A program made the translations under genes and the position numbers. This document shows positions 1 through 64,000 of a DNA stretch of 64,000 nucleotides, piece after piece. The stretch's first letter is position 1. Each line of letters begins with the position of its first letter. Under the pieces are notes generated by a model that worked only from the letters and a program-made list of their open reading frames with translations, ran no database searches and was not told where the DNA came from. Source of the stretch: Aquabacterium sp. OR-4 (GTDB lineage Bacteria > Pseudomonadota > Gammaproteobacteria > Burkholderiales > Burkholderiaceae_C); contig NZ_JAOCQD020000001.1 in assembly GCF_025290835.2 (NCBI RefSeq), positions 1,798,001 through 1,862,000 on the forward strand. The letters are read 5' to 3'.

Positions 1-467
1 GCGCCGGTCACCAGCACCGGGCCCTGCGCCGGCGTGAGCCCGTGGCGCTCGAGCGCCAGCACGCACAGGGCGGCGGTGTAGCCGGCCGTGCCGATGCCCA
101 TGGCCTGGCGCAGCGTGAACGGTGCCTGCAGCGGGATCAGCCAGCGCCCCGGCACGCGGGCGCGTTCGGCCAGGCCGCCCCAGTGCACCTCGCCCACGCC
201 CCAGCCGTTGAGCACCACGCGGTCGCCCACTGCGTAGCGAGGGTCGGCCGAGCTTTCCACCGTGCCGGCAAAGTCGATGCCCGGCACCATCGGAAAGCGC
301 CGCACCACCGGCGAGCGGCCGGTGATGGCCAGCGCATCCTTGTAGTTCAGCGTCGACCAGGCGACGCGCACGGTCACCTCGCCTTCGGGCAGCGCGGCAT
401 CGTCCAGCGCTGTCACGGCGGCCGTCTGCTGGCCCTCGTGGCGATCAATGAGCAGGCCTTGGAACAT
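1..467 (-). CDS. acuI: Acrylyl-CoA reductase / YhdH-type quinone oxidoreductase (partial)
   Basis: The N-terminal 155 residues of a medium-chain dehydrogenase/reductase of the YhdH/AcuI type, which reduce acrylyl-CoA to propionyl-CoA with NADPH in acrylate and DMSP breakdown. Visible are the GroES-like start with [11 protein letters not shown] (about residues 44-54), [12 protein letters not shown] and the [10 protein letters not shown] stretch, then the start of the NADP-binding half ([16 protein letters not shown]). There are no structural-zinc cysteines, as expected for this subfamily. The start is ATG at 467. The C-terminal half lies beyond the left edge. It follows the regulator gene acuR on the same strand with a gap of about 77 bases, so the two probably form an operon; that pairing is what favours AcuI over a generic quinone reductase. 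Confidence 0.85.
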
Positions 468-544
468 GCGGTTCTCCCTGTGCGTGAGTGGGTGGGTGGG
501 TGAGTGGGTGCCTGACGGTGGCTTGGGCCCGGTTGGCCGCCGGC

Positions 545-1216
545 TCAGCGCGGCGCGGCAAGCAGCGCAAAAAATCCGGCGGCGTAGTCGTCCAGCGGGT
601 CGGCGGCCTGCTGCAGCTTGGCGCGCAGCACGGCGCCTTCCCAGCCGATCCAGAAGAAGCGGGCCAGTGCCGGTGCATCGTGCTGCGGCCCGATGTCGCC
701 GCCTGCCTGGGCCTCGGCCAGGCAGGCGGTGCGCTGCTGCCAGTCGACGAACACCTGCTCAAGCTGGGCGCGAAACGATTCGGGCAGCGTGCCCATCTCC
801 TGGCCCAGGTTGCCCACCAGGCAGCCGCGGCGAAAGCCGTGGCGCGCCATGCCGGCCTTGGCATCGTCGACAAACAGGCGCAGCCGGGCCAGCGGCGAGA
901 CGCGCGTATCGAGCAGGCAGCGGTCAAGCTTGCGCGCAAAGTACGCGGCATAAGCCTCGATCAGCGCCTGGCCAAAGGCTTCCTTGCTGCTGAAGTAGTA
1001 ATAGAACGACCCCTTGGGCACCTGCGCCGCGCGCAGCAGCTCGTCGATGCCCACTGCCGAGTAGCCCTTCTCGGTCAGCACCGCCACGCCGCTGCGCAGC
1101 AGCTGCGCACGGGTGTCCAGCCCGCCCGGGGTGCCCGGGTTGCGGGGCGGGCGACCGCGCCGCCGGGGCAGGCCCGGTTCGGCGGCAGGGGTCGGTTTGA
1201 GGGGCTGCTGTGGCAT
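545..1216 (-). CDS. acuR: TetR-family transcriptional repressor, AcuR-like
   Basis: A 223-aa TetR repressor. A basic, proline-rich N-terminus is followed by the helix-turn-helix at about residues 55-80 ([16 protein letters not shown] is the recognition region). The ligand domain carries [20 protein letters not shown] (about 123-142) and [14 protein letters not shown], which match what I recall of AcuR, the acrylate-responsive repressor of the DMSP/acrylate genes of Rhodobacter. Known AcuR represses its own operon and is released by acrylate; the same is inferred here from the adjacent acuI and the palindrome just upstream of this gene. No DMSP lyase gene is visible, but the window ends inside acuI. 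Confidence 0.86.
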
Positions 1217-1253
1217 GGCTCGGGTGTGCTGCCGGCCGATTGTGCACAGAATT

Positions 1254-1268
1254 TAGACCGATCGTCTA
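1254..1268. promoter_or_regulatory. Palindromic operator upstream of acuR
   Basis: TAGACCGATCGTCTA has perfect 5-bp arms (TAGAC/GTCTA) around CGATC and lies 38 bases upstream of the acuR ATG, in a locally AT-richer patch. Its form matches operators of TetR repressors of the NemR/AcuR type. Autoregulation by AcuR is inferred. Confidence 0.6.
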
Positions 1269-1474
1269 TTAAATCCATTCCGCCAGCCTGGCCGCGCTGG
1301 CCATCCCCTTGCCTGCCGCAGGTGCCCGCTGCGCTGGCCAGCGCACGCGGCCTTGTCCTACAGCGCGCCAGCGCCCGGGCTGATCGCCCCGGCCGGCCGC
1401 GGCCGGCAGCATGGCCTGGCCAGCCGCGCGAGCCCGCCGGCGGCAGATCACAAACCAATCGTGAGGGAGCTGCG
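1269..1474. other. Intergenic region between acuR and bphO
   Basis: About 200 bases of GC-rich sequence between divergent genes. Frames through it are open but their codon use looks like shadow. The only signals I see are the acuR operator at its left edge and a purine-rich Shine-Dalgarno (GAGGGAG, 1463-1469) at its right edge ahead of a short ORF. Confidence 0.4.
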
Positions 1475-1588
1475 ATGACGGTTTTGCGCTCGGCATGGCC
1501 GATGAACCCGAGGCGCCGCGCTGCAGGCGCTGCAGCCGATGCAGTCGCGGCTGTCGGCCAGACCGCCCGGACGGGCCGGTGCGCGTGA
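1475..1588 (+). CDS. Short upstream ORF coupled to bphO
   Basis: A 37-codon ORF with a good Shine-Dalgarno (GAGGGAG, five bases before the ATG). Its stop codon TGA (1586-1588) overlaps the GTG (1585-1587) that is the best-placed start of bphO, giving a GTGA junction. The peptide (begins MTVLRSAWPM, rich in Ala and Arg) matches nothing I know. It may be a leader that couples translation to bphO. Alternatively, bphO may really start at ATG 1495 in the other frame. Its existence as an expressed peptide is a guess. Confidence 0.3.
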   Translation: MTVLRSAWPMNPRRRAAGAAADAVAAVGQTARTGRCA

Positions 1589-2316
1589 GCGCGGCCTGCC
1601 CTCGCCACCCGGCCAAGGCCGAGGCCCACGCCGCCGCCACGCTGGCGCCAGCCGCGCCGCCCTCGCTGCACGCCGCGCTGCGCCAGGGCACGCGCCACAG
1701 CCATGCACGCATCGAGGCCGCGCTGGCGCTGGACCGCCTGGGCACCGATCCGCACGCCGTGGCCCGCTACGGCCGGGTGCTGCAGGCGCTGGCGCTGTTT
1801 CACGGCCACTGGCAGCCGCAGGTGCGCGCGGCCCTGCCCGCGGCCTGGCGCGGCTGGCTCGACGACGCGCCGCGCCAGCGCTGGCTGGCCGATGACCTGG
1901 CCGCGCTGGGCCTGGACTGGCCCGACGCGCACACGGGCGATGCACGTTATGAGCTGGGCCTGGTCGACGCGCTCGAGGCCCTGGCCTCGCTGTACGTGGT
2001 GGAAGGTTCGGCCCTCGGCGGCCAGGTGATCGTGCGCAGCCTGGGCCGCCAGGCGCCGGCGCTGCAGGGCCGCGCCTGCCGCTACTTCAGCGGCCACGGC
2101 ACGCTCACCGGCGCACGCTGGCAGGCCTTTGGCGAGCTGATGGCCACCGCCGGCCCGGCGCTCGCCGCCACGCCCGCCGCGCAGGCGCGTGCGGTGCGCG
2201 CGGCCGATGCCACGTTCTGGGCCCTGCTGCAGGCCGCGCAGGACCAGCAGGCCACGGTGCAGGCCGGGCCCGGCCTGTCTACCGGCGCGGCAGGCCCGTG
2301 GGGCGGCAGCCGGTGA
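1585..2316 (+). CDS. bphO: Biliverdin-producing heme oxygenase
   Basis: Heme oxygenase that opens heme to biliverdin, the chromophore of the adjacent phytochrome. The family pattern LRQGTRHSHARIEAALAL is present, with the proximal His in the HSHARIE segment, as is the distal-helix motif LYVVEGSALGGQVI. From GTG 1585 the product is about 243 aa, with a poorly conserved, Ala/Pro-rich first 30 residues; bacterial BphO proteins are usually about 190-200 aa. An alternative start is ATG 1495. The stop overlaps the bphP start as GTGA at 2313-2316, so the two are translationally coupled, the usual bphO-bphP arrangement. Confidence 0.85.
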   Translation: MSAACPRHPAKAEAHAAATLAPAAPPSLHAALRQGTRHSHARIEAALALDRLGTDPHAVARYGRVLQALALFHGHWQPQVRAALPAAWRGWLDDAPRQRWLADDLAALGLDWPDAHTGDARYELGLVDALEALASLYVVEGSALGGQVIVRSLGRQAPALQGRACRYFSGHGTLTGARWQAFGELMATAGPALAATPAAQARAVRAADATFWALLQAAQDQQATVQAGPGLSTGAAGPWGGSR

Positions 2317-4592
2317 GCGCGCCGCCGGTCACCCTGGACAACTGCGCCGACGAGCCGATCCATGTGCCCGGCGCCATCCAGCCGCATGGCGCACTGCTGG
2401 CGCTGGCCGGCGAGCACCTGGTGGCCTGGAGTGCCAATGCCGCCGAGCGCCTGGGCTGCCGCTGCCAGGCCGGCCTGGCCCTGCCGGCGCTGGGCCTGCC
2501 CGCGGCCGTGCTGCAGACCTGCCGCACGCTGATGGACGAGGCGCTGCAGCAGGACGGCCTGGCCAGCGCCGCCGCCGTGCAGTTGCAGGGCCGGGTTCAC
2601 GACCTGGTGGTGCACCGCCACGAGGGCCGCACCCTGCTCGAGTTTGAACAGCGCGCGAGCGCCGACGACGACGTGGCCGCGTTTGCGCTGATGGCCCACC
2701 GCGCGATCGAGCGCCTGAAGAAGGCGCCCAGCCTCGACGCACTGCTGCAGCGCGCGGCCGACGCGGTGCGCCAGCTCACCGGCTTCGACCGCGTGATGAG
2801 CTACCGCTTCCGCCACGACCAGAGCGGCGACGTGGTGGCCGAGGCCCTGGCGCCGGGCCTGCAGCCCTACCTGGGGCGGCGCTATCCGGCCAGCGACATC
2901 CCGGCGCAGGCGCGGCGTCTGTACATCCTGAACAGCCTGCGCCTGATCAGTGACGTGGGCTACCAGCCGGTGCCGCTGCTGGGCCGGCCCGGCGACGCGC
3001 CGCTCGACCTCACCCACGCCGTGCTGCGCAGCGTGTCGCCGATCCATGTGGAGTACCTGCAGAACATGGGCGTGGGCGCGTCGATGAGCGTGTCCATCGT
3101 CGTGCAGGGCGCGCTGTGGGGCATGCTGGCCTGCCACCACATGACACCGCGCCAGGTGCCCTACTCGGTGCGCATGTCCTGCGACGTGCTGGCGCAGGTG
3201 GTGTCGTCGGCGGTGCAGACCTTTCAGTCGCGCGAGCTGGCCCGGCGCCAGTCGCAGGGTGCGGCCCTGGTTTCGGCGCTGGGGCTCGAGGCCAACCACA
3301 GCGACGACCTGGTGGCCGCGCTGGCCGCCCATTCGCCCGATCTGCTGCAGGTGTTCGGGGCCGACGCCGCGGTGCTGGCCCAGGGCCGGCGCCTGCGCGT
3401 GGTGGGCACACTGCCGGCGGCACTGGCCGAGGCCGCGCTGAACGCCCTGCCCGCCCGCGACAACGGCCTGCTCGCGCTCGACGACCGCGCCGACTGGCCG
3501 CCCGCGCTGCAGCCCCTGCTGCCGGGCTGGGCCGGCCTGCTGCTGCTCACCGCCGACGCCCATACCCGCTCGCGCGTGCTGCTGCTGCGCCGCGAGCAGG
3601 TGCACACCGTGCGCTGGGGCGGCGTGCCCGACAAGCCGGTGACGATCGGCCCGCGCGGGCCGCGGCTGACGCCGCGCGGCTCGTTCGACGAGTGGCGCCA
3701 AACCGTGCGCGGCCGCAGCCTGCCGTGGGACGCCACCAGCCTGCAGACCGCGCGCGAGCTGCTCACCGAACTGCAGCGCGCCAGCCTGTCGCAGCAGGCC
3801 GAGACCGAGGTGGCGCGCCTGAACCTGCTGGCCATGCTGGGCCACGACCTGCGCGACCCGCTGCAGGCCATCCACATGGTGGCCGGCCTGCTCAAGCAGG
3901 ACGACCAGGTGCCGCGCCTGGCCCACCGGCTCGAGGCTTCCAGCCGCCGCATGCAGCGCCTGATCTCGCAGGTGCTCGACTTCAGCCGCGCCGAGGCCGG
4001 CCTGCAGCTGGCCAGCAGCTTCGAACCGGTGGACCTGCGCAGCCTGCTGGACGACCTGGTGGAAGAGTCGCGCCTGGGCCATCCCGAGGTGCCGGTGGTG
4101 CTGCAACTGCCCGGCGCCGAGACAATCGCCACCCCCGCCCCATCCAACCCATCCAACCCATCCAACCCATCCAACCCATCCAAGCCATCCAACCCATCCG
4201 GCCCGACCGGCGCCTTGCCGGCGCCCGGCCCGGCGGCGGCGGCCCTGGTGACGGGCGATGCCAGCCGCCTGGCCCAGCTGCTGGGCAATCTGCTGGCCAA
4301 TGCCCGGCACCATGGCCAGCCGGGCACGCCGGTGCGGCTGACGCTGCAACCGCAGCCCGGGCAATGGCAGCTCAGCGTGTGCAACCACGGCGAGCCCATC
4401 GACGCCGCCACCGCCGCCACGCTGTTCCAGCCGCTGCGCCGCGGGCCGGCCGGCAGCTCGCGCAACCGCGACGGCCTGGGCCTGGGCCTGTTCATCGCCG
4501 CGCGCATCGCCACCGAGCATGGCGCCACGCTGGGCTACAGCCACGAGGCTGGGCAGGTGGTGTTCACGCTGCGCCTGCCGGCCTGCGACTGA
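2313..4592 (+). CDS. bphP: Bacteriophytochrome sensor histidine kinase
   Basis: A red/far-red light receptor kinase of about 759 aa. The N-terminal PAS domain carries the biliverdin-binding Cys in LDNCADEPIHVPGAIQPHG (Cys 11). The GAF domain has YPASDIPAQARRLYI (about 191-205), then a PHY domain. The kinase follows: HisKA with LLAMLGHDLRDPLQAI (phosphoacceptor His about 511), then HATPase with an N-box (LLGNLLANARHHG) and G-box (DGLGLGLFIAARIATEHGA). A run of Asn-Pro-Ser repeats interrupts the HATPase domain just before the N-box. The start GTG 2313 overlaps the bphO stop; GTG 2298 is also in frame. No response regulator follows, so its phosphotransfer partner must be elsewhere. Confidence 0.93.
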   Translation: MSAPPVTLDNCADEPIHVPGAIQPHGALLALAGEHLVAWSANAAERLGCRCQAGLALPALGLPAAVLQTCRTLMDEALQQDGLASAAAVQLQGRVHDLVVHRHEGRTLLEFEQRASADDDVAAFALMAHRAIERLKKAPSLDALLQRAADAVRQLTGFDRVMSYRFRHDQSGDVVAEALAPGLQPYLGRRYPASDIPAQARRLYILNSLRLISDVGYQPVPLLGRPGDAPLDLTHAVLRSVSPIHVEYLQNMGVGASMSVSIVVQGALWGMLACHHMTPRQVPYSVRMSCDVLAQVVSSAVQTFQSRELARRQSQGAALVSALGLEANHSDDLVAALAAHSPDLLQVFGADAAVLAQGRRLRVVGTLPAALAEAALNALPARDNGLLALDDRADWPPALQPLLPGWAGLLLLTADAHTRSRVLLLRREQVHTVRWGGVPDKPVTIGPRGPRLTPRGSFDEWRQTVRGRSLPWDATSLQTARELLTELQRASLSQQAETEVARLNLLAMLGHDLRDPLQAIHMVAGLLKQDDQVPRLAHRLEASSRRMQRLISQVLDFSRAEAGLQLASSFEPVDLRSLLDDLVEESRLGHPEVPVVLQLPGAETIATPAPSNPSNPSNPSNPSKPSNPSGPTGALPAPGPAAAALVTGDASRLAQLLGNLLANARHHGQPGTPVRLTLQPQPGQWQLSVCNHGEPIDAATAATLFQPLRRGPAGSSRNRDGLGLGLFIAARIATEHGATLGYSHEAGQVVFTLRLPACD
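4138..4200 (+). repeat. Nine-base tandem repeat inside bphP
   Basis: About six to seven copies of the 9-bp unit CCATCCAAC (one copy has AAG), read as Asn-Pro-Ser repeats near residues 609-629 of BphP. The array stays in frame and sits in a loop of the ATPase domain just before the nucleotide-binding N-box. Because the unit is a multiple of three, copy-number change would alter loop length without frameshift. Confidence 0.9.
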
Positions 4593-4645
4593 TCGCCGGC
4601 ACTTGATCGCCGGCACTTGATCGCCTGCACTTGATCGCCTGCACC
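4590..4645 (+). repeat. Four-copy 14-bp tandem repeat at the bphP stop codon
   Basis: Units begin at 4590, 4604, 4618 and 4632, each starting TGATCGCC (copies 1-2) or TGATCGCCT (copies 3-4). The first TGA is the bphP stop codon, so each unit repeats the stop. The rest of the gap to 4931 shows no gene I can support. Confidence 0.85.
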
Positions 4646-4931
4646 GGGCCGGGCCGGGCCGCCTGGCCGCGTGTTGACCCGCCCGCCCAGCGCGCCCGCA
4701 TCCGCCAAACAACGGACGATTTAACGGATTGCCGCAGCGGCCAGACCAGGCGCCGCGGCAACACGGTCGCACGGCGCCCGGATGCCGACAATCGAGCCGG
4801 CAAGGAACGCAGGCGCCAATGTCTGGCAGCGCGGCCCTTGCGGCCGGCGATCACGGGTCGGCGGTCGTGCGCCACAGCGCCCGAGGAGTTGCAACGCCGT
4901 GACGACCAGTTTGCGCGCCCCACGCCACGCC

Positions 4932-5393
4932 ATGGTGGTCTGGACCGATGAGCATGCGCTCGGTCTGGACGAACTCGATGCCCAGCATCGCCTGTTGTTC
5001 GACCTGACCAACGACCTGTGGCACCACCTGGTGCGCCGCAGCGCCCGCACCGAGGTGCTGGCCACGCTGACGGCGCTGGAGCGTTATGCGCTGTCGCATT
5101 TTTCGGCCGAAGAGACCTTCATGCGCGTGACCTGCTATCCGCACATCGACGCGCACACCGCCGAGCACGCCGAGTTCATCGAGCGGGTGTCACGCGAAAA
5201 AACCGCGGTGATGCAGGGCCATGCGCTGGGTTTCGACCTGCTGAGCTACCTGAAGAACTGGCTCACCGAGCACATCCTACGCGCCGACAAGGATTTCGCC
5301 CACCTGGCCCGCGCCTGCCACCCCGAACTGGCCCTGCCCGCAGATACCGCCGGCGCACCGGGCTTCTGGCGGCGCCTGCGCGCGCGCTGGTGA
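4932..5393 (+). CDS. Bacteriohemerythrin
   Basis: A 153-aa four-helix O2-binding di-iron protein, normal length for the family. The full ligand set is visible: His19 (LDAQH), His56 and Glu60 (SHFSAEE), His75 and His79 (HTAEH), His114 and Asp119 (TEHILRAD). The start ATG 4932 (MVVWTDEHALGLDELD) gives the standard N-terminal Trp pattern; the same frame is open further upstream but without family similarity. It lies 339 bases after bphP. It probably buffers, carries or senses oxygen in the cytoplasm; no signalling domain is fused to it. Confidence 0.93.
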   Translation: MVVWTDEHALGLDELDAQHRLLFDLTNDLWHHLVRRSARTEVLATLTALERYALSHFSAEETFMRVTCYPHIDAHTAEHAEFIERVSREKTAVMQGHALGFDLLSYLKNWLTEHILRADKDFAHLARACHPELALPADTAGAPGFWRRLRARW

Positions 5394-5455
5394 TGCCGGT
5401 GCCGGGCCGCACGCGATCCATGCGCAGCGGCAGGCACCACGCGGCCGCCAGGCCC

Positions 5456-5491
5456 CAAACGAAACGGGCCGCGTCAGCTGACGCGGCCCGT
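5456..5491 (-). terminator. Rho-independent terminator after tRNA-Pro
   Basis: A perfect palindrome spans 5464-5491 (arms of 14 bases, centre AGCT). Reading the minus strand it is followed by TTTCGTTT, so it terminates the tRNA transcript coming from 5506-5582. Confidence 0.8.
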
Positions 5492-5505
5492 GTTCGATGA
5501 TGACT

Positions 5506-5582
5506 TGGTCGGGGCGATAGGATTCGAACCTACGACCCTCTGCTCCCAAAGCAGATGCGCTACCAGACTGCGCTACACCCCG
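5506..5582 (-). tRNA. tRNA-Pro (anticodon TGG)
   Basis: A 77-nt cloverleaf on the minus strand with encoded 3' CCA. The acceptor stem CGGGGTG pairs with the CGCCCCG end, the anticodon loop is TTTGGGA with anticodon TGG, and the T loop is GGTTCGAATCC. It reads proline codons CCN. No integration scar is seen next to it. Confidence 0.97.
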
Positions 5583-5637
5583 AAGCTGCGCATTCTAGCC
5601 GGCCGGGCTGCGGCCACCCGGCCTGCCCGTGCGGGGC

Positions 5638-6141
5638 TCAGAGCTGGATCACCTCCGGCGCCGGCAGCATCAGCTGCCGCGACACCGCCTCGCACTGGCG
5701 GATGTGCTGCTCGCACACATAGTTCAGCGCCGAGTAGGTGAGCGCGGCCGAGACCAGCTGCCCGGCCACCGGCACCACCTTGGCCGCCTGCTGGGTGGTC
5801 AGGCGCACGCCCACGGTCTTGAGCAGCAGCAGCACCACCTCGCGCGTCACCACCTTGCCCAGCACCAGGCCGCCGGCGCTGGACAAGGCCTTGTAGACCA
5901 CCAGCTTGCGCTGCGGCGACAGGCGCTCCACCTGCTCGCGGCTGAGGCCGAAGGCGGCGCTGATCTCGGGCAGCAGCTTGACCAGCACGCCCACATCGGT
6001 GACCCAGTCGATGCCCGGCAGCGGCACCATGGCCACGCCGGCCGCCATCAAGGCCCGCTGGCGCACGCGCTGGCGGCAGCGACGCGCCACGCGGGCCAGC
6101 GCGTCGGAACTGGCGGGAAACGGATCGGTGGCGGGCTTCAT
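5638..6141 (-). CDS. Small membrane-associated protein, DUF697/EcsC-like
   Basis: A 167-aa protein. The conserved centre has VPLPGIDWVTDVGVLVKLLP and FGLSREQVERLSPQ. Two amphipathic or hydrophobic stretches follow (VVLLLLKTVGV; QAAKVVPVAGQLVSAALTYSALNYV) and suggest membrane association. The PLPGID pattern resembles DUF697/EcsC-type proteins, but I cannot assign a function. The start is ATG 6141; upstream parts of the frame lie in rraA. It follows rraA on the same strand with 31 bases between, so cotranscription is likely. Confidence 0.6.
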   Translation of the reverse strand: MKPATDPFPASSDALARVARRCRQRVRQRALMAAGVAMVPLPGIDWVTDVGVLVKLLPEISAAFGLSREQVERLSPQRKLVVYKALSSAGGLVLGKVVTREVVLLLLKTVGVRLTTQQAAKVVPVAGQLVSAALTYSALNYVCEQHIRQCEAVSRQLMLPAPEVIQL

Positions 6142-6172
6142 GCGCTGTCGGAGCCGCGCCGCGGGTGGAAGT

Positions 6173-6667
6173 TCAGGCCGGCGCCCGGTCGAGCAGCACG
6201 ATGCCGTCGGCGTCGGCCACCAGCCAGTCGCCGGGGCGCACCGCAACGCCCTGCACAAGAACCGGCACATCCACCTGGCCGGCCTGCCGGCGCTCGGTGG
6301 GCAGGGGCATCAGCGCCAGCGCGCGGATGCCCAGATCCGTGGCCGCCAGCTCGGCCACGTCGCGCACGCAACCGTCCACCACCACGCCGGCCCAGCCGTT
6401 GCGCGCGGCAGCCGCGGCGATGTTGCCGCCCACCAGGGCCCGGCGCAGCGAGCCGCCGCCGTCCACCACCAGCACGGCGCCGTGGCCGGGGCCTTCGAGC
6501 AGGGCCTTGACCGAGCTGTTGTCCTCGAAACACTTCACCGTGCGCACCGGGCCGGCAAAGGCGCTGCGCCCGCCATAGGCCGCAAACACCGGCGGCAGCA
6601 CGCGAAAGGCACCGCTGGTATCGCCCTTGTGGGCATCGCACAGGTCACAGGTGGGCACCACCAACAT
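6173..6667 (-). CDS. rraA: RraA-family protein (RNase E regulator / HMG aldolase type)
   Basis: A 164-aa RraA-like protein. It starts with TCDLCDAH, then the core GGGSLRRALVGGNIAAAAAR (about 72-91) and WAGVVVDGCVRDVAEL. The Arg-Asp pair in GCVRD binds substrate and metal in family members that act as 4-hydroxy-4-methyl-2-oxoglutarate/oxaloacetate aldolases; other members inhibit RNase E. Which role applies cannot be told from sequence. Its 5' end overlaps the 3' end of the Lrp-type gene by 23 bases, suggesting one transcript. Confidence 0.88.
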   Translation of the reverse strand: MLVVPTCDLCDAHKGDTSGAFRVLPPVFAAYGGRSAFAGPVRTVKCFEDNSSVKALLEGPGHGAVLVVDGGGSLRRALVGGNIAAAAARNGWAGVVVDGCVRDVAELAATDLGIRALALMPLPTERRQAGQVDVPVLVQGVAVRPGDWLVADADGIVLLDRAPA

Positions 6668-7133
6668 CGTCAGGCTCCACGGCAGGGGATGCGGGCATCA
6701 TAGGCCGGGCGGCCAGCGGCGCCTTGAGGATGATCGCGGTGGCGGTGTCGCTCAGCGCGCAAAAGCGCGAGACCACGGCGTCGAGGTGCGGCACGTCAAC
6801 CACCGCAATCTCCAGCACCCAGCTGTGCTCGCCGGTCACGTTGTAGGCGTGCACCACCTCGGGCGTGGCCTGCAGCAGGCGCAGCATGGCGGCGTAGTCG
6901 CTGCGGCCCACACGCACCACGGCGCGAATGCCGTAGCCCAGCGCCGCCAGGTTGATCTGCGCCCGGTAGCCGCTGATCACGCCGGCCGACTCGAGCTTGC
7001 GCACCCGCTCGGTGACCGCCGGCTGCGACAGGTGAACCCGGCGGCCCAGCTCGGCCATCGACAGGCGCGCGTCGGTCTGCAGTTCGGCCAGGATGCGGCG
7101 GTCGTAGGTGTCAAAGCTGTGGGCTTCTGGCAT
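6645..7133 (-). CDS. Lrp/AsnC-family transcriptional regulator
   Basis: A 162-aa feast/famine regulator. The N-terminal winged HTH (DRRILAELQTDARLSMAELG, LSQPAVTERVRKLESAGVI) is followed by an AsnC ligand domain (YAAMLRLLQATPEVVHAYNVTGEHSW). ATG 7133 is the chosen start; an in-frame TTG at 7148 would add five residues. It is divergent from the EamA permease at 7238, and an inverted repeat lies between them, so it may control that exporter and itself. The effector is unknown, probably an amino acid as in most of the family. Confidence 0.88.
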   Translation of the reverse strand: MPEAHSFDTYDRRILAELQTDARLSMAELGRRVHLSQPAVTERVRKLESAGVISGYRAQINLAALGYGIRAVVRVGRSDYAAMLRLLQATPEVVHAYNVTGEHSWVLEIAVVDVPHLDAVVSRFCALSDTATAIILKAPLAARPMMPASPAVEPDDVGGAHL

Positions 7134-7146
7134 GTTCAAGGCCGGC

Positions 7147-7166
7147 AATCAAAACAATCTTGATTT
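7147..7166. promoter_or_regulatory. Inverted repeat between Lrp gene and EamA gene
   Basis: AATCAA and TTGATT (7147-7152, 7161-7166) form a perfect 6-bp inverted repeat with an 8-base spacer in an AT-rich island of an otherwise GC-rich region. Lrp/AsnC proteins bind such AT-rich dyads; control of both divergent genes is inferred. Confidence 0.5.
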
Positions 7167-7237
7167 TCATGGCCAATGCGGCCCATGACCATCAGTTGCT
7201 GATGGAAATCACCACCCGGCCTTCTTAACATTGCTGC

Positions 7238-8131
7238 ATGTCGAGCGCTGCCCTGCCCCGCCCCACGCCCTTGTTCACGCCACTGGTGCTGGCCTGCCTG
7301 GCGGCCACCTGGCTGGTCTGGGGCTCGACCTACCTGGCCATCAAGGTGGCGCTCACCGGCCTGCCGCCGTTCTGGCAGATGGGCAGCCGCTTTCTGGTGG
7401 CCGGCGCGCTGCTGATGGCCTGGGTGCGCTGGCGCGGCACGCCCTGGCCCACGCGGCGCGAGTGGGCGCATGCCGCCATCGTGGGCACGCTGATGCTGGG
7501 CGCCGGCATGGGCGGCACGGCGGTGGCCGAGCAAAGCGTGGCCTCGGGCCTGGTGGTGGCCTACATCGCGGTGTCGCCGCTGATGGCGGCGCTGCTCAAC
7601 CTCGGTTTCGGTGTGCGGCCGCGCGCGGCCGAATGGGCCGGCATCGGCCTGGGCCTGGCCGGTGTGCTGCTGCTGGTGCAGGGGGCGGGCTTTGCGGCCT
7701 CGCCGGCCGGCCTGGCCGCCCAGACCATCGCCTGCGCCGGCTGGGTGCTGGGCAGCGTGCTCAGCCAGCGCAAGCTGCCGCTGGCCCCCGGCGCCGCCGG
7801 CTTTGCCAGCGAGATGCTGTGCGGCGGCCTGGTGCTGATGCTGATCTCGCTGGGCGTGGGCGAGCAGGTGCAACTGGGCCAGGTGTCGGCGGCGGCCTGG
7901 GGCGCCTGGCTGTACCTGGTGGTGGCCGGCTCGCTGCTGGCCTTCAATGCCTACATGCTGCTGCTGGCGCGCGTGCCCACCGGCCTGGCCACCAGCTATG
8001 CCTTCGTCAACCCGATCATTGCGCTGCTGCTGGGCGTGGGCCTGGCCGGCGAGCAGGTCAGCGGCGCCGAATGGGCCGCGGCGGGGGTGATACTGGGCGG
8101 CGTGGCCATGCTGCTGTGGGCGCGGCGCTGA
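7238..8131 (+). CDS. EamA/DMT-family permease
   Basis: A 297-aa inner-membrane transporter with about ten hydrophobic helices in two EamA repeats. The first repeat has the family pattern LVWGSTYLAIKVAL and FRFLVAG-like SRFLVAGALL; the second ends in a conserved ATSYAFVNPIIALLLGVGLAGE. Close in look to YedA/RhtA-type metabolite exporters. It is divergent from the Lrp-type regulator, a common pairing for amino-acid efflux. The substrate cannot be read from sequence. Confidence 0.88.
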   Translation: MSSAALPRPTPLFTPLVLACLAATWLVWGSTYLAIKVALTGLPPFWQMGSRFLVAGALLMAWVRWRGTPWPTRREWAHAAIVGTLMLGAGMGGTAVAEQSVASGLVVAYIAVSPLMAALLNLGFGVRPRAAEWAGIGLGLAGVLLLVQGAGFAASPAGLAAQTIACAGWVLGSVLSQRKLPLAPGAAGFASEMLCGGLVLMLISLGVGEQVQLGQVSAAAWGAWLYLVVAGSLLAFNAYMLLLARVPTGLATSYAFVNPIIALLLGVGLAGEQVSGAEWAAAGVILGGVAMLLWARR

Positions 8132-8371
8132 CCGGCCAGGCGCCACAGGGCCTGGCGCCGCGCACGGCGTGACGGGCGGCGCAACGGCCGTCTTGATGGC
8201 CGTTGTGGCGCCCGGTGTGAACCTGTGGCGCGCCAGACGCTCCAAGCGGGCTGCTGCCAGCGCCGGCATCGACCGGCCATCGCCCCAACCGCCAGGATCC
8301 GACGCTGTGGCGTCTGCCCCCGGCGGCCTCGAGACCCCTTTTGGCGGTCGGCCCCGCCGGCCCGTTCTACC

Positions 8372-8800
8372 ATGTGGATTGCCCTGAACTGGACCCTCAC
8401 CACCCTGGCCATCGCCTGCTGGTCGGCCCTGTGCCTGGCACTGCAGGCGGTGGCCCGCCTGCTGGGCAGCGCCAGCGGCCGGCCCAGCGACTGGCTGCAG
8501 GCGCTCGAGCGCTGGCAGTTCCCGGCCTGGCTGGCCGACTGGCTGCCGATGGCCGCGATCACCGCGCTCAAGAGCTGGCTCACCGACTGGCTGTCGGGCA
8601 TCGGCCCCTGGCTCGACATCGCCGCCGCGGCCTGGCCGGCGCTGCTGAGCGACTGGCTGGCGCCGCTGCTGTGGCTGCTGTGGGGCGTGGGCACGGTCAG
8701 CCTGCTCGGCCTGGGCCTGGTGGGCCATGTGCTGGTGCGGGCGCTGGGCGCCCCGCGCGGGCCCGCGGCAACCGTGCAGGCCCGGTCGCAGGGCGCCTGA
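8372..8800 (+). CDS. Hypothetical membrane protein
   Basis: A 142-aa protein with a first helix (LTTLAIACWSALCLALQAVARLL), a Trp-rich middle (several SDWL/ADWL segments) and a second helix near the C-terminus (LLWLLWGVGTVSLLGLGLVG). I recognise no domain. The start ATG 8372 is chosen because the upstream part of the frame is Arg-rich and shadow-like. It stands alone between the EamA gene and the metallohydrolase gene, on the same strand as both. Confidence 0.6.
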   Translation: MWIALNWTLTTLAIACWSALCLALQAVARLLGSASGRPSDWLQALERWQFPAWLADWLPMAAITALKSWLTDWLSGIGPWLDIAAAAWPALLSDWLAPLLWLLWGVGTVSLLGLGLVGHVLVRALGAPRGPAATVQARSQGA

Positions 8801-8937
8801 TCGCGGCCACCCGCAGCGGCGTGCCCGAGGCCGCGCAGACGCGCTGATTGCGCTGCATCAAGCCCAGGCCATCCAGGCCCTGCCGGGCCCCCGAACCGGG
8901 GCGCAAAAGGTGTGCACAAGTGCATACTCGCCGGCCC

Positions 8938-9705
8938 ATGCCGACCACGCTCTACGACCACGACGGGCACCAGTGCCTGATGTTCACCGACCTGTGCGAC
9001 CGCGGCGGTGAGGCGGTGCAGGCCAACCAGTTTCTGGTGATCGACGGCGACACCGGCGCCATCATCGACCCGGGTGGCAACCTGGCCTACAACGACCTGT
9101 ACCTGGGCATGACGCGGCACTTTCAGCCGCAGGCCCTGTCGGCCATCATCGCCTCGCACGCCGACCCCGACATCATCGCCTCGCTCGACCGCTGGACCAC
9201 CGCCACCCAGGCGCCGATCTACATCTCCACCGTGTGGGAGCGCTTCGTGCCCCACTTCTGCAAGCCCGGCAAGACGCTCGACCGCATCATCGGCATCCCC
9301 GACCCGGGCATGCGCATCCGCATCGGCCGCAGCGATCTGCTGGCGCTGCCGGCGCATTTTCTGCACGCCGAGGGCAACTTCCAGTTCTGGGACCCGGTGT
9401 CGAAGATTCTGTTCTCGGGCGACCTGGGCGTGTCGATGCTGCCCGGCAAGCTGGCCGGCCAGCCGGTCACCAGCCTGGCCAAGGTCTACCCCTCGATGGA
9501 GCGCTTTCACCAGCGCTACATGGTCAGCAACAAGGTGTTGCGGCTGTGGGCCGACATGGTGTCCACCCTGCCCATCGAGATGATCGTGCCGCAGCATGGC
9601 GCCCCGCTGGCCGGCGCCGCCGTGGGCGAGTTCATCGCCTGGGTGCGCGACTTGCCCTGCGGCATCGACCTGATGGGCCCGGCGAACTACCGCGTTCCGG
9701 CCTGA
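8938..9705 (+). CDS. MBL-fold di-iron (ODP/flavodiiron-type) metalloprotein
   Basis: A 255-aa metallo-beta-lactamase-fold protein resembling the oxygen-binding di-iron domain of flavodiiron proteins, without flavodoxin. Visible motifs are FLVIDGDTGAIIDPGGN, SHADPDIIASLDRW in place of the usual HxHxDH, LPAHFLHAEGNFQFWDP, ILFSGDLG and a C-terminal IVPQHGAPL. The first metal motif is SHADPD, the reduced form typical of flavodiiron-type rather than beta-lactamase-type sites. A redox or NO/O2-related role is plausible but not shown. It stands alone. Confidence 0.78.
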   Translation: MPTTLYDHDGHQCLMFTDLCDRGGEAVQANQFLVIDGDTGAIIDPGGNLAYNDLYLGMTRHFQPQALSAIIASHADPDIIASLDRWTTATQAPIYISTVWERFVPHFCKPGKTLDRIIGIPDPGMRIRIGRSDLLALPAHFLHAEGNFQFWDPVSKILFSGDLGVSMLPGKLAGQPVTSLAKVYPSMERFHQRYMVSNKVLRLWADMVSTLPIEMIVPQHGAPLAGAAVGEFIAWVRDLPCGIDLMGPANYRVPA

Positions 9706-9713
9706 AAGATGCC

Positions 9714-9788
9714 GGGGCACCCGGCGCCGCGAGTACGCGGCACCACCCGCCGGGCGGGTTGGCGGCCCGCTGGGGCACCCGGCGCCGC
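9714..9788. repeat. 17-bp direct repeat before the permease gene
   Basis: GGGGCACCCGGCGCCGC occurs at 9714-9730 and 9772-9788, 58 bases apart, with further palindromic GC sequence between. It fills the gap between the metalloprotein stop and the permease start. Confidence 0.7.
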
Positions 9789-9806
9789 CCGTAACATGCA
9801 CGGGCG

Positions 9807-12410
9807 ATGTGGCGCCACCTGTTTGCCCTGATCCGCGCCGAGTGGCGCCACCACCCCTGGCGCCATGCCGTGGCGCTGCTGGCGGTGGCGCTGGGCGTGG
9901 CGCTGGCCAGTTCGGTGCAGCTGATCAACGCCTCGGCGCTGGCCGAGTTCTCGCAGGCGGTGCGCGCCGCCAACGGTCAGCCCGATGCGGTGCTGGCCGC
10001 GCGCACTCGCGAGGGCTTTGACGACGCGCTCTACGCCCGCCTGGCGCTCGACGAATCGGTGGCCCTGGCCAGCCCGGTGCTCGAACTCGATGCCGCGACG
10101 CGGCGCACGCCCGATGCCGCGCCGATCACGCTCAGGCTGCTGGGGCTTGATCCGGTGAAGGCGGTCAGCATCGCGCCGGCGCTGCTGCCCCGACCGGCCG
10201 AAACCAGCGCCGACGGGTCGAAAAGCGCCCGTGCCGCAGCGCCGGGCGAGGCCCCCGGCAACGACAACGCCGACGAACCCGCCCAGGCGCGCGCCCTGAC
10301 CCCCGCCGCCGATGCGCTGTACCTCAACCCCGCCGCCGCGCAGGCGCTGGGCGTGTCCCCGGGCGCCACGCTGTGGCTGGCCACGGCCCAGGGCTGGCAG
10401 CCCTTTCGCTTTGCCGGGCGGGTGACGGCCGGCGGCGCGGCGCTGGCGGTGCTGGACATCGCCGCCGCGCAATCGCGCTTCGGCCGTGCCGGCCGGCTCA
10501 GCCGCATCGATGTGCGCCTGGTGGCCGGCGTGGCGCCCGGGCCCTGGCAGCAGGCCGTGGCGGCGGCGCAGGCCTTGCCGGCCGGTGTCACCTGGGCCCA
10601 GGCCGACGACGCGGTGCAACGTGTCTCGAACCTCTCGCGCGCCTACCGCGTGAACCTGGGCGTGCTGGCGCTGGTGGCGCTGCTGGTGGGCGGCTTTCTG
10701 GTGTATTCGGTGGTGTCCTTGTCGGTGGCCCAGCGCACACCGCAGTTTGCGCTGCTGGGCGTGCTGGGCCTGGCCGCGCGCGACCGGCGCGCGCTGGTGC
10801 TGGCCGAAAGCGCCGCCATCGGCCTGGCCGGCAGCCTGCTGGGCCTGGCCGCCGGCATCGGCCTGGCGGCGCTGGCGCTGCGCCTGCTGGGCGGCGATCT
10901 GGGCGGTGGCTACTTTCCAGGCGTCACGCCGGCCCTGGCCTGGCCGGTGCCCGAGCTGTGCGCCTGCTTCACGCTGGGCATCGCCGCGGCCCTGGCCGGG
11001 GCCTGGTGGCCGGCACGCCAGGCCGAGGCGTTGGCGCCGGCCGTGGCGCTCAAGGGCCTGGGGGCCGGCGCGCCGCGCCCGGCGCGCGCCGCGCCGGCGC
11101 TGCTGCTGCTAGGCCTGGGCGGCGCACTGGCGCTGGCGCCACCGGTCGGCGGCCTGCCGCTGGCCGCCTACGCCGCGGTGGCGGCGCTGCTGGCCGGCGG
11201 CGTGGTGGCCGTGCCGTGGGTGGTGCAGCAATTGCTGGCCCGGCCGCCGCGCTGGCTGACCGGCCAGGGCGCGGTGCCCTTGCTGGCCTGGCGCCGCGCG
11301 CACTTTGCGCGCCAGACGGCCGGCGCCACCGTGGCCGGCGTGGTGGCCAGCCTGGCGCTGTCGGTGGCCATCACGGTGATGGTGGCCAGCTTTCGCGACG
11401 CGGTGACCGATTGGCTCGACAGCGTGCTGCCGGCCGATCTGTACCTGCGCGCCCAGGCCGGTGGCGAACGCGCGGTGCTGCCGCCCGCCCTGGTGGCCGC
11501 CGCGGCGCGCGTGCCGGGCGTGCTGCGCGTGCAGGCCGGCCGCCAGGTGCCGCTGCTGATCTCGCCCGCCCAGCCTGCGGTGGCGCTGGTGGCGCGCCCG
11601 CTGGGCGACGACCCGGCACGCGCCCTGCCGCTGGTGGGCCAGAGCGTGCCGGCCGCGCCCGGCGCGCTGGCGGTGTGGGTCAGCGAGCCGGCGGCCGCGC
11701 TACACGGCTGGCAGCCGGGCCAGCGCATCGTGCTGCCGCTGGCCGCCGGGCCGGCCACAGTGCAGGTGCGGGGCATCTGGCGCGACTACGCGCGCCAGTT
11801 CGGCGCCATTGCCATCGACCTGGCCGACTACCAGCGCCTGAGCGGCGACCGCGCCATCGGCGATCTGGCACTGTGGCTGGCCCCTGGCACCGCACCGGCC
11901 ACGGTGCAGGCCGCACTGCAGGCCGCCGCCGGGCCCGAGCTGCCATTGGAGATGATCGGCACGCAGGAGCTGCGGCGCGTGTCGCTGGCCATCTTCGACC
12001 GCAGCTTCGCGGTCACCGTGTACCTGCAGGCCGCGGCCATCGGCGTGGGCCTGATCGGCGTGGCGGCCAGCCTGTCGGCGCAAGTGCTGGCGCGGCGCAA
12101 GGAGTTCGGCCTGCTCACCCACCTGGGGCTCACCCGGCGCCAGATGCTGGCCCTGGTGGCTGCTGAAACCGGCGCCTGGCTGCTGGCCGGCGTGGTGGTG
12201 GGTCTGGTGCTGGGCCTGGCCATGGCCGCGGTGCTGGTGCACGTGGTCAACCCGCAGAGCTTTCACTGGACCATGCCGCTGCAGGTGCCCGCCGCACGCC
12301 TGGCCGCGCTGGCCACCGCGGTGCTGGCCGCCGGCGGCCTGACCGCCTTGCTGGCCGCACGCCGCGCCGCCGGCCGCGATGCAGTGCTGGCCGTCAAGGA
12401 GGACTGGTGA
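9807..12410 (+). CDS. FtsX/MacB-type ABC transporter permease
   Basis: An 867-aa permease with two FtsX domains: an N-terminal helix, a large periplasmic domain, three helices ending near residue 400 (VLALVALLVGGFLVYSVVSLSVAQRTPQFALLG region), a second periplasmic part, and a final set of helices (LLAGVVVGLVLGLAMAAVLVHVV). This is the architecture of large two-cassette permeases that move lipoproteins or hydrophobic compounds. It is normally partnered by a LolD-type ATPase gene immediately upstream, but none is present here. The stop shares one base with the ATG of the next gene (TGATG), so the two are coupled. Confidence 0.85.
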   Translation: MWRHLFALIRAEWRHHPWRHAVALLAVALGVALASSVQLINASALAEFSQAVRAANGQPDAVLAARTREGFDDALYARLALDESVALASPVLELDAATRRTPDAAPITLRLLGLDPVKAVSIAPALLPRPAETSADGSKSARAAAPGEAPGNDNADEPAQARALTPAADALYLNPAAAQALGVSPGATLWLATAQGWQPFRFAGRVTAGGAALAVLDIAAAQSRFGRAGRLSRIDVRLVAGVAPGPWQQAVAAAQALPAGVTWAQADDAVQRVSNLSRAYRVNLGVLALVALLVGGFLVYSVVSLSVAQRTPQFALLGVLGLAARDRRALVLAESAAIGLAGSLLGLAAGIGLAALALRLLGGDLGGGYFPGVTPALAWPVPELCACFTLGIAAALAGAWWPARQAEALAPAVALKGLGAGAPRPARAAPALLLLGLGGALALAPPVGGLPLAAYAAVAALLAGGVVAVPWVVQQLLARPPRWLTGQGAVPLLAWRRAHFARQTAGATVAGVVASLALSVAITVMVASFRDAVTDWLDSVLPADLYLRAQAGGERAVLPPALVAAAARVPGVLRVQAGRQVPLLISPAQPAVALVARPLGDDPARALPLVGQSVPAAPGALAVWVSEPAAALHGWQPGQRIVLPLAAGPATVQVRGIWRDYARQFGAIAIDLADYQRLSGDRAIGDLALWLAPGTAPATVQAALQAAAGPELPLEMIGTQELRRVSLAIFDRSFAVTVYLQAAAIGVGLIGVAASLSAQVLARRKEFGLLTHLGLTRRQMLALVAAETGAWLLAGVVVGLVLGLAMAAVLVHVVNPQSFHWTMPLQVPAARLAALATAVLAAGGLTALLAARRAAGRDAVLAVKEDW

Positions 12411-13570
12411 TGCACCCATCGCGGCGGCGCTGGCTGGGCCTGGGCGCCTGGGCGGGCCTGGGTGGCCTGGGGGCCGTGGCCCCGAGGCCGGCCACGGCCG
12501 GACCCGACGGCCCCGATGACGACCGCATCCAGCCCGGCCGCCCGCTGCGCTTTGCGCGCGACCACGGCGCCCACCCCGGGGCGCGCACCGAGTGGTGGTA
12601 CGCCACCGGCTGGCTGGGCCCGGCGGCCGCGCCGCGGCTGGGTTTCCAGCTCACCTTCTTTCGCAGCCGGCCGGCCGCGGCCGACGCGGCATCGGCCGGG
12701 CTGCAGGGCCGCTTCGCGCCGCGGCAGTGGCTGTTTGCCCATGCGGCGATCACCGATCTGGCCGCCGGCCGCCACCGCCATGCCCAGCGCCTGAGCCGCT
12801 GGTCGGGCGACGAGGCGCTGCCCGAGGCCCATGCCCGGCGCGCCGACACCGCGCTGGTGCTGGGCCCCTGGCGCCTGCAGCGTCAGCCCCTGCCCGACGG
12901 TGGCAGCCACTACCTGGCGCGCCTGGCCGCGCCCGAGGCCGGCTTCACGCTGGCGCTGCAGCTGCGCAGCACCCAACCGCTGCTGCTGCAGGGCGACGCC
13001 GGCTTCTCGCGCAAGGGCCCGCTGCCCAGCCAGGCCAGCCACTACTACAGCCAGCCGCAGCTGGCGGTGCAGGCCGAGCTGCAGCTGGATGGCCAGCGCC
13101 TGGCACTGCCCGGCACCGGCTGGCTCGACCACGAGTGGAGCGACGAGCTGCTGGCCCCCGGCGCCACCGGCTGGGACTGGATCGGCATCAACCTGCTCGA
13201 CGGCGGCGCGCTCACGGCCTTTCAGCTGCGCGACTCGGCGCAGCGCGCGCTGTGGGCCGGCGGCAGCCACCGTGCGGCCGGTGGCGGGCCGGTGCGCAGC
13301 TTTGCGCCCCAAGAGCTGCGCTTCGAGCCGCTGCAGGAGTGGACCAGCCCGCAGACCGGTGCGCGCTACCCGGTGCGCTGGCGCGTGCACACGCCGCTGG
13401 GCACGCACGAGCTGCGCGCACTGCTCGACGCGCAGGAGCTCGACAGCCGCGGCAGCACCGGCGCCATCTACTGGGAAGGCCTGGCCGAGCTGCTGGACCA
13501 GCGCCAGCGCCGCGTGGGCCTGGGCTATCTGGAGATGACCGGGCGCAGCGCGCCGCTGAAGCTGGGCTGA
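12410..13570 (+). CDS. Secreted AttH/CrtC-like lipocalin-domain protein
   Basis: A protein of about 386 aa. The N-terminal export signal (RRRWLGLGAWAGLGGLGAVA, Tat-like RR) is followed by the AttH/carotenoid 1,2-hydratase-type fold: HPGARTEWWYATGWLG near residues 49-64, LGFQLTFFRSRP, HYYSQPQL, TGWLDHEWSDELL and GWDWIGINLLDGGALTAFQLR. Proteins of this family occur beside FtsX-type permeases and are thought to bind lipid or isoprenoid cargo in the periplasm. There are no carotenoid genes nearby, so hydratase activity is not implied. Coupled to the permease gene by TGATG. Confidence 0.83.
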   Translation: MHPSRRRWLGLGAWAGLGGLGAVAPRPATAGPDGPDDDRIQPGRPLRFARDHGAHPGARTEWWYATGWLGPAAAPRLGFQLTFFRSRPAAADAASAGLQGRFAPRQWLFAHAAITDLAAGRHRHAQRLSRWSGDEALPEAHARRADTALVLGPWRLQRQPLPDGGSHYLARLAAPEAGFTLALQLRSTQPLLLQGDAGFSRKGPLPSQASHYYSQPQLAVQAELQLDGQRLALPGTGWLDHEWSDELLAPGATGWDWIGINLLDGGALTAFQLRDSAQRALWAGGSHRAAGGGPVRSFAPQELRFEPLQEWTSPQTGARYPVRWRVHTPLGTHELRALLDAQELDSRGSTGAIYWEGLAELLDQRQRRVGLGYLEMTGRSAPLKLG

Positions 13571-13572
13571 AG

Positions 13573-13588
13573 CCGGGCCGCAGCCCGG
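13573..13588. terminator. GC hairpin between convergent genes
   Basis: CCGGGC-CGCA-GCCCGG forms a 6-bp stem just after the AttH-like gene stop and before the stop of the convergent GGDEF gene. No T-run follows, so a terminator role is tentative. Confidence 0.35.
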
Positions 13589-13595
13589 TGGCCGC

Positions 13596-14513
13596 TCAGC
13601 CCGGGCTGGCCGGGCGTTGCGCGCCCAGCGGCTGGCCGTTGGCGGCACCGCGCCGCGGCGGGATGGGCGCCGCACGCACGCAGTTGCGGCCGGCGCTCTT
13701 GGCCTCGCGCAGCGCATTGCCGGCTTCGGCAATCACCTCGTCCAGCGAGGCATGGTTGGCGCCGATGCCGGCCACGCCCACGCTCACCGAGGCTTTCACG
13801 GTGCGGGTGTTCCAGCTCAGGCGGAAGGCCAGCACCCGCTCGCGGATGCGCTCGGCCACATCGAGCGCGCCGATGGGGTCGGTGTGCGGCAGGTAGACCA
13901 CCAGCACGCCACCGCCAAACCGCGCCAGCAGGTCGTACTGGCGCAGCGTGACCGTGACCTGGCGGGTGATCTCGACCAGCACCGCGTCGCCGCAGGCCTG
14001 GCCGTATTGCTCGTTGATGGCCTTGAAGTGGTCAACATCGACCATCAGCAGCGCCGCGTCCTCGTTCAGCCGGCGCAGACGCGACCATTCACGGTCGGCC
14101 GCCGCCACGAAGTGCTGCTGCGTGTAGGCCCCGGTGAGCGCATCGCGCACCGGGCGCTGCGCAGCGGAACCGCCGGTGGGCGGCTCGGCGTGCAAAGGCA
14201 GCACCTTGGCGCTTTCGGTGGCCGGGCTGGCCGCCACCGCCTGGCGCGCCATGCGCGGCAGGCGTGGCATGGCCGGCAGGCTGGGCACCCGGGCCCACAA
14301 GGCCAGCGGCACGGTCACGGCCGTCACCGCGGCACCCACCAGGGCGCCCAGCAGGGCCGGCCCGGCGCCGGTGGCCTGCTGCAGGCTGTGCGCCAGGCCG
14401 TAGCCCAGCAATCCACCCGCGCCGACGGCCGCCGCCACCACCCCGGCATGGCGCAGCAGGCGGCCGGAATCGGTGCCCGCGGAAGGCGTGTTGACACTGG
14501 ATTCGGAGGACAT
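13596..14513 (-). CDS. GGDEF-fold protein with degenerate active site
   Basis: About 305 aa. Two predicted helices in residues 20-75 (VVAAAVGAGGLLGYGLAHSL; LLGALVGAAVTAVTVPLAL) are followed by a GGDEF domain starting DALTGAYTQQHF (about 124-135). The metal motif DVDHFKAINEQYG is intact, but the signature GG(D/E)EF reads FGGGVL at about 199-204, so diguanylate cyclase activity is unlikely. It may have become a GTP-binding or structural module. The start ATG 14513 is uncertain; 14552 is also in frame. Confidence 0.8.
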   Translation of the reverse strand: MSSESSVNTPSAGTDSGRLLRHAGVVAAAVGAGGLLGYGLAHSLQQATGAGPALLGALVGAAVTAVTVPLALWARVPSLPAMPRLPRMARQAVAASPATESAKVLPLHAEPPTGGSAAQRPVRDALTGAYTQQHFVAAADREWSRLRRLNEDAALLMVDVDHFKAINEQYGQACGDAVLVEITRQVTVTLRQYDLLARFGGGVLVVYLPHTDPIGALDVAERIRERVLAFRLSWNTRTVKASVSVGVAGIGANHASLDEVIAEAGNALREAKSAGRNCVRAAPIPPRRGAANGQPLGAQRPASPG

Positions 14514-14717
14514 GTTGCGCTGCAGTATGAGGTGCATCTGATTCCAGCACAAAAACCCGCCGGGGTGCTTGGAGATCTCCCCGGTGATCGCCCGCCAAAC
14601 GTGAGATTTGGCGTTGCGCCCATGCCGCCTGCCGGCCGCAGAGCGGCTTGCTTGACATCAATCCGCAGCGCATCGGCGGGCGCCACACTGCTGTCACAAA
14701 ACCACAGGAGACAAGCC

Positions 14718-16922
14718 ATGAACAGGCCTCGCGTGATCGATTCCATCGACGCCACGGTGGACGCCGTGCTGGACGCCGTGCCGGGTGACATCGTGCTGGG
14801 CATTCCGCTGGCCATCGGCAAGCCCAATCCGTGGGTGAACGCGCTGTACCGGCGCATCAAGGCCAACCCCAGCCGGCGGCTGACCATCATCACCGCGCTG
14901 TCGCTGGAGCGGCCGGTGGGCAAGAGCGAGCTGGAGCGGCACTTTCTCGAGCCCCTGGTCGAGCGCGTGTTCACCGACTATCCCGACCTCGAGTATGTGA
15001 AGGACCTGCGCGGCCCCGGCCTGCCGCCCCACATCGAGGTGCGCGAGTTCTTCATGAAGACCGGCGATTACCTGGGCAACAGCCCGGCGCAGCAGAACTT
15101 CATTTCCACCAACTACACCTTCGTGGCGCGCGACATGCTGGTGCAGGGCATGAACGTGATCGCCCAGGCGGTGGGCGAGCAGCATGAGGCCGGCCAGTGG
15201 CGCCTGTCGGTGGCCAGCAATCCCGACATCGTGTTCGAGGTGGTCGAGAAGTACGCCGCCGCCGGCCTGCCGCTGCTGAAGGTGGGCGTGGTCAACCGCC
15301 AGATGCCCTTCATGCCCAACGGCGCCCAGGTGACGCCCGACTTCTTCGACATCGTGTGCACCGATGCCGCCGGCACCCACCAGCTGTTCGGCCCGCCCAA
15401 CGGCCGCGTGAGCAGTGCCGACTACGCCATCGGCCTGCATGCCAGCAGCCTGGTGGCCGATGGCGGCACGCTGCAGATCGGCATCGGCTCGCTGGGCGAC
15501 GCCATCGCCCAGGCGCTGATCGTGCGCGACCGCCATGGCGCCGAGTACCGCCGCATCCTGGAGAGCCTGACGCCTGATGGCCTCGGCGACAACCAACCGC
15601 CCCGCAGCGCCGAGTCGCCGTCGGGGGGCGTTGCGTCGGCGCCAGCGGGGCCGGCGATCCGGCGCGAGCTGGGGCGGTTCGACCGGGGCCTTTACGGCTG
15701 CTCGGAGATGTTCGTCAACGGCTTTCTGAAGCTGATCGAGGCCGGCATCATCCGCCGCGAGGTGTTTGCCGACACCACGCTGCAGCAGCTGCTCAACAGC
15801 GGCGCCATCGCGGATGAAACCGTCACGCCGCAGACCCTGCGCGCGCTGCTGGAGGCCGGCCGCATCCACAGCCCGCTGCGCCAGGCGGATGTCGACTTTC
15901 TGGCCCGCTTCGGCATCTTCAAGCCCGGCGTCACGCTCGACGGCGACTACCTGATGCTCGACGGCCTGCCGCTGCCCAATGACCTGCGCGGCCAGGCGCA
16001 GTTCGACGCGGTGTGCAAGATCCTGCTGGGCACGCGCCTGGCGGGCGGCATCGTGATGACCGGCGGCTTCTTTCTGGGGCCCAACGACTTCTACGAGCGC
16101 CTGCGCAGCATGCCGCCGCACGAGCTGGCCAAGGTGGACATGACGCGCATCGACTTCATCAACCAGCTCTACGGCCGCACGCCGGGCGACAGCGAGTTGA
16201 AGCGCGCCCAGCGCAGCCAGGCGCGTTTCATGAACACCACGATGATGGTCACGCTGCTGGGCGCGGCCGCGTCCGACGGGCTGGAAAGCGGCCAGGTGGT
16301 CTCGGGCGTGGGCGGGCAGTACAACTTCGTGGCCATGGCCCATGCGCTGCCCGATGCACGCTCGATCCTGATGCTGCGCGCCACGCACAGCCACAAGGAT
16401 GGCGTCAAGAGCAGCATTCTCTGGAACTACGGCCACACCACCATCCCGCGCCACCTGCGCGACATCGTCATCACCGAGTACGGCGTGGCCGATCTGCGCG
16501 GCCAGGCCGACAGCGAGGTGGTCAAGCGCCTGATCGCCATCGCCGATTCGCGCTTCCAGCCCGGCCTGATCAGCGAGGCCAAGGCCCACGGCAAGCTCGA
16601 TGCCGGCTACGAGCTGCCGGCGCGCTACCGCGAGAACCTGCCCGAGGCGCTGGAAGCCCGGCTGCAGCCCTGGGCCGACGCCAGGCTGCTGCCGCCGTTT
16701 CCGTTCGGCACCGATCTCACGCCCGACGAGCTGCGCATGGTGGGCGCGCTGAAGAAGCTGGCCCATGCCGCCCAGCACCCGGTGGAACTGGTGCAGCTGG
16801 CCGTGAAGAGCCTGATCGAGGGCAAGGAGGCGCCGCAGGCCTACCTCGAGCGCCTGGGCCTGGCCGACGCGCACAGCTTCAAGGACATGTTCATCCGCAA
16901 GCTGTTCGCCGGCAATCTGTAG
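14718..16922 (+). CDS. Acetyl-CoA hydrolase/transferase family protein
   Basis: A 734-aa protein with the two-half acetyl-CoA hydrolase/transferase fold: an N-terminal CoA-transferase half, then the C-terminal domain with VSGVGGQYNFVAMAHALPDA and VITEYGVADLRGQ. It is longer than the usual 500-650 aa, with an insertion of polar sequence around residues 288-312. It moves CoA among acetate, succinate or other short acyl groups; the exact acyl partner is not readable. ATG 14718 has the Shine-Dalgarno ACAGGAGA. The gene stands alone. Confidence 0.87.
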   Translation: MNRPRVIDSIDATVDAVLDAVPGDIVLGIPLAIGKPNPWVNALYRRIKANPSRRLTIITALSLERPVGKSELERHFLEPLVERVFTDYPDLEYVKDLRGPGLPPHIEVREFFMKTGDYLGNSPAQQNFISTNYTFVARDMLVQGMNVIAQAVGEQHEAGQWRLSVASNPDIVFEVVEKYAAAGLPLLKVGVVNRQMPFMPNGAQVTPDFFDIVCTDAAGTHQLFGPPNGRVSSADYAIGLHASSLVADGGTLQIGIGSLGDAIAQALIVRDRHGAEYRRILESLTPDGLGDNQPPRSAESPSGGVASAPAGPAIRRELGRFDRGLYGCSEMFVNGFLKLIEAGIIRREVFADTTLQQLLNSGAIADETVTPQTLRALLEAGRIHSPLRQADVDFLARFGIFKPGVTLDGDYLMLDGLPLPNDLRGQAQFDAVCKILLGTRLAGGIVMTGGFFLGPNDFYERLRSMPPHELAKVDMTRIDFINQLYGRTPGDSELKRAQRSQARFMNTTMMVTLLGAAASDGLESGQVVSGVGGQYNFVAMAHALPDARSILMLRATHSHKDGVKSSILWNYGHTTIPRHLRDIVITEYGVADLRGQADSEVVKRLIAIADSRFQPGLISEAKAHGKLDAGYELPARYRENLPEALEARLQPWADARLLPPFPFGTDLTPDELRMVGALKKLAHAAQHPVELVQLAVKSLIEGKEAPQAYLERLGLADAHSFKDMFIRKLFAGNL

Positions 16923-17041
16923 CGGCTGACCGGGCCTGAATCCGCCGCGGCTGGCGGCCGATAAACAGGCAGGCCACCGCTGTTGTGCGGTGGCCGGGTT
17001 GCCGTACCCCCTGCCCTGTTGCCTCCTTGCCAAACCCGACC

Positions 17042-17683
17042 ATGCCAGCCCACCCTCCGGCGCCTGCCCCGCGCGCCACACCACAGCCCTGGTCCCTGCT
17101 GCTGGGCCGCCAGCCGCTGATCCGCCGCCAGGTGCGCGGCGTGCTGCTGGCCAGCGGCCTGTACCTGCTGTATGGCGCGATCACCCTGGCGCAAGCCGCG
17201 CTGGGCCTGATGCCCTGGCCGCTGGCCTGGGCGCTGCTGGCCGGCTCGCTGGCGCTGAATGCGGTGTTCTACGTGGCGGTGCGCAGCGCCGCGGTGGCAC
17301 ACGGCAGCGATCCGGGCCTGGCCCGCACCCAGCTCACCGTGGGCCTGGGCTGCCTGTGCGTGGGCTATGCCGCCGCCGGACCGGCCGGCAGCGCCACGCT
17401 GCTGGTGATGGTGAGCCACATCGCCTACGCCGCGTTCACGATGACGCCGCGCCAGGTGTGGCGCCTGGTGGCCGGCTGCCTGGCCGGCCTGCTGCTCACC
17501 ATGCTGGCCTGCCACCTGGCCTGGCCGGCGCGCTTTCCGGTGGCGCTGCAGGCCTCGGCGCTGATGTTCGCGCTGCTGGCCGTGCCGCTGATCGCGCTGC
17601 TGTCGCAACAGGTGGCGCAGATGCGCCTGACGCTTGAGCGCCAGCGCATCGCGCTGCAGGCGGCCCACGCGCAGCGCGCGTGA
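17042..17683 (+). pseudogene. Truncated membrane sensor (N-terminal half of a GGDEF-type protein?)
   Basis: A 213-aa protein with about five to six hydrophobic helices and a C-terminal coiled segment (LTLERQRIALQAAHAQ). Membrane regions of this kind in Burkholderiales normally lead through a short coiled coil into a GGDEF or kinase domain. Here the frame ends at TGA in the first copy of a tandem repeat and no effector domain follows. It could be a complete small membrane protein, but the sudden stop right after a signalling-type coiled coil suggests loss of the output domain. Confidence 0.55.
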
Positions 17684-17776
17684 ATGCTGAGGACGCGCAG
17701 CGCGCGTGAATGCTGAAGACGCGCAGCGCGCGTGAACGCTGAGGACGCGCCGCGCGCGTAGTCGCCGAGGACGCGC
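17667..17776 (+). repeat. 26-bp tandem palindromic repeat
   Basis: Units start at 17667, 17693, 17719 and 17745, with a partial fifth at 17771. Each unit begins with ACGCGC-AGC-GCGCGT, a 6-bp hairpin (the fourth copy is degenerate), followed by GAATGCTGAGG or a variant. The first unit supplies the last residues and stop codon of the truncated membrane gene. The remaining bases up to 17859 are very GC-rich with no gene. Confidence 0.88.
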
Positions 17777-17859
17777 CCCCCGCACGCGCGGCGCGCGGCC
17801 GCCGCCGCCCCCCACCCAGCAGCGGCGTGGGGCAGGGCCGGGCCCCTACACTGCCGCGC

Positions 17860-19731
<1,872 letters not shown>

Positions 19732-19799
19732 TCGGGCGCGGCGCCGGCCGGTGGCGCCGGCTTCGGGATAATCCGGCGCTTCTCCCGATCGCCCTGCCC

Positions 19800-20642
19800 A
19801 TGACCCGCCCCGTCCGCTCCCAGTACGAAAATTTCATGCGCCATGTGTTCGAGCAGGGCGTGGCCAAGGGCGACCGCACCGGCACCGGCACACGCAGCGT
19901 GTTCGGCCACCAGATGCGCTTCGACCTGAACGAAGGCTTTCCGCTGGTGACCACCAAGAAGGTGTTCCTGAAGGCGGTGATCGTCGAGCTGCTGTGGTTT
20001 CTGCGCGGCGACAGCAACGTCAAGTGGCTGCAGGAGCGCGGCTGCACCATCTGGGACGAATGGGCACGCGAGGACGGCAGCCTGGGCCCGGTGTACGGCG
20101 TGCAGTGGCGCAGCTGGCCCACGCCGCTGCCCGATGGTTCGGTCGGCCACATCGACCAGATCAGCCAGGTGGTGCAGCAGCTCAAGAGCAACCCCGACAG
20201 CCGCCGCATCATCGTCAGCGCCTGGAACGTGGCCGAGCTCGACCAGATGGCCCTGATGCCCTGCCACGCGTTCTTCCAGTTCTACGTGGCGCCGGCCACC
20301 ACGCCGGGCGGGCGCGGCCGCCTGAGCTGCCAGCTGTACCAGCGCAGCGCCGACATCTTTCTCGGCGTGCCCTTCAACATCGCCAGCTACGCGCTGCTGA
20401 CCCACATGCTGGCCCAGCAATGCGAGCTGGACGTGGGCGACTTCATCTGGACCGGCGGCGACTGCCACATCTACGACAACCATGTCGAGCAGGTGCGCAC
20501 CCAGCTCGAGCGCACGCCCTATCCGTATCCGCTGCTGACGCTCAGGCGCCGGCCGGCCTCGATCTTCGACTACGCGTACGAGGACTTCGAGGTCACCGAG
20601 TACCAGCACCACCCGGCGATCAAGGCGCCGGTGGCGGTATGA
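19800..20642 (+). CDS. thyA: Thymidylate synthase
   Basis: A 280-aa ThyA that makes dTMP from dUMP with methylenetetrahydrofolate. Visible are the dUMP-binding loop [13 protein letters not shown] (24-36), [11 protein letters not shown], the catalytic Cys155 in [32 protein letters not shown] and the DCHIYDNH segment. Length and motifs are standard. A GATAAT -10-like box lies shortly upstream. Its stop overlaps the folA start (ATGA), a coupling that makes sense because ThyA yields dihydrofolate. Confidence 0.98.
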
Positions 20643-21172
20643 GCGCGCTTGAGGTTCCGCTGGCCCTGATCGCCTCGGTCGATCGCCAAGGCAGCATCGG
20701 CCGCGGCAATGAGCTGGTGTGGGACGAGCCGGCCGACAAGCGCTGGTTCCGCCAGGTCACGATGGGCTGCCCGGTGATCATGGGCCGCAAGACCTGGGAC
20801 AGCCTGCCCGAGCGCTTTCGGCCGCTGCCGGGGCGCCTGAACGTGGTGCTCACGCGCCAGGCCGGGTGGCTGGCCGCGGGGGCCCAGGTGGCGCGCGACC
20901 TGACCGAGGCGCTGGCGCTGGCCCGCCGGCAACAGCCCGACGCACGCCGCGTGTTTGTGATCGGCGGCGGCCAGCTGTTTGCCGAGGCCCTGCCGCTGGC
21001 CGACGAACTGGTGCTCACCGAGATCGATGCCGACCTGCCCGGCGACACGCACTTTCCCGACTGGCCGCGCCAGGCCTTCACCGAGGTGCAGCGCCTGCCA
21101 CAGCACACGGCTGCCAGCCAGGGCCAGGCGCCCCTGGCCTTTGCCTTCGTGACCTACCAGCGCCAGCGCTGA
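20639..21172 (+). CDS. folA: Dihydrofolate reductase
   Basis: A 177-aa DHFR that regenerates tetrahydrofolate after ThyA. Motifs: [20 protein letters not shown], with Asp/Glu binding folate (here DEPADKRWF), [21 protein letters not shown] and [18 protein letters not shown] 20639 overlaps the thyA stop by four bases. Standard length and no defects seen. Confidence 0.97.
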
Positions 21173-21209
21173 GATCAGCGCCATCGCGCGCCCACAGGAG
21201 CCCACCCCC

Positions 21210-21785
21210 ATGTCCGGACACGGTTTTCACGTCCACGGCCCGCATGACCATGAGCTGGAGCACGCCGCCCAGCACGACCCCGAGGGCATGGCCGGCCAGC
21301 TGGCCGTGATCACCGCCATCCTGGCCACGGTGGGCGCGCTGTTCTCGTACATGGGCGGCGCCACCCAGGCCCACGCCGGCCTGTACAAGAACAACGCGGC
21401 CATCAAGAAGACCGAGGCCTCGAACCAGTGGAACTACTACCAGGCCAAGAGCGGCAAGCAGAACCTGGCCGAACTGGCCGTGGCCCTGGTGCCCGAGGAT
21501 CGCCGGGCCAGGTACCTGGACGAAATCGAGCGCTACAAGAAGGAAAAGGCCGAGATCAAGGCCGGCGCCGAGAAGCTCGAGGCCGAGGCGCTGGCGTGGG
21601 ACCGGCAAAGCGACGCGCAGATGCACCAGCACCACCGCTGGGCCCAGGCCACCACGGCGCTGCAGATCTCGATCGCCATGGCCGCCATCGCCCTGCTGAC
21701 CAAGCGCCGCTGGCTGGAGTGGGGCACGATCGGCGTGGGCGCCCTGGGGGTGGCCGTGGGCGTCGCCGCCTGGTTCCACCTCTGA
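21210..21785 (+). CDS. DUF4337 membrane protein
   Basis: A 191-aa protein. A His-rich N-terminus precedes one helix (LAVITAILATVGALFSYMGG), a charged coiled middle (YKKEKAEIKAGAEKLEAEA) and two closely spaced C-terminal helices. This matches the DUF4337 pattern, including YKNNAAIKKTEASNQWNYYQAKS. Function unknown. It follows folA with 37 bases between and may share the transcript. Confidence 0.85.
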   Translation: MSGHGFHVHGPHDHELEHAAQHDPEGMAGQLAVITAILATVGALFSYMGGATQAHAGLYKNNAAIKKTEASNQWNYYQAKSGKQNLAELAVALVPEDRRARYLDEIERYKKEKAEIKAGAEKLEAEALAWDRQSDAQMHQHHRWAQATTALQISIAMAAIALLTKRRWLEWGTIGVGALGVAVGVAAWFHL

Positions 21786-21786
21786 T

Positions 21787-23877
21787 TCAGCTGCTCGACA
21801 CCACCCGCAGATTGCCACGCGCCGAGCGCACCGAGCCGCGGCCACTGCGCTTGGCCTCGTAGCAGGCGGCGTCGGCCTGCTCCAGCCATTGCGCCACCGT
21901 CTCGTGCTGCGGCCCCAGCTCGGCCACGCCAAGGCTGGCGCCCACGCGCAGCATGCTGCCGTTCCACGGCACTCCGGCCTCGGTGATGGCCAGGCGCACC
22001 TTCTCGGCCACCATCAGCGCGCGGTCGTGGTCGCAATGCGGCAGCAGCAGCGCAAACTCGTCGCCACCCAGGCGTGCCACGGTGTCGCTGCCGCGCACCC
22101 GCGAGCTGATGGCCTGGGCCACGGCCACCAGCATGGCGTCGCCGGCGGCATGGCCGGCGGTGTCGTTGATCGGCTTGAAGTGGTCCAGGTCGATCATCAC
22201 CACCGCCGCCGGACGGCTGGCCGGCTGGCCCGAAAACTCGAAGGACAGGGCCTGCTCGAAGCCCTTGCGGTTCATCACGCCGGTCAGTGCGTCGTGCATC
22301 GCCGCGTGCTCGAGCTGGCGGCGTGAGTGCACCTGGTCGCTGACATCGTTGACGCTCCAAATGGTGCCGGCCTGGCGGTCGAAGGTGTCAACCGGCCGCG
22401 CGCGCAGGCCGCCCCAGAACACCCGCCCGTCCATGTGCCGCAACTGCCATTCGCCGGCATACGAATCGCCTTCGGAGAAAGCCGCTCCCACCTGCTCGCC
22501 CAGCGCGGCGTAGTCGTCGGGCGAGGCGAAGATGCTCACCGTGGGCTGACCCAGCAGCGTGTGCTCGGCATAGCCCAGCAGCTTGCAGAACTCGGCGCTG
22601 ACCAGCTCGAAGCGCTGGTTGCGCGTGAAGGCGATGCCCACCGGCGCGGCGCTCATCACCGAGCCCAGCTTGCGCAGCACCTGGGCATTGAAGTCTTCCA
22701 TCTGGCGGCGCTCGGCCCACACATGGCGCAGGGTGCGCGACAGGCGCCCCACCTCGCCGTCGGCCTTGGGCCAGTCGCCCTCGGCGTCGCCTTCCAGCAG
22801 CCGCGCGGCGCGGCGCTCCAGCGCGTTCAGCGGCTGCAGCTGCCAGCCGAGGTAGACGATCAGCAGCCCCGACAGCAGCACGGCCAGGCCGGCCGCGGCC
22901 TGCATCGAGCGCAGGCGCGCCTCGTGCAGCGGCGCCAGCAGCGCGCTGCGGTCCTGCAGGCGCCACACATGCCAGCCGCTGCCGGCATCGGTGGCGGTGG
23001 CCACGATGTGCGGCTCGTCGTGGGCCTGGGCATCGTCGGCCCAATGGGCTGGCCGACCGGCCGCCACCCAACGCGCATGAGCCGCGGCCAGCGCCGGCTC
23101 GTCGGCCACATTGGCCATCACCCGCGAACGCTGCGGATGGGCCACGATGTGGCCGGCCGGATCGGTCACGATCACCTGGGTGTCCTGCGGGCCCTCGGGC
23201 GACTGGGCCAGGTCGGCCAGCAGGTCGCGGCTGGTCAGGCGCAGCGCGCCGCCCACACTGCCGCGCAGGCCCTGGGCATCGAGCAGCGGCTGCAGAAACA
23301 CCACCACCGGCTCGCCCGCCACGCGGCCGGCCAGCGGCTCGGAGATCACGCCGCGCCGCTCGCGCAGCATGGTCTGGAAGTAGTTGCGGTCGCCCAGCTC
23401 GGTGCCCGGCGTGCGCATGCCCAGCGCATCCACATACACCTGCATGTGGCCCCGCGGCGTGGTCACGAACAGGTTCGCGAACATGCCGCGCAGCACCGCC
23501 TGGCGCTCGAGCAGCTGGCCCAGGCGCCTGGGGTCCTGCACCGCCTCGTTGTCGATCTGCGGGGCCAGCGCCGTGAGCGCCTGGCGCATCACGTCGATGC
23601 GGCGGCCAATGGCCATGGCGCTGCGCATGGCCTCGCCCTGCTCGCGGCGCGCGGCCTGGGCCAGCACATCCTGCTCGGCGCGGTGGGTGGTCCAGCCGAC
23701 CGACAGGGTCATGCCCAGCAGCAGCGCCAGCAGGCCGCCGGCCGCCAGGCGCGCCTGCAGCGTGCCCTGCCACTGGCGCGGATGCCAGCGGGCCAGGCGC
23801 TCGCGCCAGACCCGCCGCGCCCGCAGCTGCGGCGATGCATGCGGCTCGTCGTCGCCCAGGAACAGATCGGCATCCAT
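21787..23877 (-). CDS. Diguanylate cyclase with Cache and PAS domains
   Basis: A 696-aa inner-membrane signalling protein. A helix at about 45-65 precedes a periplasmic dCache domain (contains LGDRNYFQTMLRERRGVISEP), a second helix near 325 (AAAGLAVLLSGLLIVYLGW), a HAMP-like linker, a PAS domain (FELVSAEFCKLLGY, GEWQLRHMDGRVFWG) and a C-terminal GGDEF domain with DALTGVMNRKGFEQ and an intact RLGGDEFALLLP (about 602-613). It should make c-di-GMP in response to a periplasmic small-molecule signal. ATG 23877 begins MDADLFLGDD; upstream frame is shadow. Convergent with the DUF4337 gene with almost no gap. Confidence 0.92.
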   Translation of the reverse strand: MDADLFLGDDEPHASPQLRARRVWRERLARWHPRQWQGTLQARLAAGGLLALLLGMTLSVGWTTHRAEQDVLAQAARREQGEAMRSAMAIGRRIDVMRQALTALAPQIDNEAVQDPRRLGQLLERQAVLRGMFANLFVTTPRGHMQVYVDALGMRTPGTELGDRNYFQTMLRERRGVISEPLAGRVAGEPVVVFLQPLLDAQGLRGSVGGALRLTSRDLLADLAQSPEGPQDTQVIVTDPAGHIVAHPQRSRVMANVADEPALAAAHARWVAAGRPAHWADDAQAHDEPHIVATATDAGSGWHVWRLQDRSALLAPLHEARLRSMQAAAGLAVLLSGLLIVYLGWQLQPLNALERRAARLLEGDAEGDWPKADGEVGRLSRTLRHVWAERRQMEDFNAQVLRKLGSVMSAAPVGIAFTRNQRFELVSAEFCKLLGYAEHTLLGQPTVSIFASPDDYAALGEQVGAAFSEGDSYAGEWQLRHMDGRVFWGGLRARPVDTFDRQAGTIWSVNDVSDQVHSRRQLEHAAMHDALTGVMNRKGFEQALSFEFSGQPASRPAAVVMIDLDHFKPINDTAGHAAGDAMLVAVAQAISSRVRGSDTVARLGGDEFALLLPHCDHDRALMVAEKVRLAITEAGVPWNGSMLRVGASLGVAELGPQHETVAQWLEQADAACYEAKRSGRGSVRSARGNLRVVSSS

Positions 23878-24096
23878 CAAGACACTCCAGCACTGCGCCG
23901 AGCGCCGGCCGGCCACACGACGAGGCCGGTCCGGGCGATCGGACCATGAACCTCCGAGTCTGCGGCGCCACGCCCAGGCCAATGGGCTGAACAGGCCCTG
24001 ACTGGCCGGCCACTTCTGCCGTGCGCGCCGCGCGCTGCCAACCGGTGCGCCCCGTGGCCGGCCCGGCATGCACCGCCAGCCGCGCCGGGCGCGCCG

Positions 24097-24137
24097 GATA
24101 ATCCGCGCCACCGCCCTTGCCGCCACGCCGACCGATG
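24097..24137 (+). promoter_or_regulatory. Displaced xthA promoter and start codon
   Basis: A GATAAT -10-like box (24097-24102) lies 33 bases before ATGAAACTCGCCACCTGA (24135-24152). The first five codons (Met-Lys-Leu-Ala-Thr) are those of xthA, then a stop. This is what remains of the original xthA start region, now cut off from the gene by the island. The same GATAAT-near-ATG layout is seen before thyA and map. Confidence 0.65.
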
Positions 24138-24151
24138 AAACTCGCCACCTG
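24136..24151 (+). repeat. attL: left 16-bp direct repeat
   Basis: TGAAACTCGCCACCTG, identical to 29411-29426. It holds codons 1-5 of the original xthA. Confidence 0.85.
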
Positions 24152-24280
24152 AACTGTGCATGGGGGTCCTGGGCGATTCCAGGATGTCCCAGGTTGTCCT
24201 GAATACCCTATATGTGACAACGACTTAGCGACACACCTTGTCTCAAGCCGTTCCGGCCGATTTCTTGAGATCCCGATCGG

Positions 24281-24322
24281 CTGGGGGTATGGTTGGGGGT
24301 ACGGATCGACCGATACCCCCAG
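24281..24322. promoter_or_regulatory. Arm-type integrase binding sites (left)
   Basis: Two direct copies of TGGGGGTA, 12 bases apart (24282-24289, 24294-24301), and one inverted copy (24314-24321), directly before the integrase start. The same doublet with identical 12-base spacing occurs at the right end (29337-29356). Tyrosine integrases of this group have such arm repeats; the role is inferred. Confidence 0.6.
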
Positions 24323-25257
24323 TGCTGACGACCCTTCAGATCAAGTCGGCCAAGCCGGCCGAACGTGCCTACAAGCTGGCCGACACGGGTGGCCTGTTCG
24401 TCCTCGTCCAGCCCAACGGCTCGAAGCTCTGGCGCTACAAGTTCAGGCTGGACGGCGTCGAAGGTCTGCAGGCGCTCGGGGCGTTCCCCGAGGTCACGCT
24501 CGCCGACGCGCGGCACGCGCACGCAGAGTCGCGCAAGCTAGTTGCCAAGGGCGTTCACCCCGTCCAAGCTCGGCGCGATGAACGAGAGAGTCGCGCCCAG
24601 GCGGAACTACACCGCGTCAAGGGCAGCTTCGGCGCGGTGTGTGCCGACTGGAATGCCGCGACGGGTGCGGACCTTCGGCCAGCGACGGTCCTGCAGCGCA
24701 ACCGGGAGATCGAGAAGGACCTGACGCCCCGCTTCAAGGACCGGCCGATCTCGAAGATCACGCGCCTCGAACTGACCACTGCGCTGAAAGAGGTTGAGGC
24801 AAGAGCACCCGAGGTCGCGCGAAACCTGCGCAACTACCTGTGGGGCATCTTCGAGTACGCCATCGACTCCGGGCTGATCGCCGACAACCCCGTGCCGCCG
24901 GTTCGCGTGCTGCGCAAGCGCAACCAGGAGAACCACCCCGCCCTATCGCCCGACTTGCTGGGTGAGTTCCTGCGCAAGTTGGATGCCATCGACACGATCC
25001 ACGAGCAGACGCGGATCGCGATGCTGCTCGTCGTGTTGACGGCCTGTCGCAAGGCCGAAGTCACCGGCGGCAAGTGGAGCGAGATCGACCTGAAAGCAGC
25101 CGAGTGGGAAATCCCCGCCGACCGGATGAAGGCCGGCCGCGCCCACTGGGTGCCGCTCTCCCGTCAGTGCGTGAAGCTGCTGCAGGAGCTGCGGGCGCTC
25201 GTTCCCGAGGGCAGCGTCTACTTGTTCCCCAATCGACTCGATCCCGATCGGCCGATG
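24322..25257 (+). pseudogene. Tyrosine integrase (P4/DUF4102 type), C-terminus lost
   Basis: About 312 codons of a P4-type integrase starting at GTG 24322. The DUF4102 N-terminus (LQIKSAKPAERAYKLADTGG; WRYKFRLDG; LGAFPEVTLADAR) and core-binding domain are present, as is the first catalytic region with Arg in [18 protein letters not shown]. Homology stops after [15 protein letters not shown], exactly where sequence antisense to radC begins; the frame runs on to 25749 without integrase similarity. The HxxR and catalytic Tyr boxes are missing, so it cannot recombine DNA. The remaining copy still marks the attL side. Confidence 0.88.
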
Positions 25258-25626
25258 GCTGTGCGCCAGGATCACCGCCGCAGCGTTCAGCGACAGCGCT
25301 TCCTTCACCACCTCGCGCGGGTACACCGAGGTCTGCGTCACCGTGCCGCGAAACATCTGCTTCAGCGCGATGATCCGGTGCTGCGCATCGAGGAACAGCA
25401 CGCAGAACACCTCGTGCTCCAGCACCCCGATCTCCAACCGCAGATGGTCCTTCACCGCTTGCGGCGACGACATCGTGGCACCACGCCGCACGCGGTGGGC
25501 CAGCACGCGCCGCGCGTGGCTCAGCACCTCGTCGGCAAGTGCCGGTCGGTACTGGCCGTCGACATCGCGCACCAGCAGCGCATCGCTCGCAACGGCAGCA
25601 GAAGAAGGGATCGAAGAAGACGACAT
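25255..25626 (-). pseudogene. radC: RadC/JAB-domain protein, C-terminus lost
   Basis: The N-terminal 124 residues of a mobile-element RadC. Visible are [40 protein letters not shown] and ILAHSH, which is the HxH of the JAMM metal motif. The next residues should be PSG...PS..D but read RPIGIES, which is antisense integrase sequence; the frame stops at 24943. The metal-binding Asp is lost. RadC-like genes of this kind are common cargo of integrative elements. Start ATG 25626. Confidence 0.87.
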
Positions 25627-25850
25627 GGCGGACTCCGGTGTGTCGGGCGGGATTGCCCGAGACCGGAGCACCACGGCGCAGCGCAGCCGTCAGGGTTCGA
25701 AGACGGCCGCAGGCCGCAAGCGCTCGCCCCGCGAGCGCGCAGACCTTGACGGCGAGAACGGCGTGGTAGCGTGGGTCGACACGGCAAGCCCACACGACCT
25801 TTCCATGAGTGAGGCCCGTACCAGGGCCCTGGCTTCCTTCGCGCGCGGAG

Positions 25851-26099
25851 CTATCGCGCTTTGTTTGCCTGGGCGAGCACTGAAGCCGCCAGTTCCTTGG
25901 TCTCGTCAGCGTAGCGACTACTGGCGAGGACGCGCGCCGCAACATCCTCCATGACGGCCCCCGACTGTCTGCCGGTACCGCGCTGAGCAAGGGCTGAGGC
26001 GGCCAGACTTCGGGCTACCTGTGATGCTCGCGGATCCTGAAGCGTTTCGGCCGCGAGCTTCGCTACGCGGGTCGAGGTCTGTTTGACGTTCTTACTCAT
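25851..26099 (-). CDS. Small conserved protein of mobile regions
   Basis: An 82-aa protein (starts MSKNVKQTSTRVAKLAAETL). Two Ala/Ser/Leu-rich segments repeat the theme VA.L AA.TL...A...A.SALAQ: one at about 12-39 (ending SLAASALAQ) and one at about 51-77 (ending ELAASVLAQAN). I recall similar small proteins from genomic islands, often near ImmA/IrrE genes, but know no function. It follows the XRE-ImmA gene on the same strand with 17 bases between, so it is likely part of that operon. The 220 bases upstream of radC, next to it, hold no clear gene. Confidence 0.65.
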   Translation of the reverse strand: MSKNVKQTSTRVAKLAAETLQDPRASQVARSLAASALAQRGTGRQSGAVMEDVAARVLASSRYADETKELAASVLAQANKAR

Positions 26100-26116
26100 T
26101 CAACCTCCGTCAGATA

Positions 26117-27325
26117 TCAGTTCTTGCGTGGACTGCGAAAGGGCACCACCGTACTGGGTACATGCGACGAGCTCGCGGGCACTTCCGAAGGCTGCCGAAT
26201 GCGCGCGAGTTGAACCACATTGCCACGGCCTTGAAAGTAGCCCTCCGGCAACCCAGCAAGCATTTCAATGTCATGGGCAGCGAGCCCAAGATGACGAGGG
26301 ATCGCTTCCAGCGGCATGACGTTCTCTTCGACGAGTAGGTCGATCGTGCGACGTAGCAGGCGCGGACGCTCAGGCGGCCTGTCGCCATCGCCCGGCTCGG
26401 ACTTGGCACCCCATCGAGCTGATCGGCGCTTGAACAGCGCTTGAGCACCGTCAGCGTCCAGCATCTTCAGAGCACGCAACCGCATCACGATCGCGCCAAC
26501 GGAAACACCCCAGCGTCGTTTGAGCAGCAACAGATCGTCCAAGGTGACCGGCATACGCACCTCGGACGCGAAGGTCTCCGCAGGGAGCAGAAACGCGCCG
26601 GCGAAGTTATGCGCTTGCTGCTCAAGCTGCTTGTGGCGCTCGCGATCTGTGGGTCGAGCGACGTGCCTGTGCAGGACGAGGTGGCCGATTTCATGCGCAA
26701 GATCAAAGCGACTTCGGTACCCGTTGTCTTTGTCCGCGGAGAGGAGCACCAGCGGCCGACCGAGTGCCGCACTCCACGCGGACAGCCCCTCGATCTGAGC
26801 GATCCCCGTTTCTTCGCGGATAAGTACGACTCCAGCGCCTTCAACAGCCAGCGCTAGATCCTGGATGGCCGATCGACCGAGCCGCCAGAGATCGCGACAC
26901 TCCGACGCCGCCAGTTCGATCTCTTCGCTTGTGATCTGCTCAGGGTCGGTGAAGTTTCGGCTCGGGAGGTTCAACGCCGGGAAGTCTACGAACTCAGTCA
27001 AGGCCAACGCGATGTCTTGAGCCCACTCCATCCGAGCTTCCAGCATGGCTCGCGCAGCCACATGCGCGGAGGCGTTGCTCCGGAAGAGCGGCAATGAAAC
27101 CTTCTCCGCAGGAGGCCTGGTAAACCATTCGGGCGTCACATTGACAACGCCGGCCAATCGATCGAGCGCTTCTCGCTCTGGAGCTTGGGCTCCAGCGCGC
27201 CACTTGCTCACCGTCGCTGGCGACACCCCCACGAGCGAAGCGAGCTGCGCTTGGGTCAGGCGGCGCGCGGCCAGCATCTGGCTTAGGCGATCGCTCTGAA
27301 ACCCCTGAACGCCACCGCGGCTCAT
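26117..27325 (-). CDS. XRE-family regulator fused to ImmA/IrrE metallopeptidase
   Basis: A 402-aa protein. The XRE-type HTH at about 13-60 (LTQAQLASLVGVSPATVSKW) is followed by an ImmA/IrrE domain with zinc motif HEIGH at 211-215 (FDLAHEIGHLVLH) and the downstream QQAHNFAGAFLLP containing the third ligand region. A C-terminal extension of about 110 residues has no clear domain. Proteins of this build act as repressors or as proteases that cleave repressors of mobile elements, and occur as toxin-antitoxin-like pairs. ATG 27325 overlaps the stop of the upstream partner (ATGA). Direct repeats upstream of the operon are candidate binding sites. Confidence 0.88.
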   Translation of the reverse strand: MSRGGVQGFQSDRLSQMLAARRLTQAQLASLVGVSPATVSKWRAGAQAPEREALDRLAGVVNVTPEWFTRPPAEKVSLPLFRSNASAHVAARAMLEARMEWAQDIALALTEFVDFPALNLPSRNFTDPEQITSEEIELAASECRDLWRLGRSAIQDLALAVEGAGVVLIREETGIAQIEGLSAWSAALGRPLVLLSADKDNGYRSRFDLAHEIGHLVLHRHVARPTDRERHKQLEQQAHNFAGAFLLPAETFASEVRMPVTLDDLLLLKRRWGVSVGAIVMRLRALKMLDADGAQALFKRRSARWGAKSEPGDGDRPPERPRLLRRTIDLLVEENVMPLEAIPRHLGLAAHDIEMLAGLPEGYFQGRGNVVQLARIRQPSEVPASSSHVPSTVVPFRSPRKN

Positions 27326-27984
27326 GACGAGGTGCCGTCCACGTCCTTCTTGCCGATGTTCTTCTTGAGCTTCGGCACGGCCAAGTCGATTTGGCTGGGC
27401 TCTTGGACGTCATAGCGCTTGGCGAAGACCTCCAGCGGCTCGCGGAACAGCCAGCCGCGCATGTACCGGTCGGGTACTGCGATCTGGATCGAGGTGGGCG
27501 ATTCAGGCTGGATCTGCAGAGACCCCGAGAAGCAAGCCACGAAGAACGCCACGGCTTCAGCCGGCGGCTGGTACTGATCGAACAACTCCGGCTGCACAAG
27601 TGGCTCGATGGCCTTGTTTGCGAACGCCATCTGGCGGCGTGTCTGGCTGCGGCGTCCGTTGATCCAGAACCCTTCGGGAATGTTGAACCTGGCGAGGGTG
27701 AAGACGCCAGTGCGGCCGGTGACCAAGCCGTTGCCCTGGATGGCCGTAGGCGTCGCCTCAGCCGCCGCAAGCGCGCGGTAGAAGGCTTCGTTCATGTTGA
27801 AGTGCCTCAGCTGGCCGACGACATGCGGGAGGTGGCCTTCATCCATCCCCTTGGCTGCGGCGTACGCTCGCGCAGCACCTGCATTGAGTGCGTCTTCGAC
27901 GCCGAGCACAAGCTCGCGCGGGATGCTGCGCAGGAGCAGGCCTGGGATCGTGTCCTTGGTGGGCGGATTCATGCTCTGGGTCAC
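27322..27984 (-). CDS. Unknown 220-aa partner of the XRE-ImmA protein
   Basis: A soluble protein of 216-220 aa. Segments that look conserved-type are IPGLLLRSIPRELVLGVEDAL, LRHFNMNEAFYRALA, LARFNIPEGFWINGRRSQTR and PDRYMRGWLFREPLEVFAKRYDV. No catalytic motif or domain that I know. It starts at GTG 27984 or ATG 27972, and its stop overlaps the XRE-ImmA ATG (ATGA), so the two are made together. First gene of a three-gene operon (220 aa, XRE-ImmA, 82 aa). It could be the effector, or the target, of the metallopeptidase; this is inference from position only. Confidence 0.7.
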   Translation of the reverse strand: MTQSMNPPTKDTIPGLLLRSIPRELVLGVEDALNAGAARAYAAAKGMDEGHLPHVVGQLRHFNMNEAFYRALAAAEATPTAIQGNGLVTGRTGVFTLARFNIPEGFWINGRRSQTRRQMAFANKAIEPLVQPELFDQYQPPAEAVAFFVACFSGSLQIQPESPTSIQIAVPDRYMRGWLFREPLEVFAKRYDVQEPSQIDLAVPKLKKNIGKKDVDGTSS

Positions 27985-27994
27985 CTCGTCATCG

Positions 27995-28035
27995 ATTTCG
28001 CTTAGGCGGATTCTATACTTATTTTATTTCGCTTA
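27995..28035 (-). promoter_or_regulatory. Promoter with paired operator repeats for the XRE-ImmA operon
   Basis: ATTTCGCTTA occurs twice in direct orientation, at 27995-28004 and 28026-28035, 31 bases apart (three helical turns). Between them, on the minus strand, is a TATAGA/TAGAAT -10-like sequence (28009-28017). The repeats flank the promoter of the 220-aa gene, a layout expected for autoregulation by the operon's own HTH protein. Confidence 0.5.
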
Positions 28036-28108
28036 ACCAGTTTGGATCGTGGGTGCGCACAGGCCCCTCATCGAGGAGCGCACCTGAAGCCTCCAGGAAC
28101 CGATCCAC

Positions 28109-28143
28109 TTGAATTTCGTCAGAATTCGTTTCATACTTCTGAC
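28109..28143 (+). promoter_or_regulatory. Promoter and operator of the AbiE-like pair
   Basis: TTGAAT (28109-28114), a 17-base spacer and CATACT (28132-28137) form a good sigma-70 promoter. A 7-bp inverted repeat, GTCAGAA (28118-28124) and TTCTGAC (28137-28143), spans the -10 box. AbiEi antitoxins repress their own promoter through inverted repeats, so this is a likely operator. Confidence 0.55.
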
Positions 28144-28152
28144 AGCCAAGGA

Positions 28153-28755
28153 ATGAACGTGTCCAACCTCGCCCAGCAAGTCCTCGCGCACGCCGCCTCG
28201 ATGCCGGAAGGCGCCAGCCTGTCCGCCAAGGCCCTGCTGCACCTGGGCAGCCGGGCTGCGGTGGATCAGGCGCTGTCGCGCCTGGCGCGCAGCGGCGAAC
28301 TGCTGCGCGCCGGGCGGGGCGTCTACGTCCTGCCGGTGAAGGGCAAGTTCGGCGCACGGGCACCGGAAGTCGCCAAGGTGGTCCAAGAATGGGCCAGCCA
28401 GCGCGGCGAAACGGTCGTCGGTAACGGCGCGGCTGCAGCGAATGCGCTGGGTCTGACGACCCAGGTGCCGGTGCGCCAGGTCTTCCTGACCTCGGGCCGC
28501 AGCCGCAAGCTCAAGCTCGGCGCGCAGACGGTCGAGTTGAAGCATGCCCCGCCGTGGCAACTGCTCTATCCAGGGCAGGCCGCGGGCGAAGCCATCCGCT
28601 CGCTGGCCTGGGTAGGGCCGTCGGGATCCCAAGCGGCGCTCGGTCAGCTCAGGCAAAGGCTGCCGGCGTCGGAACTGCTGGCCGTCGCCAACGCACGCGC
28701 GCGCCTGCCGACGTGGCTTGCGAGCCAGGTCAGCAGCCTGGTGACCCGTGCCTGA
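28153..28755 (+). CDS. AbiEi-type antitoxin (DUF6088 family)
   Basis: A 200-aa antitoxin and regulator of a type IV AbiE-like system. The N-terminal winged-helix part (GASLSAKALLHLGSRAAVDQ, LARSGELLRAGRGVYVLP) binds DNA; the C-terminal part (FLTSGRSRKLKLGAQTVELKH, LLYPGQAAGEAIRSLAW) is the DUF6088/AbiEi fold. The gene appears whole. ATG 28153 directly follows AAGGA; GTG 28159 would have ideal Shine-Dalgarno spacing and may be the true start. It overlaps the toxin gene by 8 bases. Confidence 0.82.
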   Translation: MNVSNLAQQVLAHAASMPEGASLSAKALLHLGSRAAVDQALSRLARSGELLRAGRGVYVLPVKGKFGARAPEVAKVVQEWASQRGETVVGNGAAAANALGLTTQVPVRQVFLTSGRSRKLKLGAQTVELKHAPPWQLLYPGQAAGEAIRSLAWVGPSGSQAALGQLRQRLPASELLAVANARARLPTWLASQVSSLVTRA

Positions 28756-29233
28756 ATACTTCGCCCTGCCGCGCGAGGATCAGCGCGAAGCGCTGCTCGT
28801 CGCGGCAGAGCGTTCGGGCCGTCCCCTGCACTTGCTCGAGAAGGACGTGTGGGTCGTCTGGGCCCTGCGCCACCTGTTCACCGGACCGCACGCGCAACAC
28901 CTGGTCTTCAAGGGCGGCACATCGCTCGACGCTGCCGGCTTCGCCGACAGCGCCGCGAAGGACCGCGCATTGGCGCTCGCCGTCGCAAAGCACAAGAGCA
29001 TCTTCTTCGCCGAATCGATGCCAGACGGTGCGCCCATCGACTACCGCGCAGCGGTCACCGGTGCACTGGATCTGGCACCGAGCGGCGAAGCGCGGAAGAC
29101 GCTGGCCGAGGACTACCAGCGCATGGTCGAGGACGGCCTGCTCTTGGACGACGCCGAACCCTTCGACGTCCTGCTGAAGCGTTGCCAGGCGCTTGCGCTC
29201 AAGGTGAACGCGGCGGCGCTGGGGGCCGCATGA
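28748..29233 (+). pseudogene. AbiEii-type nucleotidyltransferase toxin with internal deletion
   Basis: 161 aa where related toxins have about 290-310. The N-terminus (HLLEKDVWVVWALRHLF) and substrate motif VFKGGTSL (53-60) are intact. The expected continuation SKAYG...RFSEDID with the catalytic acidic residues is absent: VFKGGTSL joins directly to DAAGFADSAAKDRALALAVA, which is the C-terminal region (then HKSIFFAES, IDYRAAV, LAEDYQRMVEDGLLLDDAEPF). The frame is kept across the deletion. Without the acidic residues the protein should not transfer nucleotides. The start GTG 28748 lies within the antitoxin gene. Confidence 0.8.
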
Positions 29234-29335
29234 CGCTCTGCCCGCGCATCCAAGAACGCGTGCCGACGACCGCTTGTAGGATGGTGACAACAGATTGCCG
29301 CCCAGCGCCATCGCCTGGGTTCGCAGCGGAAAAAA

Positions 29336-29362
29336 CTGGGGGTATGCGTGGGGGTACCGACC
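29336..29362. promoter_or_regulatory. Arm-type integrase binding sites (right)
   Basis: Two copies of TGGGGGTA at 29337-29344 and 29349-29356, same order and 12-base spacing as at 24282-24301; the whole stretch CTGGGGGTAT..TGGGGGTAC..GA is shared between both ends. AT-rich sequence follows with TTCAATAAA repeated at 29367 and 29381. Confidence 0.6.
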
Positions 29363-29409
29363 ATACTTCAATAAATAAAGTTCAATAAAAACAGTAACTT
29401 AGGACTGCT

Positions 29410-30177
29410 TTGAAACTCGCCACCTGGAACGTCAATTCGCTGGCCGTGCGCCTGCCCCAGCTGCTGGACTGGCTGGCCGCGCAGCAGCCCGATGCGCTGG
29501 TGCTGCAGGAAACCAAGCTCACCGACGACAAGTTTCCGCACCAGGCCCTGGCCGAGGCGGGCTGGCACAGCGCCTGGCATGGCCAGAAAACCTACAACGG
29601 CGTGGCCCTGCTGGCGCGCGAGGCGCCACTGGACGTGGTGCGCAACATCCCCGGCTTTGCCGACGAGCAGGCGCGGGTGATTGCCGGCACGGTGGCCGGC
29701 GTGCGAGTGGTGGGGGCCTATTTCCCCAACGGCCAGGCGCCCGGCAGCGAGAAGTTTGCTTACAAGATGGGCTGGCTCGACGCACTGACCGCCTGGCTGC
29801 GCAGCGAGCTGGCCGCCCACCCGCGGCTGCTGTTGCTGGGCGACTACAACATCGCCCCCGACGACCGCGACGTGTTCGACCCGGTGGCCTGGGCCGGCCA
29901 GATCCATTGCACCGACGAAGAACGCGCGCATTTCCGCGCCCTGCTGGAGCTGGGCCTGCACGACGCGTTTCGCCTGTTCGAGCAGCCGCCCAAGAGCTGG
30001 AGCTGGTGGGATTACCGCAACCTCGCCTTCCGCAAGAACCAGGGCCTGCGCATCGACCACATCCTGGTCAGCGAGGCGCTGCGGGCGCAGGTGCGGCAGT
30101 GCAGCATCGACAAGCAGCCGCGGCGCAACGAGCGGCCCAGCGACCATGCACCGGTGATCGTCGAGTTGGCCATGTGA
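29410..30177 (+). CDS. xthA: Exodeoxyribonuclease III
   Basis: A 255-aa AP endonuclease/3'-5' exonuclease of the EEP fold for base-excision repair. Motifs: KLATWNVNSLAVRLPQLLDW, LQETKLTDDKFP (metal Glu), YFPNGQ, LGDYNIAPDDRDVFDP, SWWDYR, LRIDHILVS and the terminal catalytic PSDHAPV. Complete and of normal length. It now begins with TTG because the island's right end supplies T where the original gene had ATG (remnant at 24135). AGGA at 29401-29404 gives a five-base spacing to TTG, so the island also provides the ribosome binding site. Transcription must start within the AT-rich island end. Confidence 0.95.
   Translation: MKLATWNVNSLAVRLPQLLDWLAAQQPDALVLQETKLTDDKFPHQALAEAGWHSAWHGQKTYNGVALLAREAPLDVVRNIPGFADEQARVIAGTVAGVRVVGAYFPNGQAPGSEKFAYKMGWLDALTAWLRSELAAHPRLLLLGDYNIAPDDRDVFDPVAWAGQIHCTDEERAHFRALLELGLHDAFRLFEQPPKSWSWWDYRNLAFRKNQGLRIDHILVSEALRAQVRQCSIDKQPRRNERPSDHAPVIVELAM
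29411..29426 (+). repeat. attR: right 16-bp direct repeat
   Basis: TGAAACTCGCCACCTG, identical to 24136-24151, lying in codons 1-6 of the present xthA. Confidence 0.85.
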
Positions 30178-30371
30178 AGCCTTGGCCGGCCGGCCGCGAC
30201 TGTGGCACCATCGCTCTTGCGGCTGAACTGAGCGACAAGGCGTCCAGTGCCAGCAGATGCGCGGCTGCCAAAGCAGCCGGATCAACTTGAAAGCACCCCA
30301 GACAGGCGAGCGAGGGCAGTAAGGTGGCACAGTCGAGATTCCCGCGGCAGGCGGGCAAGTCGCCAGTCACC

Positions 30372-30971
30372 ATGGGCAGTCGCCTGTGGCAGCAGTTGCA
30401 GGAATGGCGGCATACGCCAAGCCGGCCAGCAGCCGCCGAGCCGTCCGACGACGGCTCGCCGCGCGCCAGCGGCGAACTCACCACCCAGCCCCCACCCAGC
30501 CGTGGCCAGGCCTTGCGCGAGGCCTACCGCACGCTGCGCCAGCGCATGGACAGCCGGCCGGCCATGCGCCAGGTGCTGCCGCATCTGGCCGCCATCGAGC
30601 GGGCGCTGGGCCGCCACGGCTCGCGCGCGCTGCACAAGCTGCCGGTGCCGGTGCTGCACCGCGGCCTGACCCAGCTCACGCTGCTGCAAAGCGATGACGA
30701 CGCCCCGCTCGATGCCGCCAGCCTGCGGGTGCTGCGCCTGCGCCTGATCGAGGCCATCGCGCTGCGCAGCGCGCCGGTGGCCGGCAGCGACGCCGAAGCC
30801 GACCGTGCCGAGCGCCCGGTGCGCCGCGCCCTGCCCTCGGCGCCGCGGGGTTTTGCGCCGTCCAGCCACCTTGGCGCCAGCACCCTGCCGCAGGGCATGG
30901 AGGTGTCGGAGGTGTCGGCCGACGCCTTCGACGAGGCCGAGCGCACGCTGGGCCTGTCGCGCCGGCACTGA
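30372..30971 (+). CDS. Conserved hypothetical protein
   Basis: A 199-aa soluble protein from ATG 30372 (in-frame GTG 30324 is an alternative). A proline-rich linker near residues 15-45 precedes a helical block, ALREAYRTLRQRMDSRPAMRQVLPHLAAIERALG, then ALHKLPVPVLHRGLTQLTLLQ. The C-terminus is polar, ending DAFDEAERTLGLSRRH. No domain known to me. It lies alone downstream of xthA and convergent with ntrC. Confidence 0.6.
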   Translation: MGSRLWQQLQEWRHTPSRPAAAEPSDDGSPRASGELTTQPPPSRGQALREAYRTLRQRMDSRPAMRQVLPHLAAIERALGRHGSRALHKLPVPVLHRGLTQLTLLQSDDDAPLDAASLRVLRLRLIEAIALRSAPVAGSDAEADRAERPVRRALPSAPRGFAPSSHLGASTLPQGMEVSEVSADAFDEAERTLGLSRRH

Positions 30972-31036
30972 GCCGGCACTGAGCCGGCGGGCAGCCGGCA
31001 CTGAGCCGGCGGGCAGCCGGCCCGCCGGGCAGCCCG
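30961..31036. repeat. 22-bp tandem repeat between convergent genes
   Basis: Two identical 22-bp units at 30971-30992 and 30993-31014 (AGCCGGCACTGAGCCGGCGGGC would be one unit; it begins AGCCGGCACTGAG), with partial copies on both sides. A leading partial copy contains the stop codon of the hypothetical gene. The array is palindromic (GCCGGC) and may also terminate transcription. Confidence 0.8.
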
Positions 31037-31038
31037 GC

Positions 31039-32577
<1,539 letters not shown>

Positions 32578-32610
32578 GCGGCAGCCTGGTTGCCGGACCC
32601 CGCACCTTGC

Positions 32611-33708
32611 TCATGGCAACGGGATCACGATACGGAACACGGTCTGGCCGGGCTCGCTGTCGCATTCGATCATGCCCTGGTGCTGCTGCACGAACGTCTG
32701 CGCCAGAGTCAACCCGAGGCCCGATCCGCCATCACGCCCCGAAACCAGCGGGAAGAAGATGCGATCGCGGATGTCCTCGGGCACGCCCGGTCCGTTGTCC
32801 TCGATATGCAATTCCAGTGCCAATCGAAAACGCTGCTTGCCGATGGTGACCTGGCGGGCCACCCGCGTGCGCAGCACGATCTGCGCGTCGCCCGCGGCCA
32901 TGCGCTCGGCCAGCGCCTGGGCGGCGTTGTGGGCGATGTTGAGCACCGCCTGGATCAGCTGCTCGCGGTCGCCACGAAACTCGGGGATCGAGGTGTCGTA
33001 GCTGCGCTTGACCGCCAGGCCGCGCGGAAACTCCGCCAGGATCAGCGAGCGCACCCGTTCGCAGACCTCGTGGATGTTGACGTCGCTCACCACATGCGGC
33101 CGGCGGTGCGGCGCCAGCAGTCGATCGACCAGCGCCTGCAGCCGGTCGGCCTCGTGGATGATGACCTGGGTGTACTCGGTGAGCTCCTTGCTCTCGATGT
33201 CCATGGCCAGCAGCTGCGCCGCGCCGCGGATGCCGCCCAGCGGGTTCTTGATCTCGTGCGCCAGGTTGCGGATCAGCTCCTTGTTGGCCTGCACCTGGCC
33301 GAGCGCGCGCTCCTCGCGGTCTTGCTTGGTCTGCTGCTCGATCTCGAGCATCTCCACCAGCACGCGCTCGCCGCCGTGGTGGTCGATCTGGGTGACGATC
33401 ACATGCACCGGCAGCAGCTCGTGCGCGGCCACCGGCGCACGGCGCAAGGTGCCGTCAAAACGGCCGGTGCTGATCTCGTTGCGCGACACCGAATCCACCG
33501 TCTCGCGCAGCTGGCGCGGGTCGACGAACCAGTCGAACAGGTTGCCGCGCATCAACGAGCGGCGCGACAGGCCGGCCACGTCCTCGAGCATGGCGTTGAC
33601 GAACAGCATGCGGCCATCGGGCCGCACCACGGCCACCATGGTGGCCAGCAGATCCAGCGCGTCGAAGCGCGAGCCGCCGTTGCCGGCCGAACTGTTGGGC
33701 GGGCTCAT
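32611..33708 (-). CDS. ntrB: Nitrogen sensor kinase NtrB
   Basis: A 365-aa cytoplasmic histidine kinase. The N-terminal PAS domain (FDALDLLATMVAVVRPDGRM; FVNAMLEDVAGLS) precedes HisKA with LIRNLAHEIKNPLGGIRGAAQLL (phosphoacceptor His about 147) and an ATPase domain with LNIAHNAAQAL (N-box), DNGPGVPEDIRDRIFFPLVSGR and GSGLGLTLAQTFVQQH. It phosphorylates or dephosphorylates NtrC under PII control, which GlnD (45.1 kb) adjusts. ATG overlaps the stop of the DUF4124 gene by four bases. Confidence 0.96.
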   Translation of the reverse strand: MSPPNSSAGNGGSRFDALDLLATMVAVVRPDGRMLFVNAMLEDVAGLSRRSLMRGNLFDWFVDPRQLRETVDSVSRNEISTGRFDGTLRRAPVAAHELLPVHVIVTQIDHHGGERVLVEMLEIEQQTKQDREERALGQVQANKELIRNLAHEIKNPLGGIRGAAQLLAMDIESKELTEYTQVIIHEADRLQALVDRLLAPHRRPHVVSDVNIHEVCERVRSLILAEFPRGLAVKRSYDTSIPEFRGDREQLIQAVLNIAHNAAQALAERMAAGDAQIVLRTRVARQVTIGKQRFRLALELHIEDNGPGVPEDIRDRIFFPLVSGRDGGSGLGLTLAQTFVQQHQGMIECDSEPGQTVFRIVIPLP

Positions 33709-34256
33709 GGGGCGATCTTGGCCAGTTCGCGCTTGATGGCGGCCACGTCGCTCTCGCTGCGGGTGACGGCCGCCTTGAGCTCGGCCGTGCGGTCGAGGTA
33801 CTTCTGGTAGTTGCGCTCGTCGCCGCGCCGCTCAGGCTCGCCGTTGTTGTAGTCGCGCCGCAGCTGGGCCAGGCGTTCTTCCTCGCGGCGCAGCTCGGCC
33901 TCGAGGATGCGGCGCGCATCGGTGTCGCGCTGGCGCTGGGCGGCGGGGTCGACCTTGGCGTCCGAGGCGCGCGGCGCGCTGCTGGCCGCACCCGCCCCGG
34001 CACTGGCACCGTTGCCGGCCGTTGCCGCACCGCGCGGCCGGCCGCCCTGCACGATGGTGATCGGCGCGCCGTCGATCGTGCGGCAGCCGCGCGCGCGCGC
34101 CTCCTCGGCGCTGAGCATGTTGGTGAATTCGTCGGCGCCGCCGGTCTTGCCCGGGCAGCGGTACACGGCGCCGCCCTGCGCCGCCACCGGGCCGGCCGCC
34201 AGGCAGCACGCCGCCAGGGTGGCCCGTGACATGAAAACGAGGAAGGTGCTGCGCAT
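33705..34256 (-). CDS. Secreted DUF4124-type protein
   Basis: A 183-aa exported protein. The signal peptide (MRSTFLVFMSRATLAACCLAAGPVAAQ) is followed by a DUF4124-like start (GAVYRCPGKTGGADEFTNMLSAEEAR; GCRTIDGAP), a Gly/Ala-rich linker and a C-terminal coiled region with RRILEAELRREEERLAQLRRD. Function unknown; it is typically found between glnA and ntrB in Burkholderiales, as here. Coupled to ntrB by an ATGA overlap. ATG 34256 is taken over the in-frame TTG 34262. Confidence 0.8.
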   Translation of the reverse strand: MRSTFLVFMSRATLAACCLAAGPVAAQGGAVYRCPGKTGGADEFTNMLSAEEARARGCRTIDGAPITIVQGGRPRGAATAGNGASAGAGAASSAPRASDAKVDPAAQRQRDTDARRILEAELRREEERLAQLRRDYNNGEPERRGDERNYQKYLDRTAELKAAVTRSESDVAAIKRELAKIAP

Positions 34257-34379
34257 CGTCAATCGGCCCGATCAGGGCCCCACCGGCGGCCCGCCGGCGC
34301 ATTGTGGCCCACGGTGGGCCGCGCTCCGGCAGCCCGCAGACCCCGGCACGCGGGTGGCCGCAGGCGCGGCTGGCAGGCC

Positions 34380-34403
34380 AAAAAAAAGGCGGCTTGCGCC
34401 GCC
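34380..34403 (-). terminator. Rho-independent terminator after glnA
   Basis: On the minus strand: stem GGCGGC-GCAA-GCCGCC followed by eight T. It separates glnA from the DUF4124-ntrBC genes downstream, so the latter need their own promoter or read-through. Confidence 0.9.
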
Positions 34404-34449
34404 CTCGTCCTGCGGCCGCGGCAACCCGGCAAGGGCCGCCGCCTGGCCA

Positions 34450-35865
34450 TCAGAGCGTGTAGTACATGTCGAACTCGACCGGGTGGGTGGCCATGCGGAA
34501 GCGGGTCACTTCCTGCATCTTCAGGTCGATGTAGGCGTCGATGTAGCTGTCGGTGAACACGCCACCCTTGGTCAGGAAGCTGCGGCCCTTGTCCAGGTAC
34601 TCCAGCGCCTGCTCGAGGCTCGAGCACACGGTCGGGATCTTCGCGTCTTCGTCCGGCGGCAGGTGGTACAGGTCCTTGGTGGCGGCTTCGCCCGGGTGGA
34701 TCTTGTTTTCCACGCCGTCCAGACCGGCCATCAGCAGCGCCGCGAAACCCAGGTAGGGGTTCATCAGGGGATCGGGGAAGCGGGCTTCCACGCGACGGCC
34801 CTTGGGGTTGGCCACGTAGGGGATGCGGATCGAGGCCGAGCGGTTCTTGGCCGAATAGGCCAGCTTCACCGGAGCTTCGAAGCCGGGCACCAGGCGCTTG
34901 TAGCTGTTGGTGCCGGGGTTGGTGATGGCGTTCAGTGCACGGGCGTGCTTGATGATGCCGCCGATGTAGTACAGCGCGAACTCGCTCAGGCCGGCATAGC
35001 CGTCGCCAGCGAACAGGTTCTTGCCGTCCTTCCAGACCGACTGGTGCACATGCATGCCGCTGCCGTTGTCGCCGACGATGGGCTTGGGCATGAACGTGGC
35101 GGTCTTGCCGTAGGCAGCGGCCACGTTGTGGATGATGTACTTCTGCAGCTGCACCCAGTCGGCGCGCTGGATCAGCGTGCTGAACTTGGTGCCGATTTCC
35201 ATCTGGCCGGCGTTGGCCACCTCGTGGTGGTGCACCTCCACCGGGATGCCCACCGATTCAAGGATCAGGCACATCTCCGAGCGCATGTCCTGGCCGCTGT
35301 CGACCGGGGGCACGGGGAAGTAGCCACCCTTGACCGCCGGACGGAAGCCGTTGTTGCCGTGCTCGTATTCCTTGCCGCTGTTCCAGGCCGCTTCTTCCGC
35401 GTCGATCTTGTAGAAGCAACCCGACATGTCGTTGCCCCAGCGGATGCTGTCGAACACGAAGAACTCGGGTTCGGGGCCGAAGTAGGCGGCGTCGCCCAGG
35501 CCGGTGCTCTTCATGTAGGCCTCGGCGCGCTTGGCCAGCGAGCGCGGATCGCGCTCGTAGGGCTTGCCGTCGGCGGGATCAACCACGTCGCAGGTCAGGA
35601 TCAGCGTGGGTTCTTCGAAGAACGGGTCGATGTTGGCCGTGTTCGGGTCAGGCATCAGCTGCATGTCCGACGCTTCGATGCCCTTCCAGCCGGCGATCGA
35701 CGAGCCGTCGAAGGCGTGGCCTGACGTGAACTTGTCTTCATCGAAGTGGGACACGGGCACAGAAACGTGCTGTTCCTTGCCGCGGGTGTCGGTGAAACGG
35801 AAGTCGACGAACTTGACTTCGTTTTCCTTCACCATCGACATCACGTCGGCGACGGTCTTGGCCAT
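34450..35865 (-). CDS. glnA: Glutamine synthetase type I
   Basis: A 471-aa GSI-beta that makes glutamine from glutamate, ammonia and ATP. Motifs: [81 protein letters not shown] and the adenylylation region [13 protein letters not shown] with its Tyr near residue 400. Start ATG 35865 has AGGAGA seven bases upstream. Length is standard. Activity should be controlled by adenylylation and expression by NtrC, in keeping with ntrBC nearby. Confidence 0.98.
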
Positions 35866-36015
35866 CAAGAATCTCCTAGCGGGGCGCAGTGCAAACGATG
35901 GAATGGGTGTGGTGTGTGGCCTCTCGCAGCCGGGAAAACCCAGGGCGCGGAGGCGCACGGCAATGTAGCAGAAAGCATGCCTGCGACCGCCCACCGGCGC
36001 ACGCCACCGCGGCAC

Positions 36016-36040
36016 GGCGCACCAATGCATGGCATGCGCC
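36016..36040 (-). promoter_or_regulatory. Possible NtrC-type dyad upstream of glnA
   Basis: A dyad with GGCGCA/TGCGCC arms (36016-36021, 36035-36040) and centre ATGCAT contains GCACCA-N5-TGGCAT, close to the NtrC consensus GCACCA-N5-TGGTGC. It lies 151-175 bases before the glnA ATG. I found no convincing sigma-54 -24/-12 box in this gap. Confidence 0.3.
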
Positions 36041-36073
36041 CTGGCCAGGCCCATCCCGCTGATGCACCAAGAT

Positions 36074-36089
36074 GGCGACATGTGTCGCC
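36074..36089 (-). terminator. Hairpin after the CinA-type gene
   Basis: GGCGACA-TG-TGTCGCC forms a 7-bp stem 14-29 bases beyond the stop of the CinA-type gene on the minus strand. No T-run on that side, so termination is tentative. Confidence 0.4.
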
Positions 36090-36102
36090 CCGTTTTAGGG
36101 CG

Positions 36103-36903
36103 TTAGTCTCGCACCATTTCGGGGCCGAGCTGGGCGTCGACCGCCACCAGCCCGCTGCGCAGCTGCTCGAACGCCGCCGGCACGGCCTCGGCCGCGCCCT
36201 TGACGCCCAGCTCGATGTGGCGTCCCCACTGCGGATGGTCGACGCTGGGCAGGCTGAACACCTTGATGCCGGGGTGCGCGGCCTCCACGGCCTCCATCAG
36301 CGGCGTCAGCGCCGCCTCCATGGCGCCCATCACGATCAGCGAGCGCTCGCGCTGGCGCATGCCGCCGTGCAGCCCGGCGTAGCGCTGGTCGAGCACCCAG
36401 GCCACCATCGGATGGGCCATCACCGGAAAGCCGGGCACGAAGTGCACATCGCCTACCGAAAAGCCGGCGATCTTGTTGTAAGGGTTCGGGATGATCTCGG
36501 CTCCGGCCGGAAACATGCCCATGTTCAGCCGGTGCTGGTTGTCGGCGCGCTCGGGCTCATAAGGCAGGCCCTGCTCGCGCGCCACGTCGCGCATGCGTTC
36601 GCGGATCAGCTCGGCGGCCTCGGGCTGCAATTCCAGCGGCCGCTCGAGCGCCGCCGCGGCGGCCTGGCGGGTGTGGTCGTCGGGCGTGGCGCCAATGCCG
36701 CCGCAGCTGAACACGATGTCGCCCGAGGCAAAGGCCTCGCGCAAGGTGGCGGTGATGCGCTCGCGGTCGTCGCCCACGTAGCGCGCCCAGGCGAGCTGCA
36801 GGCCGCGCTCGGCCAGCAGCTCGATCACCTTGGGCAGGTGCTTGTCCTGGCGCTTGCCGGAGAGGATTTCGTCGCCGACGATGATGAGACCGAAGCTGGG
36901 CAT
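36103..36903 (-). CDS. CinA-type molybdopterin-binding-domain protein
   Basis: A 266-aa protein with the MoCF/CinA N-terminal domain: FGLIIVGDEILSGKRQDKHL, DIVFSCGGIGATPDDHTRQA and FVPGFPVMAHPMVAWVL. It lacks the C-terminal CinA amidohydrolase domain, so it is the short class. Such proteins are nucleotide-pyrophosphatase-like or of unknown role. ATG 36903 is preceded by a GCGGG-rich stretch (36904-36930). It lies downstream of the EI24 gene on the same strand and is probably cotranscribed with it. Confidence 0.85.
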   Translation of the reverse strand: MPSFGLIIVGDEILSGKRQDKHLPKVIELLAERGLQLAWARYVGDDRERITATLREAFASGDIVFSCGGIGATPDDHTRQAAAAALERPLELQPEAAELIRERMRDVAREQGLPYEPERADNQHRLNMGMFPAGAEIIPNPYNKIAGFSVGDVHFVPGFPVMAHPMVAWVLDQRYAGLHGGMRQRERSLIVMGAMEAALTPLMEAVEAAHPGIKVFSLPSVDHPQWGRHIELGVKGAAEAVPAAFEQLRSGLVAVDAQLGPEMVRD

Positions 36904-36934
36904 GTGCGGGTGCGGGTGCGGGGGTGCGGACAGA

Positions 36935-37903
36935 TCAGGACACTGGCGGCGGCAGGAAGGGGGGCGCCGACGGCCCGGGGGCCGAGGGCGGCGCCGGCGG
37001 GCGGGTCGACGACGACGGCGCAGCGGCCGGCGCCTCGGCGTCGATCACCATCGGGTCGTCGGCGGCATGCAGGGGCTGCACGGCGGCCCGGGGCGCGGGC
37101 TCGGCGTCGCGCACATGGCGCAGCGCGGCCAGCGCCGCCAGCACATAGTGCGTGAACCACAGCGCCGAGAACGCGAACACCAGCGTGTACAGCCACACCG
37201 ACAACGCGATGAACAGGGGCGCGAAGATCAGCGTCATCGCCCCGGCCGCCCACAGCAGCGATGGCGCGGCGCCCAGGTAGCCGGTGATCACGCCGATGCC
37301 CATCAGCGGCATGCGGTGCTCGCGCAGGATCTGCCGGCGCTCGTCGCGGCTGGCGTGTTCGGCCAGCGCATCGAAGCTCATCACGCGGTAGGTGAGCCAG
37401 CCCCAGATCAGGGGCGGCAGCACCAGCACCAGCGGCGGGATGAACCACAGTGGCAGGCTCAGGCCCATCAGCAGCAGGGCCAGCAGCGTGCAGCCCACCG
37501 ACCAGGCCAGGCTGCCGAGCCAGCCACCGCCACGCTTGCGCTCCATCGCGGCAAAGCGCCGCTCGGCCACCAGGTTGACGATGGACGGCCCCATCAGCAT
37601 GGCCACCAGCAGCACCGACAGCACGACGATCATCGGCGCCACCAGCAGCACCACGATCAGTGGCGCCAGCACCGAGCGGAACGAGGCGCCGGCGATGGAT
37701 TCCACCCACTTCAGCGCGGCATCCACCAGCAGCCAGCTTTCCAGCGTGGCCCGCACGCCGGCCACGGCGGTCTCCCAGTACATCCAGCCCAGGCCCAGCG
37801 CCAGGGCCACGCCGATGCCCAGCGGCAGCAGCGACAGGCCGATGATCTTGGGGTGCAGGCAGTAGGCGGCGGCGCGCCAGAACGAATCAAGCAGGAGTTT
37901 CAT
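36935..37903 (-). CDS. EI24-domain membrane protein (CysZ-like)
   Basis: A 322-aa inner-membrane protein with four to six helices. The N-terminus MKLLLDSFWRAAAYCLHPKI is typical of EI24/CysZ proteins; the core has APMIVVLSVLLVAMLMGPSIV, LPLWFIPPLVLVLPPLIWGWL and the conserved Tyr-Arg-x-x-SFDALAEHAS. The C-terminal 70 residues are proline-rich and low in complexity. CysZ is a sulfate permease; for this protein that role is only a family possibility. ATG 37903 is preceded by AGGAGTTTC-like purines (GCAGGAG on the plus strand is the codon context, so the ribosome site is unclear). Confidence 0.82.
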   Translation of the reverse strand: MKLLLDSFWRAAAYCLHPKIIGLSLLPLGIGVALALGLGWMYWETAVAGVRATLESWLLVDAALKWVESIAGASFRSVLAPLIVVLLVAPMIVVLSVLLVAMLMGPSIVNLVAERRFAAMERKRGGGWLGSLAWSVGCTLLALLLMGLSLPLWFIPPLVLVLPPLIWGWLTYRVMSFDALAEHASRDERRQILREHRMPLMGIGVITGYLGAAPSLLWAAGAMTLIFAPLFIALSVWLYTLVFAFSALWFTHYVLAALAALRHVRDAEPAPRAAVQPLHAADDPMVIDAEAPAAAPSSSTRPPAPPSAPGPSAPPFLPPPVS

Positions 37904-38067
37904 GGCCGCGGCAGCATACACGCCGGGCGAACTGGCACCGGCCGCCTTGCGACGCAGGGTGCCAGGCCGTTGACCGAGCGCCACCCGGGCCGACCGGACG
38001 GCGCCACGCGCTCAAAAGCGTGTGATTGAACCGTCGCCAGCGGGCTCAGGGTGGTTCGAGCAACGCA

Positions 38068-38085
38068 GCCGTACTGCCGTACGGC
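38068..38085. other. Hairpin in the gap before the EI24 gene
   Basis: GCCGTAC-TGCC-GTACGGC forms a 7-bp stem 52 bases beyond the lipoprotein-gene stop. It may terminate that transcript; no T-run follows. Confidence 0.35.
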
Positions 38086-38136
38086 GAGTCGCGCAGGGCC
38101 GCCATGGGCCGGCGCAGCAGGTTCATTCACACCTTG

Positions 38137-38583
38137 TCAGTTGGCCAGCGGTCCGCCGGCGCCCGGCGCGCGCAGGACGCAGCGCTGCTGCACGCAGGCC
38201 GCGCCAGGATCGGGCAGGTACTGGCAGTTGGACATCATGCCGCTGGCGGCTGCGCGCTGGCGTTGCAGCGTGGCCAGTTCGGCCGACCAGGCTTCGAGCT
38301 TGCGCGCCCGCGCCGCCGGGCCCGACCAGGCCAGGTACTGCCCCGGCCCGCCGCAGGCCTTCTCGCCCACCGCCAGCGTGCGGCACTGCGCGTCGCTGTC
38401 GCAGCGGGCCTCGCCGATCTCGCCGCGGATGCGCGCCATCAGGGCCGACTCGGGCGTCGCCTGCGGCGGGGTGGCCACGGCGGCCGGAGCCGGCATCTGG
38501 GCCTGGCAGGCGGCCATCAGCAGCAGGCCGGTGGCGCCAGCCAGGGCGCAGGCGAAGCGTGAGCGTGAGCGGTGCAAGGGCAT
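38137..38583 (-). CDS. Small lipoprotein
   Basis: A 148-aa protein. A short basic N-terminus leads into a hydrophobic stretch ending LLLMAAC, a lipobox, so it is probably lipid-anchored. The mature part has four or more Cys (ARCDSDAQCRTLAVGEKACGG, NCQYLPDPGAACVQQRCVL) that likely form disulfides in the periplasm. Function unknown. ATG 38583 gives the best signal peptide; 38610 is also in frame. The 38584-38842 gap upstream holds repeats of GGCGATCAG but no gene I can support. Confidence 0.7.
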   Translation of the reverse strand: MPLHRSRSRFACALAGATGLLLMAACQAQMPAPAAVATPPQATPESALMARIRGEIGEARCDSDAQCRTLAVGEKACGGPGQYLAWSGPAARARKLEAWSAELATLQRQRAAASGMMSNCQYLPDPGAACVQQRCVLRAPGAGGPLAN

Positions 38584-38842
38584 GGCGATCGAGAGGATCT
38601 TGGCGGGCATGGCGATCAGGCGATCAGGCGGCCGGAGCTGCTGCCGGCTGCCGCACCGGCCGCGCCCCCGGCCAAGGGCAACAAGGCTGTGATCTTGCCC
38701 CAGCGCAGCGCCCGTGCTGTTGCGGGCCGGCAAAGAACCCCGCGCGGCAACGGGCCGAAAGGCTTCGCGGCATCATGGTGGCACCAGCCTGCCGGGCCGC
38801 CCCCAGGGCCAGAACCGGCAGGCGCAGCCTGAAGGTATCCCC

Positions 38843-39856
38843 GTGACCCTGCCGCCGTTGTCCGTCCTTGATCTGGCCCCGATTCCCGAGGGCGCCGATG
38901 CCGCTGCCGCCCTGGCCCGCTCGCTCGCGCTGGCACGCCAGGCCGAGGCCTGCGGCTACCGCCGCTTCTGGCTGGCCGAGCACCACAACATGGACGGTGT
39001 GGCCTGCTCGGCCACTGCGGTGCTGGTGGGCCATGTGGCCGGTGGCACGCGCCGCATCCGGGTGGGCTCGGGCGGCGTGATGCTGCCCAACCACGCCCCG
39101 CTGACCGTGGCCGAGGCCTTCGGCACGCTGGCCACGCTGTACCCCGAGCGCATCGATCTCGGCCTGGGCCGCGCCCCAGGCACCGACATGGCCACCGCCC
39201 GCGCGCTGCGCCGCCACATGGACGGCGCCGGCGAGGACGATTTTGCGCAGGAGGTGCAGGAGCTGATGCACTACCTCGAGCCGGCCCAGCCCGGCCAGAA
39301 GGTGCGCGCCATTCCCGGCCAGGGCACGCGGGTGCCGGTGTGGCTCCTGGGCTCCAGCCTGTATGGCGCGCAGCTGGCGGCCTATCTGGGCCTGCCCTAT
39401 GCCTTTGCCTCGCACTTCGCGCCCGATCTGCTGGACCAGGCGCTGGACATCTACCGCCGCAGCTTCCGCCCCTCGGCACGCTGGCCCCGGCCGCATGCGA
39501 TGGTGGCCGTGAACGCCGTGGCCGCCGACAGTGACGACGAAGCCGCCACCCTGGCCACCTCGCTGCAGCAGCGTTTTCTGGCCATGCAGCGCGGCGAGCG
39601 TGGCCCGCTGCCGCGGCCGGTGGACCCGGCCGCTTTTGCCCGCATGGGCACGCCGCAAGAGCATGCCGGCGCCGCGCGCATGTATGCCTGCAGCGCGGTG
39701 GGTGCGCCCGACACGCTGCGCGCGCAACTGCGCAAGATCGTCGAGCGCACGCAGGCCGACGAGCTGATCATGGCCGGCGCCATCCACGACGATGCGGCGC
39801 GGCTGAAGTCGTGCGCGCTGGTGGCCGAGCTGGCCGGCGCCACGGCAGGCGCCTGA
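38843..39856 (+). CDS. LLM-class flavin-dependent oxidoreductase
   Basis: A 337-aa luciferase-like monooxygenase of the YhbW type. Motifs: [76 protein letters not shown] and a C-terminal [19 protein letters not shown]2/F420-type binding is expected; substrate unknown. The start is GTG 38843 after GAAGG; the frame runs further upstream without family similarity. Confidence 0.88.
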
Positions 39857-39913
39857 ACGGCGCGCGGCCCCGAGGCACGGCCGCCGCGCGCGCGCTCAAG
39901 GCTCAAGCTCCGC

Positions 39914-39956
39914 GCTCGCCTTCAAGGCTCACCCCCCGGGCTCGCCTTCAAGGCTC
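39914..39956. repeat. Repeat with 26-base period at a gene end
   Basis: GCTCGCCTTCAAGGCTC occurs at 39914-39930 and 39940-39956. The second copy holds the stop codon (39948-39950, minus strand) of the 69-aa gene. Related GGCTCAAG fragments precede it from 39893. Confidence 0.75.
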
Positions 39957-40157
39957 GAGGGCGAACAGCGACTCGTCGCGCCAGTAGGCCACGGCCGAGA
40001 ACCAGCCCTCCCACACGCAGCCGTTGCAGCCGCGGCCGCAGCAGCCCACCGGCTCGGGCGGCGGCTCGCGCAGCGCCACGCCGGCGCTGGCCGCGCGGCC
40101 CTGCAGGTGCTGGATCACGGCCAGGCCGGTGGCCCGGTCTTCGATGGCAAAGTCCAT
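39948..40157 (-). CDS. Oxidoreductase-like N-terminal-domain small protein
   Basis: A 69-aa protein with the Cys cluster EPPPEPVGCCGRGCNGCVWE (about 31-50), which is the signature of the oxidoreductase-like N-terminal domain (PF09791-type). CCxxGCxxCVW may bind metal. Function unknown. The gene's end lies in a repeat. It sits just downstream of purL (19 bases) on the same strand and may share its transcript. Confidence 0.75.
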   Translation of the reverse strand: MDFAIEDRATGLAVIQHLQGRAASAGVALREPPPEPVGCCGRGCNGCVWEGWFSAVAYWRDESLFALEP

Positions 40158-40176
40158 GGCCCGCCCGGCGGCCGGA

Positions 40177-43100
40177 TCAGCCCACCCAGCGGCGGGCGTT
40201 GCCGAACATGCGCTGCCAGGGGCTGGCGGCGGCGATGTTGCCCGGGGTCCAGCTCATCTGGGCTTGGCGGAACACGCGCTCGGGGTGCGGCATCAGCGCG
40301 GTGAAGCGGCCGTCGGCGGTGGTCACCGCGGTCAGGCCGCCCGGGCTGCCGTTGGGGTTGAACGGGTACTGCTCGGTGGCCGCGCCATGGTGGTCGACAA
40401 AGCGCATGGCCTTGGCCACCTGGGCCTCGTTGCCGCGCTGGCTGAAGTCGGCATAACCCTCGCCGTGCGCCACGGCAATGGGCAGGCGGCTGCCGGCCAT
40501 GCCGGCAAAGAAGATCGAGGGGCTGTCCAGCACCTCCACCAGGCTCAGGCGGGCCTCGAACTGCTCGCTCTTGTTGCGGGTGAACTTGGGCCAGTGCTGC
40601 GCGCCGGGGATGATGGGCGACAGCGCGGCCAGCATCTGGCAGCCGTTGCACACGCCCAGCGTGAAGCTGTCGGGCCGCTGGAAGAAGGCCGCGAAGGCTT
40701 CCGCCAGGGCCGGGTTGAACAGGATCGAGCGCGCCCAGCCCTCGCCGGCGCCCAGCGTGTCGCCATAGCTGAAGCCGCCACAGGCCACCAGGCCGCGGAA
40801 CTGGTCGAGTCGGGCGCGACCGGTCTGCAGATCGGTCATGTGCACGTCGTGCGCCTCGAAGCCGGCCTGGGCCATGGCGTAGCTCATCTCGACATGCGAG
40901 TTGACGCCCTGCTCGCGCAGGATGGCCAGCTTGGGCCGGCTGAGGTTCAGGTACGGCGCGGCCACGTTCTCGGCGGCGTCGAAGCCCAGGTGCACATGCA
41001 GGCCGGGGTCGCCCTCGGCGCCCACTGCCGCATGCTCGGCCTCGGCGCAGGCCGGGTTGTCGCGCAGCCCGGCAATGCGTGCGCTGACCTCGTCCCAGGC
41101 CTGCTGCAGCGTGCGGATCGGCGCGCTGAACTGGGCCTTGGTGTCGCGCCACACCTCCACGGTGCGCGTGCTGTTGGTGCTGCCGACCACATGGCTGTGC
41201 CTGGACAGCCCATGCTGGCGCAGCACGGCCATGGCGGCATCGCGCTGGGCGCGCGCCACCTGCAACACCACGCCCAGCTCCTCGTTGAACAAGGCCTTGA
41301 GCGTGAGCTCGTTGCGGCGCTCGCCGACCTGGCTGGCCCAGTTCTTCGAGTCGCCGTATTCGGCGCGGCTGTCGCTGATGCCGTCGCCCTCGGTCACCAG
41401 CAGGTCGACGTTCAGGCTCACGCCGGTCTGGCCGGCAAAGGCCATCTCGCACACCGCGGCCCACAGGCCGCCGTCGGCGCGGTCGTGGTAGGCCAGCAGC
41501 AGACCCTGGGCACGCAGCTGGTTCACCGCGGTCACCAGGGCCTTGAGCTGGGCGGCGTCGTCGAGATCGGGCACGCCATCCTCGACATGACAGCCGAACT
41601 GGCCAATCACCTGGGCCAGCATCGAGCCGGCCATGCGGTTCTTGCCCTGACCCAGGTCGACCAGGATCAGGCTCGACTCCACCGGCTGCAGCTGCGGCGT
41701 CAGCGTGCCCTGCACGCTGTCGAGCGAGGCAAAGGCCGTGACGATCAGGCTCACCGGCGCGGTCACCTGCCTGGGGCCAGCCGCGTCGGCCCACTTGGTG
41801 CGCATCGACAGGCTGTCCTTGCCCACCGGAATGCCGATGCCGAGCTGCGGGCACAGGTCCATGCCCACGGCCTTGACGGTGTCGTACAGCGCGGCGTCTT
41901 CGCCCGGCTCGCCGCAGGCGGCCATCCAGTTGGCGCTGAGCTTCACGCGGCTCAGCTCGATGGGCGCCGCCAGCAGGTTGGTGATGGCCTCGCCCACCGC
42001 CATGCGGCCCGAGGCCGGCGCATCCAGCGCGGCCAGCGGCGTGCGCTCGCCCATGCTCATGGCCTCGCCGCGCAGGCCGGCGTAGTCGGCCAGGGTCACG
42101 GCGCAGTCGGCCACCGGCACCTGCCAGGGGCCGACCATCGGGTCGCGGTGGCTCATGCCGCCCACAGTGCGGTCGCCGATGGTGATCAGAAAGCGCTTGC
42201 TGGCCACCGTGGGGTGGCGCAGCACGGCCAGGGCCACATCGGCGAGCACCACGCCGGTGAGCTTGAGCGGCGCCTCGCGGCGGGCCACGCGGGCCACGTC
42301 GCGGTGCATCTTGGGCGGCTTGCCCAGCAGCACGTCCATCGGCATGTCGATGGGCCGCTCACCGCCGGGGCCGTCTTCGAGGATCAGCGCGCGTTCGTCG
42401 GTGGCCACGCCCACCACGGCAAACGGGCAGCGCTCGCGCGCGGCCATCTGCTCGAACAGCGGCATCAGCGCCGGGTCGATGGCCAGGGTGTAGCGCTCCT
42501 GGCTTTCGTTGCACCAGATTTCCTTGGGCGCCAGGCCGGTTTCTTCCAGCGGCACCTGGCGCAGGTCAAACGTGGCGCCCTTGCCGGCACCGTCCACCAG
42601 CTCGGGAAAGGCATTGCTGATGCCGCCCGCGCCGACGTCGTGAATGGCCACGATGGGGTTGCGCTCGCCCAGCGCCCAGCAGTGGTTGATGACCTCCTGC
42701 GCGCGGCGCTGGATCTCGGGGTTGCCGCGCTGCACGCTGTCGAAATCGAGCGCGGCGGTGTTGGTGCCGGCGGCCATCGAGCTGGCGGCGCCGCCGCCCA
42801 TGCCGATGCGCATGCCCGGGCCGCCCAGCTGCACCAGCAGCGTGCCGGCGCCAAAGGGCAGCTTGTGGGTCTGGCCGGCGCTGATCTGCCCCAAGCCGCC
42901 GGCAATCATGATCGGCTTGTGGTAGCCGCGGCGCACGCCGGCCACATCCTGCTCATACACGCGGAAGTAGCCGCCCAGGTTGGGCCGGCCGAACTCGTTG
43001 TTGAAGGCCGCGCCGCCCAGCGGGCCGTCGATCATGATCTGCAGCGCGCTGGCGATGTGCTCGGGCTTGCCCACCGCATCGCGCTCCCAGGGCTCGGCCA

Positions 43101-44196
43101 GGCCCGGCAGGTGCAGGTTGCTGACACTGAAGCCGGTGAGGCCGGCCTTGGGCCGCGCGCCGCGGCCGGTGGCGCCTTCGTCACGGATCTCGCCACCGGC
43201 ACCGGTGCTGGCGCCCGGGAACGGGCTGATGGCGGTGGGGTGGTTGTGCGTCTCCACCTTCATCAGCACATGCGCCACCTCATGGCGCGGGCCGTACACC
43301 GGCGCGTTGGTGAAGCCCTGCGGCAGCCAGCGCTCGACCGGTCCGCCCTCCATCACCGCGGCGTTGTCGCTGTAGGCCACGATGCTGTGCTGCGGGCTCA
43401 GCTTCTCGGTGTTGCGGATCATGCCGAACATCGACAGCGGCTGGCGCTGGCCATCGATGCTGAACTCGGCATTGAAGATCTTGTGGCGGCAGTGCTCGCT
43501 GTTGGCCTGGGCGAACATCATCAGCTCCACGTCGCTGGGGTTGCGGCCCAGCTTGGTGAAGGCGTCGGCCAGGTAGTCGATCTCGTCGGCCGACAGCGCC
43601 AGGCCCCAGTCGGCGTTGGCCTGCCCGAGCGCCGCCTTGCCGGCGCCCAGCACATCCACATGGGCCAGCGGCTCGGGCTGGCGGGCGTCAAACAGGTGCT
43701 GGCCGGCCTCGCGGGCGTAGGCCACGCTCTCGGTCATGCGGTCGTGCAGCAGCAGCGCGCAGGCCTGAAGCTCGGCCTCGCTCAGCGGCTTGGCCGAGCC
43801 GATCAGCGGGCTCTTGAGCTGCAGGCGGAACTCGGTGACGCGCTCCACCCGGTGGATGGCCAGACCGCAGTTGTGGGCGATGTCGGTGGCCTTGCTGGCC
43901 CAGGGCGACACCGTGCCCAGGCGCGGCAGCACCACCACCAGCGCGGCATGGGCCTCGTCCTTGCCCGGCTGGTAGGGGTCGCCATAGGTCAGCAGGCCAG
44001 CCAGGCGGTCTTGCGCGCCCGCGTCCAGCGCGGCATCGCTCCACACCCAGTGCACATGGCGCGCCGCCACGCCGGTGATGCGCTCGCTCACCGCCTGCAG
44101 CCGCGGCAGCAGGGCCTGGGCGCGAAAGGCCGACAGCGCGTTGCCGCCCTCGACGAAGAACACGGTGGGACTGAAGGGCGTGGTGGTCTGCGGCAT
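40177..44196 (-). CDS. purL: Phosphoribosylformylglycinamidine synthase (large form)
   Basis: A 1339-aa single-chain FGAM synthase, step four of purine biosynthesis. An N-terminal PurS-like domain ([18 protein letters not shown]) is followed by two PurM-type halves ([59 protein letters not shown]-type region) and a C-terminal glutaminase with the nucleophile Cys in [12 protein letters not shown] and the His in MPHPERVFR. Length matches the E. coli class. ATG 44196 (MPQTTTPF) is chosen; the frame is open much further upstream through map. Divergent from map. Confidence 0.97.
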
Positions 44197-44290
44197 GGCT
44201 ACCCGGGTGGCGTCGACGAGTGGCTTCCATGGAGCGCGGGCCGAGGAAACGGCCATGCCCATGAAAACCCTCGATTCTACTTTGAGGTGG

Positions 44291-44296
44291 GATAAT
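44291..44296 (+). promoter_or_regulatory. -10-like box before map
   Basis: GATAAT lies eight bases before the map ATG. If it is the real -10 box the mRNA would have almost no leader. No clear -35 is visible. The same box is seen near thyA and the displaced xthA start. Confidence 0.35.
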
Positions 44297-44304
44297 TGCC
44301 GGTT

Positions 44305-45114
44305 ATGCCGATCACCCTCAAGACCGCTGCCGACATCGAAGGCATGCGCATCGCCGGCCGCCTGGCCTCTGAAGTGCTGGACATGCTGACGCCCCACGTC
44401 AAGCCCGGCGTCACCACCGAGCAGCTCGACAAGCTGGCGCACGACCACATCGTGAACGTGCAGGCCGGCATCCCGGCGCCGCTGAACTACCAGCCGCCCG
44501 GCTACGTGCCCTACCCCAAGTCGATCTGCACCTCGGTCAACCACCAGGTCTGTCACGGCATCCCGAACGACAAGCCGCTGAAAAACGGTGACATCGTCAA
44601 CATCGACGTCACCGTCATCAAGGACGGCTGGCACGGCGACACCAGCCGCATGTTCGTGGTGGGCGAAGGCAGCATCGCGGCCAAGCGCCTGTGCGCCATC
44701 ACCTACGAGGCCATGTGGAAGGGCATTGCCAAGGTGCGGCCCGGCGCCCGCCTGGGCGACATCGGCCATGCCATCCAGACCTTTGCCGAGGGCCAGGGCT
44801 TCTCCATCGTGCGCGAGTTCTGCGGCCACGGCATCGGCAGCAAGTTCCACGAAGAACCGCAGGTGCTGCACTACGGCCGCCCCGGCACGCTCGAAGAGCT
44901 GGTGCCGGGCATGATCTTCACCATCGAGCCGATGATCAATGCCGGCCGGCGCGAGATCCGCGAGCTGGGCGACGGCTGGACCATCGTCACCAAGGACCGC
45001 TCGCTGTCGGCGCAGTGGGAGCACACCGTGGTGGTCACCGACACCGGCTACGAGGTGCTCACCGTGTCGGCGGGCAGCCCGGCGCTGCCGGCCTTCATGG
45101 GCGGCGGCGCCTGA
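44305..45114 (+). CDS. map: Methionine aminopeptidase type I
   Basis: A 269-aa metallopeptidase that removes the initiator Met. Metal ligands are visible: Asp in [20 protein letters not shown] (two Asp), His in [15 protein letters not shown], Glu in FTIEPMIN and Glu in [11 protein letters not shown]. Standard length. ATG 44305; an in-frame TTG at 44296 would add three codons. glnD starts 11 bases after its stop, so map-glnD-selU are probably one unit. Confidence 0.97.
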
Positions 45115-45125
45115 GCGGGCCCCCC

Positions 45126-47774
45126 GTGCGCAGTCCTGACTCGGCACCGGGCCAGCCGGAGGCGGCGGTGCCGCTCGACCTGGCGACGCTGCGCACGCAG
45201 TTTCGCGACGGCAAGAAGGCGCTGATTGCGCATTTCATGCAGTCGCGTGCCACCGCGCCGGCCGCCACCCACCTGATCCGCAGCCTGGCCCGGCATGTGG
45301 ATGCCACGCTGGCCACGCTGTGGCGCGATGCCGGCGTGGCCGATGCCCTGCCCGACGCCGCCCTGGTGGCCGTGGGCGGCTACGGCCGCGGCGACCTGCT
45401 GCCCTACAGCGATGTGGACGTGCTGCTGCTGCTGCCCAGCGGCTGCGACACCGGCGACAGCACCCGCGCCAAGCAGGCGCTCGAGGCCTTCATCACCGCC
45501 TGCTGGGACATCGGCCTGGAAATCGGCTCGTCGGTGCGCAGCGTGGCCGAATGCGTGGCCGAGGCCCGGCGCGACGTGACGGTGCAGACCGCGCTGCTCG
45601 AATCGCGCTGGCTGGCTGGCAGCAAGAAGCTGTGCCTGCAGTTCCAGAAGGCCACCGCCGCGGCGATGGACCCGGTGGCCTTTTTGCGCGCCAAGGTGCT
45701 CGAGATGCGCCAGCGCCATGTGAAGTACGAGGACACGCCCTACGCGCTGGAGCCCAATTGCAAGGAAAGCCCGGGCGGCCTGCGCGACCTGCAGGTGGTG
45801 ATCTGGGTGGCGCGCGCGGCCGGCCTGGGCAAGAGCTGGGCCGAGCTGGCCGCCAAGGGCCTGATCACCCCGTTCGAGGTCAAGCAGCTGCAGCGCCACC
45901 AGGGTGCGCTGACCCTGATCCGCGCGCGCCTGCATGCCGTGGCCGGCCGCCGCGAGGACCGCCTGGTGTTCGACCTGCAGACCGCCGTGGCCGAGAGCTT
46001 CGGCTACCAGCACAGCCGCGAGCAGCGCGCCAGCGAGCTGCTGATGCACCGCTACTACTGGGCCGCCAAGGCGGTGACCCAGCTCAACCAGATCCTGCTG
46101 CTCAACATCGCCGAGCGCCTGGAAGGCAGCGAGACCGCGCCGATGCGGCCGATCAATGCGATCTTCCTGGATCGCGCCGGCATGCTCGAGGTGGTGCGCG
46201 ACGACCTCTACCTCGACAACCCGCACGCCATCCTCGAGACCTTTCTGGTGTTTGCGCAGACGCCGGGCATCAAGGGCCTGTCGGCGCGCACCCTGCGCGC
46301 GCTGTACAACGCGCGCAACGTGATGAACAGCGCCTTCCGCCGCGACCCGGTGAACCGCGAGCTGTTCATGGACATCCTGCGCCAGCCGCAGGGCATCACG
46401 CATGCGTTCAGGCTGCTCAACCAGACCTCGGTGCTGGGCCGCTACCTGTGGGTGTTCCGTCGCATCGTGGGGCGCATGCAGCACGACCTGTTCCACGTCT
46501 ACACGGTGGACCAGCACATCCTGATGGTGCTGCGCAATGTGCGCCGCTTCTTCATCCCCGAGCACGCGCACGAGTACCCGTTCTGCACCCAGCTGGCCTC
46601 GCAGTGGGACCAGCCCGAGCTGCTGTACATCGCCGCGCTGTTCCACGATGTGGCCAAGGGCCGTGGTGGCGACCACAGCGAGCTGGGCGCGGTGGAGGTG
46701 CGGCGCTTTTGCCGCGACCACGGCCTGGGCAAGGACGACGCGGCGCTGGTCGAGTTTCTGGTGCGCCACCACCTCACGATGAGCACCGTGGCGCAGAAGG
46801 AGGACTTGTCGGATGCCGACGTGATCCGCGCCTTCGCCGCCAAGGTGGGCAGCGTGCGCTACCTCACCGGCCTGTACCTGCTGACCGTGGCCGACATCCG
46901 CGGCACCAGCCCCAAGGTATGGAACGCCTGGAAGGGCAAGCTGCTGGAAGACCTGTACCGCAGCACGCTGCGCGCGCTGGGCGGCGCCCAGCCCAACCTC
47001 GATGCCGAGGTCGAGGCGCGCCGGCAGGAGGCGCGCCAGCTGCTGGCCCTGCACAGCGCCCTGCCCGGCACCGAAGAGCCGCTGTGGAAGACGCTCGAGC
47101 TGAGCTACTTTCTGCGCCACGACGCCAGCGAGATCGCCTGGCATGCGCGCTCCCTGTGGCGCTACCTGCAGACCACCGAGCCGGTGGTGCGCGCCCGGCC
47201 CTCGCCCGGCGTGGACGGCCTGCAGGTGCTGGTGTACTCGCCCGACCGCGCCGACCTGTTCGTGCGCATCTGCGGCTTCTTCGACCGCGCCGGCTACTCC
47301 ATCCAGGACGCCAAGGTGCACACCAGCCGCAACGGCTACGCGCTCGACACCTTCCAGGTGGTGCACCCGCAGTGCGACATCGACGACCCCGCCGGCTACC
47401 GCGACCTGATCGCGCTGGTCGAGCACCAGATGGTGCAGGCCCTGGCCAGCACCGCGCCGCTGGCCGAGCCTTCGCGCGGTCGCGTGTCGCGCCGGGTGCG
47501 CTCGTTCCCGGTCACGCCCTGGGTCTCGCTCAAGCCCGACGAGCGGGCACAGCGCTGGCTGCTGTCGATCAGCACCAGCGACCGCTCGGGCCTGCTGTAT
47601 GCCATCGCCAGTGTGCTGGCGCGGCACCAGGTGAACCTGCAGCTGGCCAAGGTCACCACGCTGGGCGAGCGCGTGGAAGACACCTTCCTGGTCGATGGCC
47701 CGGCGCTGCAGCAAACCCGGCGCCAGCTGCAGATCGAGACCGAACTGCTCGACGCCATCGCGCCCAAGGCGTGA
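45126..47774 (+). CDS. glnD: PII uridylyltransferase / uridylyl-removing enzyme
   Basis: An 882-aa nitrogen-status sensor that uridylylates PII when glutamine is low. The nucleotidyltransferase motif [20 protein letters not shown] (about 85-104) has the catalytic Asp pair; the HD domain has [20 protein letters not shown] (about 500-519); two ACT domains at the C-terminus ([38 protein letters not shown]) sense glutamine. GTG 45126 is chosen; the long frame upstream is map shadow. It links to NtrBC and GlnA at 31-36 kb. Confidence 0.96.
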
Positions 47775-47795
47775 GCGCCTGAGAGTCCTTCACCC

Positions 47796-48851
47796 ATGCC
47801 CCTGACCCTGCCCGGCACCGCCGAGGCCCTCGCCCAGCTGGCCGACTACGACGCGATCATCGACGCGCGCTCACCGGCCGAGTTTGCCGAAGACCACCTG
47901 CCCGGCGCCGTGAACTGGCCGGTGCTCGACGATGCCGAGCGTGTGCGCGTGGGCACGCTGTACGTGCAGCACTCGCCGCTGGCCGCGCGCAAGGTGGGTG
48001 CGGCGCTGGTGGCGCGCAACATCGCCAACCACCTCGACCGCTGGATCGACGACAAGCCGCGCGAATGGCGGCCGCTGGTGTACTGCTGGCGCGGCGGGCA
48101 GCGCTCGGGTGCGCTGTCCACCATCCTCGACCAGATCGGCTTTCGCACCGCCAAGCTGGCCGGCGGCTACAAGGGCTTTCGCGCGCAGGTGCGCGACGAC
48201 CTCGGCCAGTGGCCGCGGCAGTTCGACTTTCGCGTGCTGGCCGGCCGCACCGGCAGCGGCAAGACCCGGCTGCTGCATGCGCTGGCCGCACAGGGCGCGC
48301 AGACGCTCGACCTGGAAGGCCTGGCCTGCCACCGCGGCTCGATCCTGGGCGGCTGGCCCAGCCGGCCGCAGCCCAGCCAGAAGCGCTTTGACACCCAGCT
48401 GTGGCAGGCGCTGGCGGCGCTCGATGCCACGCGCCCGGTGTATGTGGAAAGCGAAAGCCGCAAGATCGGCGCGCTGCAGCTGCCGGTGGCGCTGATCGAG
48501 CACATGCATGCCACCGCCCGCGTGCTGCGCGTGGAGATGCCCGACGCCGCACGCCGCGCGCTGCTGCTCGAGGACTACCAGGCCATCACCACCGAGACCG
48601 AGCGCCTGTGCAGCCTGCTCGACGGCCTGATCGAGCTGCGCGGCCGCGAGACGGTGCAGCGCTGGCAGGCGCTGGCGCGGGCCGCTGACTGGCCAGGCCT
48701 GGTCGACGCGATGATGGGCGAGCACTACGACCCGCTGTACCTGCGTTCGATGGACCGCCACTACGCCGCCTACGGCCAGGCCGACGCGGTGCTGCTGGCC
48801 GACGGCACAGGCCCCGCACTGGCCGCCGCAGCCGCCCAGCTGCTGGCCTGA
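47796..48851 (+). CDS. selU: tRNA 2-selenouridine synthase
   Basis: A 351-aa SelU (MnmH/YbbB) that converts 2-thiouridine to 2-selenouridine at the tRNA wobble base. The rhodanese domain has its active Cys97 in VYCWRGGQRS; the P-loop domain has GRTGSGKT at 150-157, then LEGLACHRGSILG and PVYVESESRKIG. Length is normal. It implies selenophosphate synthase elsewhere in the genome. It follows glnD by 21 bases, same strand. Confidence 0.95.
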   Translation: MPLTLPGTAEALAQLADYDAIIDARSPAEFAEDHLPGAVNWPVLDDAERVRVGTLYVQHSPLAARKVGAALVARNIANHLDRWIDDKPREWRPLVYCWRGGQRSGALSTILDQIGFRTAKLAGGYKGFRAQVRDDLGQWPRQFDFRVLAGRTGSGKTRLLHALAAQGAQTLDLEGLACHRGSILGGWPSRPQPSQKRFDTQLWQALAALDATRPVYVESESRKIGALQLPVALIEHMHATARVLRVEMPDAARRALLLEDYQAITTETERLCSLLDGLIELRGRETVQRWQALARAADWPGLVDAMMGEHYDPLYLRSMDRHYAAYGQADAVLLADGTGPALAAAAAQLLA

Positions 48852-48984
48852 CCCCGCCCGCCGGCATGCCGCCCAAGGCCGCCCGGGGTCGCCCGAGGCC
48901 ACCCGGGGCTGGGGCGGCTTCGGCAGCGGGCTTGCTTATCATCAAGTGTGGTCGCATGGCGCGGCCGCATCATCCGAGGCCCGC

Positions 48985-49773
48985 ATGCCTGACAGTCCCG
49001 CCCTCATCGAGTCACGCCGCTTCGGCGTGCGCCAGATCCCGCTGCTGCGCCCGCTGGGCTGGCTGGCGCGTGGCTGGCGCGACCTGATGCGCTGCCCGCT
49101 GCCCGGCCTGCTGCACGGCCTGGCGCTGGCGCTGTTCGGCGCCATGCTGATCTGGCTGGCCGGCCAGCAGTTCTGGCTGCTGTCGGGCGCGTTCACCGGC
49201 TTCCTGCTGGTGGCACCGGTGCTGGCCACCGGCCTGTACGCGGTGAGCCGCGCGCTCGAGCGCGGCGAACGCGCCGACCTGGGCGTGGCGCTGGGCGCCT
49301 GGAAACCCGACCGCCGCTCGGGCGGCCGGCTGATCATCTTCGGCCTGCTGCTGGCCTTTGCCGGCACCGGCTGGGTGATGACCTCGGCCTCGCTGATCAC
49401 CGGCTTTGCCGGCGCGCCGGTGCGCAACCCGATGGACTTTCTGCGCGTGGTGGTGCTCAGCGAGCACTCGATGCTGTTCGAGGTGTGGCTGGGCCTGGGC
49501 GCGTTTCTCGCCGCGCCGGTGTTCGCCAGCAGCGTGGTGGCCATTCCGATGCTGCTCGACCGGCCGGTCAGCGTGCTGGCCGCCGTGCTCACCAGCTGGC
49601 GCGTGGTGCAGGCGCATCCGCTGCCGATGGCGCTGTGGGCGGCCCTGCTGATGGGCCTCACCGTGCTGGGCATGGCGAGCGGCCTGCTGGGCCTGGTGGT
49701 GGTGGCGCCGTGGCTGGCGCATGCCAGCTGGCATGCCTACCGCGACATGGTCAGCCCCGACAACGGCCTTTGA
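48985..49773 (+). CDS. DUF2189 membrane protein
   Basis: A 262-aa inner-membrane protein with about six helices. The DUF2189 pattern is visible: ESRRFGVRQIPLLRPLGWLARGWRDL near the N-terminus, GAFTGFLLVAPVLATGLYAVSRALERG, and a C-terminal VVVAPWLAHASWHAYRDMV. Function unknown; such genes often lie near respiratory oxidase genes, not seen here. ATG 48985. Confidence 0.85.
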   Translation: MPDSPALIESRRFGVRQIPLLRPLGWLARGWRDLMRCPLPGLLHGLALALFGAMLIWLAGQQFWLLSGAFTGFLLVAPVLATGLYAVSRALERGERADLGVALGAWKPDRRSGGRLIIFGLLLAFAGTGWVMTSASLITGFAGAPVRNPMDFLRVVVLSEHSMLFEVWLGLGAFLAAPVFASSVVAIPMLLDRPVSVLAAVLTSWRVVQAHPLPMALWAALLMGLTVLGMASGLLGLVVVAPWLAHASWHAYRDMVSPDNGL

Positions 49774-49828
49774 ACCCCAGCGCACCTCGCAACCTGCACT
49801 CGGCTCCCTGCACCCGGCACCCCGCACC

Positions 49829-50047
49829 ATGTTTGGATACTCCGAAGAGCAAGTGGCCTGGTTCGGCCTGACGTTCGGCGTCTCGGCCTTCATGCTCTAC
49901 ATGGTGTTCATCATCTTCCAGCTGGCCCGCGAGTCGAAGGCCGGGCGCATGGGCACCTTCGTGCTGTTCCTGGCGCTGGGTTTCGGCCTGCTGGGTTTTG
50001 CCGCCAAGGGCCTGATCAAGTACTTCCTGGCCGGCGTCACCGAATGA
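49829..50047 (+). CDS. DUF2788 small membrane protein
   Basis: A 72-aa protein with two helices (FGLTFGVSAFMLYMVFIIFQLA; MGTFVLFLALGFGLLGFAAKG) joined by a short basic loop (RESKAGR). Matches the DUF2788 pattern. Function unknown. Its stop overlaps the YitT gene start by four bases (ATGA), so the pair is cotranslated. Confidence 0.85.
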   Translation: MFGYSEEQVAWFGLTFGVSAFMLYMVFIIFQLARESKAGRMGTFVLFLALGFGLLGFAAKGLIKYFLAGVTE

Positions 50048-50676
50048 GCGGGGCCGATCACGCGCCCGGCGGCCCCGGCGAGCCGCCGCGGCACAACCTG
50101 TTCGACGACCTGCAGGCCCTGCTGACCGGCACGCTGTTCGTGGCGCTGGGCCTGGTGCTGTTTCGCCAGGCCGGCCTGATGACCGGCGGCACCACCGGCA
50201 TCGCCCTGCTGCTGCACCACGCCACCGGCTGGCGCTTCGGCCTGCTGCTGTTCGTGATCAACCTGCCCTTCTATGCACTGGCCTGGCGCCGCATGGGGCC
50301 GCGTTTTGTCGTCAAGACGGTGGCCGCGGTCACGCTGCTGGCCTGGCTGTCCGAGGCGCTGCCGGGCTGGCTGCAGCTGGCCTGGGTGGCGCCGCCCTTT
50401 GCCGCGGTGGGCGGCGGGCTGCTGATCGGTGCCGGCTTCATCATCCTGTTTCGCCACCGCGCCAGCCTGGGTGGCCTGAACGTGCTGGTGCTGTGGCTGC
50501 AGGAGCGCTTCGGCTGGCGCGCCGGCTACGTGCAGGCCGCCATCGACGCCGCCATCGTGCTCACCGCCCTGCCCTGGCTGGATGCCACGCGGCTGGGCCT
50601 GTCGGTGCTGGCCGCGGTGGCCATGAACTTCGCGCTGGCGGTCAACCACCGCCCCGGGCGCTACGTCGCGTTCTGA
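50044..50676 (+). CDS. YitT-family membrane protein
   Basis: A 210-aa inner-membrane protein with about six helices. It starts with LFDDLQALLTGTLFVALGLVLFRQAGLMTGGTTGIALLL-type sequence (first 60 residues), where GLMTGGTTGIALL is the family signature. Later come GLLIGAGFIILFRHRASLGGLNVL and AVAMNFALAVNHRPGRY. Function unknown for the family. It is convergent with phaB. Confidence 0.88.
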   Translation: MSGADHAPGGPGEPPRHNLFDDLQALLTGTLFVALGLVLFRQAGLMTGGTTGIALLLHHATGWRFGLLLFVINLPFYALAWRRMGPRFVVKTVAAVTLLAWLSEALPGWLQLAWVAPPFAAVGGGLLIGAGFIILFRHRASLGGLNVLVLWLQERFGWRAGYVQAAIDAAIVLTALPWLDATRLGLSVLAAVAMNFALAVNHRPGRYVAF

Positions 50677-50686
50677 AGTGCCCATG

Positions 50687-50710
50687 AAAAAAGCCGGCTT
50701 GCGCCGGCCT
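50687..50710 (-). terminator. Rho-independent terminator of the pha operon
   Basis: On the minus strand: GCCGGC-GCAA-GCCGGC stem followed by six T. It lies about 100 bases beyond the phaB stop and ends the phaCAB transcript just before the convergent YitT gene. Confidence 0.85.
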
Positions 50711-50744
50711 TGAGTGGGAACACCGAGCTTTGCGCGCCCAGCCC

Positions 50745-50803
50745 GCGCGCTTGCAAGCGCGCGGTCGTTCGCCAGGCGAAGAACAGTCCGCAGGGACTGT
50801 CCT
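50745..50803. repeat. Cluster of three hairpins after phaB
   Basis: An 18-bp perfect palindrome (GCGCGC-TTGCAA-GCGCGC, 50745-50762) is followed by TTCGCC-AG-GCGAA (about 50768-50780) and ACAGTCC-GCA-GGGACTGT (about 50784-50801). It looks like a mobile-type intergenic palindromic element (REP-like). It lies between the phaB stop and its terminator. Confidence 0.6.
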
Positions 50804-50813
50804 TCGTCCAGGC

Positions 50814-51551
50814 TCACCCCATGTGCAAACCGCCGTTGCAGCTGAAGTCGGCACCGGTGGTGAAGCCCGAATCGGGGCCTGCCAGCCAGGCGCAGATCGA
50901 GCCGATCTCCTCGGGCATGCCCAGGCGCTTGACCGGGATGGTGGCGACGATCTTCTCCAGCACCTCGGGCTTGATGGCGCGGACCATGTCGGTGCCGATG
51001 TAGCCCGGGCTCACGGTGTTCACGGTCACGCCCTTGGCGGCCATTTCCTGCGCCAGGGCCATCGTGAAGCCGTGCATGCCGGCCTTGGCGGCCGAGTAGT
51101 TGGTCTGGCCGGCCTGGCCCTTCTCGCCGTTGACCGAGCTGATCTGGATGATGCGGCCCCAGCCCTTCTCGACCATGCCCGGCACCACCTGCTTGGTGAC
51201 GTTGAACATGCTGTTGAGGTTGGTGTCGATCACGGCCTTCCAGTCGTCGACCGACATCTTCAGGAACATGCGGTCGCGCGTGATGCCGGCGTTGTTGACC
51301 AGCACGTCGATCGAGCCATGTTCGGCCACGGCCTTGCTGAAGGCCTCGACGGTGGAGTCCCAGTCGGCCACATTGCCCACCGAGGCGTAGAACGAGTAGC
51401 CCAGCGCCTTCTGCTCGTCGAGCCACTTGGCGAAGTCACGGCTGGGGCCGCAGCCCGCGATGACCTTGAAACCGTCCTTGGCCAGGCGCTGGCAGATCGC
51501 GGTGCCGATGCCGCCCATGCCGCCCGTTACGTAAGCCACCTTCTGCGTCAT
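50814..51551 (-). CDS. phaB: Acetoacetyl-CoA reductase
   Basis: A 245-aa NADPH-dependent short-chain dehydrogenase, the second step of polyhydroxybutyrate synthesis. Motifs: VTGGMGGIGTAICQRL cofactor site, NNAGITRDRMF, catalytic Ser-Tyr-Lys in ISSVNGEKGQAGQTNYSAAK and VSPGYIGTDMV. AGGAGAG seven bases before ATG 51551. Last gene of phaC-phaA-phaB; a 221-base gap from phaA contains a 7-bp dyad and may hold its own promoter. Confidence 0.97.
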   Translation of the reverse strand: MTQKVAYVTGGMGGIGTAICQRLAKDGFKVIAGCGPSRDFAKWLDEQKALGYSFYASVGNVADWDSTVEAFSKAVAEHGSIDVLVNNAGITRDRMFLKMSVDDWKAVIDTNLNSMFNVTKQVVPGMVEKGWGRIIQISSVNGEKGQAGQTNYSAAKAGMHGFTMALAQEMAAKGVTVNTVSPGYIGTDMVRAIKPEVLEKIVATIPVKRLGMPEEIGSICAWLAGPDSGFTTGADFSCNGGLHMG

Positions 51552-51571
51552 ATCCGTCTCTCCTAGTGGAT

Positions 51572-51587
51572 GGAACCCACGGGTTCC
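51572..51587 (-). promoter_or_regulatory. Dyad in the phaB leader
   Basis: GGAACCC-AC-GGGTTCC, a 7-bp inverted repeat 21 bases before the phaB ATG, just upstream of its Shine-Dalgarno. It could be an operator or an mRNA hairpin near the ribosome site. Confidence 0.45.
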
Positions 51588-51772
51588 GTTGTTGTCAGGT
51601 TCGCGCGCCGCCGCCTGGCGGTCAACCGGGTTCGCCCTGCCTTGTCGCGCGCAATGTGCCGTTCAGGCCTGCGAGGGGCGCACCGCGCCGGCCGAGCGCC
51701 GGGTCGCCCGAAGCCGGTCGGCCGGTCGGCGCGGCGCTGGGCCCCGCGCACCCGCCGGGCCGGCGCCTCAGC

Positions 51773-52954
<1,182 letters not shown>

Positions 52955-53008
52955 CTTTGCAGTCTCCTGGGAAAAAAATCGTTCGGGGGCAGCGCGCGGC
53001 GCCGGCTC

Positions 53009-54709
53009 TCAGGCCTTCTGGCGCACGTAGCGGCCGGGTGCCGGCTCGATGGCCGGATGTTGCCGGTTGCCATAGCCCTTGGGCGCCGCGACCTGGCGGC
53101 CACCATGGCCCGACAGCCAGCCCGACCACACCGGCCACCAGCTGCCCGGCTGCTCGGTGGCGGTATCGAACCAGGCGTCGGCGTCGGCCGGGCGCTTGGC
53201 ATTGGTCCAGTGGCTGCGCTTGTTCTTGCTGGCGGGGTTGATCACGCCGGCGATGTGGCCCGAGGCGCCCAGCACAAAGGTCTGGTCCTTGGCGCCCTTG
53301 AGCACGCCGGTGGACGCGTAGGCCGCCTTCCAGGGCACGATGTGATCCTCACGCGAGGCGTAGATGAAGACCGGGTTCTTGATCTTGGTCACATCCAGCG
53401 ACACGCCGCACACCTTGAGCTTACCGGGCTGCTTGAGCTCGTTTTGCAGGTAGGTGTGGCGCAGGTACCAGCAGTACATCGGGCCCGGCAGGTTGGTGGA
53501 GTCGCCGTTCCAGTACAGCAGGTCGAACGGCGGCGGCGCCTCGCCCTTGAGGTAGTTGCCGACCACGTAGTTCCACACCAGGTCGTTGGGACGCAGAAAG
53601 CTGAAGGTGGTGGCCAGGTCCTTGCCCTTGAGCATGCCCGGGCCGGTGGGCGCGTCGGCGCCGATGGTCATCTCGCGCAGCTGCACCGCGGCTTCGTCAA
53701 TAAACACGTCGAGCACGCCGGTATCCTCGAAGTCGAGCAGCGTGGTCAGCAGGGTCATCGACTTGGCGGGGTTCTCGCCACGCGCGGCCAGCACCGCCAG
53801 CGCGGTGGTCAGCAGGGTGCCGCCCACGCAGAAGCCGAGCGTGTTGATCTCGTCGCTGCCGGCAATCGCCTTGACCACCTCGATGGCCTCGATCGGGCCG
53901 TGTTCGATGTAGTCGTCCCAGGTCCTGCCCACCAGGCTGGCGTCGGGGTTGCGCCAGCTGATCACGAACACCCGGTGGCCCTGCTCGACCGTGTAGCGGA
54001 TGACCGAGTTCTCGGGCTGCAGGTCGAGGATGTAGAACTTGTTGATGCACGGCGGCACGAACAGCATCGGCCGCTCGTACACCTTGGCGGTGAGCGGCTT
54101 GTACTCGATCAGCTGGAACAGCTCGTTCTCGTAGACCACCGCGCCTTCGCTCACCGCCACGTTGCGGCCGACTTCGAAGGCGCTCTCGTCGGTTTGCGAG
54201 ACATGGCCCTGCTGCACGTCCTTCACCAGCTGCTGCAGGCCCTGGGCCAGGCTCTCGCCGCGGGTCTCGAGCGCCTTGGCCAGGGCATCGGCGTTCAGCG
54301 CCAGGCAGTTGGCCGGGCTGGCCGCGTCGATCCACTGCTGCACCGCGAAGCGCACCCGCGCCTTGGTCTTGGCATCGCCCTGCACGGCCTCGGCCATCTG
54401 CATCAGCGTGCGGGCGTTGAGCAGGTAGCTTTGCGCGGCCATGGCGGCCACCGGGTTGTCGATCCAGGCCTGGCCGGCAAAGCGCTTGTCGCCCACCGGA
54501 GCCGCCGCCTTGCCGTCCTTCTGGAAGCGGGTCAGCGAGTCGTTCCACATCTGCGCGGCCTGCGACACGTAGTCGGCCTGCAGGCGGCTCATGGCGTCCA
54601 TCGGCAACGACAGCCCGGACATCGACTTCCACATGTCGCTCACCGCGGTGCCGAAAGCCTGGGCGGCCTGGCCCACCTCGGCAACGTTGGGCAGGGTCTT
54701 CGGGTCCAT
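53009..54709 (-). CDS. phaC: Class I poly(3-hydroxyalkanoate) synthase
   Basis: A 566-aa PHA polymerase. An N-terminal PhaC_N domain precedes the alpha/beta-hydrolase part with the lipase-like box GFCVGG (292-297, nucleophile Cys294). The catalytic Asp lies in the SREDHIVPW segment and the His in LGASGHIAGV. W/Y residues typical of class I (WWPVWSGWL) are near the C-terminus. Start ATG 54709 is favoured because GGAGACG lies eight bases upstream; ATG 54724 (METTRM) is also in frame but lacks a site. It heads the phaCAB operon. Confidence 0.96.
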   Translation of the reverse strand: MDPKTLPNVAEVGQAAQAFGTAVSDMWKSMSGLSLPMDAMSRLQADYVSQAAQMWNDSLTRFQKDGKAAAPVGDKRFAGQAWIDNPVAAMAAQSYLLNARTLMQMAEAVQGDAKTKARVRFAVQQWIDAASPANCLALNADALAKALETRGESLAQGLQQLVKDVQQGHVSQTDESAFEVGRNVAVSEGAVVYENELFQLIEYKPLTAKVYERPMLFVPPCINKFYILDLQPENSVIRYTVEQGHRVFVISWRNPDASLVGRTWDDYIEHGPIEAIEVVKAIAGSDEINTLGFCVGGTLLTTALAVLAARGENPAKSMTLLTTLLDFEDTGVLDVFIDEAAVQLREMTIGADAPTGPGMLKGKDLATTFSFLRPNDLVWNYVVGNYLKGEAPPPFDLLYWNGDSTNLPGPMYCWYLRHTYLQNELKQPGKLKVCGVSLDVTKIKNPVFIYASREDHIVPWKAAYASTGVLKGAKDQTFVLGASGHIAGVINPASKNKRSHWTNAKRPADADAWFDTATEQPGSWWPVWSGWLSGHGGRQVAAPKGYGNRQHPAIEPAPGRYVRQKA

Positions 54710-54901
54710 GCGCGTCGTCTCCATGCGTTTGTCTCGGAACGGCGCTTTCGCTGCCGTGTGCCCGCGGGCTTGGGCGGATCCCAGTGTGCGTCCAGGGCCG
54801 TCAAGGACCGGCTGGGGCATCTCGCCATTCCTCGCTTGCACCTGCTGTGCCACAGTGCGATTTGTACGGCGGCTAGCTTACCGCATCATGACTCAATTTT
54901 T

Positions 54902-54923
54902 CGATAAGTGACATTACTTATCG
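54902..54923. promoter_or_regulatory. Dyad between phaC and a divergent small gene
   Basis: CGATAAGT-GACATT-ACTTATCG, perfect 8-bp arms in an AT-rich patch. It lies 10 bases before the ATG of the small membrane protein gene and 193 bases before phaC. Likely an operator for one or both; the binding protein (PhaR or other) cannot be named from sequence. Confidence 0.5.
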
Positions 54924-54932
54924 CAGTATGAA

Positions 54933-55259
54933 ATGCACATCGTTGCCATTGCGTGGATGTTTGTCGTCGTGCTGATGACCGCGGCCGAGGCCACCTCGAC
55001 CCAGGGCTCCCTGCTGGGCGCGTTCATCACCTTCGTGCTGTACGGCCTGCTGCCGCTGGGCCTGGTGCTCTACATCCTGGGCACGCCCGCACGCAAGGCG
55101 GCGCGGCGCCAGGCCGAAGCGGCCGAGACGGAAGCGGCCATGGCAGAGCAAGCCGCCGGTGCACCGGCCCGGCCGGCAACGGCGCATTCAGGCCCGCCGC
55201 GCGATGCAGGCGGCCATGCGCCCGGTGATGGGCGAGCGCCTGAACGAGAAAAAGCGTGA
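54933..55259 (+). CDS. Small membrane protein divergent from phaC
   Basis: A 108-aa protein with two helices (VAIAWMFVVVLMTAAEATS; LLGAFITFVLYGLLPLGLVLYIL) followed by a polar Ala/Glu-rich tail. The N-terminal half looks like a real conserved protein. The last 24 codons overlap the end of the convergent pgeF gene (55188-55259), so the C-terminus is less certain. Function unknown. Confidence 0.65.
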   Translation: MHIVAIAWMFVVVLMTAAEATSTQGSLLGAFITFVLYGLLPLGLVLYILGTPARKAARRQAEAAETEAAMAEQAAGAPARPATAHSGPPRDAGGHAPGDGRAPEREKA

Positions 55260-56075
55260 CGGCTCGCTGACCGTGCACCAGCGCCCGCCATAAACGGCGC
55301 GCAGGCCCAGCGCGGCCAGGCGGTCGCGTGCCAGGCCGGGCAGATCGGCCAGCCAGCGCGGGCTGCCGTCGGGCCGCGGGCGTGGCACGAAGCGCAGCCG
55401 GGCCTCGCCGCGCAGTTGCTGCGGATCGGCGCCGAAGGCCTGCAGCACATCGGCCCCCACCTCGAAGGCCAGCGGCCCGATGCTGGGCCCCAACCAGGCC
55501 TGCAGGTCAGCGGGCGCCACGCCGGCGGCGGCGCCCATTGCCTCCACCGTGCGCTCCAGCACCCCGGCGGCCAGGCCACGCCAGCCGGCATGGGCCGCAC
55601 CGACCACGCGGCCGCAGCGGCTGGCCAGCAAGACCGGCAGGCAATCGGCCACCTGGGCGGTGCAGGCGATGTCGGCCTCGGTGGTGATGGCCGCGTCGGC
55701 CGCGGGCCAGGCTGCAGCATCGGCCGCTGGCGCTACCGCCAGATCGGCCGCGGTGAGCCGCCGCACGGCCGTGCCATGCACCTGGCGCAGAAACACCGGC
55801 GTGGCCCCCAGCGCGGCGGCCAGCCGGCGCTGGTTCTCACGCACGGCGTCGGGCGCATCCACGTCGGTGCCGGGCCATTGCCAGGGGCGCAGGTTCAGGC
55901 TGTCGAAGGGCGGCTGGCTGACACCGCCGGCCCGGGTGCTCATGGCCGCCACCACGCCGGGTGGCTCGGGCCAGTCGGGCAGCAGCAGTTGCGCGGCCAG
56001 GCCGGCATCGCCGCCACCATGGCCAGCGGCCACGGCGGCAGCGGCGGCCGGCCCGGGTGCAGGCAGGCGGCTCAC
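55188..56075 (-). CDS. pgeF: PgeF/YfiH-type polyphenol oxidase / nucleoside phosphorylase
   Basis: A 295-aa protein of the Cu-oxidase_4 family, now known to include purine-nucleoside phosphorylase/deaminase and peptidoglycan-editing proteins. Motifs: STRAGGVSQPPFDSLNL, FLRQVHGTAV, ADCLPVLLASRCG, GAAHAGWRGLAAGVLE and WLGPSIGPLAFEVG. The His-Cys-His metal site is present. GTG 56075 overlaps the stop of the maleylacetoacetate isomerase gene (GTGA). The first 20 residues are low-complexity, so the start could be downstream. Confidence 0.88.
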   Translation of the reverse strand: MSRLPAPGPAAAAAVAAGHGGGDAGLAAQLLLPDWPEPPGVVAAMSTRAGGVSQPPFDSLNLRPWQWPGTDVDAPDAVRENQRRLAAALGATPVFLRQVHGTAVRRLTAADLAVAPAADAAAWPAADAAITTEADIACTAQVADCLPVLLASRCGRVVGAAHAGWRGLAAGVLERTVEAMGAAAGVAPADLQAWLGPSIGPLAFEVGADVLQAFGADPQQLRGEARLRFVPRPRPDGSPRWLADLPGLARDRLAALGLRAVYGGRWCTVSEPSRFFSFRRSPITGRMAACIARRA

Positions 56076-56710
56076 GCCGCGTCGGGGCAGGCCGAGGGCT
56101 GGGTCTTGGCGAAGGCGTCAAGCGCCATGCAGGCCTCGAACACGCGCATCACCTGCGGCACATGGCTGGTCCGGCACTCGAAGCGCTGGGCGTTGAAGAT
56201 CTGCGGCACCAGGCAGCAATCGGCCAGCGTGGGCGTGTCGCCATGGCAGTAGCGGCCCGGCAGCGTGGCCAGCTGGCGCTCCACCGCCTCGAGGCCGCTT
56301 TCCACCCAGTGGCGGTACCAGCGGTTCTTGTCGTCCTCGGACAGCTTGAGGTCGTGCGTGAGGTAGCGCAGGACACGCAAGTTGTTCAGCGGATGGATCT
56401 CGCAGGCGATGTCCTGTGCGATGGCGCGCACACGGGCGCGGCCCAGCGCATCGGCCGGCAGCAGCGGCGGTTGCGGATGGGTCTCGTCGAGGTATTCGAT
56501 GATGGCCATCGACTGGCTCAGCCGCGCGTCGCCGTCCTCGAGCAGCGGCACCAGGCGCGAGACCGACACCGCGACAAAGCGCGCCGCGCTCTGCTCGCCC
56601 TTGACCAGGTGCACCGGCAGGTAGTCGTAATCGAGGCCCTTGAGCGCCAGCGCGATGCGCACGCGGTACGAGGCCGAGGAGCGGAAGTAGCTGTGCAGCT
56701 GCATCGACAT
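56072..56710 (-). CDS. maiA: Maleylacetoacetate isomerase (zeta-class GST)
   Basis: A 212-aa glutathione-dependent isomerase of tyrosine/homogentisate breakdown. The zeta-class signature SYFRSSASYRVRIALALKGL (about 7-26) has the active-site Ser-Ser-x-Ser/Cys region; then LVPLLEDGDARLSQSMAIIEYLD and ADCCLVPQIFNAQRF. It lies directly downstream of an FAH-family hydrolase gene, which fits the same pathway (fumarylacetoacetate cleavage), although that enzyme is a short, generic FAH protein. Confidence 0.92.
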   Translation of the reverse strand: MSMQLHSYFRSSASYRVRIALALKGLDYDYLPVHLVKGEQSAARFVAVSVSRLVPLLEDGDARLSQSMAIIEYLDETHPQPPLLPADALGRARVRAIAQDIACEIHPLNNLRVLRYLTHDLKLSEDDKNRWYRHWVESGLEAVERQLATLPGRYCHGDTPTLADCCLVPQIFNAQRFECRTSHVPQVMRVFEACMALDAFAKTQPSACPDAA

Positions 56711-56736
56711 GGGTGTTCTCCGGAAGGCCGCAGTGT

Positions 56737-57435
56737 TCAGCGCACGGCCACGCGCAGCGTGCCCAGGCCGGCGATGGCGCCTTCCATCAGGTCACCGGCC
56801 ACCACCGCACCCACGCCGGCGGGGGTGCCGGTGAAGATCAGGTCGCCGGGCTGCAGGGTCCAGGCCTGGCTCAGCGTCTCGATGGTCTCGGCCACGTTCC
56901 AGATCAGCTCCGACAGGTCGCCCTTCTGGCGCGGCGTGCCGTTCACCGCCAGCGTGATGGCGCCGCTGGCCAGCGCGCCGGTCTGGGCGATGGGCACGAT
57001 CGGGCCGATTGGCGCCGAGGCATCGAAGGCCTTGCCGATGCACCAGGGGCGGCCCTGCTTCTTCATGTCGTTCTGCAGGTCGCGGCGGGTCATGTCCAGA
57101 CCGACCGCGTAGCCGTAGATGTGCTTCAGGGCATCGGCCGCGGCGATCTGGTGGCCGCCGGTGCCGATGGCCACCACCAGCTCGATCTCGTGGTGCAGGT
57201 TCTGGGTCAGCGGCGGATAGGCGATGGTGCCGGTCTCGCCCTCGGCCACCGGCACCACCGCGTCGGCCGGCTTCATGAAGAAGAACGGCGGCTCGCGGCC
57301 CGAGAAGCCCATCTCCTGGGCATGCTCGGCATAGTTGCGGCCCACGCAGTAGATGCGGTGCACGGGAAACAGCCCGCCGCCGGCCACCGGCACGGTGGGC
57401 TGGGCGGGCGGCGTGAAGACGGCTTGGGCGCTCAT
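56737..57435 (-). CDS. Fumarylacetoacetate hydrolase-family protein
   Basis: A 232-aa FAH-fold hydrolase of the short class (fumarylpyruvate/acylpyruvase type). Motifs: IYCVGRNYAEHAQEMG, FFFMKPADAVVP, LHHEIELVVAIG with metal-binding Glu residues, YGYAVGLDMTRRDLQ and GDLIFTGTPAGVGAV. ATG 57435 fits the family's usual start; 57465 and 57477 are also in frame. It is followed by maiA (27 bases) and is divergent from the NUDIX gene. Confidence 0.9.
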   Translation of the reverse strand: MSAQAVFTPPAQPTVPVAGGGLFPVHRIYCVGRNYAEHAQEMGFSGREPPFFFMKPADAVVPVAEGETGTIAYPPLTQNLHHEIELVVAIGTGGHQIAAADALKHIYGYAVGLDMTRRDLQNDMKKQGRPWCIGKAFDASAPIGPIVPIAQTGALASGAITLAVNGTPRQKGDLSELIWNVAETIETLSQAWTLQPGDLIFTGTPAGVGAVVAGDLMEGAIAGLGTLRVAVR

Positions 57436-57503
57436 GTCGGCGTCGGGGTGGGTGGCAACGATCATCGATGATGCCACGCACCCCCGCTAAACTCGGCCGC
57501 ACC

Positions 57504-58049
57504 ATGCTCGAGACGCGTCGCATCAAGCACTGCCGCCAGTGCGGCACCCCGGTGGCCTACCGCGTGCCCGACGACGACAACCGCGAACGCGCGGTGTGCG
57601 GCGGCTGCGGCACCATCCACTACGAGAACCCGCTCAACGTGGTGGGCACGGTGCCGGTATGGGGCGAGCAGGTGCTGCTGTGCAAGCGCGCCATCGAGCC
57701 GCGCTACGGGTTCTGGACCCTGCCGGCCGGCTTCATGGAGCTTGGCGAGACCGTGGCCGAAGGCGCCACCCGCGAAACCACTGAAGAAGCCGGCGCCCGC
57801 ATCGAGCTGCAGGGCCTGCTGAGCATGCTGAGCGTGGTGCGCGTGGGCCAGGTGCACCTGTTCTACCGCGCGCGCATGCTCGACGCCGCGCTCGACCCCG
57901 GCCCCGAGACCCTGGAGGCGCGCCTGTTCCACGAGCACGAGGTACCCTGGGACGAGATCGCCTTCCGCACGGTGCGCGACACGCTGCAGCACTTTTTCGC
58001 CTGCCGGCGCGCCGGCGGCGACTATCCGCTGCACATCGGCAGCATCTAA
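57504..58049 (+). CDS. NUDIX hydrolase with zinc ribbon
   Basis: A 181-aa protein. The N-terminal zinc ribbon (CRQCG...CGGCG, about 10-35) precedes a NUDIX domain with box GFMELGETVAEGATRETTEEAG (G-x5-E-x7-RE-x2-EE-x-G, complete). It hydrolyses a nucleoside-diphosphate-linked compound; ADP-ribose or NADH-type substrates are likely given the ribbon, but not proven. ATG 57504. Convergent with the LapD-like gene. Confidence 0.9.
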   Translation: MLETRRIKHCRQCGTPVAYRVPDDDNRERAVCGGCGTIHYENPLNVVGTVPVWGEQVLLCKRAIEPRYGFWTLPAGFMELGETVAEGATRETTEEAGARIELQGLLSMLSVVRVGQVHLFYRARMLDAALDPGPETLEARLFHEHEVPWDEIAFRTVRDTLQHFFACRRAGGDYPLHIGSI

Positions 58050-58116
58050 GGGCAAGTGGCCACACTGGGGCGCCCGGCCCTGCGGGCACGCAGGGCCACC
58101 CGCCACTCGGCCTGGC

Positions 58117-60144
58117 TCAGGCCAGGGTCGCGGCGGGCAGCGGGGTCACCGCCGGCCCGGTGGCGGCGTCGAAACCCAGCGACCACAGCACGTCCAGGTC
58201 TTCGGCCGCACGCACGCCCTCGGCGGTGACGCTCAGGCCCACGCCCTGCACCAGTTGCACCAGGCCATGCAGGTAGCGCCGTGCATCGGCGGCCTCGGCG
58301 CCGGCAATGCCGTTGACATAGCGGGCGTCGATGCGCACGCAGTCCAGGCCCAGATCGGGCAGGCCCTGCCCGGCCGACAAGGCGGCACCGGCATGCTCCA
58401 GGCCCAGCATCACGCCCAGCGGGCGCCAGCGGCGCGACAGCTCGCGCAGGCGCTGCGGTGCGTCCAGCGCCAGTGATTCGGGCAAGTCCACCCACAGCCG
58501 GCAGGCGGCCTCGGGGGCGGCCGCCAGACGCCGCGTGGCGGCCTCGACAAACACGCCCGAGGCCAGCGAGGCGGCCGCCATGTTGATGCAGCGGGCCTGG
58601 CCATCGCGGGCAATCGCGGCCAGGGCCAGCATCAGCGCGCGTTCGTCGATGGCGGTGCTGAGCTGGCTGCGCACCGCCTGGGCCAGCCAGCGCGCGGCCG
58701 GCTCGTAGGCGCCGCCGGCCACCAGCTGCACCCGCAGCGGGCTGTCGAGCATCAGCGTGCGGCCGTCGGGTGTGCACACCGCAAACTCGCCCAGGCGCAC
58801 CCGCCCCTGCGACAGCGCGCGCATCAGGCGGCGGTGCCAGCCGGTGGATTCGTCGTCGGCGGCCAGCAGCTCGCTGGCGGCGCCCGAGCCCAGCTCGGCC
58901 GCGGCCTCGGCGTCCACCACTGGCGGGCAGGCGGCTTCGGCCTCGGCGCGGCGCAGTGCGGCCTCGGCCTGGGCCAGGCCCGCCTCGGCGGTGTGGCTGG
59001 CCAGCACCTCCACCGCGGTGGCCACCACGCGCGCGGCGGGGTCCACCACCACCAGGCCGGCCGACACCGCGCGGCGCAGGGCCTGCAGGGTGTCGCCGGC
59101 CACGCCGCCGGTGGGCAGCAGCAGCGCGAAGTCGCCACCGTCCAGGCGGCCGATCAGGCAGTGGGCCACGCGCTGCGGGTAGTTCTGCAGCACCTGGGCC
59201 ACGGCCTGCAGCACGCGGTCGGCCGAGCGCCGGCCCAGGCGCTGGTTCATGCCGGCCAGATCGGCCAGGCGCAGCAGCACCAGGGTCACCCGCGGCGGCG
59301 CGTTTTCGCCGTGCAGCAGGGCGTCGAGCGCGGCGGTGAAGTGGCGGCGGTTGGCCAGGCCGGTCAGCAGATCGTGATGGGCCTGCAGGCGCAACGCCTC
59401 GAGCTGGGTGGCCTGCAGCGCAAACAGCGCGCCCAGGCGTTCGTGCAGGCGATCCAGGCCATCGGCCAGCGGTGCCAGCTCGGGCAGCGCCGGGTGCCGC
59501 ACCGGCCGGTAGCCGGCATCGCCCAGGCGCTCGGTCTGGGCCAGGGTGTCGGCCACCGCGCTGCGCAGGCGCGCACGCTGGCGGGCAAACAGCGTGGCCA
59601 CCGCCAGCATGGCCGCGGGTACGGCCAGCAGCAGCACCTGCAGGGTTTGCCACAGCAGGCCCAGCAGGTGCGAGGGATCGGTCCAGGCCTGGACCAGCAG
59701 AACCCGGCCGTCGACCTGCAGGCCGCGCGGGGCCGGTTCGGCCGGCAGGCGCAGCGCGGCCATGAACCAGGCGGGCAGCGCCTGGGCGCCGGCATCGTGC
59801 CGGCCGCGGCCAAGCAAGCGGCCCGCGCCGTCGCGCACCTCGGCCTGCGCCCAGCCGGCGGCCAGGGCCCAGGCAGGCATCTGTTCCAGCCGGTGCGGCA
59901 GCGTGCCCGGCGCACGCGCCAATGCCTCGGCGAGTGCCGCGGTGGCCGCAGCGTGCTGGCGGGTGACCTCGCGCTGCACCAGCCCACCCAGTGCGGCGGC
60001 CAGCAGCAGGGCGGCCAGCAGCGGCACCGCCAGCGCCATCAGCAGCCGGCGATGGCGCTGGGCCCAGGCCGGCATGCGGCCGCCAGACCGGGCTTCGGAC
60101 CAGGCGGGCAGCAGCGGCAGTGGAGGTGAATCGGCAGACAGCAT
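58117..60144 (-). CDS. LapD-like degenerate GGDEF-EAL receptor
   Basis: A 675-aa inner-membrane protein. The first helix (LLMALAVPLLAALLLAAALGG) precedes a periplasmic domain of about 110 aa resembling LapD_MoxY_N, a second helix (VLLLAVPAAMLAVATLFA), then GGDEF (HHDLLTGLANRRHF; signature altered to RLDGGDFALLL) and EAL-type domains. The EAL motif is not recognisable (LMLDSPLRVQL in its place) and other catalytic acids are missing. So it probably binds c-di-GMP rather than making or breaking it, like LapD. ATG 60144. No LapG protease gene is seen next to it. Confidence 0.82.
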   Translation of the reverse strand: MLSADSPPLPLLPAWSEARSGGRMPAWAQRHRRLLMALAVPLLAALLLAAALGGLVQREVTRQHAAATAALAEALARAPGTLPHRLEQMPAWALAAGWAQAEVRDGAGRLLGRGRHDAGAQALPAWFMAALRLPAEPAPRGLQVDGRVLLVQAWTDPSHLLGLLWQTLQVLLLAVPAAMLAVATLFARQRARLRSAVADTLAQTERLGDAGYRPVRHPALPELAPLADGLDRLHERLGALFALQATQLEALRLQAHHDLLTGLANRRHFTAALDALLHGENAPPRVTLVLLRLADLAGMNQRLGRRSADRVLQAVAQVLQNYPQRVAHCLIGRLDGGDFALLLPTGGVAGDTLQALRRAVSAGLVVVDPAARVVATAVEVLASHTAEAGLAQAEAALRRAEAEAACPPVVDAEAAAELGSGAASELLAADDESTGWHRRLMRALSQGRVRLGEFAVCTPDGRTLMLDSPLRVQLVAGGAYEPAARWLAQAVRSQLSTAIDERALMLALAAIARDGQARCINMAAASLASGVFVEAATRRLAAAPEAACRLWVDLPESLALDAPQRLRELSRRWRPLGVMLGLEHAGAALSAGQGLPDLGLDCVRIDARYVNGIAGAEAADARRYLHGLVQLVQGVGLSVTAEGVRAAEDLDVLWSLGFDAATGPAVTPLPAATLA

Positions 60145-60304
60145 CCGAGGGCGGGCGACAGTGGGGCCATGCTCCGCCCGCCCGGGCAAGGGTGCCGGGG
60201 CCGGACAGGCTCTGTCAGGTTTTCGTCCCGCCCGGCGCCAACTTGAACGCTGGGACTTTGCCGCCGCTCGGCGCGGCGCCCGGCAGAGCGCCGGCTGCCG
60301 CGGC

Positions 60305-62113
<1,809 letters not shown>

Positions 62114-62120
62114 GGTGTTG

Positions 62121-62693
62121 TCAGCCTTTCAGTTTCAGCGTGTGGGTCCGCACCGGACCCGCCGAGTTCTTGTCGAATTCACAGCCGGCGCGCACGCCGG
62201 TCTCCACCAGTTCACGCGCCGAGCGCACCCGTTCGAAGCTGGCCTGCATGGCCCCCAGCGCAAACGCCCGGCCCGAGCCGATGGCCCAGAAGCGGTCGAA
62301 CTCGAACACCTCGCGGTACGAGTAGACGCCGAAGATGCCGCGCGCATTGGCGATCAGGATCGTGAACTGGCTGCTCTCGTAGGGGTCGGCATCGTCTTCC
62401 TTGGTGTTCAGGAAGAAGTGCTCCTTCAGCTTGGGGTGCAGCTTCAGGAAGGTGTCGAACACCTCGTCGCGCGAGTGCAGCTTGAGCTCGTCGGCCGGCA
62501 GCGTGCCCAGCGCCCGCCGCAGCACGGGAAAGTGCGCGGTGGTGCCGGCCATGCCGATCCACGAGTCGCCGATGCGAAACAGCTTGTCGTTGGCCTCGTA
62601 GCCATGGGCCAGGCGCGTGTCGCCAAAGGTGACCAGCGCGTCGGCCGCGATGGCCACCTGGCCGCCCTTGCGGGCCACACAGATGGTGGTCAT
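62121..62693 (-). CDS. HslV/proteasome-like Ntn hydrolase
   Basis: A 190-aa protein with the proteasome-beta/HslV fold start: [26 protein letters not shown], where Thr2 or Thr3 after Met removal would be the N-terminal nucleophile and Lys in the next strand is less clear. [14 protein letters not shown] matches the family's GSG..YA.gA motif. It lacks close HslV identity and no hslU is adjacent. It lies between aceF and lpdA with gaps of only 12 and 7 bases, so it is made with pyruvate dehydrogenase. Possible role in PDH turnover; this is inference from position. Confidence 0.8.
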
Positions 62694-62705
62694 CTCGCGC
62701 CGGCC

Positions 62706-64000
62706 TTACAGCGCGATGCGGCGGAAGTCGGCCAGCAGCGAGGCGAAGTAGACGTTGAAGCGCGCTGCCGCGGCACCGTCGATCACGCGGTGGTCCCAGC
62801 TCAGGCTCAGCGGCAGCATCAGGCGCGGCGCGAACTGCTTGCCGTCCCACTTGGGCTCGATGGCGCTCTTGCACACGCCCATGATGGCCACCTCGGGCGC
62901 ATTGATGATGGGCGTGAAGTAGCGCCCGCCAATGCCGCCCAGGCTGCTGATGCTGAAGCAGCCGCCGCTCATGTCGGCCGGGCCCAGCTTGCCGTCGCGC
63001 GCCTTCTTGGCCAGCTCGCCCATCTCGGTGCTGATCTGGAAGATGCCCTTCTTGTCGGCATCCTTGATCACCGGCACCACCAGGCCGTTGGGTGTGTCGG
63101 CGGCAAAGCCGATGTGGAAGTAGTTCTTCAGCACCAGGCTGCCGTCGCCGTCCAGGCTGGCATTGAACTCGGGGAACTTCTTCAGCGCGGCCACGGCGGC
63201 CTTGATCATGAAGGCCAGCATCGTGACCTTGACGCCGCTCTTCTCGTTCTCCTTGTTCAATTGAACGCGGAAGGCTTCGAGATCGGTGATGTCGGCATCG
63301 TCGTGGTTGGTGACATGCGGAATCACCACCCAGTTGCGGTGCAGGTTGGCGCCGCTGATCTTCTTGATGCGCGACAGGTCCTTGCGCTCGACCGGGCCGA
63401 ACTTGGCAAAGTCGACCTTGGGCCAGGGCAGCAGGCCCGGGAACGCGCCCTCGCCGCCGGCCGCAGCGGCGGGCGCCGGGGCCTTGGCCTTTTGCGCCGC
63501 GGTCATCACCGCGCCGGCCATCACGTTCTTGACGAAGCCCTGCACGTCGCCCTGCGTGATGCGGCCCTTGGGTCCGCTGCCGGCCACCTCGGCCAGCGGC
63601 ACACCCAGCTCACGTGCCAGCCGGCGGATCGTCGGCGAGGCATGCGGCAGCTGGCCGGTGGGGGCGCCGCCAGGCTGGTGCGCCGGCACAGCCGCCACCG
63701 CCGCAGCCGGGGCTGCCACGCTGGCCGGGGGTGCGGCGGCCGGGCTGGCCGCCGGAGCGGCCGCGGCCGCAGCCACCGGCGCCGCCGCGGCGGGGGTGGC
63801 GGGGGCGGCGGGGGCGGCGGCAACGCCGGCCACTTCCACCAGGGCCACCAGCGAGCCCTTGCGAACCTTGTCGCCCAGCGTCACGCGCAGCGCCTTCAGC
63901 ACGCCGGCGTGGCTGCTGGGGATCTCCATCGAGGCCTTGTCGGACTCGACCGTGATCAGGCTCTGCTCGAGCTTGATGGTGTCGCCCGGCTTGACCATCA
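62706..64000 (-). CDS. aceF: Dihydrolipoamide acetyltransferase (PDH E2), partial
   Basis: About 431 residues; the 5' end lies beyond the right edge. A lipoyl domain ([11 protein letters not shown] with lipoyl Lys, first 60 residues visible) and a long Ala/Pro linker lead to the peripheral-subunit-binding domain ([33 protein letters not shown]). The catalytic domain ends with the active-site [16 protein letters not shown]. First of the three visible genes of the ace operon; aceE is expected upstream outside the window. Whether further lipoyl domains exist cannot be seen. Confidence 0.96.

Follow-up and report, generated by a model that had tools for sequence, protein, structure and literature searches.

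The SXT/R391 ICEs insert in the 5′ end of the conserved gene prfC and supply it with a new 5′ end. Islands and prophages specific for dusA, counted in over 200 bacteria, likewise provide their target with a new 5′ end from the element, and their published outline describes putative promoters before and after insertion and semiconserved 21-bp direct repeats (Farrugia et al. 2015, PMC4482086). The Streptococcus pyogenes chromosomal islands (SpyCI) insert in the 5′ end of the DNA-repair gene mutL (PMC3430984, PMC4689407). As summarized for these islands, they encode a promoter able to rescue the phenotype (PMC3430984), and excision and reintegration follow the growth state, switching mutL (PMC3430984, PMC4689407).

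Here, we analysed a 64,000-nucleotide stretch of the genome of Aquabacterium sp. OR-4 (G000), hereafter referred to as the window. We conclude with high confidence that a now decayed island inserted site-specifically into the first codons of xthA, replacing the leader and upstream control region of the gene. The initial annotation of this DNA had proposed that such an island split xthA from its start codon and upstream region, and this reading is borne out, with the same pattern in many relatives. The SXT/R391 ICEs differ in their target, prfC, and in being large conjugative elements. Like the dusA islands, the element in the window has semiconserved direct repeats and supplies a new 5′ end; it works alike, but falls outside the dusA-specific family, as its target is xthA. 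Going by the outline of that family (PMC4482086), dusA gains a replacement β strand, whereas in xthA the duplication is confined to the first codons and hardly alters the protein. As with SpyCI, the target is a gene for DNA repair, entered at its 5′ end (mutL there, xthA here). In contrast to the switching summarized for mutL, the integrase in the window is broken and there is no sign of a switch; host and element type differ as well. Insertion within the first codons rather than at a tRNA gene or a gene's 3′ end had been called unusual, but 5′-end insertion has precedents at dusA (PMC4482086) and mutL (PMC3430984); what is new is xthA as a target and the integrase family using it. A literature search, covering mainly openly accessible papers, found no description of attachment sites in xthA or an exonuclease III gene.

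The xthA start brackets a decayed element

The first codons of xthA occur twice in the window, as initially annotated. ATG AAA CTC GCC ACC, followed by TGA, reads at 24135, and TTG AAA CTC GCC ACC, followed by TGG, reads at 29410 and opens a 255-aa open reading frame (ORF). The identical core comprises 16 bp, 24136–24151 and 29411–29426 (family D12 of the direct-repeat listing), and we place the beginning of the element at the left core (24136). At the left end, attL (24135–24152, + strand) holds the original xthA start and the stop, while attR (29410–29426, + strand) joins an element-supplied TTG start and the core to xthA codon 6 (TGG). A further direct repeat of 25 bp lies near both ends, at 24281–24305 and 29336–29360 (both + strand; family D5), and consists of two GGGGGTA units 12 bp apart (GGGGGTATG-N3-GGGGGTAC in the left copy). 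A similar repeat is found in the right ends of relatives, and the two copies look like candidate integrase arm sites. This repeat and the integrase adjoining the left end had been missed by the initial annotation.

The 16-bp repeats bracket a 5.3-kb decayed integrative element with a truncated tyrosine integrase, a radC fragment, a RosmerTA-like pair, abiEi and a deleted abiEii. The integrase gene (24322–25259, + strand, with a putative GTG start at 24322) has Pfam matches to Arm-DNA-bind_3 (PF13356), Phage_int_M (PF22022) and part of Phage_integrase (PF00589). It follows its relatives L032–L034 up to 25259 only and then enters the antisense radC fragment. The first catalytic box (CRK) is kept; HGMR, HCLAH and AYN, all present in full-length L033, are absent. 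In this genome the element is only a remnant, with an integrase that lacks the complete set of catalytic residues. Before the integrase gene, a consensus scan by itself picks out one promoter-like site, TTGAGA-17-TATGGT (24265–24293, + strand), with 0.4 expected.

The radC-like fragment fused to the broken integrase (25255–25674, − strand) matches positions 2–73 of 121 of PF04002 and shows a 67–72% DNA match to the related-island loci L035, L039 and L050. It is followed by an 82-aa ORF from the ORF listing, without family match (25851–26099, − strand). A helix–turn–helix and M78 protease protein resembling the RmrA antitoxin (26117–27325, − strand; PDLC03951, E 8e-128) and an RmrT-like toxin partner (27322–27984, − strand; PDLC03937, E 1.7e-21) form a putative RosmerTA (RmrT/RmrA) system, in that an M78 (ImmA-type) protease antitoxin adjoins a predicted toxin gene. 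An AbiEi-like antitoxin (28153–28755, + strand, probable ATG start; PDLC02226, E 3.9e-59) is followed by an AbiEii-like gene assigned by domain and family match (28748–29233, + strand), which is short of 540 bp at 28924–28927 compared with both L077 and L081. A complete AbiEii nucleotidyltransferase of the AbiE type IV toxin–antitoxin was not found in the element: the gene carries this internal deletion, and the weak PF08843 match covers profile positions 2–24. The proposed decay of the island is confirmed, as seen in the integrase C terminus lost from 25259, the radC fragment and the shortened abiEii.

No second copy of the integrase able to excise the element was found in G000, where the four other matches are all distant: two extend over most of the integrase, at 36% and 31% identity, and two are pieces of a single gene, at 29% and 43%, the latter over 61 residues only. 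With its own integrase broken and these matches distant, the element does not appear to fit reversible excision of the SpyCI type. A search of plasmids with the whole element gave only a 122-bp match, in one Variovorax plasmid.

The right end replaces the upstream region of xthA

The xthA gene itself is intact (29410–30177, + strand, 255 aa), with a match to PF03372 (exonuclease III family; E 6.4e-33) covering residues 4–246. Within G000, xthA is found at 100% identity in its own place, and the sole other match is 30%. The Shine–Dalgarno-like AGGA at 29401–29404 (+ strand), present as initially annotated, is supplied by the element and conserved as TTAGGACTGCT in L077, L078, L080 and L081. A new TTG start from the island had also been claimed. 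TTG is indeed found at attR, but is not specific to the island: relatives without sign of an island use it too (L007, L009, L016, L017, L019 and L028), and we therefore dropped TTG as evidence for an island. Upstream of the left end, GATAATCC (24097–24104, + strand) is probably the stranded −10 region of the original xthA promoter; it lies 38 nt before the ATG both in the left flank and in xthA of the same-genus genome G004 (L013).

A new promoter had been regarded as a necessary consequence of insertion. The upstream region has been replaced, and a promoter within the right end is likely rather than necessary. A promoter scan found no sigma-70-type promoter in the right end or before xthA, and the −10-like sites of the right ends are accompanied by no −35 better than 3 of 6; a strong sigma-70 promoter, looked for by scan and by −10/−35 inspection, was discarded as a candidate. 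The candidate promoter element is TTGTAGGATG (29274–29283, + strand), about 135 nt upstream of xthA. It recurs at equal spacing in L077, L081, L018 and L103 and in the genus-mates L003 and L022, which we read as scars (see below), and one nucleotide off in L005, against a background of 0.0066 per 220 nt. The AT-rich spacer of the right end may just as well serve for DNA bending or as a site of the IHF type.

Alternatively, the element could be as described, with a right end devoid of its own promoter and xthA read through from the co-directional abiEi–abiEii pair, which ends 176 nt upstream. Both genes lie on the + strand directly before xthA, a scan found no terminator-like site between 29233 and 29410, and the right ends lack a good −35. 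However, L003 and L022 keep TTGTAGGATG at the same distance, and their 5.7 and 7.2 kb upstream contain no abiE match (by DNA comparison, as for the abiE match in L113). In L046, the last ORF listed ends about 650 nt short of xthA. We consider read-through less likely than not as the source of xthA expression and retain the right-end promoter as the reading for this locus.

Scar-like right ends in genus-mates

L003 and L022, in which no element was detected, carry sequences before xthA that are 52% identical to the right end in the window, ungapped and in register over 190 nt, compared with 0.19–0.34 for most other relatives. The similarity runs through the arm-repeat zone, which belongs to the element because the repeat recurs near the left end. 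Genome G006 (L018/L125) has a right end and an abiEii remnant, with no integrase match in the available 6.3 kb, and represents an intermediate.

Both the register of this similarity and the intermediate argue against the possibility that the right end is a native xthA promoter captured long ago, with the TTG-started genus-mates (L003 and L022, for instance) in the native state and not scars. TTG starts are common, as that possibility would have it, and TGTANNAT(G/C) precedes xthA at other distances in L007, L009, L016 and L028, in sequences without right-end similarity. The native left flank of L032 also has a like start context (GAGGACCGCCTTG), matching L003, L005, L007 and L022 there over 26–33 bp, and no integrase or abiE match was found upstream in L106, L108 and L120. 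On balance, we regard a captured native promoter as less likely than not and read the upstream sequences of L003 and L022 as scars of an element.

Empty sites in relatives

If the island had split xthA, a relative without it should have an intact ATG-started xthA directly preceded by the left flank, a comparison suggested by the initial annotation. Exactly this is seen for an element with a near-identical integrase: the left flank and core of L058 are 91% identical to those of its genus-mate L020 over 317 bp, straight into an intact xthA. A second empty site, L025 compared with L037 (72% over 326 bp), likewise leads into xthA. For the window itself, the match is weaker, its left flank being 78% identical to L013 (G004) over only 60 bp. 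G004 shares the gene order thyA-folA-DUF4337-GGDEF with the window, next to xthA and with one extra chemotaxis-type gene between (named from its translation), and is alone in this order among 20 upstream regions.

An integrase family at the xthA start

The xthA start codons (attL) lie upstream of the integrase in all 20 relatives at 62–99% identity with upstream sequence, 102–211 bp from the matched integrase frame, and likewise in the fragments L055 and L058; all 20 half sites were found by eye and by a looser pattern with background. By contrast, none of 19 distant integrase relatives has the xthA half site within 400 bp upstream (background, 0.026 per 400 nt). Ten of these (L054, L056, L057, L059, L060, L061, L063, L064, L073 and L076) encode a related protein (28–36% identity) at the end of a presumed element, but have a tRNA or tmRNA gene close before int.

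At the other end, xthA is preceded by a matching right end in 16 of 19 partner genomes in which it was located, many of them metagenome-assembled genomes with possible binning errors. These matches comprise six training loci and ten other loci with E values of 8.6e-9 to 0.0036, the best of 99 controls reaching 0.039; the match before xthA in the window, left out of training, has an E value of 6.5e-42. Of the three exceptions, L086 (partner L041) lacks a right end upstream of xthA, that of L079 (partner L058) differs, and L078 provides only 20 nt of upstream sequence, which match. G019 and G032 have a second right-end type (GTAGCYAG-N4-GTAGCCAG) ahead of xthA, and L039 has it ahead of attL. Six genomes were searched for this pattern, these three containing it once each, and in this search no left partner was found for it in G019, G032 or L039. 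By coordinates, G019 is the same as G080, so L023 and L079 are one locus.

For six elements, a single contig spans both ends; they measure 7827 to 71134 bp. Isolates with both ends and a full-length integrase frame include Jezberella montanilacus MWH-P2sevCIIIb (L046, element of 7.8 kb) and Diaphorobacter aerolatus KACC 16536 (15.6 kb). The xthA-site integrases form one clade (SH-aLRT 99); in a wider tree, all xthA-type rows fall in a 100/100 clade, with two changes needed, and nested within this wider clade are four phages whose core is different. A strict pattern, which undercounts, has matches in 4 of 299 genomes of the family, including G000. Only G599 is new among them, because G571 and G576 had already been reached via L042 and L045, as judged from coordinates. 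Taken together, these comparisons indicate that the xthA start is used as a site by a whole family of related islands.

The family also bears on the claim that the 16-bp core is a likely att site, which it upholds. That the repeat arose by chance or by partial duplication of xthA is a negligible prospect: the stretch shared within the window is 16 bp only, but the 17-mer TGAAACTCGCCACCTGG, with up to 2 mismatches allowed, matches there once exactly and once with 1 mismatch, where 0.01 matches are expected, and both readings are contradicted by the half sites before near but not distant integrases, the matching right ends before xthA and the two-ended elements in relatives.

We further identified attP-type junctions in the P2-like phage contig L131 and the circular plasmid NZ_CP100496.1, and the xthA site is apparently used by a phage and a plasmid as well. 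No near relatives of the integrase, at 60% identity or more, were found among phage and plasmid records; its best plasmid match, at 53%, led to an Atlantibacter attP-like site.

Discussion

The repeat, the two ends, the genus-mate empty site, the family with its single integrase clade, the attP-type junctions and the broken integrase were all observed directly; we infer that an integrase acted on the xthA site and that a right-end promoter now drives xthA. A tyrosine integrase of an Arm-DNA-bind_3 (P4-type) clade would recombine the attP of the element, which includes a copy of the first xthA codons, with the chromosomal xthA start. After insertion, the native upstream region and a five-codon xthA stub remain at the left end. 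The right end places the arm sites, AT-rich spacer, Shine–Dalgarno-like sequence and start codon of the element before xthA, and so replaces its leader and upstream control region, the protein here being unchanged. Deletions in G000 have since removed the integrase and some of the cargo, so this replacement is probably fixed.

The locus brings a conserved gene of DNA repair into the group of protein genes that host integration at their 5′ ends, and its att sites can be read on islands, on a phage contig and on a plasmid. For annotators, islands of this kind (about 8–71 kb, with exact ends) have a simple signature, a repeated xthA start ahead of an Arm-DNA-bind_3 integrase. Closely related bacteria also offer a natural experiment, in which the control region of one repair gene is native in some, derived from an element in others and scar-like in others again. 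More tentatively, and with rather less than even confidence, we suggest that the xthA start may be a general attachment site for a wide integrase clade across Beta- and Gammaproteobacteria, used by phages, plasmid-like elements, conjugative and defence islands and their remnants. Repeated insertion and decay would then replace the xthA control region with element-derived promoters that persist as scars, and where elements are intact, xthA expression may still be coupled to integration state. If so, the expression of a core repair gene, encoding an exonuclease III/AP endonuclease, would have been repeatedly rewritten by mobile DNA.

An element inserted in the start of xthA

The initial codons of xthA, an exonuclease III family gene (29410..30177, forward strand), are present twice in the window. 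The copy at 24135 reads ATG AAA CTC GCC ACC followed by TGA, and that at 29410 reads TTG AAA CTC GCC ACC TGG, continuing into the whole gene. Both share a 16-bp att core, and a search of the window for the 17-mer of the core found no further copy at ≤2 mismatches (0.01 expected). The left end (24135–24152) forms a five-codon open reading frame of the old xthA start, terminated by TGA.

Domain search identified a tyrosine integrase between the two copies (Arm-DNA-bind_3, Phage_int_M and partial Phage_integrase), and family searches a radC fragment, an RmrA/RmrT-like pair (26117–27984) and abiEi with a damaged abiEii (28153–29233). A 25-bp repeat with two GGGGGTA units lies immediately inside each end of the element; these repeats look like arm sites for the arm-binding domain of the integrase.

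The initial annotation had described the duplicated start codons and a decayed island, and both observations are confirmed. The integrase aligns with near-identical relatives only up to 25259 and lacks the HGMR, HCLAH and AYN motifs, all present in the full-length relative L033. The radC-like DNA that follows matches the related-island loci L035, L039 and L050 at 67–72%, consistent with the loss of DNA between int and radC. L077 and L081 contain 540 bp of abiEii that the window copy has lost. The remaining integrase matches in this genome are all distant (36%, 31% and one gene matching in two pieces at 29% and 43%).

Phage-defence toxin–antitoxin genes of the RosmerTA-like and AbiE kinds, or remnants of them, are found repeatedly as cargo of xthA-site elements: in the window at 26117–27984 and 28153–29233, at L046 14063–14905, at L113 3132–3425 and at L023/L079, a single locus, 268–1088. 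In RosmerTA systems, ImmA-type protease antitoxins are described as partners of toxins of various kinds (PMC10440598).

A family of xthA-site elements

Scanning the integrase fragment against the genome_contigs collection (84,980 species) yielded 45 loci, sorted into 20 near relatives with upstream sequence (62–99% identity), 19 distant relatives (28–36%), the near relative L035, whose contig starts at the gene, four fragments (L055, L058, L069 and L075) and one short integrase match lacking the xthA site (L074). All 20 near relatives, and also the fragments L055 and L058, carry an xthA start 102–211 bp ahead of the matched integrase frame; judged by eye, L075 carries it and L069 has a degenerate version. 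None of the 19 distant relatives has an xthA start within 400 bp upstream (pattern background 0.026 per 400 nt), and a tRNA or tmRNA gene shortly precedes int in ten of them (L054, L056, L057, L059, L060, L061, L063, L064, L073 and L076). Codon 6 of the left att site is TGA in 18 of the 20 near relatives; in L047 and L052 it is still TGG, with a stop within four further codons.

The near relatives, the window and L035 form a single clade in the integrase tree (99 SH-aLRT). In a wider tree with viral and plasmid relatives, omitting the partial or long-branch rows L062, L065, L072 and L073, a 28-member clade (100/100) contains every row that has an xthA-type site (23 rows), along with L035 and four integrases from phage contigs whose core differs. 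Site labels on this tree require two changes, for example one gain and one loss. The phage contigs L132–L135 have related integrases (44–48%) and the same arm repeats, and their core sequence is a different one, which probably reflects one more switch of target.

The viral contig L131, of a P2-like phage, carries P2-like GpU and GpD genes; these are followed, in attP order, by arm repeats, ATGAAAATCGCCACCTGA, further arm repeats and int. The segment at 5330–5620 is an apparently complete attP, with the xthA start between GGGGGTA arm repeats. The circular plasmid NZ_CP100496.1 has an xthA-like start, ATGAAAATTGCCACCTGGAATGTG, upstream of its integrase (L137 5812, MKIATWNVN). This 19-kb Atlantibacter plasmid encodes CHC2 zinc-finger, ParA and terminase-related genes and appears, from its sequence, to be a plasmid-like form. 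Going by these two cases, the xthA site appears to be shared by phage-like and plasmid-like elements.

xthA was located in 19 of the 21 near-relative or fragment genomes. A profile of six right ends (element DNA before xthA), excluding the window, was scored on sequence upstream of xthA. The window right end matched at E 6.5e-42, and 16 of the 19 genomes scored ≤0.0036 (six training sequences and ten others); the best of 99 controls reached 0.039. L078 has just 20 nt upstream of xthA, identical to the final 20 nt of the window's right end; L079, with an end of another type, and L086, with none, did not fit the profile. Among the best 29 of 56 other genomes with an xthA match, which include L023, only L018 (5e-31) and L012 (0.0011) scored better than the best control. 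Six elements with both ends on a single contig measure 7827, 15612, 37259, 47599, 69066 and 71134 bp; the larger may be composites.

Right ends of a second type, in which GTAGCYAG-N4-GTAGCCAG is followed by an AT-rich stretch and the xthA start, occur at L039 (9771 to attL), L011/L122 and L023/L079. The one at L039 immediately precedes the left att site of another element, suggesting tandem insertion and another integrase lineage that also targets xthA.

The empty site

The initial annotation had looked to a relative with the left flank directly before an intact xthA. Such a site was found for the genus-mate element L058, which has an integrase fragment 99% identical over 78 residues to that of the window. 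The left flank and core of L058 align without interruption over 317 bp (91% identity) with the sequence leading into the intact xthA of L020, from the same genus. L037 shows a like match to L025 (72% over 326 bp). The flank in the window itself is matched best by L013 in genome G004, 78% over 60 bp, with GATAATCC 38 nt ahead of the ATG in both. Among 20 fetched upstream regions, only G004 has thyA, folA, DUF4337 and GGDEF homologues before xthA in the window's order, with one additional gene in between.

Consequences for xthA

The XthA protein is unaltered (MKLATW with either start), and the element now separates the gene from its old upstream region. As the initial annotation had proposed, AGGA and the TTG start come from the element's right end. 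Replacement of the promoter by element DNA, also proposed there, is likely; a promoter scan of the window found none before xthA, and −10-like sites in right ends paired with no −35 scoring above 3 of 6. One element stands out in the right end, TTGTAGGATG at 29274. In L018, L077, L081 and the window, TGTANNAT(G/C) lies 135 nt ahead of the xthA start codon, with a distance of 134 nt in L005 and 122 nt in L080 (background 0.0066 per 220 nt); it also precedes xthA in L103.

It also lies at 135 nt in L003 and L022, where a search for an element detected none. Over 190 ungapped nt, both share 52% identity with the right end in the window; most other relatives score 0.19–0.34, with L005 at 0.41, L015 at 0.38 and L012 at 0.33. 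Right ends of more distant family elements score 0.32–0.47, an overlap that prevents this measure from distinguishing the weaker cases on its own. L003, L005 and L022 have eroded arm repeats and keep the TGTAGGATG element and a start context (AGGA in L003 and L005, GGGA in L022). An element may once have captured such a native leader, and that of L003, L005 and L022 would then be native; a similar start context in the native left flank of L032 favours this idea, which we consider rather unlikely. The simplest reading is that the three would be scars of lost elements, the right end being kept because it runs xthA. Among 18 other same-genus genomes with xthA, four show right-end similarity (L018, L012, L003 and L022) and two more, L005 and L023, have weaker or different right ends.

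Events of this type are already known. Islands and prophages at the dusA 5′ end similarly combine a conserved target with an element-supplied 5′ end, with putative promoters described both before and after insertion (PMC4482086), and for SpyCI at the mutL 5′ end a repair gene is described as able to fall under the element's promoter (PMC3430984). xthA as a target, with its integrase clade, was not found in the literature searched on attachment sites. The core interpretation of the initial annotation, insertion in the xthA start, was right; its single odd insertion should be widened to a family, of which the window insertion is one member. We are highly confident that the element inserted at the xthA start and replaced the leader and upstream control region of the gene.
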